Below, piece after piece: positions 1 through 39,273 of a stretch of DNA of 39,273 bases. The translations under genes and the position numbers were made by a program. Where the stretch lies: contig JAGXLF010000008.1 of assembly GCA_018334835.1 (NCBI GenBank), positions 1 to 39,273 of the forward strand. The letters are read 5' to 3'. Position 1 is the first letter of the stretch. Every line of letters begins with the position of its first letter. This DNA is from Thermoplasmatota archaeon (GTDB lineage Archaea > Thermoplasmatota > Thermoplasmata > Halarchaeoplasmatales > Halarchaeoplasmataceae). Under the pieces are notes generated by a model. That model was not told where the DNA came from, did no database searches, and was given only the letters and a program-made list of their open reading frames with translations.

Positions 1-161
1 GTGGAGGTCACAGCACCGCCGTATTGGAGAATTTGAATCTAGCCGATAATATAGATCACATCTCTACAGGTGGAGGATCGTGTATCAATTTCTTGGCGGG
101 GAGAGACCTTGAAGGAGTCGAAGCACTCCGACGTTCCAAGAAAGCTTTCGGTGACAAGTGA
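1..161 (+). CDS. pgk: Phosphoglycerate kinase, C-terminal end (partial)
   Basis: This is the last 52 codons of a gene that begins outside the window; the reading frame starts at position 3 and ends at TGA 159-161. The visible protein contains the glycine-rich HISTGGGS stretch followed by FLAGRDLEGVEAL, the usual end of archaeal phosphoglycerate kinase. The family makes ATP from 1,3-bisphosphoglycerate in glycolysis (or runs in reverse in gluconeogenesis) in the cytoplasm. The GGH at the fragment start and the STGGG loop belong to the C-terminal nucleotide-binding domain. It lies 83 bp before tRNA-Thr on the same strand and is a core gene, unlike most of what follows. Confidence 0.9.
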   Translation, partial: GGHSTAVLENLNLADNIDHISTGGGSCINFLAGRDLEGVEALRRSKKAFGDK

Positions 162-244
162 AGGCGATGAAGAAAGGTCTTGGGAGACGAAAGATTTATT
201 TTAGCTCATCTGTAATCCGGGGCGTGTAAAAAGAAAAACTAGAT

Positions 245-319
245 GCCACCGTAGCTTAGCCTGGCCAAAGCGATGGTTTCGTAAACCATAGAGCGCGGGT
301 TCAATTCCCGCCGGTGGCT
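245..319 (+). tRNA. tRNA-Thr (anticodon CGT)
   Basis: A complete cloverleaf can be drawn. The acceptor stem pairs 245-251 (GCCACCG) with 312-318 (CGGTGGC). The D stem pairs 254-257 with 268-271. The anticodon stem is 273-277/285-289 with loop TTCGTAA, placing CGT at 280-282. The T stem GCGGG/CCCGC is at 295-299/307-311. The discriminator base is T319, as usual for archaeal tRNA-Thr, and no CCA is encoded. No intron is seen. Its 3' end recurs in decayed form at 28402-28424. Confidence 0.95.
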
Positions 320-384
320 TTGGTGTATCTACACGTAAAACCGTTTCACTATTATCTTCTTACCCTCTTATTTGTTATATATGG

Positions 385-429
385 AAAGTGAGGATGCCCC
401 GAGATCTATCTCAGGGAGCACTCACCTTT
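385..429. other. Long bulged hairpin downstream of tRNA-Thr
   Basis: The stretch folds on itself with 18 Watson-Crick pairs and no wobbles. The helices are 385-387/427-429, 388-392/421-425, 395-397/418-420, 398-400/414-416 and 401-404/409-412, with a TCTA loop at 405-408. Bulges are GA at 393-394 and single bases at 413, 417 and 426. There is no U-run on either side, so it is not a plain intrinsic terminator. It could be a structured RNA, a processing site or the 3' end of the small - strand ORF at 428-667. The structure is seen in the sequence; the role is unknown. Confidence 0.5.
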
Positions 430-667
430 AGGTTTGAAATTTCTTAAAACCTCCTATTGCAATAAAATAATAAAGAATAATTATAAACAAAGTAAAACCA
501 AATCCGGTTATAACATAAGAAAGAAAACGGTAAATTGGTGCCCTGCTAGGTTTATCTTCCAAATCTACATCTATATAATCGAGGCCTCCTTCAACTTGTC
601 TTGTACCATCAAAAGGAGTACGTTTAGAACCTCTGACAAAACATCTCAGTATTCCATTATTAGGCAA
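428..667 (-). CDS. Possible small membrane protein (79 aa), unknown
   Basis: The frame begins at TTG 667-665 and ends at TAA 430-428. The protein has a polar N-terminal half (about residues 1-45, acidic towards its end) and one strong hydrophobic segment at about residues 48-70, followed by a short basic tail; this layout suggests a single-pass membrane protein. No Shine-Dalgarno site precedes the TTG, and the frame stays open upstream to a stop at 719-721, so the true start is uncertain. It may be the end of a broken gene. The product-like composition makes it more credible than the frame on the other strand. I do not recognise it. Confidence 0.35.
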   Translation of the reverse strand: MPNNGILRCFVRGSKRTPFDGTRQVEGGLDYIDVDLEDKPSRAPIYRFLSYVITGFGFTLFIIILYYFIAIGGFKKFQT

Positions 668-877
668 ATATTGAGAAAATTGAAAACTAAGTACCGTCCG
701 AAAATTAAAAATTCTGGGTTAAAACCCAACTCTGAAATTCTAATATTTGTTCCTTCGTCATCTGAGAGACGAAAGGAGAATCGATGAAAAACTAGCAGAC
801 CGTAAAAATCGACATTATTCATTTAGATAGGTTTCTATATATTTTAGACCTAGATGAAAAAATTTAATACGAAATTC

Positions 878-885
878 TTATATAG
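878..885 (+). promoter_or_regulatory. TATA box for hyuA-cupin
   Basis: TTATATAG lies 62 nt before the hyuA start. With archaeal spacing, transcription would begin near 905-910 and give a leader of about 40 nt carrying the GGAGGT ribosome site at 934-939. Confidence 0.4.
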
Positions 886-946
886 CGCAAAAAGCTTTCA
901 TATTGCGATAGAAAACTGAGTTGGATACTTTATGGAGGTATGTTAA

Positions 947-3022
947 ATGAGTTGGAGAATCGGAGTCGATATCGGTGGAGCTTTTACGGACCTCTATGCT
1001 ATAAATCCAGATACTAGAGAAACGGATTGGACAAAAGTCGAATCTACACCCCCTGACTTCGAAAAAGGGGTTATTGAAGGAGTTGAGCAATTGGAAGAGA
1101 ATGGTATAAATCTTCAAAATGCCGATCAAATCATCCATGGACAGACTGTTGTGATCAACACGATCATAACTAGAAGCGGCTCTAAAGTCGGATTTATCAC
1201 TAGTGAAGGATATGATATCATAGATATGCAAAGAGGAAATCGAAGAGACATATTTAATTTCAAGTATAAAAAACCAGAACAGTTCGTAGATAGATACATG
1301 ACAGAATGGGTGGACGAGCGGATAGATGAAGACGGAAGCGAGCATAGACTCTTAGATGAGAAGGAAGTAGAAGAGGCAACTAAATCTTTGATAGATAAAG
1401 GTGCTGAGGCAATAAGCATAGGTTTCATCAACAGCTATCAAAATCCCGAACATGAGAGAAGAGCAAAAGAGATAGTCAAAAAAGTTTGCAAAGAAAAAGG
1501 AATTGAAAATCCATTGATTACCATCTCAAGCGATACCACCCAACAATGGCGTGAGTATGAGAGGTTCAATACTGCGATATTGAATTCGTATGTTCAACCT
1601 ACCTTCGTGAATTATATAAACGAATTGGAAGAGGCGCTTAAAAGCGAGGGGTTCGAAGGGACCTTTTATTTGACTCTAGCTTCTGGCGGTATGGCTACAG
1701 CGAAATATGCTAAACGATTCCCGATCACCACAGTTGAAGGAGGTCCTATATCCGGCATAATGGGCGGCACATCTGTTGGTGAACTCATCGATAAAGAAGA
1801 TATCATAGTCATAGATGGAGGGAGTACGACAACAAAGGCTGGGCTCGCAGAGGATTTGACACCTAAGACAAAGACGGAATACTGGGTGGAACAAGACGAA
1901 TATACTGCTGGTTATCCCGCTAAAGTTCCTGTCGTCGACATACAGGAGATCGGAAATGGCGGCACTAGTATAGTATGGGCTGACGAAGCCGGAAATTTAC
2001 AGGTGGGACCAAAAGCTGCGGGATCACGGCCCGGACCAGCTTGCTATGATATGGGTGGAGACAAACCCACTCTGACGGACGCCTATGTAGTCACAGGACA
2101 TTTGAACCCTAACTATCTGCTCGGCGGTGATTTGAGGATAAACAAAGATATGGCAAAGAACTCGATAGAAGATGTAGCCGACGAGGTCGGTCTATCTCCC
2201 AAAGATACTGCTTACGGAGCTATCCGGGTTGCTAACAACAAATCAGCTAGGTTGATAAGATTGATATCTATAAGAAAGGGATTCGATCCTAGGGACTTTA
2301 CCCTTATCGCTCACGGAGGTTCTGGACCGATGGTGGCCCCATTCATCGCTAAAGAATTGAACATACCTGAAATCATAGTTCCTTCGATACCGAGCGGTGT
2401 ATTTAATCCATGGGGTATGGTCGGGTTAGATATAAGACATGAATTGGTCAAAACAAGGGATATAAAAATGGAAAAAGACAAAGAATCAATAGATGATATA
2501 AACGAAACTTTTGAGACCCTTGAATCCGATCTGAGAAGAGCATTCAAAGATGAAGGCATAGATCCTGAAAGATTAGTGGTAAATCGAAGATTAGATATGA
2601 AATATGAAGGCCAAGCTCATACTTTGAAGATTTCCTGCCCTAAAGGGAAATTAGATCAGAATGATATAGTATCATTAAAGCAGAAATTCCATGCTACACA
2701 TGATAGAGAATATGGTTTCAAATTGGAAGACAGTGAGATAAAGATTGTAAACTTCCATGACATTGGACTAATTCCGATTGAACCTCCAAGTATCCAGAAG
2801 CATGAAAACGAAGCCACATTAGAAGACTCTTTCCTCGGGGAGAGAGAAGTCTATAACGGAGAAGAAAAGGTGAGCACACCGGTATATGAAAAGGAAAAAT
2901 TCCCGATTGATGTGGAAGTTGATGGTCCATGCATCATTGAGGGAGAAACAGCTACAATCATCGTTCCAGCAGATTTCGAAGTGAGACATGACCTCTTTGG
3001 TAATCTAAGGATGATCCATTGA
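947..3022 (+). CDS. hyuA: Hydantoinase/oxoprolinase subunit A (HyuA)
   Basis: This 691-residue protein has the full length of N-methylhydantoinase A / 5-oxoprolinase-type A subunits, which use ATP to open cyclic amides such as hydantoins or 5-oxoproline together with a B subunit. The N-terminal nucleotide-binding signature DIGGAFTD is at residues 8-15, the conserved IHGQTVVINTI at about 63-73 and the phosphate-loop-like GGSTTTKAG at 291-299. The C-terminal domain (about 510-690) is present. The ATG at 947 follows GGAGGT at 934-939 with seven nt between. A cupin gene follows 13 bp later. Its likely partner hyuB is not downstream as usual but on the opposite strand (5150-6931). Substrate not determinable; acetone carboxylase-type activity is a less likely alternative. 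Confidence 0.9.
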   Translation: MSWRIGVDIGGAFTDLYAINPDTRETDWTKVESTPPDFEKGVIEGVEQLEENGINLQNADQIIHGQTVVINTIITRSGSKVGFITSEGYDIIDMQRGNRRDIFNFKYKKPEQFVDRYMTEWVDERIDEDGSEHRLLDEKEVEEATKSLIDKGAEAISIGFINSYQNPEHERRAKEIVKKVCKEKGIENPLITISSDTTQQWREYERFNTAILNSYVQPTFVNYINELEEALKSEGFEGTFYLTLASGGMATAKYAKRFPITTVEGGPISGIMGGTSVGELIDKEDIIVIDGGSTTTKAGLAEDLTPKTKTEYWVEQDEYTAGYPAKVPVVDIQEIGNGGTSIVWADEAGNLQVGPKAAGSRPGPACYDMGGDKPTLTDAYVVTGHLNPNYLLGGDLRINKDMAKNSIEDVADEVGLSPKDTAYGAIRVANNKSARLIRLISIRKGFDPRDFTLIAHGGSGPMVAPFIAKELNIPEIIVPSIPSGVFNPWGMVGLDIRHELVKTRDIKMEKDKESIDDINETFETLESDLRRAFKDEGIDPERLVVNRRLDMKYEGQAHTLKISCPKGKLDQNDIVSLKQKFHATHDREYGFKLEDSEIKIVNFHDIGLIPIEPPSIQKHENEATLEDSFLGEREVYNGEEKVSTPVYEKEKFPIDVEVDGPCIIEGETATIIVPADFEVRHDLFGNLRMIH

Positions 3023-3035
3023 TGAGGGGATATAG

Positions 3036-3386
3036 ATGGAGATAAAAGATGAACTAGAGATAGTCAAAAAGGATGAGATGGACGAAAAATTCCAGGATGC
3101 ATTGAATGAGGCCCTTACACTTTTCGAGATAGAGGAAATAATCCAGGTTGGTATTCTCAAGCTTGAAGATAAAACCAGATTGCCTTCAAAAGGAATGAGT
3201 GAACATGAAAACAGTCAAGAATTTTCTTATGTCATAGAAGGAGAGGTGATCATAGGAACCGAATCCGGAGAGAAGAGAGTCAAACAAGGTGAACTTCTGT
3301 ACAATGAACCCGGTACTAGACATTACACTCGAAATGATAAATCAAAACCTGCTAAGGTGTTATGGTTCTTATCACCTCCAATGTAG
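3036..3386 (+). CDS. Small single-domain cupin protein
   Basis: A 116-residue protein dominated by one cupin domain (about residues 40-112). Motif 1 reads SEHENSQEFSYVIEGEV, giving a possible metal-binding His and Glu. Motif 2 reads GELLYNEPGTRHYTRND with its conserved Pro-Gly and His. The C-terminal strand is KVLWFLSPP. Such small cupins are metal-dependent enzymes (isomerases, lyases, dioxygenases) or ligand-binding proteins, and the sequence alone does not choose between them. It is 13 bp after hyuA with a GAGGGG-like site before ATG 3036, so it is probably co-transcribed and may act on a product or substrate of the hydantoinase step. Confidence 0.8.
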   Translation: MEIKDELEIVKKDEMDEKFQDALNEALTLFEIEEIIQVGILKLEDKTRLPSKGMSEHENSQEFSYVIEGEVIIGTESGEKRVKQGELLYNEPGTRHYTRNDKSKPAKVLWFLSPPM

Positions 3387-3457
3387 AACTGTATTATTCA
3401 CTTGAGGATTGCCAAGGCTAAAAAATACTTTTACTTTTCTTTCTTTTTTGCTATATT

Positions 3458-3985
3458 TTATATATGCTCGTCATCACTCAACACTCTGTTCCAAGCCTTA
3501 GGAGTTTTGGCAGCAGGCAATATTTCGTAATCTTCCACTATATCTCTAGCTAGTAGAAATTTATGGATGTGCTTGTTTATATCTTGCATATCTTGTTCGA
3601 AAAATCTTAACAGCACTGCTTTTTTGTCCACGTATTGAGTTACTTCGTAGATCCTGATATCTTCGATCGCCTCTTCTATGAGATCGTTCAGTTCTTTCAG
3701 GCTTCCCTGTGGAGATATTTTGATCAGAACATCAGTATACACCAAATCCGCCTCTTGAAGAACCAAAAGAGCGATTACCAACAGGTGTCCCTTTTCTTGA
3801 AGTTTAGTTCTTCTTCTTCGTGCGGTAGTTATGGAAGTTCCCAGTTCTTCAGCTAGTTCTGTATCTGTCATCCTGCCTCTATCCCTGAGAATTTGATAGA
3901 TTCGGATATCCATTTCGTCCCAGCTGTCTCCAAGTATAGATTCTAACAGTTCGAATTCTTCTTCAACATCTATATTGCTCTGCAA
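3458..3985 (-). CDS. Lrp/AsnC-type transcription regulator
   Basis: The protein starts with about 20 acidic residues, then a helix-turn-helix (IRIYQILRDRG through TARRRRTKLQEKG, roughly residues 27-66), then an alpha/beta ligand-sensing half resembling the Lrp/AsnC effector domain. I place the start at TTG 3985-3983. A GTG at 3994-3992 is also in frame but lies inside the AGGTGG ribosome site that serves the TTG. It is the last gene of hyuB - M24 peptidase - regulator, 19 bp after the peptidase stop. Lrp-family regulators commonly sense amino acids, so it may control this catabolic locus (inference). It converges on the cupin gene. Confidence 0.8.
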   Translation of the reverse strand: MQSNIDVEEEFELLESILGDSWDEMDIRIYQILRDRGRMTDTELAEELGTSITTARRRRTKLQEKGHLLVIALLVLQEADLVYTDVLIKISPQGSLKELNDLIEEAIEDIRIYEVTQYVDKKAVLLRFFEQDMQDINKHIHKFLLARDIVEDYEILPAAKTPKAWNRVLSDDEHI

Positions 3986-4004
3986 ATCGACCACCTTTTA
4001 AACA

Positions 4005-5105
4005 TCATATACGTTTCAAATCTCTTTCCGCCTCGGTCAGAGTTATACTTTTTTCCTCGTCCATCCACATGTCGTCTTCGATTCTAACCCCGAAACGATC
4101 TTTGAGATATATTCCTGGTTCTATGGTAAAGGTCATCCCTTTTTTAATTTTTCCCTCGTTATTTTCTGTCAAATAAGGTTCTTCGTGTGGATCAATTCCA
4201 AGACCGTGACCAACTCGATGGGTAAAATTCTCTCCATATCCATTCTTTTTCATGATCTCTCTAGCTTCCTTATCGATCTTTCTTGCCTCTATGCCGTTAA
4301 TAGCTATCTTCCTAGCTTGCGACTGTGCTTCTTTAACGATCCCATATACCTTTTCTTCTATCTCATGGATATCTCCAATGGCCGCCGTTCTGGTTATATC
4401 AGAGCAATATCCTTCATATCTAGCTCCGAAGTCCATTATGACCATGTCTTTTTCCTGTATCTTTCTATCTGATGGCGTGTGATGTGGATTGGCGGAATTC
4501 GGTCCGGAAGCAACTATAGTTTCGAACGAGGTCTCCTTGGCCCCGTTCTTCTTGATAATATAATCGATTAAAGAAGCTAACTCCTTTTCACTCATCCCTC
4601 TAAGATCTTCTTTTAAAATCTCCCTATAAGTCTTGTCTGCGATTTCTGCAGCTTTTTTCATCAGCTCCATCTCTTCTTCAGATTTTATTTTCCTCAATCT
4701 AGAGGTTTGAGAGTTTAGGGAAGACCACTCGTATTTATCTATCTGCTCCCTTATATTCATCAAAATATCAGATGCCATACTGTCTTCAATCAAAAGATTT
4801 TTCTGGCTTGCTTCTATATCCTTTAATATTCTTCTCAGATGAACGTAGGGATCGTCGGTGTCTTCCCATAGGTAAATATCGCCAAAATCTATTTTTGCGC
4901 GATGGATTTCATCTTCAAACAATTTTGGTGCTATTAGACTAGGAGCTTTTTGAGGATATACCACAGCCAAGAACAATCTCTCCATCACGTTTCCTGGTTT
5001 CATCCCGGTAAGATAAAAAAGATTAGAGCTAGGTGTGATTAAAGCCCCATCAAAAGAATTTTGCATAGATTCAGTAAATCTAGCCAACCTTCTCTTAGGA
5101 GACAT
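4005..5105 (-). CDS. M24 family Xaa-Pro dipeptidase/aminopeptidase
   Basis: A 366-residue cytoplasmic metallopeptidase of the pita-bread fold. The five metal ligands are all visible: Asp225 (MDFGARYEG), Asp236 (SDITRT), His300 (HRVGHGLGI), Glu329 (TIEPGIY) and Glu343 (VRIEDD). The N-terminal creatinase-like domain covers about residues 5-135. Members remove N-terminal residues before proline or split Xaa-Pro dipeptides. Start is ATG 5105; a GGAG lies about 12 nt upstream. It sits 44 bp after hyuB on the same strand. A second M24 protein (16983-18089) is present but clearly divergent. Creatinase-type activity is a possible alternative beside hydantoinases, so no gene name is given. Confidence 0.88.
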   Translation of the reverse strand: MSPKRRLARFTESMQNSFDGALITPSSNLFYLTGMKPGNVMERLFLAVVYPQKAPSLIAPKLFEDEIHRAKIDFGDIYLWEDTDDPYVHLRRILKDIEASQKNLLIEDSMASDILMNIREQIDKYEWSSLNSQTSRLRKIKSEEEMELMKKAAEIADKTYREILKEDLRGMSEKELASLIDYIIKKNGAKETSFETIVASGPNSANPHHTPSDRKIQEKDMVIMDFGARYEGYCSDITRTAAIGDIHEIEEKVYGIVKEAQSQARKIAINGIEARKIDKEAREIMKKNGYGENFTHRVGHGLGIDPHEEPYLTENNEGKIKKGMTFTIEPGIYLKDRFGVRIEDDMWMDEEKSITLTEAERDLKRI

Positions 5106-5149
5106 CTACATCTTTGCTCCATTTCCATCAGTTGAAATGTGTTGGTTTT

Positions 5150-6931
5150 TCAAACCTCTCTTACTTTTGGAACAGTTTTTGCCGCCCCTCTTTCTTCTTT
5201 CATCTCTTTCCTCAACTCTTTAGTAGATTCGATGTCTATCTCAAGTTTATCCTCATCAAGCACCACGCCATACTTTTCCCTAGCAGTCTTCACGTCGACT
5301 AGGCCATTTTTGTAATCCTTTAGAACCAATTCTGGATCTCTTTCGAGTGGATCGCCCCAACCTCCTCCGCCGCCGCTGCGGATACTGACTATGTCGCCTT
5401 TCTGGAGAGGGAAGTTCAGTTTTCTTCCTCCATCCCAGATTTCTTCACCATCTCGGATGAGTGTCATATGATTGCATGAGCCGTATTCTCCTCCCTCTAG
5501 TCCCCAGGGAGGATATTTAATTCTGTTTATAGAGGTTGTAAAGCTTCCTTTTTCAGCAAGGATACGATAGTCTTTTCTCATACCAAATCCGCCTCTATAT
5601 CTTCCGTGACCAACGCCATCTTCTTGGTTAAGTTTCATGCATTCAACCCTGATAGGATATTCTCTCTCTAGGACTTCTACAGGGTGGATGTAGGTCTCGC
5701 CATCACCGGCAGAGACCAGGCAAGATTCTCCATCTTTATCTATACCAGCACCCCATCCACCTGGATTTGGTTCCACCAGTATCTTGTATTGATCGTCCCT
5801 AGGATCGACCATTCCTATGTTTTCCGCCACAACCGAAACAAAATGGCCTGCTGTCAATTTATCAGGCAACTCTGAGGCTAAAGAGTTCCAAATAAGATCG
5901 AAAACATAAATCATCGTCTCCCAATAGCAACTTACAGGCGCTGGAGGAGTAGCATTCAATATTGATCCTTTAGGAACATCGATCTCTATCGGTTCTAAAT
6001 ATCCCTGATTTAGATTCACGTGGGGATCGGTACAGGCGGTAAAGATGGTAGCTACGGAAGCGAAAGTTCCAGAATAGGCGGTATTGATAGGAGCATCAAC
6101 TTGGTCGGGATTGTCAGTCAAATCCACCTTGAATTTCTCATCTGTTATATTTACCTTTGCACTCAAAGTTATATCTTCATCCATTCCTTCATATTTGAGT
6201 ATCTTTTGTTCGGATTGGAATTCGCCCTTGGGGAGTTGCTTTAAATTTTCTTTAGCAATTACTTTTCCATCTTCTTTTCTATCTTTCATCGCTTTTACAA
6301 CAGTGTCGAAACCGTATTTATCGCAAAGATCGTTGATCCTATTATAGGCATATCTAAGTGATGCGGAGAGAGCCTCAAGATCTCCATAAACATAGTCCGG
6401 AACTCTAGAGTTATTTTTTATTATATTTACCACTTCTTTATTCAACTCTCCCTGTCTGTAAAAATGGGATGTTGGTATTCTAACCCCCTCTTGATAGATC
6501 TCTTCAGCGTTAGGCCCCCAAGAACCAGGATTCATCCCACCAACATCATTTACATGGGCTTTGATGGCAGCTATAGAGATGATCTCATCTTCATAGTATA
6601 TCGGCATAGATAGGGCTATGTCGTTCATATGGGTGCCTACTTTATAAGGATCATTTGAAATGAAGATATCTTTTGGTGCCAAATCCAAATCGAGCTCTTC
6701 TATATCAGCCATCATGTTTTTAGCGACATAAGGCATAGTACCCAAAAAGGCCGGGACACCCAATCCGATAGATATAAGATCCCCTTTTTCATCGGTTAGT
6801 GCTGGTGCAAAATCAAACGTTTCGTATAAAATACTGCTTTTAGCGGTCCTTATCGCTGTCCAAAACATCTCTTCTGATATGTAATCTAAAGAATTTTTAA
6901 CTATCCTTATACTTACAGGATCTACCGCCAA
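5150..6931 (-). CDS. hyuB: Hydantoinase/oxoprolinase subunit B (HyuB)
   Basis: A roughly 593-residue protein matching the full B subunit of N-methylhydantoinase/5-oxoprolinase enzymes, which opens the ring together with HyuA. It begins VDPVSIRIVKNSLDYISEEM, as the family does. It contains ISNDPYKVGTHMND and NPGSWGPNAEEIYQEG in the first half, and PGGWGAGIDKDG plus the glycine-rich RSGGGGGWGDPLERDP near the C-terminus. The start is best taken as TTG 6931-6929: the in-frame GTG at 6940-6938 is part of the GAGGTGG ribosome site. It leads the - strand operon with the M24 peptidase and the Lrp-like regulator, and is transcribed towards hyuA, so the two subunits are separately expressed. Confidence 0.9.
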   Translation of the reverse strand: MAVDPVSIRIVKNSLDYISEEMFWTAIRTAKSSILYETFDFAPALTDEKGDLISIGLGVPAFLGTMPYVAKNMMADIEELDLDLAPKDIFISNDPYKVGTHMNDIALSMPIYYEDEIISIAAIKAHVNDVGGMNPGSWGPNAEEIYQEGVRIPTSHFYRQGELNKEVVNIIKNNSRVPDYVYGDLEALSASLRYAYNRINDLCDKYGFDTVVKAMKDRKEDGKVIAKENLKQLPKGEFQSEQKILKYEGMDEDITLSAKVNITDEKFKVDLTDNPDQVDAPINTAYSGTFASVATIFTACTDPHVNLNQGYLEPIEIDVPKGSILNATPPAPVSCYWETMIYVFDLIWNSLASELPDKLTAGHFVSVVAENIGMVDPRDDQYKILVEPNPGGWGAGIDKDGESCLVSAGDGETYIHPVEVLEREYPIRVECMKLNQEDGVGHGRYRGGFGMRKDYRILAEKGSFTTSINRIKYPPWGLEGGEYGSCNHMTLIRDGEEIWDGGRKLNFPLQKGDIVSIRSGGGGGWGDPLERDPELVLKDYKNGLVDVKTAREKYGVVLDEDKLEIDIESTKELRKEMKEERGAAKTVPKVREV

Positions 6932-6974
6932 TTTTTCCACCTCTTTACGTTTTGCTAGGCTATTAAAAACTAAC

Positions 6975-6983
6975 GTATATATG
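6975..6983 (-). promoter_or_regulatory. TATA box for hyuB operon
   Basis: Read on the - strand this is CATATATAC, about 45 nt before the TTG start of hyuB. A start of transcription near 6950 would leave a 20-nt leader with the GAGGTGG site. Confidence 0.35.
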
Positions 6984-7099
6984 CTTTTTGTGTAAAAATT
7001 TCACAATACTAGATTAGGTTTTGTCATAGACATTAGATATCTTTCAAAATGGAGAAACCCCCTTGAACTCTTACAATAAAATATCCTAAGGTGCAAAAA

Positions 7100-7107
7100 T
7101 TTAAATA
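7100..7107 (+). promoter_or_regulatory. TATA box for PepD-type dipeptidase gene
   Basis: TTTAAATA preceded by an A-run (BRE-like) lies 44 nt before the next probable start at 7151. Predicted transcription start is near 7130. Confidence 0.4.
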
Positions 7108-7150
7108 GGTATAAAAGAATGAAAATTCAGATTTAATGGAGAGGAAAATT

Positions 7151-8614
7151 ATGGAAAATTTTGAGCCAAGAGAAGTATGGGACCATTTTTTAGAAATAAC
7201 TAAGCTTCCTCGTTGCTCTGGAAACGAGGGACTTGTGAGAGATTATGTAAAATCAGTTGCCGAAGACTGTGGATATGAGGCAGAAGTCGATGATGTGGGG
7301 AATCTTCTAGTTAGAAAACCCGGAAAGATAAAAGATGTCCCGCCAATCGTTATCCAATCCCATCTTGACATGGTGTGCGAGAAAAAGGGCGAGAAAGAGC
7401 ATGATTTTTCTGAAGATCCGATACCTGTAAAGAAAGAAGATGGGTGGGTTACAGCAGAGGGGACCACGCTTGGAGCGGACAACGGAATCGGAATAGCTAT
7501 CTCGCTAGCGATTATGGAAGACGAAAAATCAAAACATGGACCTATTGAATTCTTGTTCACTGTAGGTGAAGAGACTGGTTTAGACGGGGCTAAGGGCATA
7601 GAACCTGGTTATTTTGAAGGAAGAACCCTAATAAATTTGGATAGTGAAGAATTCGGTACCTTCACCATTGGATGTGCTGGCTCAGGAGACAGCTTTTTGA
7701 AAATTCCTATTGAATGGGAAGATACGGAATCTGGGGAATTCTATGAGATCAAAATCGATGGATTGAAGGGCGGTCATTCTGGTCTTGATATAGATAAGGG
7801 AAGAGCGAACGCAAATAAAGTGTTGGGTAAACTCCTTTACGAGGGATACAAGAAAAAGCATGAATTTAACATCGAATCTATGAAATTAAAAAATATTGAA
7901 GGTGGGAGTAAAAGAAATACAATTCCTAAGGAGTCTAAAGCAGTCGTCATGATAAACGGTCAGGCTCAAAAATTAATAGACCACATGAAAAAGATTTTCT
8001 CTGAAGTAGAAAAAGAGTACAGCTCAATAGAGGAAGACATGGTTTTAGAGATCATACCTACAGAAGTAAATGAAGGAAAGGTCATCAAAGAAAAACACTC
8101 TAAGAAGATTGCCGAACTACTGATGTCACTTCCCCACGGAGTTCTCGCGATGAGTCAGGAGGTGCCCGATTTGGTCAAAACGTCAACTAACTTGGCGACT
8201 ATTTCTTTAGCTGATAATGAAGTGGAGATAACTATGATGACTAGAAGCAGTTCTGAATTCGAGCTTCTATCGACTAGAGACAGGATAAGAGCTGTTGCAG
8301 AAAACTTTAGCGGAGAAGTCGAAGAGACCGAGGCCTATCCAGGGTGGGAACCGGATACAGATTCGGACATACTGAACCTCTCAAAAGAAATCTATGAAAA
8401 AATTTTCGAGGATGAACCTAAGGTAGAAGCCATGCATGCAGGGCTTGAAACTGGTATAATAGGGGAAAAGTTTGAAGGCATGGATATGATCTCTTTCGGT
8501 GCGACCTTAGAAGGTGCCCATACCCCATCGGAAAAGGTGGAGATAAATTCCGTGGAAAAATTGTGGAATTTTGTAACCAATATCATAGAGGAATTCGCTG
8601 AGAGGTCCTCCTGA
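7151..8614 (+). CDS. pepD: PepD-type M20 aminoacyl-histidine dipeptidase
   Basis: A 487-residue zinc dipeptidase of family M20, close in length to bacterial PepD. Ligand motifs are present: QSHLDMVCEK (His71, Asp73), LGADNGIGI (Asp110), GEETGLDGAKG (Glu140/Glu141), NLDSEEFG (Asp164) and the C-terminal GATLEGAHTPSEKVE histidine. The lid/dimerisation insert lies between about 180 and 385. It splits broad-range dipeptides, including Xaa-His, in the cytoplasm. An in-frame ATG also occurs at 7136, but GGAGAGG at 7138-7144 sits correctly only for ATG 7151, and the family alignment begins there. It is divergent from hyuB and followed after 224 bp by an M29-type gene. Confidence 0.9.
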   Translation: MENFEPREVWDHFLEITKLPRCSGNEGLVRDYVKSVAEDCGYEAEVDDVGNLLVRKPGKIKDVPPIVIQSHLDMVCEKKGEKEHDFSEDPIPVKKEDGWVTAEGTTLGADNGIGIAISLAIMEDEKSKHGPIEFLFTVGEETGLDGAKGIEPGYFEGRTLINLDSEEFGTFTIGCAGSGDSFLKIPIEWEDTESGEFYEIKIDGLKGGHSGLDIDKGRANANKVLGKLLYEGYKKKHEFNIESMKLKNIEGGSKRNTIPKESKAVVMINGQAQKLIDHMKKIFSEVEKEYSSIEEDMVLEIIPTEVNEGKVIKEKHSKKIAELLMSLPHGVLAMSQEVPDLVKTSTNLATISLADNEVEITMMTRSSSEFELLSTRDRIRAVAENFSGEVEETEAYPGWEPDTDSDILNLSKEIYEKIFEDEPKVEAMHAGLETGIIGEKFEGMDMISFGATLEGAHTPSEKVEINSVEKLWNFVTNIIEEFAERSS

Positions 8615-8787
8615 GCTGAAGTTCGTTGAACAAGCATTTCCAAAATTTTTTCTTTGATTTATTCTCTTTCATTTTTGACCAATTAAGTTAACAAAAATTC
8701 GCTCCTAAATAAAAAAACTAGATATATATTACAATTTAGAGTTAAAATTAAAATCTATTCGCGTAAATATGATTAAATCTTCATAAA

Positions 8788-8796
8788 TTATAAATA
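8788..8796 (+). promoter_or_regulatory. TATA box for first M29-type gene
   Basis: TTATAAATA ends 42 nt before ATG 8839, with the ribosome site GGTGAT at 8828-8833. The 8615-8787 stretch before it is AT-rich with T-runs that could end the pepD transcript; no gene is seen there. Confidence 0.45.
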
Positions 8797-8838
8797 TGGG
8801 CTTTTAGATATTGGTAGTAATGTAAGTGGTGATATATT

Positions 8839-9882
8839 ATGGCATATGATTTTGAGTTAGGAAAGTCCGGAAGAACTTTGGTTAGAGATATTCTAGAAGT
8901 GGAAGAAGGCGACAACGTTGTTATCACGGCAGATACCAACTCGAATAAAGAGGTTGTGAAAGCAACTGCTTCTGAGGTATTCACTGCTGGTGGTAAACCG
9001 ATGGTCGTTTGGAATCCTACTCCAGAAGGTGTGGGGAAAGCCGCCGATCCCATGCTACCACAGAAGACTTTAGCCGGCGCATTGAAGGAGGCAGATGTTT
9101 GGATAGAATATAATGAACAGTGGCTCTTATATTCTACAGTCTACGATAAAGTGATCGAGGCCAGCGACGATATCCGATATATCTGCTTAGTAGAGATGAA
9201 TCCCGACATGATGGTAAGAACGATAGGAAGAGTTGATATGCCGAAACTAGCGGAATTCTTGAAGATAGTAGCAAAAGAAACTGGTGAGGCAGAGGAGGTC
9301 AGAGTGACGACTCCAGCCGGAACGGATCTAGAATTTGAAAATCACCCTGAAAGAGATATGATCGTACATTCTGGAGATATAATGAGAGGTAAATCGTCCA
9401 TGCTGCCGGGTCAGATCAGCTGGAGTCCCAAATTCGAATCCATCAACGGCAAGCTCGTTTTCGATGGTTCTTTGGTACCTCCCGTAGGTCTAATAGATAC
9501 TCCGATAGAAATGACGATCGAGGCAGGTAAGGTCGTTGAAATCGAAGGAGGAACTGAAGCAAAGCAGTTCGAAAAATGGCTTGCGAGCTTCGACGACGAG
9601 AACATGTATAGGCTGGCCCATATCTCCTATGGGTTCAACCCTGGAGCGAAATTGACCGGCAATATAGTTGAAGATGAAAGGATATGGGGCGGTACGGAAT
9701 GGGGCTTAGGAAACGTAGGTTCCAAACTTGTACCGGAACAAGAAGGCGGAATTCCGGCTTCTTCTCACTGCGACGGTATTTGCACCGACTCCTCAGTTTG
9801 GTTGGACGGAAAGCAGCTCTTGGATGAAGGAGAAATTGTGAATTTCTCTAGGCTTGTAGAACTGGCGGATCAACTGTTGTAG
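8839..9882 (+). CDS. M29-type metallopeptidase (aminopeptidase T-like), paralog 1
   Basis: A 347-residue protein of the M29/aminopeptidase T superfamily. The first half (to about 180) has the alpha/beta domain with VVITADTNSNKEVV and GVGKAADPMLP. The second half holds the likely metal-site motifs: RLAHISYGFNPGAK (His), IVEDERIWGGTEWG (Glu) and SSHCDGICTDSSVW (His and Asp). The family contains leucyl-type aminopeptidases, but also dihydroxypyridine dioxygenase-like enzymes, so peptidase activity is likely but not proven. The start ATG has GGTGAT seven nt upstream. It shares long blocks with the gene at 25192-26232. It is followed 33-42 bp later by a C-N hydrolase. Confidence 0.82.
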   Translation: MAYDFELGKSGRTLVRDILEVEEGDNVVITADTNSNKEVVKATASEVFTAGGKPMVVWNPTPEGVGKAADPMLPQKTLAGALKEADVWIEYNEQWLLYSTVYDKVIEASDDIRYICLVEMNPDMMVRTIGRVDMPKLAEFLKIVAKETGEAEEVRVTTPAGTDLEFENHPERDMIVHSGDIMRGKSSMLPGQISWSPKFESINGKLVFDGSLVPPVGLIDTPIEMTIEAGKVVEIEGGTEAKQFEKWLASFDDENMYRLAHISYGFNPGAKLTGNIVEDERIWGGTEWGLGNVGSKLVPEQEGGIPASSHCDGICTDSSVWLDGKQLLDEGEIVNFSRLVELADQLL

Positions 9883-9924
9883 ATCCCTTCCTCAAATCTC
9901 TTTATTTTTTATGAGTTGGATTAT

Positions 9925-10713
9925 ATGGATGAAATCCTTAACGTTCTCGGACTACAGTTTGACTACGCAGAAAATTCAATCCCTTTTTATGATAAGATAA
10001 AGGGACATCTTGAGGGAATAAATCTTGAAGGTGTCGACTTAGTTTGTTTTCCAGAGTCCTGTATTTACGGCTTCGATTATGATGTATTATCAGGCGCTGA
10101 GGAGAATGATTTTGAAAAGCAGATTGGTTTTTTCAAAGAGATAGCTAAACAAAACGATATCAATGTGATAGCGGGGCTTGTGGAAAAGGACGGGGAGAAC
10201 TATTTCAATACAGCCATGGTATTCGACAGGGAAGGCAAAGTTCTCCATAAATATAGGAAAAACTACCTGTGGGCGGAAGAAAAGAAATTCTTCACACCAG
10301 GTTCCTCCTATGGAGTAGTCGAACTCGAAGGATGGAAGATCGGTTTAGGTCTCTGTGCGGACCTAGGATTTCCCGAGTTCTCTCGTTCTTTAGCCTTGAA
10401 AGGAGCTGAATTCCTTGTCTTTCCGAGCGCATGGCGAGGACCCTATGATAGATTATGGGAATTGATGCTTACAGCGAGGGCTGCAGAAAATCAAGCTTAT
10501 GTTCTAGGTCTCAATGTCTTAGGATCGGAGAACAATTTTTGTGGAAACAGTGTAGCGGTAGCTCCGAGTGGAGATGTTATCAAAAAGTTGGGTAAGGACG
10601 AAGGCTTTCTATCTTTTGAATTGAATAAGGAAGATGTCTTCGATCGAAGGGAAGAAATCGGTTGGTTGTTCATGCCAAGGGCAGAGATATATCGTAAATT
10701 AGGAAATGGATAA
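9925..10713 (+). CDS. Nitrilase-superfamily C-N hydrolase (possible carbamoylase or amidase)
   Basis: A 262-residue enzyme with the catalytic Glu-Lys-Cys triad of the nitrilase superfamily: Glu44 in CFPESCIYG, Lys112 in HKYRKNYLW and Cys144 in GLCADLGFPEFSR. The following GAEFLVFPSAW and the ARAAENQAYVLGLN segment are typical. Members hydrolyse linear amides or N-carbamoyl amino acids. Beside hydantoinase and racemase genes, an N-carbamoyl amino acid hydrolase role is attractive, though an omega-amidase-like role fits as well. ATG 9925 is preferred; an in-frame TTG exists at 9916, and neither has a clear ribosome site. The next gene starts one base after this stop, or overlaps it by 8 nt if its upstream ATG is used. 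Confidence 0.85.
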   Translation: MDEILNVLGLQFDYAENSIPFYDKIKGHLEGINLEGVDLVCFPESCIYGFDYDVLSGAEENDFEKQIGFFKEIAKQNDINVIAGLVEKDGENYFNTAMVFDREGKVLHKYRKNYLWAEEKKFFTPGSSYGVVELEGWKIGLGLCADLGFPEFSRSLALKGAEFLVFPSAWRGPYDRLWELMLTARAAENQAYVLGLNVLGSENNFCGNSVAVAPSGDVIKKLGKDEGFLSFELNKEDVFDRREEIGWLFMPRAEIYRKLGNG

Positions 10714-10714
10714 T

Positions 10715-11716
10715 ATGAAGAAAGATTATAGATTGAATACGATTGAAACCCATACAGCGGGAGAACCAACTCGGATACTGATTAGTGGAATAAATCTTTA
10801 TCCTCTTTTTGGAAGAAGCGTAGCTGAACAAAGAGATATGTTCGCTGAAAAATTCGATCATATAAGAGAACTTTTGATGAGAGAACCTAGAGGTCATGAT
10901 GATATGTTCGGTGCAGTTCCTGTGAAGCCTGAAGACGATGAAGCGGATATAGGTGTAATATTTATGCATACCACGGGATACCTTGACATGTGCGGTCACG
11001 GGACCATCGGTGTGGTTACAGCTCTGCTCGAGAGAGGGATATTACCTGAAAAAAAGGAAATTAAGATAGAGACCCCTGCGGGTATCGTTGAAACAGTACC
11101 TGTAATAAAAGAAAATAAGGTTGAAAAGGTGAGGATGAAGAATGTAGATTCTTCCTTTCTTGGCAAGGAAACCGTAGAACTAGATCTCGCAGATATAAAA
11201 TCTGATATTGAGGTGAATCTTGCTTATTCAGGAAATCTTGTTGGTTTAGTCGATGTAGAAGAGACCGGACTTTCTGTTGGGAGGCAGGAACTCGAGACCT
11301 TGAAAAAGATAGGGATCGAACTTAGAAAAAAACTTAACGAAAAAAGGAATTTTGAGAATCCTTTTTCTGGAAAGAAAATAGAAGTTTCGCTGATCGAATT
11401 TTGTGAGGAAAGAAAAGGGGTAGATAAAAACCTAGTGGTTTTTGCAGACGGCTCTATAGATAGGTCTCCTTGTGGGACTGGTACCTGTGCCAAGATGACC
11501 TATTTATACCATGAAGGAAAATTGGACGTTAACGAAGAGTATAGATACAGAAGTATATTGGACACCGAATTCGATGGAAAGATCTTGAAGGCAGAGGAAA
11601 AAGAAGAAATAACAGTGATTACACCGGAGATCTCGGGTTCAGCCTATATTATTGGAAGGAGTACTTTCGTTTTGGATCCAAAGGATCCGTTGAGTGGTTT
11701 TAGTTTGTATAAATAG
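10715..11716 (+). CDS. Proline racemase / hydroxyproline epimerase family
   Basis: A 333-residue member of the proline racemase family. Both catalytic cysteines are present: Cys93 in LDMCGHGTIG and Cys253 in DRSPCGTGTCAKM. The trans-3-hydroxyproline dehydratase branch has Thr at the second position, so a true racemase or 2-epimerase (proline or 4-hydroxyproline) is expected. The N-terminal ETHTAGEPTR block is also typical. ATG 10715 fits the AGGA at 10701-10704 better than ATG 10706, which would overlap the C-N hydrolase. It is translationally close to that gene. Together with two Xaa-Pro peptidases it suggests use of proline-rich, perhaps hydroxylated, peptides (inference). Confidence 0.88.
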   Translation: MKKDYRLNTIETHTAGEPTRILISGINLYPLFGRSVAEQRDMFAEKFDHIRELLMREPRGHDDMFGAVPVKPEDDEADIGVIFMHTTGYLDMCGHGTIGVVTALLERGILPEKKEIKIETPAGIVETVPVIKENKVEKVRMKNVDSSFLGKETVELDLADIKSDIEVNLAYSGNLVGLVDVEETGLSVGRQELETLKKIGIELRKKLNEKRNFENPFSGKKIEVSLIEFCEERKGVDKNLVVFADGSIDRSPCGTGTCAKMTYLYHEGKLDVNEEYRYRSILDTEFDGKILKAEEKEEITVITPEISGSAYIIGRSTFVLDPKDPLSGFSLYK

Positions 11717-11837
11717 ACCTCAGCCTTGTTAAGTAATTTTGGAAATATGAGGTATTGAAGTGGAGAAAAATATTAAGGGATTATTTGGCATATGAACCAT
11801 TTGAATTAGACTAGAGGTTAACAGAAAGTCTTCTAGA

Positions 11838-11858
11838 ATACTAATCTAGAATTAGTAT
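11838..11858. terminator. Hairpin between convergent genes
   Basis: An 8-bp perfect stem (11838-11845 with 11851-11858) around a CTAGA loop is followed on the + strand by ATTTT. It lies between the converging epimerase (ends 11716) and racemase (ends 11876) genes and could end either transcript. Confidence 0.35.
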
Positions 11859-11875
11859 ATTTTGGAATATGCCTA

Positions 11876-12646
11876 TCAAAGATACTGCTCCTCCAAATCC
11901 CATTTACCCATCTCTTCTTTGGGTGGGGTTTCATAACCTCCGACCTTGCTCTGCTTCCATTCGAACCTGTTATTCAATTCCGTTAAAAATTCAGCGTACT
12001 TGAAAGGAGCTATAACTGTATCAATCACTGGTACTCCAAGCTCCTTCTGCAGTTTTTTGTAGAAACCGAACTGTCTTGTACAGCCTAAGATTATAACTTC
12101 GGCATTATCTTCTTCGACCGCTTTTTTAGCTTCTTCAGTTATCATCTTTCTTGTCTTTTCTTCATCTTCGTGAAAATCTAGTACTCCTAGACCGACGCTC
12201 CTAAAAGATGCTAAGCGGTCTTTGTACCCGTACTTTATAACATTGTTTTTCATTTGCGGTATCCATTTCTTTCTTCCCACAATGATCGAGAATTTGTGTC
12301 CATAGGTAGTTGCGATGTTCATACTCGATTCAGCAGGTCCTATAACGATCATATCCTCTGATATTTCTCGAGAGGTTTCTAAACCCAGCTCATAGAAACA
12401 GCCTATCACGGAAGCATCATAGCCCTCTTCATCGGCTTCCTTTATATTTTCCAACATGGGAGGGAGAACGATATCCTCATAGAAGTGATATTCTAGATGA
12501 TGTGGACCTTTTTTACCTTCTTCTAGAGAGATGACTTCAACTTCGGTGTCCTTTTGTTTACAATCATTCAAAATTTTCATCAATTCTTTATCAGAGTCAT
12601 CTTCTCTAAGAGGATGTGCGATTATCCAACGGATTTTTTTCTTCAA
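11876..12646 (-). CDS. Asp/Glu/hydantoin racemase family, copy 1
   Basis: About 256 residues with the two cysteines used by the Asp/Glu/hydantoin racemase family, in VIGCFYELGLE and ILGCTRQFGFY. The first is the usual N-lobe and the second the C-lobe acid/base residue. Such enzymes racemise aspartate, glutamate or 5-substituted hydantoins without cofactor. I place the start at TTG 12646-12644: AGGTGA at 12657-12652 is correctly spaced for it, and the resulting MKKKIRWI aligns with the start of the neighbouring copy. The GTG at 12655 lies inside that ribosome site. It is a tandem duplicate of the gene at 12796-13557. The nearby hydantoinases favour a hydantoin-type substrate (inference). Confidence 0.82.
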   Translation of the reverse strand: MKKKIRWIIAHPLREDDSDKELMKILNDCKQKDTEVEVISLEEGKKGPHHLEYHFYEDIVLPPMLENIKEADEEGYDASVIGCFYELGLETSREISEDMIVIGPAESSMNIATTYGHKFSIIVGRKKWIPQMKNNVIKYGYKDRLASFRSVGLGVLDFHEDEEKTRKMITEEAKKAVEEDNAEVIILGCTRQFGFYKKLQKELGVPVIDTVIAPFKYAEFLTELNNRFEWKQSKVGGYETPPKEEMGKWDLEEQYL

Positions 12647-12795
12647 GAGGTTCACCTATTTTTACAATACATTATCCCGTTTTTCTCCTTGAATGGCCAA
12701 CCGATCTCAATCTTTAAAAAATAAAAGATAAGTGAAGATCGACGATCGACCTTTGATAAAGCCGATCTATTTCAAATTCTTCAGTTCAAACTTTT

Positions 12796-13557
12796 TTAGA
12801 GATACTGCTCTTCTAGATTCCAGGCATCCATCTCTTCCTGCGGCGGGGATTCATACCCTCCTACTTTACTCTGTTTCCACCCAAATCTATTCTTCAATTC
12901 CGCCAAGAATTCGGCATACTTGAACGGACCCACTACAGAGTCTATCACAGGGACACCGATTTCTTCTTGCAGCTCTTTATAAAAACCGAACTGTATGGTA
13001 CAGCCGAGTATGATCACTTCTGCGTTATCTTCTTCGACCGCTTTTCTAGCTTCTTCAGTTATCATCTTTGCCGTTCTTTCCTCATCCTCGTGGAATTCCA
13101 ACACTCCAAGGCCGACGCTTCTAAAAGATGCTAGACGGTCTTTATAGCCGTACTTTATAACGTTATTTTCCATCTGTGGAATCCATTTCTTTCTTCCTAC
13201 AATGATCGAAAATTTGTGTCCATATGTAACCGCGATGTTCATGCCTGATTCAGCGGGGGCCGCGACAACCATATCATCGGCTATCTCCCTGGCGGTGTCT
13301 AGACCTGGATCGTAGAAACAGCCTATCACCGATGCGTCGAAACCATCTTCTTCTGCCTCTTTTATTTTTTTAAGTGTGGCTGGTAAAACCAGATCTTCGT
13401 AATAATGGTACTCTACATGTTTTGGTCCGTCTTTATCTTCAAAAGAGGTAACGTCGACTTTTGTGTTTTCATGTTTACATTCGTTCAATAATTCCCTTAT
13501 TGGTTCATTGAATTCCGCTCCACCCACTGGATTTATCCATAAAATCTTTTTTTCCAT
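12796..13557 (-). CDS. Asp/Glu/hydantoin racemase family, copy 2
   Basis: A 253-residue protein with the paired catalytic cysteines Cys80 (VIGCFYDPGLD) and Cys186 (ILGCTIQFGFY) of cofactor-independent racemases. The ATG at 13557 follows GGAGG at a normal distance. Residues 45 to the end are about 80% identical by eye to the neighbouring copy, while the first 45 residues differ strongly. The block around KKWIPQM to FHEDEE is almost unchanged between copies. It is divergent from the palindrome-led HyuA-like operon and 140-150 bp upstream of copy 1 on the same strand. Two copies may differ in side-chain preference. Confidence 0.84.
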   Translation of the reverse strand: MEKKILWINPVGGAEFNEPIRELLNECKHENTKVDVTSFEDKDGPKHVEYHYYEDLVLPATLKKIKEAEEDGFDASVIGCFYDPGLDTAREIADDMVVAAPAESGMNIAVTYGHKFSIIVGRKKWIPQMENNVIKYGYKDRLASFRSVGLGVLEFHEDEERTAKMITEEARKAVEEDNAEVIILGCTIQFGFYKELQEEIGVPVIDSVVGPFKYAEFLAELKNRFGWKQSKVGGYESPPQEEMDAWNLEEQYL

Positions 13558-13819
13558 AGAGTTTGCCTCCTATTCTATATAAGTTATACTGCAGATAGAT
13601 ATATATCATTTATGGTTTACTTATTTTAATAAACCATCATTTAAATTTAACAATATAATATATATGAATATTTGGATTCTATTCTTTTTGAAAACTCTCT
13701 AGACCATTATAAATTAGGAATTGATCATATTAGACGATCATATGTATGAGACTATGAAAGATTATATTCAATAATAAAATTTAACTGAAAGATGTAAAAA
13801 TTATGCTTTGAACCCCCAA
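13558..13819. other. AT-rich divergent intergenic region
   Basis: This stretch separates the racemase (-) and HyuA-like (+) genes and holds no credible gene. It contains TATA-like strings for the racemase near 13595-13605 and a directly repeated GATCATAT at 13723-13730 and 13736-13743, which could be operator half-sites. That role is unproven. Confidence 0.5.
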
Positions 13820-13830
13820 TTTATATATAT
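13820..13830 (+). promoter_or_regulatory. TATA box for HyuA-like/DUF917 operon
   Basis: TTTATATATAT is 74 nt before ATG 13904. Predicted transcription start is about 13850-13855, which coincides with the beginning of the perfect palindrome. Confidence 0.5.
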
Positions 13831-13852
13831 CCTAATTACCATAAGATTAATG

Positions 13853-13875
13853 GAGTTGAAGGTCACCTTCAACTC
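13853..13875. promoter_or_regulatory. Perfect 11-bp inverted repeat, putative operator or leader hairpin
   Basis: GAGTTGAAGGT, one central C, then its exact reverse complement ACCTTCAACTC. It starts where transcription is predicted to begin (TATA at 13820-13830) and ends 15 nt before the AAGGAG ribosome site at 13889-13894. This position suits a repressor operator; the operon encodes a winged-helix protein at 16711-16986. As RNA it would form a hairpin only with strain, because the centre is one base. A related inverted repeat lies at 23022-23045. Confidence 0.6.
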
Positions 13876-13903
13876 TACTCTGTTACAAAAGGAGTGTGTA
13901 TCG

Positions 13904-15508
13904 ATGAGCATCAAAGGAAAATATAGAATAGGGATCGATGTTGGTGGAACATTCACAGATGGTGTTCTTGTACTGAATGAGAAAGTCATTGCAAAAACCA
14001 AAGATAGAACTACCAGTGATGTGACGACGGGAACGATAAACGTGATAGATAATCTTTTGAATAAAAGCGAGGTGGATCCCACCTCCATAGGCATGATCAC
14101 ATTGAGTACAACTCACACCACGAATGCAATAATAGAAAGGAAAGGTCTAGACAAGGTAGGGATTTTCCGTCTAGCTTTACCTACTGGTTCAGCTATACCA
14201 CCATTGACGGGGTGGCCTGAAGATCTTAAAGAGGCTCTCGGCGGAAAAGACAACGTCGAGATGGTTCCTGGAGGCTACAACTATGATGGTGAACCTATAG
14301 CAGAATTGGATGAAGATTTGATCAGAGAGAAAGTGAACGAGATGGCGGATTCCGTAGATACTTTTGCGATCACTAGTGTATTTTCTCCTGTTAGGCCCGA
14401 CCACGAGAGGAGAGTTGCTGAGATAATAAAAGAAGAAGTAGATGAAGATATACCGATAACACTTTCTGGAGAAATATCTACTATTTCCCTCCTGGAGAGA
14501 GAGAATTCTGCCATTCTGAACGCCTCAGTTATATCGGTCATGAACAAAGCCATCAACGCTATAACCGATGCCATGGAAAGCAGAGATATAGATGCGGAGC
14601 TTTTCATCATGCAGAACGACGGCAGCGTGATAAAAGCCGATCAGGCCACCGATTACCCGATTTTCACCTTGGCGAGTGGACCGGCAGCAAGTATCAGAGG
14701 TGCTGTGTTCCTCACCGATATAAAAAACGGGGCTTTAGTCGATGTTGGAGGTACTTCTACTGACGTAGGATATATGGTTGACGGATTCCCAAGAGAATCT
14801 ATGATGACCGTAGAGATTGGCGGGGTAAAAACGAACATAAGAGCGCCTGACTTGACATCTATACCGCTTGGAGGAGGCACTATTATAGAAACTAATGGTG
14901 AAGAGGTAAAAAAACTTGGACCTGAAAGTGTCGCCTTGGATCTTCAGAGATTAGCTAAATCATATGGCGGTCCTATGACTACCGTACACGATATAGCAGT
15001 TGCTAAAGGAAGATTAGACGAAGACCTTTCTATCTTTACAACTCCTTACGCGACACAGCCGGAGAAAGCGAAGGACATTCCTTCAAAAATTGTTGATGAG
15101 GCTTGGAAGATGATCAAAGAAAGAGTTGAGAAAACCATCGACGAGATGAAAACAGATCCAGAAGATATTCCTGCCACATTGGTCGGGGGTGGATCTACAG
15201 TCGTACCTAAGGAATTTAAAGGTACCACTCAGGTTTACGAATCTGAGCACTCGGAGGTAGCTGGGGCTTTAGGCGCTACATTGGCCGAAATCGCTGCATA
15301 CGCCGAAAACGTGGTAGATCTTGAAAAACGGGACAGACAAGAAGCCATCGATGAAACCATCGAGATGGCCAAGAACAATGTTGAAAAGAACGGTGGAGAC
15401 CCTGAAGAAGCCGAGGTTTTAGACATCCAAGAAGTACCTTTCTCATACATGCCCGGAGAGAGAGAAAAGATCCGAGTGAAAGTGAAATCTAAATTTAAAG
15501 GATTGTGA
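13904..15508 (+). CDS. HyuA-like ATP-binding hydantoinase/oxoprolinase protein (short form)
   Basis: A 534-residue protein with the N-terminal signature GIDVGGTFTDG (residues 10-20), the THTTNAIIERKG block, FTLASGPAASIRG and VDVGGTSTDVGYM, all typical of hydantoinase A nucleotide-binding domains. It is about 150 residues shorter than HyuA at 947-3022 because the usual C-terminal domain is missing or reduced. ATG 13904 is preceded by AAGGAG nine nt upstream; longer readings from 13808 would start inside the promoter. The next gene, a DUF917 protein, starts 16 bp after the stop. This pairing recurs in prokaryotes and suggests that the two form one enzyme. The substrate is unknown. Confidence 0.86.
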   Translation: MSIKGKYRIGIDVGGTFTDGVLVLNEKVIAKTKDRTTSDVTTGTINVIDNLLNKSEVDPTSIGMITLSTTHTTNAIIERKGLDKVGIFRLALPTGSAIPPLTGWPEDLKEALGGKDNVEMVPGGYNYDGEPIAELDEDLIREKVNEMADSVDTFAITSVFSPVRPDHERRVAEIIKEEVDEDIPITLSGEISTISLLERENSAILNASVISVMNKAINAITDAMESRDIDAELFIMQNDGSVIKADQATDYPIFTLASGPAASIRGAVFLTDIKNGALVDVGGTSTDVGYMVDGFPRESMMTVEIGGVKTNIRAPDLTSIPLGGGTIIETNGEEVKKLGPESVALDLQRLAKSYGGPMTTVHDIAVAKGRLDEDLSIFTTPYATQPEKAKDIPSKIVDEAWKMIKERVEKTIDEMKTDPEDIPATLVGGGSTVVPKEFKGTTQVYESEHSEVAGALGATLAEIAAYAENVVDLEKRDRQEAIDETIEMAKNNVEKNGGDPEEAEVLDIQEVPFSYMPGEREKIRVKVKSKFKGL

Positions 15509-15524
15509 GTGAGAGGTGGATGAG

Positions 15525-16718
15525 ATGACAAAAAAAGATATGAAAAATGATCCGTACGAGATAATAGATGAATGGGGAGTTTCCGAATCCGACTATCAAA
15601 CCATCGATAAAGAAGCGATAGAGAGAATCACTTTGGGCGCCAATATCTTAGCTACTGGTGGTGGCGGTGATCCAGAGATAGGTTTAAAATGGGCTAAAAA
15701 CGTTCTCGAAGAAGATAAAGATATAGTAATGGTTCAGCCTGAGGCTATACCCGATGATATACAGCTAGCCTGTGCCGCAACGTTGGGAGCACCAGTGGTC
15801 TTAACGGAAAAGCCCCCTGCAAAAGAGAATACCGAACTCATATTTGAAAAGATGGAGGATTATCTAGAAAGACCAATAGATGCCACGTTTCCCATAGAAT
15901 GCGGTGGAGTCAACTCACCGATAGGTTATGCGGTAGGAGGTGAACGTGGTCTCCCTGTGATAGACGTTGACGGCATGAACAGAGCCTTTCCAGAACTCCA
16001 GATGACGACCTTTGCCACCCAGGGCGTTTCCGCGACACCTGTCGTAACCATAGACGATCATCACCACAGTTGCATCGTTGATATGGGCCAAAAAAATAAA
16101 GTTGCAGAAGATATAGTTAGAAACATAGCGATGAAATATGGGGGTATATCTTGGATCGGTTGCTATCCGATGAAAGGAAAGGAATTGAAGGAAACCGGAG
16201 TTCTTCATTCACAAAGTTTAGCATGGGATCTTGGAAAGACAGTGATGAAAGCTCGAAAAAAACATGAAGACCCGATAGAGAGCATACTTGAATTCCTTAA
16301 AGAAGACAGAGGTATTCCTGGAGCTCATATTTTCACCGGTAAAGTCATGGACATAAACCGTGAATTTGGTTCCGAGACAACACACGGATTCTCAATGGGT
16401 AGAGTTACTTTAGAGGGTATAGAAGAATACGAAGGTCAAGAAGCACACCTAGAATTCCAGAACGAGTGGCTAGTCGCCAAGATAGACGGAGAAGTGAAAT
16501 GTTTACCTCCTGACATGATCGCTCTTTTGGATCCAGAAACAGGAGAACCGATAAGGACCGATCTGATTAGATACGGGTATAGGGTAAAAATGATAGTTTT
16601 ACCAGCACATGAGAACATGCGAACTCCTGAAGGGATAGAGACCTTTGGTCCTAGATACTTTGGATTTGACGAGGATTATACCCCTATAGAAAAATTGCTG
16701 GAGGTAGAGGATGATTAG
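15525..16718 (+). CDS. DUF917 family protein
   Basis: A 397-residue protein of the DUF917 family, recognised by ILATGGGGDPEIGLKWA near residue 40, the GGVNSPIGYAVGGERGLPVID block, GRVTLEGIEEYEG and CLPPDMIALLDPETGEP. The family is found beside hydantoinase A-like proteins and is presumed to be their catalytic or structural partner, but no reaction is established to my knowledge. Start is ATG 15525, served by GAGAGGTGG at 15511-15519; the GTG at 15516 lies within that site. The last codons overlap the next gene by 8 nt, implying translational coupling within the operon. Confidence 0.85.
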   Translation: MTKKDMKNDPYEIIDEWGVSESDYQTIDKEAIERITLGANILATGGGGDPEIGLKWAKNVLEEDKDIVMVQPEAIPDDIQLACAATLGAPVVLTEKPPAKENTELIFEKMEDYLERPIDATFPIECGGVNSPIGYAVGGERGLPVIDVDGMNRAFPELQMTTFATQGVSATPVVTIDDHHHSCIVDMGQKNKVAEDIVRNIAMKYGGISWIGCYPMKGKELKETGVLHSQSLAWDLGKTVMKARKKHEDPIESILEFLKEDRGIPGAHIFTGKVMDINREFGSETTHGFSMGRVTLEGIEEYEGQEAHLEFQNEWLVAKIDGEVKCLPPDMIALLDPETGEPIRTDLIRYGYRVKMIVLPAHENMRTPEGIETFGPRYFGFDEDYTPIEKLLEVEDD

Positions 16719-16986
16719 TGAAAGCGAAATCGAAGAATTGGATGAAAGAACTTTAGATATAGTCAAACTCATAGAGGAAGAACCGCGGATATCTAGAGAC
16801 GAACTCATCAAGAAGTTGGACCTGAGCGAAGATGAATTCGATGTGAAGATGGAAGGATTAACAGAAAAGGACATCGTAATAAGGATGACCATGACCGCAG
16901 ATTCCTCGATGGAATCGAGAGTTCCCAAAAAGGTCTTCATGTTGAATCCTGAGAAAAAGTCCGAACTACAGGAGTTCCTAAAATGA
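16711..16986 (+). CDS. Small winged-helix (Lrp/MarR-like) DNA-binding protein
   Basis: A 91-residue protein. The helix-turn-helix runs over about residues 12-48 (LDERTLDIVKLIEEEPRISR, then DELIKKLDLSEDEFDVKMEGL), followed by a short beta-wing-like stretch IVIRMTMTADS. No effector domain is present. The ATG overlaps the DUF917 stop by 8 nt, with GGAGGTAGAGG upstream, and its own end overlaps the next start (ATGA). Embedded in the operon led by the palindrome at 13853-13875, it is the obvious candidate for an autoregulator of that site, but this is inference. Confidence 0.72.
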   Translation: MISESEIEELDERTLDIVKLIEEEPRISRDELIKKLDLSEDEFDVKMEGLTEKDIVIRMTMTADSSMESRVPKKVFMLNPEKKSELQEFLK

Positions 16987-18089
16987 GTAAGAACACGGAC
17001 GGTTTTGACCATCCCAGTAGAATTAAGACGCTGAGAGAAAAGATGGAGGAACACAAAATCGATCTTACAGTGCTTTATGAAAGGGAGAATGTCAGATACT
17101 TTACAGGATGGAGACAGAATACAACCAGTTTCTCTATTCTTTTTATTACCCAGGATGATCTAATTTATTTTGTACCGAAGCTGGACAAAAAGGCCGTAGA
17201 TAAGGAGTGCTGGATACCCACTTCCAAAACCTATGTTATACCGGAAGACCCCGCAAAAAAATTTAAAGACCTGATCGATAATGAGAGTGAAACGATCCAA
17301 AAGATAGGTATCGAATCTGAAACCATTTTCAACTCTCGATTAAAAAATATCGAGAAGAACTTCGATTGTGAACTCTCCGACGTTCAACCAATCATGAATT
17401 CCATGAGAATAAGGAAGACGAAAGAAGAGCAAAATAATATCAGAGAGGGTGCTTCAGCGCTGAGCGGGGTGATGACCGATATAATAGATATGGCACAGGA
17501 AGATATGATGGAAAAAAAACTCACTGCTGAAGCTAAAAAATTATTCGATACGGTCGGTGGAGAGACTTATTCTTTTGAACCCTTCGCCATGTCCGGAGAA
17601 AACTCCTGGTTACCTCACAGGACATCTACGGAAAAAAGGATACAGAAAGGAGAATTGATACTGATAGATATGGGTCTGATCTGGGAAGGGTATGCAACCG
17701 ATATCACTAGAACTTTCGTACTTGGGGAACCTAGTGAGCAACAAAGGGATCTTTTTGAAGCGGCTTACGAGGCTCAAAAGGAAGCAAAAAAGATGGTCAA
17801 ACCGGGTGTAAAAGCGGAGACGGTCCACGAAAAAGCCAATGAAATTTTTGAAGAGTATGGATATTCTGAATATTTTCCACATCTCACGGGTCACGGGTTA
17901 GGACTCGAAACCCATGAGGACCCCATCTTGGACAAAGGACAGGATATTGAGTTGAAACCGGGGATGGTCGTAACCGTTGAACCGGGGATTTACAAAGAAG
18001 GAGTGGGCGGAGCTAGAGTGGAAGACATGTTGCTTGTCATTGAAGATGGCCATGAAGAACTCACCACCGCGAATAGGATGTTGGTTTGA
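16983..18089 (+). CDS. M24 family Xaa-Pro peptidase/creatinase-like, copy 2
   Basis: A 368-residue M24 metallohydrolase. The ligands are Asp229 (LIDMGLIWEG), Asp240 (TDITRT), His304 (LTGHGLGLETHEDP), Glu333 (TVEPGIY) and Glu347 (ARVEDM). The creatinase N-domain covers about residues 10-145 and includes YERENVRYFTGW. It overlaps the preceding winged-helix gene by four bases (ATGA), so it is translated in step with it. The family includes prolidases, Xaa-Pro aminopeptidases and creatinase. In an operon with HyuA-like and DUF917 genes, hydrolysis of an amide or imide-derived linear product is also possible. Confidence 0.85.
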   Translation: MSKNTDGFDHPSRIKTLREKMEEHKIDLTVLYERENVRYFTGWRQNTTSFSILFITQDDLIYFVPKLDKKAVDKECWIPTSKTYVIPEDPAKKFKDLIDNESETIQKIGIESETIFNSRLKNIEKNFDCELSDVQPIMNSMRIRKTKEEQNNIREGASALSGVMTDIIDMAQEDMMEKKLTAEAKKLFDTVGGETYSFEPFAMSGENSWLPHRTSTEKRIQKGELILIDMGLIWEGYATDITRTFVLGEPSEQQRDLFEAAYEAQKEAKKMVKPGVKAETVHEKANEIFEEYGYSEYFPHLTGHGLGLETHEDPILDKGQDIELKPGMVVTVEPGIYKEGVGGARVEDMLLVIEDGHEELTTANRMLV

Positions 18090-18110
18090 AAAACTCACGA
18101 GGTGAAGGAT

Positions 18111-18629
18111 ATGGTAGATGGAGATTTATTAAAAGTAATAAAAGAAAGAAGGAGTATCAGAGATTATAAAGACGAAGAAATCTCGAAAGAAAGTATTAAG
18201 ACACTTTTGGAGTCTGCAAGATGGGCACCTAGTGGAAGCAATATACAGGCGTGGAGAATATATGTTGTAAAAGGAGACAAATTAGAGTCTATAAAGAAAT
18301 TTTCACCAGGACTCCTTTCAGACCCGCCGATCATATTTGTTATGTGTGCTGATATAGAGGAGGCGGAGAACAAGGGTGGAAAGCTCTCTAAGGATGTACT
18401 TACAAAGATGGACATCGCTATAGCTGCCCAAAACATTTGTCTTCAAGCCAGTTCAATAGGGCTTGGCACTTGTTACATCGGTTCATTCAACAAGAAAGCC
18501 ATAAGGGAAATACTTGAACTTCCAGATCATCATGTCCCTGAATTGATATTGACCGTCGGGAGGCCTAAGAAAATACCGGACCCTCCGAAAAGGAAGAATC
18601 TAGATGAATTGACCAGGTGGGTGGAATAA
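18111..18629 (+). CDS. Nitroreductase-family FMN oxidoreductase
   Basis: A 172-residue flavoprotein of the nitroreductase family. FMN-binding elements are RRSIRDYKDEEIS near the N-terminus, ARWAPSGSNIQAWR at about 37-50 and QASSIGLGTCYIGSF in the second half, with VGRPKK close to the end. These enzymes use NAD(P)H to reduce nitro, quinone or other electron-poor groups, and some act as ene-reductases. The natural substrate is unclear. GAGGTGA at 18100-18106 serves ATG 18111; the in-frame GTG at 18102 is inside it. It follows the M24 gene by 21 bp and touches the next gene by one base (TAATG). Confidence 0.85.
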   Translation: MVDGDLLKVIKERRSIRDYKDEEISKESIKTLLESARWAPSGSNIQAWRIYVVKGDKLESIKKFSPGLLSDPPIIFVMCADIEEAENKGGKLSKDVLTKMDIAIAAQNICLQASSIGLGTCYIGSFNKKAIREILELPDHHVPELILTVGRPKKIPDPPKRKNLDELTRWVE

Positions 18630-18934
18630 TGAGTGATGAGAATGATGGTGAAAAACCGATATTCTTCGATCTATTCTGCTACATGTCTTCTTCAGCTAGG
18701 GCCCTAGTCGACGAACCAAAGCTCTATGGACCACTGAGGCTTCTAGAAACTATGGAGAGGATTATCGATGTGATGGAAACTAATGAGATGTCAGATGAAT
18801 TCTACAGGGAGTTGAAGAAAAAGATAGAGGAAAATAAGTACACCGTGATGCATGACGAAGAAAGATTTATTGAGTTTTTGGATGAAATAGTTAAGATGTT
18901 GGCAAAAAAAGAGAAAGAATTTTTGGATCAGTGA
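18629..18934 (+). CDS. Small conserved helical protein, DUF6092-like
   Basis: A 101-residue, largely helical and acidic protein. The core FFDLFCYMSSSARALVDEP and YGPLRLLETMERIIDVME resembles, from memory, the DUF6092 family of short uncharacterised proteins. No signal or membrane segment is seen and no function is known. The ATG overlaps the nitroreductase stop by one base, with AGGTGGGTGGA as ribosome site, so it is the last gene of the 13904-18934 operon. A T-run (18954-18961) follows as a possible terminator. Confidence 0.68.
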   Translation: MSDENDGEKPIFFDLFCYMSSSARALVDEPKLYGPLRLLETMERIIDVMETNEMSDEFYRELKKKIEENKYTVMHDEERFIEFLDEIVKMLAKKEKEFLDQ

Positions 18935-18968
18935 CTAAAAAAACGCTAAACCACTTTTTTTAAGTTTC

Positions 18969-20018
18969 TCAAGTCTTCATCTCGATGCCTTCTATGTCAT
19001 ATTCGAACTCTTTTTCCTCTTGTTCTACTTCCTCGACATCGTACTCCACATCATCAACACCATTAACCAGATGACAAGCAACAAAGTGGTCTTCCTGAAC
19101 TTCAACTAGTTCAGGTTCCGTTTCTAAGCATTTTTCCTCTTTGAAGGGACACCTAGTGTGGAACCTGCATCCAGAAGGGAGATCCATAGCGCTGGGTATC
19201 TCACCTCGCGCCTTAAGGTCCGGTTTTAGTTTTTCTTCTTCCTTAGTCGTAGTGGGAAATGAACCTAACAATACTTTGGTGTAAGGATGTAGGGGAGTTT
19301 CAAAAAATACATGGGAATCTGCGACCTCGAAAAATCTTCCTAGATACATGATAGCGACCCTGTCTGCGATGTTCCTCATTAATCCGAGGTCATGGGTTAT
19401 GAAGAGATAGCTCATATTGTATTCATCCTGGAGGTCGATCAAGATATTCATTATCTTGGCCTGGATGGAGACATCTAAAGCAGATGTAGGTTCATCTAGG
19501 ACAACGAAAGAAGGATCTGTCGCGATAGCTCTAGCGATAGCCACAGCTTGCTTTTCCCCCTGTCCTAAATCGTTAGGTCTTCTGTACATGAACCTTTCAG
19601 GATCTAAATCAACCGTGTTAAGGAGTTGATAGACTTCCTTCGCCATCTCCTTTTTTCCATCCACCATATCGTGGATCCTTAAAGGCAGTCCCACGATATC
19701 TAAGACCGTCTTAGTTGGATTCAATGATCCGCCAGGGTCTTGAAAGACCATATTCATATCTCTCTTTATCGCTTTTGCCCGTCCGCTGCTTGAGATAGAT
19801 ATATCATGTTCTCGAAATGATATCTCCCCTTCAGTAGGAGGATGGATACCCATGAGTACCTTTCCAGTAGTACTTTTACCAGATCCAGATTCACCGACAA
19901 GACCGAATACTTCATTTTCTTTGATAGTAAATGTAATATCATCTATCGCTTTTACCGTGCCTGCCTCCATATCAAAGTATTTTTTGAGATTTTTTACTTC
20001 GATCAAATTTTCAGCCAT
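18969..20018 (-). CDS. oppF: Oligopeptide ABC transporter ATPase OppF-like, operon 1
   Basis: A 349-residue ATPase with Walker A GESGSGKST (42-50), Q-loop VFQDPGGSLNP, Walker B FVVLDEPTSALD and an intact switch histidine in FITHDLGLM (His209). The signature motif, normally LSGGQ, reads LGQGE (151-155). The C-terminal oligopeptide-family extension with SGCRFHTRCPFKEEKC carries the cysteines that may hold an Fe-S cluster. A 45-residue acidic tail follows. Start ATG 20018 has GGAGG eight nt upstream; the ATG at 20036 precedes that site. It is the last gene of operon 1 and pairs with the OppD at 20021-20983. The degenerate signature is unlike its counterpart in operon 2. Confidence 0.88.
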   Translation of the reverse strand: MAENLIEVKNLKKYFDMEAGTVKAIDDITFTIKENEVFGLVGESGSGKSTTGKVLMGIHPPTEGEISFREHDISISSSGRAKAIKRDMNMVFQDPGGSLNPTKTVLDIVGLPLRIHDMVDGKKEMAKEVYQLLNTVDLDPERFMYRRPNDLGQGEKQAVAIARAIATDPSFVVLDEPTSALDVSIQAKIMNILIDLQDEYNMSYLFITHDLGLMRNIADRVAIMYLGRFFEVADSHVFFETPLHPYTKVLLGSFPTTTKEEEKLKPDLKARGEIPSAMDLPSGCRFHTRCPFKEEKCLETEPELVEVQEDHFVACHLVNGVDDVEYDVEEVEQEEKEFEYDIEGIEMKT

Positions 20019-20020
20019 TT

Positions 20021-20983
20021 TTACTGCCTCCAACATGCTACGTAATGATTTTTTTCAAATTCACGCATTTTTGGTTTTTCGGTTTTGCAGTCTTCAGAGT
20101 GGTGGGGACATCTAGGATGAAATCTACAGCCAGATGGAGGATCGATGTAATCGGGTGTCTGACCTGCTATACCTGATGAGAAACCCCCTCCAGTAAGTTT
20201 TGGAGTGGATTCTATCAACCCCTTTGTGTATGGATGGATTGGATTTTCAAATATTTTCTCCGTATCTGCTATCTCGATGACCGTGCCTCCATAAACTACA
20301 TAGATCTTATCTACGAATTTTTTGACCAATCCTAGGGCTTGGGAAACCAGTATAGCGGAGAAATTCATTTCTTCAAGTATCTCACCAATCAAGCGGAGTA
20401 CCTGATCCTGTATTGTAACATCTAGATTGGTCGTTGGCTCATCGGCTATCAACAGATCTTTTGGAGCGGCCAAACTCATCGCAATACAGACTCTTTGTCT
20501 CATGCCGCCACTCAACTGGAACGGGTAACTATCATACACTCGCTCGGGATCAGACAATGCTACAGAATTGAACAACTTGATTGTTTCCTCTTTGAAATCT
20601 AAATCTTCGCTGTTCTGTCTCGAATATTTTAAAACATCCTTCATCTGAGTTTTCACTTTGAATAATGGATTCAATGAAGCAGTAGGATCCTGTGGGATCA
20701 TACTCACGTTCCTTCTTCTTAATTTGACGAGTTCCTTTTCCGTCATGTTTAAAATGTCTTTCCCTTTGAAATTCACTTCACCGCTCTTTATCACCGCATT
20801 GTCTGGCAGAATTTGGTTTATCGTCTTCATAGTGGTCGTTTTTCCACACCCTGATTCGCCTATGACCCCTATCGTCTCATTTCTATTCACTTTTAGATTA
20901 AGATTATAGAGAACACTAGTGACGCCTCTATATGTTTTATATCCCACGTCTAGATCTTTTATCTCCAGCAATCCCTCAGCCAT
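20021..20983 (-). CDS. oppD: Oligopeptide ABC transporter ATPase OppD-like, operon 1
   Basis: A 320-residue ATPase: Walker A GESGCGKTT (42-50), Q-loop IPQDPTASLNP, signature LSGGM (157-161), Walker B LLIADEPTTNLD (from 177). The switch region reads LVSQALGLV, so the usual histidine is Gln215 and the following Asp is Ala. The C-terminal SGCRFHPRCPHHSEDC is typical of the peptide/nickel subfamily. The start overlaps the OppC stop by one base (TGATG). With OppF of this operon it powers peptide import. The missing switch histidine here and the missing signature in OppF fall in the same composite ATP site. Confidence 0.9.
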   Translation of the reverse strand: MAEGLLEIKDLDVGYKTYRGVTSVLYNLNLKVNRNETIGVIGESGCGKTTTMKTINQILPDNAVIKSGEVNFKGKDILNMTEKELVKLRRRNVSMIPQDPTASLNPLFKVKTQMKDVLKYSRQNSEDLDFKEETIKLFNSVALSDPERVYDSYPFQLSGGMRQRVCIAMSLAAPKDLLIADEPTTNLDVTIQDQVLRLIGEILEEMNFSAILVSQALGLVKKFVDKIYVVYGGTVIEIADTEKIFENPIHPYTKGLIESTPKLTGGGFSSGIAGQTPDYIDPPSGCRFHPRCPHHSEDCKTEKPKMREFEKNHYVACWRQ

Positions 20984-21945
20984 CAGCTCCCACCTCCTGA
21001 CTCTTCGAAGGCATCTTGTATACCGTCTCCAAGCAGGTTAAAGCCCAGAATTATGAAGGAAATAGCCATTGCTGGAAAGATACTTACTTGCCAGTGATGT
21101 GGCAGATAATCACTGCCGCCAGATACCATGGTCCCAAGATCCGGAGTAGGTGGTTGAGCACCAAGACCAACAAAACTGAGCGACGCTCCAATGATTATTA
21201 CCCATCCCGCGTCTAGGGTCATCTTTGTGAGGATCGGTCCCGTACAGTTGGGCAGTATCTCCGAGAACATTATGTGGATCTTACTATCACCCATAATCTC
21301 CGCGGATCGTACGAATTCCTCATTGGAGATAGACGAGACATTGTTGTAAGTTATACGGGCATACCATGGCCACCACATCAGAGATACTGCCATCATCGCA
21401 TAGAACGGTTCGGGTTCTAGCATAGCCGTAATACTCAACGCAAGGACTAAAGGTGGGACAGCAATAAAAATATCCGATATTCTCATAAGCAAGGTATCGA
21501 TCCAAGTTCCTTTATGGTATCCTGCAACAAGTCCTACGACGACTCCGCTAGGTACAACCAATGATAGCACGACGACAGCCATCCTAATCGAGTATCTGAA
21601 TCCTAGTATAGTCCTTGTCAGAACATCCCTGCCCATGCTATCAGTACCTAAAGGATATTTCCAGTTAGTGAAAGGTTGGATGAATTTTGCATCATAGTTA
21701 TGGTATAGACCACCATGGGATGGATATGGTACAATGTATTCTCCAAAGATGGCTAAAAATATCGTGATTATCGTTATAGCCAAGCCCACAAGTGATAAGG
21801 GGTTGCTCGAAAATCTGTACCATCTTCTTTTCAGCGCATCCTTCCACGGAGATTCCTCTCTCTCTTCAACGATCTCTTCTACTTTTTCTTCTACTTCTTC
21901 GCCTTCTTCGTGGATCTTTTTGTCTTCATTGTCTTCATCAGCCAT
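20983..21945 (-). CDS. oppC: Oligopeptide ABC transporter permease OppC-like, operon 1
   Basis: A 320-residue inner membrane permease. The N-terminal 40 residues are highly charged (Asp, Glu, Lys), then TM1 (about 49-72) is followed by the family motif PLGTDSMGRDVLTR and five more hydrophobic segments. The EAA loop that docks the ATPase reads EFVRSAEIMGDSKIHIMFSEILPNC. The end GDGIQDAFEESGGGS is usual for the DppC/OppC group. It starts six nt after oppB, with GGAG upstream, and overlaps oppD by one base. Confidence 0.92.
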   Translation of the reverse strand: MADEDNEDKKIHEEGEEVEEKVEEIVEEREESPWKDALKRRWYRFSSNPLSLVGLAITIITIFLAIFGEYIVPYPSHGGLYHNYDAKFIQPFTNWKYPLGTDSMGRDVLTRTILGFRYSIRMAVVVLSLVVPSGVVVGLVAGYHKGTWIDTLLMRISDIFIAVPPLVLALSITAMLEPEPFYAMMAVSLMWWPWYARITYNNVSSISNEEFVRSAEIMGDSKIHIMFSEILPNCTGPILTKMTLDAGWVIIIGASLSFVGLGAQPPTPDLGTMVSGGSDYLPHHWQVSIFPAMAISFIILGFNLLGDGIQDAFEESGGGS

Positions 21946-21950
21946 ATTTA

Positions 21951-22973
21951 TCAGCTCCTGCCTCCATATCTTATCCGTGGGTCGATATAGGCTACAATGG
22001 TGTCAACGACGAGGTTAATTATAGCAAACATTATGCCGATTATCATAACTGTAGCGACTATAGTATTAAGGTCACTATGCAACATTGCATTGATTGCATG
22101 TCTAGAAAATCCAGGCCATCTAAAAACCATTTCAACCAGGAAGGCATTTCCGAGCATCATGGCTATCTGCATGCCTAGAACAGTAACGCCTGGGATGATA
22201 GAAGGTCTCAACAGATATTTAAATCTGATCGTACGTTCGGGCAAGCCAAATCCTTTTGCCATCGAAATGTACTCTTTTTGTTTAATAGTAATCATCCCAG
22301 ACCTTATCATCCTAGCTACTTGTGCTGTACCCGGTATAGCTAGTGCAATGGCAGGTAATGTAGCATGATGGACGAAGTTTATAAAAGTCTTAAATTGACC
22401 AGCTAGAAGAGCATCTATACCCAAAAACCCAGTTACCTCTGGAGGATGCGCGAAGCCTGAGGTAAGGGCACCAGTCACAGGAAACCATCCAAGTTGATAG
22501 GCAAATGTAAGCTGGAAAATGATCGCAAAAACGAAAGCAGGTATTGAAACGCCTATGTAAGAAAAGATTCTGATTACATGATCCTGCCATTTGTTTATAT
22601 TCGAACCTGCAAAAATCCCTAGGAGGAAAGAACCAACTATCTGGAAGGCCGCTGCATATGTGATCAATTCTAATGTTCTTGGAAGATACGTTTTAACATC
22701 TGTGGTGACACTCCTTTTAGTTACGATAGAAAAACCTAGATCTCCCTGGAAAACATTTCTCAGCCATATAAAGTATTGAATATAGAGGGGGCGATCTAAG
22801 GCGAGACTCTGTCTCAAATTTTCAATCACATGGTCTGGAGTGCGAGGACCAACCATCATCTCGATAGGATCCCCTGGTATAATTCTTCCGAAGTAAAAGA
22901 TGAATAATGATAATCCAAACAGTGATATTATAGCCCAAAACAGCCTTTTTCCGATGTATTTTTTCATATCCAT
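21951..22973 (-). CDS. oppB: Oligopeptide ABC transporter permease OppB-like, operon 1
   Basis: A 340-residue permease with six predicted membrane segments. It starts KKYIGKRLFWAIISLFGLSL, carries FGRIIPGDPIEMMVG and LRQSLALDRPLYIQY in the first external loop, and the EAA-type docking loop QKEYISMAKGFGLPE. The end VDTIVAYIDPRIRYGG is characteristic of DppB/OppB. The ATG at 22973 has AGGAG nine nt upstream; the TTG at 22982 is too close to it. A stem-loop at 23022-23045 separates it from the binding-protein gene upstream. Confidence 0.92.
   Translation of the reverse strand: MDMKKYIGKRLFWAIISLFGLSLFIFYFGRIIPGDPIEMMVGPRTPDHVIENLRQSLALDRPLYIQYFIWLRNVFQGDLGFSIVTKRSVTTDVKTYLPRTLELITYAAAFQIVGSFLLGIFAGSNINKWQDHVIRIFSYIGVSIPAFVFAIIFQLTFAYQLGWFPVTGALTSGFAHPPEVTGFLGIDALLAGQFKTFINFVHHATLPAIALAIPGTAQVARMIRSGMITIKQKEYISMAKGFGLPERTIRFKYLLRPSIIPGVTVLGMQIAMMLGNAFLVEMVFRWPGFSRHAINAMLHSDLNTIVATVMIIGIMFAIINLVVDTIVAYIDPRIRYGGRS
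22022..22039. other. Coding part of oppB, no extra site
   Basis: Listed only to record that the AT-rich string here is part of the last membrane segment of OppB and not a promoter. Confidence 0.2.
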
Positions 22974-23021
22974 TAAATTCAACTCCTAACATTATACAAA
23001 ATCAGGAAATAAATAAAACCA

Positions 23022-23045
23022 AGTTGGAGGTTTTTACCTCCAACT
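23022..23045 (-). terminator. Stem-loop between binding-protein and permease genes
   Basis: Ten perfectly paired bases, AGTTGGAGGT and ACCTCCAACT, around a four-base loop. It lies 26 bp after the SBP stop and about 50 bp before the OppB start. On the - strand it is followed by TGGTTTTATTTATTT, so it can serve as a partial terminator or 3'-end stabiliser giving more SBP than permease, a common arrangement. Its arms match those of the palindrome at 13853-13875 except for one compensated base pair. Confidence 0.6.
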
Positions 23046-23070
23046 AGATTTTGGGATATAGTTTTTTCTT

Positions 23071-24726
23071 TTACCGTTCATCAGGTGGAAGTACCTCTAT
23101 CATTCTTACGTTTTTGTTGTATCCTATGGTAGGTATAGCGTGCTCCTCGGGATCTTCAGCATGTGGCCATGTAACATAGTCCTGATATGCGTGTCTTGAA
23201 AATTGACTGTGCAGGAATAGAGACGGAGACATCTCTAGCAGGTCTTTTTGTAATTGTTCATACAGGGCAAATCTGTCTTCTTTGTTGGGTTCTGCGAGAG
23301 CGTCTTCAATCATTCCGTCTATTGTATCGTTCTCCAACCACTCGTTCTGTTCCCAACTGTCAGCGGTATCGGAGTGATATCTAGCTTGCAAAAGACCACC
23401 TGCCTCGGGGAATTGAGCGGTGACCCAAACCATCGTGACATGGGGCGAATCTTCTTTATTAGACATCGCGTCGATAAGAGCTCCCCATTGATATTTGTTC
23501 GATTCACCTTCCAGCCCGATATCATCTAAATTGCCCGCTAACATTAATGCCACTTTCTCTGTTGCTGGAACTTGTGCCGTCCAACTAATTTCAATCTTGT
23601 AATCGCTAGGATTTTCCACTATATCTGGATAGTATTTTGATTTCTGAAGTTCCTCTTCAGCCTTTGTAATGTTTCGTCTGGGCATGTCCAGCTCTGTCGC
23701 ACCAGGAAGTACTGATGGTATGATCCCATTTGGGAGTCTACTACTAGGGAATATTTCTTCTATCTGTTCTGTATAATTGAATGAGTAAGCAATAGCTTTC
23801 CTTACATGGACGCAATCAAGTGGTTCTTTCTGGGTATGCATCTGGCCATAGAATGCCCCGCCAGAAAAATATGCACCAGTTTTCCCATCATGGTCATCTG
23901 CAATCTCTGTCACCGTGCCATATTCAAGCCATTCGGAAGTTACCTCAAGACTTTCTTCACCGAACATAGATCTTTCTGTTGTAGGGTCTCCAAGAGCTAA
24001 CATTCTGAACTCATCCGGTGCATTATCTGCCATAGGTCCCCAGTAATCTTCGTTTTTCTCACCGTAGAAATGGTCCGTTACATCAGCATCGTACACCTCG
24101 TAAGGCCCCGTACCTGCACTGTTCTCTAGAAGATAGGATTTGCCGAGGTCGTGGCCCCATGGTTCATATACGAGATCTGCGTCCTCATCCGCATGATTTA
24201 GTACATCTTCTTTGTCCACGATATATAGCCTAGTTAATGTAGATAAGAAAACACCTCGTGGTTCCTCAAGAACGAACTTAACCGTGTAGTCGTCTACCAC
24301 AGTCGAATTTTCAATGTCGACGTGTTCATCGAAAAGGAAGGCGAATCCTTGGCCTATTGTCGTCAATCTTTCCATGGAGAACATAACGTCTTCAGCAGTC
24401 ATTTCGTTTCCGCTGTGGAAAGTCACATCATCTCTCAAATCAAAGGTATATTCTGTCCCGTCTTCTGAGATCGTCCAGTCTTCTGCTATCCAAGGTTCAA
24501 CACCCGTTTGAGTTGGGAATACTAGAGGATCATAGAAATTCGTGTATGCAGTACTACTAGATTCGTCAGTTCCTATCGCAGGATCTATTTCAGTGGGCCA
24601 TGAAAAGCCCATTCTAAGTATAGCTTTGCTTTCTTCTTCGTCAGGTTCAACACATCCTGAAAAAGCAACACCAGAAATCACCAGGATCCCAAACACCAAT
24701 ATAGCGATATGTTTTTTGTTTAACAT
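23071..24726 (-). CDS. Peptide ABC transporter substrate-binding lipoprotein, operon 1
   Basis: A 551-residue family 5 solute-binding protein. The N-terminus MLNKKHIAILVFGILVIS is a signal segment ending in the lipobox FSGC, with Cys25 as lipid attachment site, so the mature protein is anchored outside the membrane. Typical motifs are SEDGTEYTFDLRDDVTFHSG, MTAEDVMFSMERL and VRKAIAYSFNYTEQIEEIF. It captures peptides (or nickel or sugars in related families) for OppBCDF. ATG 24726 fits the signal peptide and AAGGA ten nt upstream. A GTG at 24765 lies at the predicted transcription start and would add a charged leader, so I reject it. Confidence 0.9.
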   Translation of the reverse strand: MLNKKHIAILVFGILVISGVAFSGCVEPDEEESKAILRMGFSWPTEIDPAIGTDESSSTAYTNFYDPLVFPTQTGVEPWIAEDWTISEDGTEYTFDLRDDVTFHSGNEMTAEDVMFSMERLTTIGQGFAFLFDEHVDIENSTVVDDYTVKFVLEEPRGVFLSTLTRLYIVDKEDVLNHADEDADLVYEPWGHDLGKSYLLENSAGTGPYEVYDADVTDHFYGEKNEDYWGPMADNAPDEFRMLALGDPTTERSMFGEESLEVTSEWLEYGTVTEIADDHDGKTGAYFSGGAFYGQMHTQKEPLDCVHVRKAIAYSFNYTEQIEEIFPSSRLPNGIIPSVLPGATELDMPRRNITKAEEELQKSKYYPDIVENPSDYKIEISWTAQVPATEKVALMLAGNLDDIGLEGESNKYQWGALIDAMSNKEDSPHVTMVWVTAQFPEAGGLLQARYHSDTADSWEQNEWLENDTIDGMIEDALAEPNKEDRFALYEQLQKDLLEMSPSLFLHSQFSRHAYQDYVTWPHAEDPEEHAIPTIGYNKNVRMIEVLPPDER

Positions 24727-24765
24727 TTTATCTTTTTCCTTTGTTTTTTTTGGTTTTCCTCGCAC

Positions 24766-25191
24766 ATTATAATAACAAATTCCTATTTATAATTTTCCTC
24801 ATTACTGGTTAAAATTAAACGTATACTCTACTAATTTTAAAAAAAGTTTGCATTATAGCTCGAAATTTAAAAGTGAACAATCTTCTTAATAAACTAATTC
24901 CTCTAATCTATTTACTATCATCACCTTTAAATATTAAAGTATTTTATATTTATTGCATGCCGTTTTTCATATTCTTCAGTCCACATCATAGAAAGATTTC
25001 AAGATTGGAAAAAGAGGCGTATGTTTTTATTTACCATGATTAAATGTATAAGATAAGTATAAAGATTAAAATTTTTCATTTAGTCCTTAAAATATGATTA
25101 TAGATATAATTACTAATCTGGGAATTATACCAAAAACATAAATATTCACACAGAATAATGACTTCAATAATTGCTACTTTAAAAAGGAAAA
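24766..25191. other. AT-rich divergent promoter region
   Basis: There is no credible gene in these 426 bp. It holds the TATA element of the ABC operon at its left end and TATA-like strings (for example ACATAAATATTCAC near 25136-25149) for the M29 gene at its right end. Confidence 0.6.
24782..24793 (-). promoter_or_regulatory. TATA box for peptide ABC operon 1
   Basis: On the - strand ATTATAAATAGG, with an A-rich BRE-like flank. Transcription would start near 24760, 35 nt before the ATG at 24726. Confidence 0.5.
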
Positions 25192-26232
25192 GTGTTTATC
25201 ATGACAAAAATATATGAATATGAATTAGGAAATGCTGCTAGAAAATTAGTCAGCGATTTTTTAGATCTTAGAAAAAATGAAACGTTCGTTATCACCGCCG
25301 ATACTAAAAGTAACGAAAGAGTTGTGAATGCCACGGCTAGGAAAGCTTTCGAAGTTGGTGCAAAACCCATGGTTTTGTGGTTACCCTCTCCCCTTGGAGT
25401 AGGTAAAGATGCTGATCCGATGTTGCCTATTGATGCATTGACTGCTCTTTTGAACGAAGCTGATGCTTGGGTTGAGTTCAACAACGAATGGCTTTTGTAT
25501 TCCACTCCCTTCGAGAGAGCTATGGAAGAAAACGAGGAACTCAGATACCTTTGTTTGGTCGGACTAGATGAAAATATGATGATCAGAACCATTGGAAGAG
25601 TAGATCGAGAAAAATTAGAAAAGTTTATGAAGAAAGTGGCTGAGCTGACAAAAAATGCCGATCATATGAAAATTACAACTTCCGCTGGAACGGAACTTGA
25701 ATTTGATAATCATCCTGAACATCCAATAGATTGTTCTGCGGGAGACGCGAGCAGTCCAGGAATGAATTTCCTTTCTGGTCAGATAGGATGGGCTCCCGAT
25801 CTTCAGAGCGTAGAAGGAAGATTGGTATTCGATGGTTCGGTCGAGCCGCCTGTCGGTTTACTCAATGAACCTATAGAAATGAAAATTGAAGAAGGTAGAG
25901 TAGTGAATATAGAAGGAAGTAGAGAAGCAGAGGAGTTCCGAAGGTGGCTGGAGAGTTTCGATGACGAAAAAATGTTCAGATTAGCACATGTCTGCTACGG
26001 TTTTAATCCTGGTGCAAAATTGTCCGGTAATATTCTAGAAGACGAAAGAGTTTGGGGTTGCACTGAATGGGGTCTGGGATATCGTGCTTCTCCCGATGAG
26101 ATAGACGCCCCTTCCCATACCGACGGTATTTGTTTGAACTCGACAGTTTGGCTGGACGATGAAAAACTACTTGAAAAAGGTTCTATTGTCCATCCTGAAT
26201 TGGAAGAATACAAAGAAAAGTTAGAAAAATGA
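25192..26232 (+). CDS. M29-type metallopeptidase (aminopeptidase T-like), paralog 2
   Basis: A 346-residue protein matching the product of 8839-9882 along its full length, with more than half the residues the same by eye. Shared blocks include FVITADTKSNERVV, GVGKDADPMLP, GRLVFDGSVEPPVGL and RLAHVCYGFNPGAKLSGNI. The metal-site candidates (His in RLAHVCYG, Glu in ILEDERVWG, His and Asp in PSHTDGICLNSTVW) are kept. The start may be GTG 25192 or ATG 25201: AAGGA at 25185-25189 fits the GTG better, and the ATG would give MTKIYEYELG. It is divergent from ABC operon 1. Peptidase activity is likely; a dioxygenase-like role known in this superfamily is an alternative. Confidence 0.82.
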   Translation: MFIMTKIYEYELGNAARKLVSDFLDLRKNETFVITADTKSNERVVNATARKAFEVGAKPMVLWLPSPLGVGKDADPMLPIDALTALLNEADAWVEFNNEWLLYSTPFERAMEENEELRYLCLVGLDENMMIRTIGRVDREKLEKFMKKVAELTKNADHMKITTSAGTELEFDNHPEHPIDCSAGDASSPGMNFLSGQIGWAPDLQSVEGRLVFDGSVEPPVGLLNEPIEMKIEEGRVVNIEGSREAEEFRRWLESFDDEKMFRLAHVCYGFNPGAKLSGNILEDERVWGCTEWGLGYRASPDEIDAPSHTDGICLNSTVWLDDEKLLEKGSIVHPELEEYKEKLEK

Positions 26233-26311
26233 AGAGAAGAAAAATTAAGATCAGGTCTTTAGCTGTGATTTCGTTAGATTACTGACTTGAAGATTCTATG
26301 ACTAATAAAGA

Positions 26312-26319
26312 TTTAAATA
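26312..26319 (+). promoter_or_regulatory. TATA box for membrane protein gene
   Basis: TTTAAATA ends 29 nt before ATG 26349, the spacing expected when transcription begins at or just before the start codon. No ribosome site is visible, in keeping with a leaderless mRNA. Confidence 0.5.
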
Positions 26320-26348
26320 ACTGCATTCTCAATAAGAGTTAGAAAATA

Positions 26349-27206
26349 ATGGTGCCTTCAAGAAGAGATTGGTTTTTTGAGCCCCTCGCTAAGAAACTTC
26401 GAAGTTTGAAAAAAGATTATGACTCATTTACTTTATATCTTATTTTCACATATCTTTTTTCCCTACCCCTGATATTCGTGCTCCTGTATGTCGATCCATG
26501 TCTATTTAATTTAGTACTTCCTGCCTTTGCGCTTCTAATACCTTATAAACTTTTTAAAGAGAAGGACTTCAAAGTTTTAGCGGTCGTTGGAATAATCGTT
26601 TTGATTCTATTGGGCTTAACTTTCACTGCTTATCAGGTGGAGGGGATTTACATAGGTCGAGATCCCGAAGAGTTATCTTCCAAGCATCTTTCTCAGGGAT
26701 TCATAGATAGAGTAGATGGAGATGTCGGGGAGGAATTTAAGTTCACAGTGATCGTGTCCAATGAAGCTTACGAGGATCTCATCCAGGATAATAATTACAC
26801 GATCACGGTCACACTTACCCGATATATAGAAGAAGGAATAGATGTTAAAGAGTACAATATGAGCTTTCAAGAAGAAGTCGAGGATATAGGAAGAAAATTT
26901 TTCATCGAAATCAGTGTTGTAGAAGAAGCGTTGTATGAACATTACTTTACATTACATATAGAGAAGGGAAACGGTGATTATGAGGAGGAAACCAACAGAG
27001 GCTTTGGTCCATTCACAGTTGGAAGACTATCTCTTTATCGGACTATCATGATTCGACAGACCACTTCGACCCTGATAATATTCATTATATTTTTAGGATT
27101 CCTATGGTGGAGAAAAGGTATGTTGGAGAGGGCAAAGAAGAAATCAAAGCAAAAAACCGAGAAGGACAAAACAGAAGAAAATAAAAAAGATAACGGTTCG
27201 ACTTGA
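26349..27206 (+). CDS. Membrane protein with large extracytoplasmic beta domain, unknown
   Basis: A 285-residue protein I do not recognise. A basic N-terminus precedes three hydrophobic segments (about 27-47, 52-68 and 74-95). A soluble stretch of about 135 residues (96-232) is rich in alternating beta-type sequence, for example EEFKFTVIVSNEAYEDL and YTITVTLTRYIEEG. A fourth membrane segment follows (about 236-252), then a very lysine-rich cytoplasmic tail of about 30 residues. The soluble part resembles the Ig-like or DUF1616-type domains of archaeal membrane proteins, but this is a guess. It may be cell-envelope related. It is followed by an EamA transporter gene 53 bp later. Confidence 0.72.
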   Translation: MVPSRRDWFFEPLAKKLRSLKKDYDSFTLYLIFTYLFSLPLIFVLLYVDPCLFNLVLPAFALLIPYKLFKEKDFKVLAVVGIIVLILLGLTFTAYQVEGIYIGRDPEELSSKHLSQGFIDRVDGDVGEEFKFTVIVSNEAYEDLIQDNNYTITVTLTRYIEEGIDVKEYNMSFQEEVEDIGRKFFIEISVVEEALYEHYFTLHIEKGNGDYEEETNRGFGPFTVGRLSLYRTIMIRQTTSTLIIFIIFLGFLWWRKGMLERAKKKSKQKTEKDKTEENKKDNGST

Positions 27207-27259
27207 AATGTTAAGAATAGAAAAAAGATATAACTTCTAGTAGTACTTAAGATGAGATA

Positions 27260-28171
27260 ATGGTCATATCTATTGCAGACTTGATAGGTGCGATACTAGC
27301 ACTGATGGGAGCGCTCATAGTAGCCTCTCAAAGTATATTAGTTAGAAAATCCACCATCGGTGGTTCCATAAAAAAATTGGTTGGCACAGTTTTATTGGTC
27401 AATGTTATCACATGGACAATAATATCCTTTTTGGCCTATTATCCGGACTTCAAAGTAAATCTCATATCTCTTATTTCCTTTGGATTATCTGGCTTTTTTG
27501 GATTTTTTTTGGGCTATCGTTTGATGTTCTTGGCTATTCAGAGAATCGGAGCCTCAAGAACTATGCCTCTTATTAGAACTCAAGTAATTATTGCTCTAAT
27601 TTTATCGATATCATTTTTAGGAGAATCATTATCATTTTTTCATTTGATTGGTATAGTGATGATATTGTTTGGAACCGGATTGGTTTCAAAAGAGATAGCA
27701 AATGAGAAAAACTCGATCTTTTCGGGTAAGAAGTTAGGACTGATCGATCTATCTATACCTTTGATTGGCGGTCTTTCCTGGGGCCTCAACTGGTTCTTTA
27801 CAAAGCTAGGCCTTATAGAAGGGACCCCTGTGATATTGGGTCTCGCGATCAGCTCGATCGGAGGATTTATTGGGTTTGTTGTATTAGAGGGAATATTTCA
27901 GAAAGAATTTTCTTTCAAAAAAGTAAAATCTCCAAAACTTTCTTGGTATATCTTAATCGGTTTCGTTTGTGCTTTAGCATTTTTCTTAAATTTTTCAGCT
28001 CTATCTATCTCGAGGGTCGTCGTGGTCAATCCAATTTGGCAAGTTTCCCCTTTATTTGTTTTAATACTTTCTTACATTTTCCTTCCGAGGTTAGAAAAAA
28101 TCTCCTCAAAACTTATTATTGGTTCAGTTGTCATCGTTTTCGGGACGATAACAGTAATATTATTCATGTGA
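27260..28171 (+). CDS. EamA/DMT-family transporter
   Basis: A 303-residue protein with about ten membrane helices in two EamA-type halves (about 1-140 and 165-303). Landmarks are the helix-4/5 region RTQVIIALILSISFLGESLS with its conserved Glu, and the matching FVCALAFFLNFSALSISRV / NPIWQVSPLFVLILSYIFL in the second half. The superfamily exports or exchanges amino acids, nucleotide sugars and other metabolites. Export of excess amino acids would fit the peptide-degrading context (inference). ATG 27260 follows GATGAGATA without a strong ribosome site. A T-run follows the stop at 28172. Confidence 0.82.
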   Translation: MVISIADLIGAILALMGALIVASQSILVRKSTIGGSIKKLVGTVLLVNVITWTIISFLAYYPDFKVNLISLISFGLSGFFGFFLGYRLMFLAIQRIGASRTMPLIRTQVIIALILSISFLGESLSFFHLIGIVMILFGTGLVSKEIANEKNSIFSGKKLGLIDLSIPLIGGLSWGLNWFFTKLGLIEGTPVILGLAISSIGGFIGFVVLEGIFQKEFSFKKVKSPKLSWYILIGFVCALAFFLNFSALSISRVVVVNPIWQVSPLFVLILSYIFLPRLEKISSKLIIGSVVIVFGTITVILFM

Positions 28172-28401
28172 TTTTTTCTTCTAGATAATAATGATGATGA
28201 ATTTTTGAGGATATCAGGAAAACTTTTTACTGTGAAGATCAATAAGGTAGGAAAGAGATTAGGGTCGAATTCCTAGATAGACTCCGTCTGTAAGTTCTAT
28301 ATGGATAGAGAGGTGGAGGGAGCGTACCAAATTGAAAAACTTTAATTAGTTAGAAATCCATTCCAAGTATAAGAATTGTCTATCTGAGGCTGTATGATAT
28401 T

Positions 28402-28424
28402 GAGTTCGATCCTCGCCGGTGGCT
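28402..28424 (+). repeat. Decayed 3' fragment of tRNA-Thr (possible attachment-site remnant)
   Basis: These 23 bases match 297-319 of the intact tRNA-Thr at 19 positions, including the last 11 in a row (CGCCGGTGGCT). They cover the T-loop with TTCGAT and the 3' acceptor strand with the discriminator T. No matching 5' acceptor, D arm or anticodon arm is found upstream, so it is not a working tRNA. The fragment is in the same orientation as the intact gene, the arrangement left by integration into a tRNA 3' end. The 260 bp around it (28172-28431) show no gene. Confidence 0.6.
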
Positions 28425-28431
28425 CTAACTT

Positions 28432-30564
28432 TCAATTTTTTTCTTTTTCATTTTCTAGTAGATCATTAATTTTCCTAGCTTCCTTTACTTTTTGTAGTTT
28501 TTTCCCGGTCCAGATGAAATAAAATATGAAGAAGATAACAGGTAACATTATCAAAAGAAACAATAAATAGGACCCGATAGTTCCTTCAAAAAGCTCAGGA
28601 TAAACCAATGCTGTAGCTATCGGAAGGAAAAGACCTATACTAAAGATGATGATCACCTTCAAATGGTGTAAATTATCGTCACACTTCTCAGCTTTTTTCT
28701 TTTCTTTTTCTGTCACATCAATGGGCTCTCTGCTGATTGGACCACCGATAATAGACTCAGGTATCTGAAACTCAGGAGGAAGTATATTCTTTTCAGTTTT
28801 AAGTTCATGTTCGACCGCCTTTTTAACTTCCTTCCTAGCATCGAACACCTTTTTGTTATAAAAAGCCAATAAAAGAAGAATAGGTGGAGGCACCAATGCG
28901 GAGAATAGAACTAGGAATACGTTTTCATGTGCACTTCCAACTGCTACAGAGATTAATAGAAGAGCCATTATTCCAACCATGCCGAAGATTACCGGTTTCT
29001 CTAGTCTAATTTTCCTTTGTATCTCGTCCCAATCTTCTTTTGTATAATATAAGAAGTCATCTGATTTCTTTTCATATGCATGGTTCCCCTCGTAAATATT
29101 GTTCCATTTGGATCCTAAAACCTCATTCATAGCTTTCTCAAATTCTTTTATCTTTCTGTCCCTACCGATTGAAAAAAGGATCTTTCCCTTCCTTCCATCA
29201 ATAGTTAAAATCTCATATCCTCTTTTTTCAGAAGATTTTTTATTATAATCTGGTTTAATTTCCTTCATTTCATCCAAATCTACCTTTCGGACCATATTTT
29301 TGAAGTGCTCTTGAAGAATGCTTGTTGAAAGATAGAGAGTTTCTGAGTTAATTTTGACTTCTCTAAACATCCCTATAAACCCCACCATCGAAGGAATCCA
29401 TAAAGATCCGACAAAAAATATAGATATCCATAGTCCGATCGGTATCAACAAGTCCTTTTGGATAAATAAATAAAAGATGAAGCAAACTAGCGAAAAAATA
29501 CCTAATGTACCCAAAAGTATAGCTTCATCGAAAGGTATCTTATTTTCCTTGAAGTGATAATTTCCTCCCTCAGGACTTTGCCTGTCTAATTCTGACCAGA
29601 TGATCAATGCTCCCAAAACAAAGGTCCCAATTGCGACTAGAGGAAAAAACAGAGGTACTTCTGGTTGAGGGTGTATCTTAGTCTTTAGAATCCCGGCTGA
29701 GTCAAAAACATGTATTCTGTTGCTGGTCGTTACAAAAATTTTCTCTCCATAAACAGTAAGATCCTCTATTTGATCCTCCTCAAAACCAATTTCGGTTATT
29801 AACTCCTCGCTTTCTAAGTCCCGAAGATTAAAATTTTTCCGACCATCGGAAAAAACTACTCGCTCATCGTATTCGGTGAATTCAACAAGGTTCATCCCCT
29901 TTTTCAACTTACGCTCAAAAAGGAGAGTTGACGTAGTCGAGTTATAGATTTCTAATTTATCCTCGTAGGCTACCGCTAATTTTCCATCATTAGAAAAAGA
30001 ACAGTCGGTTATTCCCTTACGCTTTGAAATATTTCTCTTACTATCTTGCGATAATACGTATATGCCGGCATTCTCATTCCAGACTGCTACAGAGCCATTA
30101 GGAGAAACACAAAATCCGTCGATTCTTTCGTCAGATGAATAATTAAAGGTAATTTTTCCCTCTTCGAATCTTACAATTCTATCGTTTCCGAGCAAAGCGT
30201 AAAGCTTTTTATTGAATTGGAGAGAGTTGATAGATAGTTCACTCTCAAAATAATGTTCGATTTTCTCTCCTTCTTCGTAGGTCATGATTTCGCCATGTTC
30301 AGTTCCTAAGAATAATTTGTTTTCCTCTGGAAAAGATGCATGATCTGTAACTTCATATCCGGTTTTCACTATTTCTTTCCTTTTCACGTCTTTCCGATCC
30401 CATATTTCGATTCCTTTTTCAGAAGATACAAAGACATTCTCATTGGATACCGCTGTTCTTTTACCATCCTTAATCCTAGGGTGATTAAATGGTATTTGAG
30501 ATAAAATAAGAGTTAGGAAAAGTAGAAAAATTAACACCGCTAAAACGGCTCTTAAGCGTTTCAT
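28432..30564 (-). CDS. Membrane protein with N-terminal beta-propeller-like domain, unknown
   Basis: A 710-residue protein. It starts with a membrane anchor (about 7-24), followed by about 270 residues of repeating beta units with WD40/PQQ-like turns, such as GIEIWDRKDVKR, GEIMTYEEGEKI and RIHVFDSAG, which should form an external propeller. Further hydrophobic segments lie near 307-327, 346-368, 372-398, 535-580 and 643-695, with cytoplasmic charged regions between them, including a stretch with EILTIDGRKGKILFSIGRDRK that resembles a PH-like or DUF-type fold. The tail is lysine- and glutamate-rich. I do not recognise a family for the whole protein. The upstream TATA suggests a leaderless message starting at ATG 30564. 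Confidence 0.75.
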   Translation of the reverse strand: MKRLRAVLAVLIFLLFLTLILSQIPFNHPRIKDGKRTAVSNENVFVSSEKGIEIWDRKDVKRKEIVKTGYEVTDHASFPEENKLFLGTEHGEIMTYEEGEKIEHYFESELSINSLQFNKKLYALLGNDRIVRFEEGKITFNYSSDERIDGFCVSPNGSVAVWNENAGIYVLSQDSKRNISKRKGITDCSFSNDGKLAVAYEDKLEIYNSTTSTLLFERKLKKGMNLVEFTEYDERVVFSDGRKNFNLRDLESEELITEIGFEEDQIEDLTVYGEKIFVTTSNRIHVFDSAGILKTKIHPQPEVPLFFPLVAIGTFVLGALIIWSELDRQSPEGGNYHFKENKIPFDEAILLGTLGIFSLVCFIFYLFIQKDLLIPIGLWISIFFVGSLWIPSMVGFIGMFREVKINSETLYLSTSILQEHFKNMVRKVDLDEMKEIKPDYNKKSSEKRGYEILTIDGRKGKILFSIGRDRKIKEFEKAMNEVLGSKWNNIYEGNHAYEKKSDDFLYYTKEDWDEIQRKIRLEKPVIFGMVGIMALLLISVAVGSAHENVFLVLFSALVPPPILLLLAFYNKKVFDARKEVKKAVEHELKTEKNILPPEFQIPESIIGGPISREPIDVTEKEKKKAEKCDDNLHHLKVIIIFSIGLFLPIATALVYPELFEGTIGSYLLFLLIMLPVIFFIFYFIWTGKKLQKVKEARKINDLLENEKEKN

Positions 30565-30587
30565 CGCTGAAAACTATACTATGTATG

Positions 30588-30597
30588 AAATTTATAT
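30588..30597 (-). promoter_or_regulatory. TATA box for propeller-membrane protein gene
   Basis: On the - strand ATATAAATTT, centred about 28 nt before ATG 30564, as expected for a leaderless transcript. Confidence 0.45.
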
Positions 30598-30609
30598 TTT
30601 ATCGTGGAC

Positions 30610-30798
30610 TTATTTCGACTTTTGATTAACAGCTATAGCTTCTAAGTATATTTTCTGTAGCTCCGCCCCTTCGGTGTTTCTAGGAGATTTTCCTTTTCTG
30701 AGAATATCCTCTTTCTCTCTATCTGTTTCAGACCTTCCCTAGCCATCTTCTAGAAATTTTGTTCTTTTGATCCCTCTCAAAAATCGGATATACGCCAT
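30610..30798 (-). pseudogene. 62-codon frame interrupted by a single TAG
   Basis: The frame starts at ATG 30798-30796, preceded by AGAGGT at about nine nt, and ends at TAA 30612-30610. It is open except for TAG at 30741-30739 (codon 20). The part before reads like a basic segment (FLRGIKRTKFLEDG). The part after is a charged, helix-prone sequence (SETDREKEDILRKG, GAELQKIYLEAIAVNQKSK). The retained ribosome site and coding-like composition on both sides suggest a small gene recently broken by a nonsense change, perhaps TGG to TAG. Translation through TAG is possible only if the organism decodes it as pyrrolysine, and TAG ends several ordinary genes here. No family recognised. The rest of 30565-30900 shows only promoter sequences. 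Confidence 0.4.
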
Positions 30799-30857
30799 TT
30801 GGTCTTACCTCTAGACTAAGTGAATTAATTCTAAGAAAAATCAGTTTAATAGCAATG

Positions 30858-30866
30858 AATATTTAT
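30858..30866 (+). promoter_or_regulatory. TATA box for CARF-like/PIN genes
   Basis: AATATTTAT ends 34 nt before ATG 30901, and GAGGTT at 30889-30894 is the ribosome site. The predicted leader is short. Confidence 0.35.
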
Positions 30867-30900
30867 CCCAGTTCTCTATAGCATTGTAGAGGTTAGATCG

Positions 30901-31353
30901 ATGAACAGTTACGTGACTCTCCTGAGCGATAATAGAACCGCATTGAACAGCTTGTGGGCGATCTTGAAGTATAAAAGATTCGAACCTGACAAGATCCTAC
31001 TGATATCGAGTGATGGCGAAACGACTGTAGATGAACTAGTTAAGGATTTTAAGGAACTCTTGAAAAATTATGAGATTGACTGTTCAATTGAATCAAAGTC
31101 TATAGAAGAGATCCATAATGTTGGGGAAATTGTAAGTGATTTTGTCACGGATGGAAGTGAAAAAGTTGCATTAGATATCAGCGCCGCATCTAAATATATG
31201 ACTGCTAAAGTCATTATAGATTCAAGACCAGACCTGTTCGATCATGTATTTTATCTGGATGTTGAAGGTATCGATTTGAAAGAGAGACCTTTTCCAACGA
31301 TCGAAAAAAGTAAAGTTAAACTGAAAGACCTCAGATCTGATGGTGAGAGGTAG
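30901..31353 (+). CDS. CARF-like Rossmann-fold protein
   Basis: A 150-residue stand-alone domain. The order of elements follows the CARF (CRISPR-associated Rossmann fold) plan: first strand YVTLLSDNRTAL (4-15), second strand DKILLISSD (30-38), a helix, then a strand and helix KVALDISAASKYMTAKVI (88-105), and a last strand DHVFYLDVEG (114-123). In CARF proteins of the Card1/Can2 type the last-but-one motif is TGGTKxM, which binds cyclic oligoadenylate; here it is ISAASKYM, so ligand binding may be altered. No HTH or nuclease is attached. A PIN-type nuclease gene starts six bases after its stop. No CRISPR array or cas gene is in the window. Assigned by pattern, not by search. Confidence 0.6.
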   Translation: MNSYVTLLSDNRTALNSLWAILKYKRFEPDKILLISSDGETTVDELVKDFKELLKNYEIDCSIESKSIEEIHNVGEIVSDFVTDGSEKVALDISAASKYMTAKVIIDSRPDLFDHVFYLDVEGIDLKERPFPTIEKSKVKLKDLRSDGER

Positions 31354-31359
31354 ATATAG

Positions 31360-32433
31360 ATGGAAGAGATATTCAGTAAAGAAGAGTTGATGATATTTTT
31401 GAATCAGATAGAGGAGGAGGGATTATCTGAATTTGAGGTCATAGAGCCCTACTTTGAAAATAGACTTTTGAAAGTGGATATGAAGGATGGAGAATATGAG
31501 GTGGAATTGAGTGGTAAAAGCGACTTCGAGATGCCGATATCGAAGGACGAATATTGGGACAAGGATGAGATTCCAGGATTCAGAGAGTACAAAGAGTGTC
31601 TCATCTCTTCAGGGTTCGTGGAATATGAAAACTGGGACAGATTCAAGCATTGGATAAGATCTCTCTATGAGAGCGAGAAGGACCCAGGTCTTTCTAGCGA
31701 ATCCATATTTTTGACCATCGATACCAATCTAGCCTATTACCGCTTCATCTCGAGAAAATTCCCCCTGAGATACGACGATATGACAATCGATGCTAAAGAT
31801 TTTGATTATCTTTTGAGTTCGATAGTCGAAAGTGAGATAGATCATCATATACGGGACAAGTATGGCGACTCTGATCTCAAGATGATGGGCATGCACACAG
31901 AAATAGGGGATATCAGATATGAATTTAGGAATCGTGGTACACTAGAGACGAGGAAATCTAAATTCGCTACTGAGGAGCTGAACTATCTCAGAGGAGAACT
32001 GAACTCCGCTAGGGTCAAGGGAAAGGTTTCGAAGACGGATTCTGAGAAAAACGATATAATGATAGTCGAATCTCTAGAGGAGTTCTGCTGGGAGAAGAAT
32101 ATCGACGTGGCTCTTTTATCTACAGACAGGAATATGGGTAATCATGCTGAGAATGCCGAGATAGCCTTTTTCATTCTAGAGATGCCCCACAGCATACCCA
32201 AGAGGAAAAAAGTCGACTCCGAGATCATATTGAATCTACTTCACGACATGGCTCTCATGTATGGAGTCATACAGATACCTGAACTGAGTACCGACCTCCT
32301 CGGAATATGGGGTGGAAAGAAAGACGACCATTATAGTTCTGAGAGCGTGAAGGCTTGGGTCAATCCCGGTTCTCCGGTAGAGTCTCAGTTGAAGAGGGAT
32401 ATGAATGTATTGAATTCCTTGAAAACTTTCTAA
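31360..32433 (+). CDS. PIN-domain ribonuclease with unknown N-terminal region
   Basis: A 357-residue protein. Residues about 115-275 show the acidic pattern of a PIN nuclease in order: IFLTIDTNLAYYRF (Asp121, Asn123), SIVESEIDHHI (Glu157/Glu159), KNDIMIVESLEEF (Asp232) and ALLSTDRNMGNHAE (Asp256). The N-terminal 110 residues are acidic and unfamiliar. The last 80 include a helical segment (EIILNLLHDMALMYGVI) and a short tail with GIWGGKK. PIN proteins cut single-stranded RNA with divalent metal. GAGAGGTAG precedes the ATG, and the gene is surely co-transcribed with the CARF-like gene. The pair may form a ligand-controlled nuclease. It ends nine bases from the convergent cysS. Confidence 0.72.
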   Translation: MEEIFSKEELMIFLNQIEEEGLSEFEVIEPYFENRLLKVDMKDGEYEVELSGKSDFEMPISKDEYWDKDEIPGFREYKECLISSGFVEYENWDRFKHWIRSLYESEKDPGLSSESIFLTIDTNLAYYRFISRKFPLRYDDMTIDAKDFDYLLSSIVESEIDHHIRDKYGDSDLKMMGMHTEIGDIRYEFRNRGTLETRKSKFATEELNYLRGELNSARVKGKVSKTDSEKNDIMIVESLEEFCWEKNIDVALLSTDRNMGNHAENAEIAFFILEMPHSIPKRKKVDSEIILNLLHDMALMYGVIQIPELSTDLLGIWGGKKDDHYSSESVKAWVNPGSPVESQLKRDMNVLNSLKTF

Positions 32434-32442
32434 CCACCATAT

Positions 32443-33897
32443 TCAGGATAAACGCCATCTAGGTCCTTCCTCTGTATCCTCTAATACCACACCTAATTCT
32501 TTCAGTCTATCTCTTATTTCATCGGCCGTATCGTATTCGCCTTTTTCTCTCAGTTCTTCTCGTATATCTATCAGCAATTCTACGAATTCTTCTCTATCTT
32601 CTGATCCGTCTGAGGTGCTTCTTTGCCCCTCTTCTAGTCTCAATCCCAGTAACCTTCCGAGTTCTTTTAGGATTTCTTCTGCTTCTTCTAGTATGGATTT
32701 TTTGTTGTCCAACTTCTTGTTGATCTTTTTACTGAATTCGATAAGTTTACTCATCGCTAATGGAGTGTTCAGATCGTCGTCCATCGCCTTTTCGAATTCT
32801 TTTTTAATCCATTTTATGTCCTCTTTTAAGTCGGTCCCGTCTCCTCCTTCGGAAGTTCTCACCTCATTGAGCGTTCGATAAAATCTATCCAGTTTCTTCT
32901 CGGACTCCTCCAACGATTCGAGGCTGAAATCACTCTGGGATCGGTAATGGATACTGGCAAAGAAAGTTCTGATGACTTCTCCATCGAATTCTTCTAACAG
33001 ATCTGAAATGGTGTAAAAATTCCCTTTACTTTTCGACATCTTTTCTCCTTCCACCGTTATGTGTTCGCTGTGTAACCAAAAATTGACCGGTTCCTGGTCC
33101 ATGTCGTTCATCGCCATGTTCTGCGCTCTTTCGTTCGGATGGTGGGGAAATATATGATCGACTCCGCCGGAGTGAATATCGAACTTCTTTCCCAAATACT
33201 TAGATCCCATAACGCTACACTCGAGGTGCCAGCCCGGATATCCCATGCTCCAGGGAGATGGCCATTTCATGATATGTTCAGGGGAAGCTTTGATCCATAG
33301 GGCAAAATCGTGAGGCGATTTCTTTTCCTCAACTTCCTCATCGGAAACTCTACCACCGGCTCCTGTCTCCAGGTCCTCTATCGTTCGTCCTCCAAGTTTA
33401 GGGTAATCGTGTTCTTTTTCAAATTTTTTCACGTCGAAATAAACGGTCCCATTCTTTTCGTAACCGTAACCATTAGAGATTATATCTTTTACCGCTTCTA
33501 TCATATCGATCATGTGTCCTGTAGCTCTAGGATTCACGTTGTGCCTCTTCATGTTGAGTTCGTCCATCTCTTTGTACCATCTTCTCACCTGTTCCGTGAC
33601 CAGTTCCATAGGTTCCAGTTTTCTTTCTTTAGCGGCTTTCTCTACTTTATCCTCACCTTCATCCTCGTCATCTGTCAGATGCCCCACGTCGGTGATATTC
33701 ATGACGTGAAAAACATCGTATCCCTTCCACTCTAGATAGCGATGTAAAATATCCCATGCAGCGTAAGTCTTCGCATTTCCAACGTGCATGTCATCGTAGA
33801 TGGTCTGTCCGCAGGAATAGATCTTGACCTTCCCTTCCTCTATCGGTTGGAACTCTTCCTTCTGATTCGTCAAAGTGTTGTATAGTTTTAGCGTCAT
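32443..33897 (-). CDS. cysS: Cysteinyl-tRNA synthetase
   Basis: A 484-residue class I aminoacyl-tRNA synthetase that charges tRNA-Cys. Motifs: zinc/Cys ligand KIYSCGQTIYDDMHVGNAKT with the HIGH-type HVGN, the second zinc Cys in GWHLECSVMGSKYLG, the HSGGVDHIFPHHPNE block and the KMSKS loop EKMSKSKGN. The anticodon-binding helical region ends GVVLEDTEEGPRWRLS. Length is normal. ATG 33897 lacks a ribosome site and has a TATA-like AAATATTTT about 30 nt upstream, suggesting a leaderless transcript, although read-through from the ABC operon 46 bp upstream is possible. Confidence 0.96.
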   Translation of the reverse strand: MTLKLYNTLTNQKEEFQPIEEGKVKIYSCGQTIYDDMHVGNAKTYAAWDILHRYLEWKGYDVFHVMNITDVGHLTDDEDEGEDKVEKAAKERKLEPMELVTEQVRRWYKEMDELNMKRHNVNPRATGHMIDMIEAVKDIISNGYGYEKNGTVYFDVKKFEKEHDYPKLGGRTIEDLETGAGGRVSDEEVEEKKSPHDFALWIKASPEHIMKWPSPWSMGYPGWHLECSVMGSKYLGKKFDIHSGGVDHIFPHHPNERAQNMAMNDMDQEPVNFWLHSEHITVEGEKMSKSKGNFYTISDLLEEFDGEVIRTFFASIHYRSQSDFSLESLEESEKKLDRFYRTLNEVRTSEGGDGTDLKEDIKWIKKEFEKAMDDDLNTPLAMSKLIEFSKKINKKLDNKKSILEEAEEILKELGRLLGLRLEEGQRSTSDGSEDREEFVELLIDIREELREKGEYDTADEIRDRLKELGVVLEDTEEGPRWRLS

Positions 33898-33943
33898 ATA
33901 ATATGAGAATTCAGATGAAAATATTTCAAACTTTTGATTATTA

Positions 33944-34882
33944 TTACTTATATCTATGACATGCGATTTTTCTTCCGTAGGCCTCGATCAGGTCGGGGTT
34001 ATCCCTCTCGCAAACACTCTGGCTTCTTGGGCATCTAGGGGCAAAAGCGCAGCCTTCAGGTGGATTTACCGGGCTCGGGACCTGTCCAGTTAGAGGAGCT
34101 TCTACTTTTTCATCAGGGTCAGGCTGGGGGACAGATTTGAATAAAGCCTGAGTGTAGGGATGTTTTGGCTCATTGAATATATCGGTACTATCTCCGATCT
34201 CTACCAATTTACCTAAATACATCACACCTAGTCTATCGCTGATTGCTCTCACTAGATTTATATTGTGTGAGATGAACATGTAAGATACTTTGAATTTCCT
34301 CTTTGCTCTGTCCAGCAATTTAAGGATTTTAGATTGTACAGAAACGTCGAGTGCAGAGGTAGGCTCATCTAGAACTAAAAAATCAGGTTCTAAACATAGA
34401 GCTCTAGCAATACACACCCTTTGTTTTTGCCCACCGCTCAATTCGTGAGGATATCTGATTAGATGTTCTGCTTTCAGGCCCATGGTATTCAAGATATCGA
34501 CCATCCTTCTGAGTTTTTCTTCTTCTGAATCCACCATGTTGTGTATCACTAGAGGTCGGTTCAGGTGGTCATAAACTGTCATCTGGGGATTCAAGGCGCT
34601 CACCGGATCTTGGAAAACTATGTTCATCTTTTTTCTCAAACTTCTCATGTCTTCTCCGTCCAAATTGGTGATATCCTTTCCATCAAAGTAAATCTTGCCT
34701 GAGGTGGGCTTTATCAGTTTTAAGATAGTTCTTCCTAGAGTGGTTTTTCCACATCCGCTTTCACCTACCACACCTAGAGTTTCTCCTTTAATGACGTTAA
34801 TAGAGACATCGTTGACAGCCTTAACGGTCCCTTTTTTGGAATCGAAGAATTTTTTCAAATTTTCAGTCTCAACTAAATTCAC
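33944..34882 (-). CDS. oppF: Oligopeptide ABC transporter ATPase OppF-like, operon 2
   Basis: A 312-residue ATPase with all motifs canonical: Walker A GESGCGKTT, Q-loop VFQDPVSALNPQ, signature LSGGQKQRV, Walker B FLVLDEPTSALD and switch histidine in MFISHNINLV. The C-terminal PPEGCAFAPRCPRSQSVC is the peptide-subfamily extension. It starts with GTG that overlaps the OppD stop (GTGA), behind GGAGGTAGA. It contrasts with the degenerate OppF of operon 1. It is the last gene of operon 2. Confidence 0.92.
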   Translation of the reverse strand: MNLVETENLKKFFDSKKGTVKAVNDVSINVIKGETLGVVGESGCGKTTLGRTILKLIKPTSGKIYFDGKDITNLDGEDMRSLRKKMNIVFQDPVSALNPQMTVYDHLNRPLVIHNMVDSEEEKLRRMVDILNTMGLKAEHLIRYPHELSGGQKQRVCIARALCLEPDFLVLDEPTSALDVSVQSKILKLLDRAKRKFKVSYMFISHNINLVRAISDRLGVMYLGKLVEIGDSTDIFNEPKHPYTQALFKSVPQPDPDEKVEAPLTGQVPSPVNPPEGCAFAPRCPRSQSVCERDNPDLIEAYGRKIACHRYK

Positions 34883-35874
34883 TCTACCTCCTCCCAGAAG
34901 TGACAGGCGACGAAATGGTCTTTCTCAATTTCCTCCAGTTCTGGCTTTTTCTCCTTGCAGATTTCTCGAGCATATTCACATCGAGGATGGAATCTACACC
35001 CAGAAGGAGGATTTATCAGTCTGGGTACAGTACCAGGTATAGTTTCGAACTCCTCTATACTTTCCATGACCCCGGGTACAGAATGTATAAGCCCTATTGT
35101 ATAGGGATGTTTTGGATTTTTGAAGAGTTCATGGACATCAGCTTTTTCGGCTATTTGACCACCATACATGACTGTGACAACATCACATATCTCTGAGATT
35201 ACAGCCATGTCATGCGTGATATATAGGATAGAAAGATCTCGGCTTTCCTTTAACCCTCTTAAGATTTTCAAAAATTGAGCTTGTATCGAAACATCTAGTG
35301 CCGTAGTGGGTTCGTCAGCGATCAATAGATTAGAATTACAAGCTAACATCATCGCGATCATGACTCTCTGCTGCATACCCCCGCTCAACTCATGGGGGTA
35401 CTTATCATAGACGTCCTCAGGATCAGGTAGCTTAACTCTATCGAGTTCATCTAGCACTAATTTCTGTGCTTCTTTTTTGTCGTCACTCTGGTAAATTACG
35501 ACAGATTCTTTTATCTGCTCTCCAGCAGTGTAAACGGGGTTCAATGAAGTTGAAGGGTTCTGGAAGATCATGCTTATCTCATTACCTCTGATTTTCTGTC
35601 TGAGATCTTCATCGTTCATTTTTAGGAGATTAACACCTTTGTAAAGGACTTCACCCCCTCGGATTCTCGCATTATTGTCCAATAGACCCAATGTAGTCAA
35701 ACTAGTCACGGATTTTCCACAACCCGTTTCGCCTATCACCCCATGGATTTCTCCTTTCTTGACGGTAATATTTATCCCATCAAGAGCTTTGACTGTGCCT
35801 TCTTCAGTTTTAAATTCTAGTTTCAAATCTTCAATTACTAGTAAAGGATCTCCCACATGAATATCACTAGACAT
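34879..35874 (-). CDS. oppD: Oligopeptide ABC transporter ATPase OppD-like, operon 2
   Basis: A 331-residue ATPase with Walker A GETGCGKSV, Q-loop IFQNPSTSLNPV, signature LSGGMQQRV, Walker B LLIADEPTTALD and switch histidine in YITHDMAVI, all intact. The end carries SGCRFHPRCEYAREIC. I place the start at ATG 35874, one base after the OppC stop, with GAGGTG about nine nt upstream; the in-frame GTG at 35886 is inside that site. It acts with the OppF at 33944-34882. Confidence 0.92.
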   Translation of the reverse strand: MSSDIHVGDPLLVIEDLKLEFKTEEGTVKALDGINITVKKGEIHGVIGETGCGKSVTSLTTLGLLDNNARIRGGEVLYKGVNLLKMNDEDLRQKIRGNEISMIFQNPSTSLNPVYTAGEQIKESVVIYQSDDKKEAQKLVLDELDRVKLPDPEDVYDKYPHELSGGMQQRVMIAMMLACNSNLLIADEPTTALDVSIQAQFLKILRGLKESRDLSILYITHDMAVISEICDVVTVMYGGQIAEKADVHELFKNPKHPYTIGLIHSVPGVMESIEEFETIPGTVPRLINPPSGCRFHPRCEYAREICKEKKPELEEIEKDHFVACHFWEEVE

Positions 35875-35875
35875 C

Positions 35876-36799
35876 CTATTTTCCACCTCTTCTTACCGGA
35901 TCTAAAGCATCTCTTAAACCGTCACCTACGAAGTTAAAAGCTAAAACAGTAATCACTATGGCCATACCTGAAACTGTAACTAGTAAAGGATTGAATTGCA
36001 TATATACAGAACCCGATTTCACCATTTCACCCCAACTAGATGTAGGCGGTTGTATTCCAACTCCAAGATAGTTTAAAGCGGCAGCAGCAAGAATGGCCCA
36101 AGGAATTTGTATTGTTGCCATTACAACTATTGAGGGAAGAATGTTTGGTAAGAAATACCTTAAGACAATGTGGGTCTTACTTTCTCCGATAGCTTCTGCA
36201 CTTTCAATAAACATTTCATTTTTGATAGAGAGGACTTCACCTCTTGTAATTCGAGCAAATCTTGTCCACATCACGAGACCTACTGCAATTATAACCGGAT
36301 AAAGTCCAAACCCAAGTGATGTAGCTAGGGCCAATCCAAAGATAAGAGTAGGAAATGCAAGAAAAGCATCTACTGTTCTCATAATTACCTCGTCGATCCA
36401 TCCTCCTTTCGTACCTGCTATCAAACCTAAGGTGACTCCAATCCCACCCGAAACAAAAACTACAAGAAGACCTATTAATAAAGCTATACGGGCACCGTAC
36501 ATTAATCTAGAGAGGGTATCCCTTCCTAATTGGTCTGTTCCCAAAGGATGTTCTAAAGAAGGATAAGCCCTTGTGTTATAAATATCAGTTTTTATAGGGT
36601 CATGCGGAGCTAGAATCGGGGCGAAGATTGCCACTATTATTAACATTAATAGCACTCCTAATCCAAATAGCGCCAATTTATTCCTTTTAAATCTCAACCA
36701 CACTAGCTCTATTTGGCTAGTTTCCTTTTTCTTTAGATCTTCTATTTCTTTTTCTAGATCAATTTCTTTTTCTCCAAAGTAAGAATCATCTTTGGTCAC
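35876..36799 (-). CDS. oppC: Oligopeptide ABC transporter permease OppC-like, operon 2
   Basis: A 307-residue permease. A charged N-terminus of about 35 residues precedes TM1 and the family motif HPLGTDQLGRDTLSRLMYG. The docking loop reads EMFIESAEAIGESKTHIVLR, and the end is FVGDGLRDALDP. Six membrane segments are expected. It starts with GTG 36799 behind GAGGAGGTATAATA, three bases after the OppB stop. Confidence 0.92.
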   Translation of the reverse strand: MTKDDSYFGEKEIDLEKEIEDLKKKETSQIELVWLRFKRNKLALFGLGVLLMLIIVAIFAPILAPHDPIKTDIYNTRAYPSLEHPLGTDQLGRDTLSRLMYGARIALLIGLLVVFVSGGIGVTLGLIAGTKGGWIDEVIMRTVDAFLAFPTLIFGLALATSLGFGLYPVIIAVGLVMWTRFARITRGEVLSIKNEMFIESAEAIGESKTHIVLRYFLPNILPSIVVMATIQIPWAILAAAALNYLGVGIQPPTSSWGEMVKSGSVYMQFNPLLVTVSGMAIVITVLAFNFVGDGLRDALDPVRRGGK

Positions 36800-36801
36800 T
36801 A

Positions 36802-37764
36802 TTATACCTCCTCGTGAGAACCTAAATCAATTCGAGGATCGATAAAGGTATAGGCGATATCTGCTCCAAGATTAGCTATCACCGCTATTATTACCATAAT
36901 TAGAATAGAGCTTTGAACAGCTATGAAATCTCTAGACAGTGTAGCTGTAAGTATAAAACGGCCCATACCAGGTATATTAAAGATCTGTTCAGTAATCATC
37001 CCGTATCCAAATAACCACGGTAGCCTCATTGCAATGACTGTCACTACAGGTATAAGAGCGTTTCTTAAAGCATGTTTTATAATTACGATATGTTTTTTTA
37101 ACCCCTTTGTCTGAGCGGTTTTTATATAATCTTGATCCAATACATTTAACATACTTGATCTTGTTAGTCTAGCTATAATAGCTTGCAATCTTATTCCAAT
37201 GACAATTGCAGGCAATATCAAATAATATATATTTTCATAGCCTCCAGTAGGGAATAAATTTAGATAAAATGCGAAAATTAGTAAAAATATTGTTCCTACC
37301 CAAAAACTTGGTGCAGAACGCCAAAATAAAGCCTGCATAGATGCTAAATAATCAATCCAAGTATTATGATTCAAAGCACCAATTACCCCTGTTCCAATTC
37401 CTAAAACTATAGAGATAGAGAGGGCAAGAGCCATTAATTGAAAGGTGATAGAGACTTTTGGTTTAATAAGCTCAGTAATCGGTTCATCATATCTCAAGGA
37501 AGTGCCTAAATCTCCTCTAAATAAACCAACCATCCAATCAATGTATTGACGATACAATGGTTTGTTAAGTCCATGTTTTGCGTTAAATTCTTCAATCATC
37601 TCTTCAGTTGCGTGTAAACCTAAAATTCTCCTAGCGGGGTCTGGATCCCCTACCCTCATGACGGCAAAAGCGATGAAGGTAGCAAGTAATATAACAGGTA
37701 TTGATTTTAAAATCCTTTTTATAATGAATCTCTTTCTTTTACTTTTGATGTATTTCTCTAACAT
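36802..37764 (-). CDS. oppB: Oligopeptide ABC transporter permease OppB-like, operon 2
   Basis: A 320-residue permease. The basic start precedes FIIKRILKSIPVILLATFIAF (first membrane segment), then FNAKHGLNKPLYRQYIDW and five further membrane segments. The docking loop is DQDYIKTAQTKGLKKHIVI, and the end IAYTFIDPRIDLG is typical. The ATG has GAGGAG six nt upstream. Its AT content is higher than that of most genes nearby. Confidence 0.91.
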   Translation of the reverse strand: MLEKYIKSKRKRFIIKRILKSIPVILLATFIAFAVMRVGDPDPARRILGLHATEEMIEEFNAKHGLNKPLYRQYIDWMVGLFRGDLGTSLRYDEPITELIKPKVSITFQLMALALSISIVLGIGTGVIGALNHNTWIDYLASMQALFWRSAPSFWVGTIFLLIFAFYLNLFPTGGYENIYYLILPAIVIGIRLQAIIARLTRSSMLNVLDQDYIKTAQTKGLKKHIVIIKHALRNALIPVVTVIAMRLPWLFGYGMITEQIFNIPGMGRFILTATLSRDFIAVQSSILIMVIIAVIANLGADIAYTFIDPRIDLGSHEEV

Positions 37765-37838
37765 AATTTCTCCTCTTAATCGGAATATTGATAGAAAGAA
37801 AAAAGGGTTTTAGTGTTTTTCTCTAACGTACACTGTTT

Positions 37839-39273
37839 TTAAAGCTCCCAAAGGTGGGTTTTGTAATAAGGTCCGTCGTACATATATGAAGTGAATGCTT
37901 CTTCGGGTATAGTCACTGATTCGTGGTATACTATGGGTTGTTGAGTAAATCCAACAACGTAGACTGCCATATTATCTTCTATTAAGTATTTCTGTATCTC
38001 TTTATATTTTTCCATTCTATCCTCGTAATCGATTGTTTTCATTGCGTCCTCCATCATATCGTTGAACTGAGAATCGTTATAGAAATTACCCCAGAAGTTT
38101 TTTTCGCTAGTATTCATATAGTAAGTCATTTTGTCAAAACCGGAAGGACCAGCGGTGAGATGATGATAGTTCATTTCAGTTTCTCCAGCTTGCATCATCT
38201 CAACAAAAGTTCCCCACTCTACACTTTGTACCTCTAAATCAATTCCTGCTTCTGCGACCTGCTCACTGACTAGGGTCATCTCATCTGTTCTATCACCTGG
38301 ATTAGTATGTATCGTTAATTCAACTCCATCTGGATAACCAGCTTCATCAAGTAACTCTTTAGCTTTTGTGATGTTTTGTTCGTATTGATTCGCATTTTCA
38401 GGATAAGCTGGATGACCAGGTTCGTAAAGGTATCTGGAATTTATAGCCAATTCCTTTCTTTTGAAATCTATTACTTCTTGGCTATCAACGGCATATGCAA
38501 ATGCTTTTCGAACTTTTACATCCTGTAATGGCCCCTCCATTTTATGGTTGAACTTTATATTTACAGCTCCTGGATGATGGTATGCCTTTGATTTAATGTT
38601 TTCCTCTCCTTTTAAGTCTTGATAGTGTGTTGTATCAATGGGATGAACAGCATGTATATTTCCTGCTCTCAAATCAGTTACCGCAGAAGATTGGTCGTCA
38701 TAAAAGTGTAGAATTAGTTTCTCTGCATTCACATCTAATCTATAGTCTTCAAATTTTTCCAAAACAATTTGATCGCCAGGTGAGTACTCCTTAAACTTAA
38801 AAGGCCCACTGCCTATGAGTTCATCTTGATAATTCTCGTATCCGTTTTCAACTATGTAGTCTTTTGGAATGACAGAAAAATCTTGTACAAATTCCCCTTC
38901 TAGTAATTCTGCGTATACTTCGTCCATTTGTATTTCTAATGTGTAATCATCGGTTGCCTCTACAGAGGAGATTTCGGTTGTATGCATTTTCATAACTGAC
39001 TCAGGTACCCCTGTTACGCCATGTTTTTCTTCAGCTTTACCCATTATAGCGTGGAAGGTAAATGCAACATCTTCTGCTGTTAACTCCTCACCATTATGGA
39101 ATTGGATCCCTTCTTTTATCTCAAAAGTGTACGTTAGACCGTCCTCGCTCACTTCGTAACTTTCTGCCACAGCCCTGCCTTCAGTATTGGGTTGTCCATC
39201 GGGATAATTCTGGACCAATGGATCAAATATTTGAAGATTAGTAAATCGTCCATAGTCTCCTGTAGTGCCAATA
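37839..39273 (-). CDS. Peptide ABC transporter substrate-binding protein, operon 2 (partial)
   Basis: The 3' 478 codons of a family 5 solute-binding protein; the frame is open to the window edge, so the signal peptide and about 60-80 residues are missing. No start codon lies in the visible part; the TTG at 39218 is internal (FDPLVQNYPDG). Typical stretches are SEDGLTYTFEIKEGIQFHNG, LTAEDVAFTFHAIMG, VRKAFAYAVDSQEVIDF and KAKELLDEAGYPDG. It delivers peptides to OppBCDF of the same operon. A weak stem (AGTGT/ACACT) follows the stop before oppB. It is not close in sequence to the operon 1 binding protein, so different ligands are likely. Confidence 0.92.
   Translation of the reverse strand, partial: IGTTGDYGRFTNLQIFDPLVQNYPDGQPNTEGRAVAESYEVSEDGLTYTFEIKEGIQFHNGEELTAEDVAFTFHAIMGKAEEKHGVTGVPESVMKMHTTEISSVEATDDYTLEIQMDEVYAELLEGEFVQDFSVIPKDYIVENGYENYQDELIGSGPFKFKEYSPGDQIVLEKFEDYRLDVNAEKLILHFYDDQSSAVTDLRAGNIHAVHPIDTTHYQDLKGEENIKSKAYHHPGAVNIKFNHKMEGPLQDVKVRKAFAYAVDSQEVIDFKRKELAINSRYLYEPGHPAYPENANQYEQNITKAKELLDEAGYPDGVELTIHTNPGDRTDEMTLVSEQVAEAGIDLEVQSVEWGTFVEMMQAGETEMNYHHLTAGPSGFDKMTYYMNTSEKNFWGNFYNDSQFNDMMEDAMKTIDYEDRMEKYKEIQKYLIEDNMAVYVVGFTQQPIVYHESVTIPEEAFTSYMYDGPYYKTHLWEL

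Follow-up and report, generated by a model that had tools for sequence, protein, structure and literature searches.

A predicted split CARF_m1-PIN module outside CRISPR loci in Thermoplasmatota and on haloarchaeal plasmids

What is understood of CARF sensors concerns almost exclusively their reading of the cyclic oligoadenylates (cOAs) made by Cas10. We analysed a 39,273-nucleotide stretch of DNA from a Thermoplasmatota archaeon (contig C105; hereafter the window), in which an original prediction had described a two-gene module, a CARF-like sensor followed by a PIN nuclease, without CRISPR. Its two open reading frames lie where they had been placed, at 30901–31353 and 31360–32433 on the forward strand; they encode proteins of 150 and 357 aa and are separated by 6 nt. 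A CARF–nuclease module that is intact in many archaea without Cas10, and is also borne on plasmids alongside other defence systems, poses a testable question: which ligand does it read, and which enzyme makes that ligand?

Two genes aligning to one fused CARF-PIN model

The first gene (30901–31353, TAG stop included) encodes a 150-aa protein that matched the PADLOC CARF_m1 model PDLC01971 (E = 9e-14), and the same assignment was obtained for all 25 family members tested. No CARF match to this protein was found in Pfam or NCBIfam, and the assignment rests on the PADLOC, profile and structure matches. Its AlphaFold model (pLDDT 90) shows alternating strands and helices in a Rossmann-like strand order, and together with the PDB matches it corresponds to the six-stranded fold of the CARF superfamily. 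The structural matches found by Foldseek were SiRe_0806, Card1, Cad1 and Csa3, with SiRe_0806 at the top (E = 5e-6, TM 0.70), which agrees with the CARF strand order that had been read from the translation. A profile of the CARF family also finds SiRe_0806 by sequence (E = 3e-4), with FDITPGRKYM aligned to the family motif. Neither the domain search nor the AlphaFold model of the 150-aa protein revealed a DNA-binding domain.

The second gene (31360–32433, forward strand) encodes a predicted RNase subunit of the PIN type. Its 357-aa product matched the PADLOC model CARF_m1-PIN (PDLC01973; E = 7.6e-22), residues 6–331 aligning to profile positions 173–452, and PADLOC assigned the PIN in 25 of the 25 family members tested. 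Pfam PIN_4 gave E = 4.7e-4, just under the cut-off. The PIN fold that had been proposed is supported by the AlphaFold model (pLDDT 86) and by the top Foldseek match, again SiRe_0806 (E = 2e-6). The N-terminal region had been called unfamiliar, a description that does not hold, since it lies within the alignment to the known fused profile and corresponds to the region following CARF in fused relatives.

The predicted fold is accompanied by the four-carboxylate metal site of the PIN superfamily. Asp121 (31720–31722) and Asp232 (32053–32055) are invariant in both sets of aligned relatives (20/20 and 58/58), and Asp256 (32125–32127) is invariant in the 20 and is aspartate in 55 and glutamate in 3 of the wider set of 58. 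These three positions were proposed correctly, and for the fourth, given originally as Glu157/159, the invariant residue is Glu159 (31834–31836; 20/20, and 51/52 in the wider set) and not Glu157.

The 150-aa protein matched positions 1–145 of the fused PADLOC CARF_m1-PIN model, so that both reading frames align to it in order and the boundary between the genes coincides with the linker of the fused protein. When the fused model was compared with the window's own genome in six frames, a single match spanned both genes (E = 1.7e-31). From these matches and the structure models, the pair is best described as a split CARF_m1-PIN module. A Shine-Dalgarno-like GAGAGGT (31345–31351, forward strand), read from the sequence, lies within the 3' end of the CARF gene ahead of the PIN gene, which suggests that the two genes are translationally coupled.

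The split is a constant property of the family. The arrangement could be examined at 56 loci where the sequence reaches far enough upstream, 45 of them spread over 42 genomes of Thermoplasmatota and 11 on plasmids of haloarchaea. At all 56, the end of the CARF gene falls somewhere from 11 nt ahead of the PIN start to 14 nt beyond it, the order is the same, and no CARF-PIN fusion was seen; two more PIN matches that start at a contig edge were left out of this count. All strong CARF matches in the 41 nearest genomes adjoin a PIN match. The CARF-PIN pairing is thus obligate, and the two genes are encoded separately and occur together across archaea as had been anticipated. Neither of the outcomes named beforehand as fatal to the prediction, lack of a CARF or PIN fold and genes that never co-occur, came true. 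Where dS was measurable, dN was well below dS for both genes, indicating purifying selection.

In the family, a small upstream gene overlapping a downstream PIN nuclease, the obligate pairing and the plasmid copies would also suit a toxin-antitoxin-like pair, in which the CARF protein merely neutralises the nuclease and senses no ligand. We regard this as very unlikely, because the upstream protein is a CARF with conserved ligand-site residues rather than a VapB-type antitoxin, and because in the fused homologue, which was crystallised with cA4, a single chain carries both domains.

Ligand motif and evolutionary rate of the CARF gene

The published CARF signature following strand 4 is [DN]x[ST]xxx[RK] (PMC4012209), and the window CARF fits it with D92-I-S94-A-A-S-K98 (31174–31194, forward strand). 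Among the aligned relatives, the first position is D, E or N in 59/59, the second is S or T in 59/59, and the last is K or R in 55/59, the lysine being gone in four relatives. Most relatives carry D-[IV]-[ST]-[GP]-[GA]-x-K, near D-I-T-(G/P)-G-R-K; L061, for example, has DITGGRK. The ISAASKYM motif was located correctly (residues 93–100), but its reading as a changed ligand motif was overstated: glycine and arginine are indeed replaced by A96 and S97, and the motif still fits the signature, which makes it a lineage variant rather than a new motif of the whole family.

Three residues of this motif in the ring nuclease Sso2081, namely G104, R105 and K106, touch cA4 or the scissile phosphate (PMC10018336). 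G104 and R105 correspond to A96 and S97 in the window CARF, where the key lysine alone is retained. Can2 and Card1 carry the motif lysine without the arginine (PMC10018336), so the loss of the arginine by itself does not exclude cA4. The absence of the motif II glycine and arginine from the window CARF, and of the lysine from four relatives, nevertheless counts against the reading that we prefer below, a ligand-gated RNase.

The similarity to Sso2081 extends to the profile level (E = 3e-4), and NCBI names some haloarchaeal copies 'CRISPR-associated ring nuclease', so that the CARF protein might mainly destroy cyclic oligoadenylate. This is extremely improbable. Crn1-like ring nucleases have a motif I, Gly-Thr-Ser, following strand 1 (PMC10018336); the family does not conserve it, the window CARF having L8-S9-D10 instead, and a ring nuclease would need no obligate PIN partner. 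The lack of a conserved motif I makes a sensor role the more likely one.

The CARF gene evolves faster than the PIN gene in the window's haloalkaliphilic family (30901–32433 of the window and L056–L066), with a CARF/PIN tree-distance ratio of 2.8 and a dN ratio of 2.0–3.4, compared with 0.78 and 0.6–0.8 in most other Thermoplasmatota, L079–L080 being the exception. As dS is mostly saturated, these ratios do not distinguish relaxed constraint from changing ligand specificity.

Distribution, Cas10 and gene neighbourhoods

The pair is common in the window's family (24/41 relatives) and patchy across the phylum (21/293 evenly drawn genomes). Those close relatives of both genes that are named belong to haloalkaliphilic Thermoplasmata, among them Candidatus Saliniplasma, Haladaptatiplasma and Halarchaeoplasma. 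Some genomes of the window's family and class carry a second subfamily of the pair, a divergent one with about 25% PIN identity (L104–L108: G004:C126, G004:C68, G008:C51, G005:C87 and G025:C17); one of these genomes, G004, has two copies.

The absence of cas genes noted originally was borne out, as the window yielded no cas gene and its own genome (1.7 Mb, 83.6% complete) no match to Cas1, Csm1 or Cmr2; that genome shows no Cas10 of the kind that accompanies a type III ancillary effector. Of the 42 genomes that carry the pair, a Cas10 palm-2 domain was detected in 3 (3/31 of the high-quality ones) and was not found in the other 39 (28/31), and the Csm1 and Cmr2 models agreed with this result for near relatives. 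No Cas10 was found in four relatives of the window's genus that are 93–94% complete. Cas1 occurs in 13 of 41 relatives, the window's genome not among them. The distance to cas10 was called for in the original prediction: where Cas10 is present, it lies about 400 kb from the pair (G027) or on other contigs (G211 and G261), and it stands beside the pair in none of the three genomes. The pair is thus no part of a CRISPR locus. Overall, the observation is confirmed, and its interpretation held for the folds, the split, the pairing and the lack of CRISPR linkage, though not for the novelty of the motif or the unfamiliar N-terminus.

An ordinary type III ancillary effector acting in trans, with Cas10 missing only through genome incompleteness, is distinctly unlikely on these counts. 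The cA4 with which SiRe_0806 was crystallised, the 83.6% completeness of the window's genome and the three genomes having both Cas10 and the pair speak for it; the lack of a palm domain in 28 of the 31 high-quality genomes and the remote position of Cas10 where it occurs speak against it. The absence of the palm domain from 39 of 42 genomes also means that the usual source of cOA is missing, which counts against our preferred reading too. Two other signal sources were considered and rejected. As for c-di-AMP as a general ligand, the window's genome encodes a DAC-domain cyclase, but such a cyclase was found in just 15 of the 24 genomes searched. For a CD-NTase (SMODS) partner, only weak matches were obtained, most of them in frames of 437–477 aa that, judging from their length, resemble CCA-adding enzymes.

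The neighbours of the pair in Thermoplasmatota are mainly housekeeping genes, including transporters, a tRNA synthetase and amino-acid enzymes, and the position is conserved within genera. In the window's genus the neighbour is CysRS, and in related genera the neighbours, named by eye from the sequence, look like DNA polymerase and phosphoglycerate kinase. Such a stable location among housekeeping genes is unusual for defence. Across distant Thermoplasmatota lineages, the neighbour survey found no third family recurring beside the pair other than Csa3-like genes and common ABC-transporter ATPases. A scan for sigma-70 promoters gave hits at chance level, with a model that is not apt for archaea. 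Elsewhere in the window, a 710-aa protein (28432–30564, reverse strand) has weak matches to WD40-type beta-propellers and no clear family, and two family-5 solute-binding proteins are encoded on the reverse strand (23071–24765 and 37839–39218), the latter grouped with oligopeptide/dipeptide-type ABC transporter genes (33944–37764).

The haloarchaeal copies are plasmid-borne and located in variable regions (L113–L118 and L124–L128). Several of these plasmid records carry the pair near PglX and BrxE, DrmE, or a BrxD-like ATPase with DpdA, that is, near genes of BREX, DISARM and Dpd type. Also recurring near the plasmid copies are VWA, HEAT-repeat and ADP-ribosylglycohydrolase genes, or UvrD and PD-(D/E)XK genes. 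The PIN copies of Halobaculum, Halorientalis and Haloplanus share about 96% of their residues, and identity up to this level between different haloarchaeal genera indicates recent transfer. No PIN relatives were found in viral contigs or phage records.

The stable chromosomal position in Thermoplasmatota without Cas10, and the faster-evolving CARF of the window's family, would also fit an RNase with a housekeeping or stress role whose trigger is an RNA end or fragment and not a cyclic nucleotide. RtcR offers a precedent, since its CARF domain binds tRNA fragments with a 2',3'-cyclic phosphate terminus (PMC7790460). We consider such gating unlikely, because most CARFs of the RtcR type have no Lys/Arg following strand 4 (PMC4012209), a residue that is kept here in 55 of 59 relatives, and because the patchy spread (21/293 phylum genomes) and the copies in plasmid defence islands are not housekeeping-like.

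Two tandem Csa3-like CARF regulators, of which one has an evident winged-helix domain, lie immediately upstream of the pair in four Methanomassiliicoccales-type loci (L072:6195–7468, L074:2049–3321, L075:6197–7469 and L076:6198–7470), forming with it a four-gene cluster that contains three CARF proteins. Neither Cas10 nor Cas1 was detected in the genome carrying L075 (G038, 94% complete), so that three CARF proteins cluster there in the absence of any known cOA synthase. At L077 the pair is kept and the Csa3-like genes are absent. A single Csa3-like gene adjoins the pair in Haloferax, and others were found at L102, L105 and L108, the last two belonging to the divergent subfamily. It is conceivable, though rather doubtful, that the pair and its Csa3-like neighbours in several archaeal lineages read a second messenger from a Cas10-independent enzyme, or an RNA-derived ligand, and that the specificity of the sensor is moving towards a new ligand in the haloalkaliphilic Thermoplasmata.

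Proposed function and comparison with known systems

The reading that we prefer, with a probability of about two in three, is that the pair is the CARF_m1-PIN effector in two-subunit form and serves in defence or stress as an RNase gated by its CARF. A second messenger of nucleotide type would be bound by the CARF protein, probably a dimer, which would hold or allosterically gate the PIN subunit, whose four carboxylates would bind metal and cut RNA. Activation might then lead to dormancy or cell death as an antiviral or stress defence. This reading draws on both predicted folds, the conserved catalytic and ligand-site residues and the obligate pairing, as well as the homology of both halves to one cA4-bound fused protein, the lack of Cas10 linkage and the plasmid defence-island context; the physical CARF-PIN complex, the cutting of RNA, the control by a ligand and the biological role are inferred. 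Given the homology to SiRe_0806, cyclic oligoadenylate is the first candidate ligand, and the absence of Cas10 makes a different nucleotide, as originally suggested, possible. The two-subunit split also offers a handle on how a CARF gates a nuclease, as sensor and nuclease can be purified separately and mixed.

The pair resembles several known systems in part. As in VapBC, a PIN nuclease is encoded downstream of, and overlapping, a small gene, but the partner here is a CARF and not a VapB-type DNA-binding antitoxin, and the PIN protein of the window is far larger than VapC. RtcR likewise has a CARF outside CRISPR with a different ligand (PMC7790460), whereas it is an AAA+ transcription activator without a nuclease, and RtcR-family CARFs mostly lack the conserved Lys/Arg. 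In Csm6/Csx1, Card1, Can2 and other type III CARF effectors, a CARF sensor controls a nuclease, as proposed here, but Csm6/Csx1, Card1 and Can2 are single chains with HEPN or PD-(D/E)xK nucleases and typically occur with type III loci. PIN RNases are listed among cOA effectors (PMC12669027). In a literature search that did not cover the classification paper (doi 10.1093/nar/gkaa635), we found no description of the obligate two-gene form, its Cas10-less distribution, its plasmid defence-island copies or its link to Csa3-like genes, and no biochemical activity was found in the literature search for any family member.

The known, catalogued forms already include CARF_m1, stand-alone CARF_m1 and CARF_m1-PIN fusions, and for one fused relative a structure with bound cA4 exists. 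The PADLOC models PDLC01971, PDLC01972 (stand-alone CARF) and PDLC01973 (CARF_PIN) matched the family CARFs and PINs, 25 of 25 each, and they describe CARF_m1 alone or fused to PIN; none of them represents a separate PIN as an obligate partner. SiRe_0806 comes from Sulfolobus islandicus, a member of a group of archaea having type III CRISPR. It is the best structural match of both window proteins separately and was crystallised as apo form (PDB 9JXW) and with cA4 (PDB 9JXX), the link to cA4 being taken from the PDB entry titles alone; no paper on it was found in the literature search. SiRe_0806 has the same domain order as the pair and a D-I-T-P-G-R-K motif like that of many relatives, but it shares only about 20% identity with the window CARF and is one fused chain, whereas the window version consists of two genes and its family is usually found in genomes without Cas10. 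The CARF_m1 domain and the C-terminal PIN with its four acidic residues are both present in the pair. As they lie on separate genes in 56 of 56 loci and not in one chain, we file the pair as a split variant rather than as a plain member of the SiRe_0806-like CARF_m1-PIN family.
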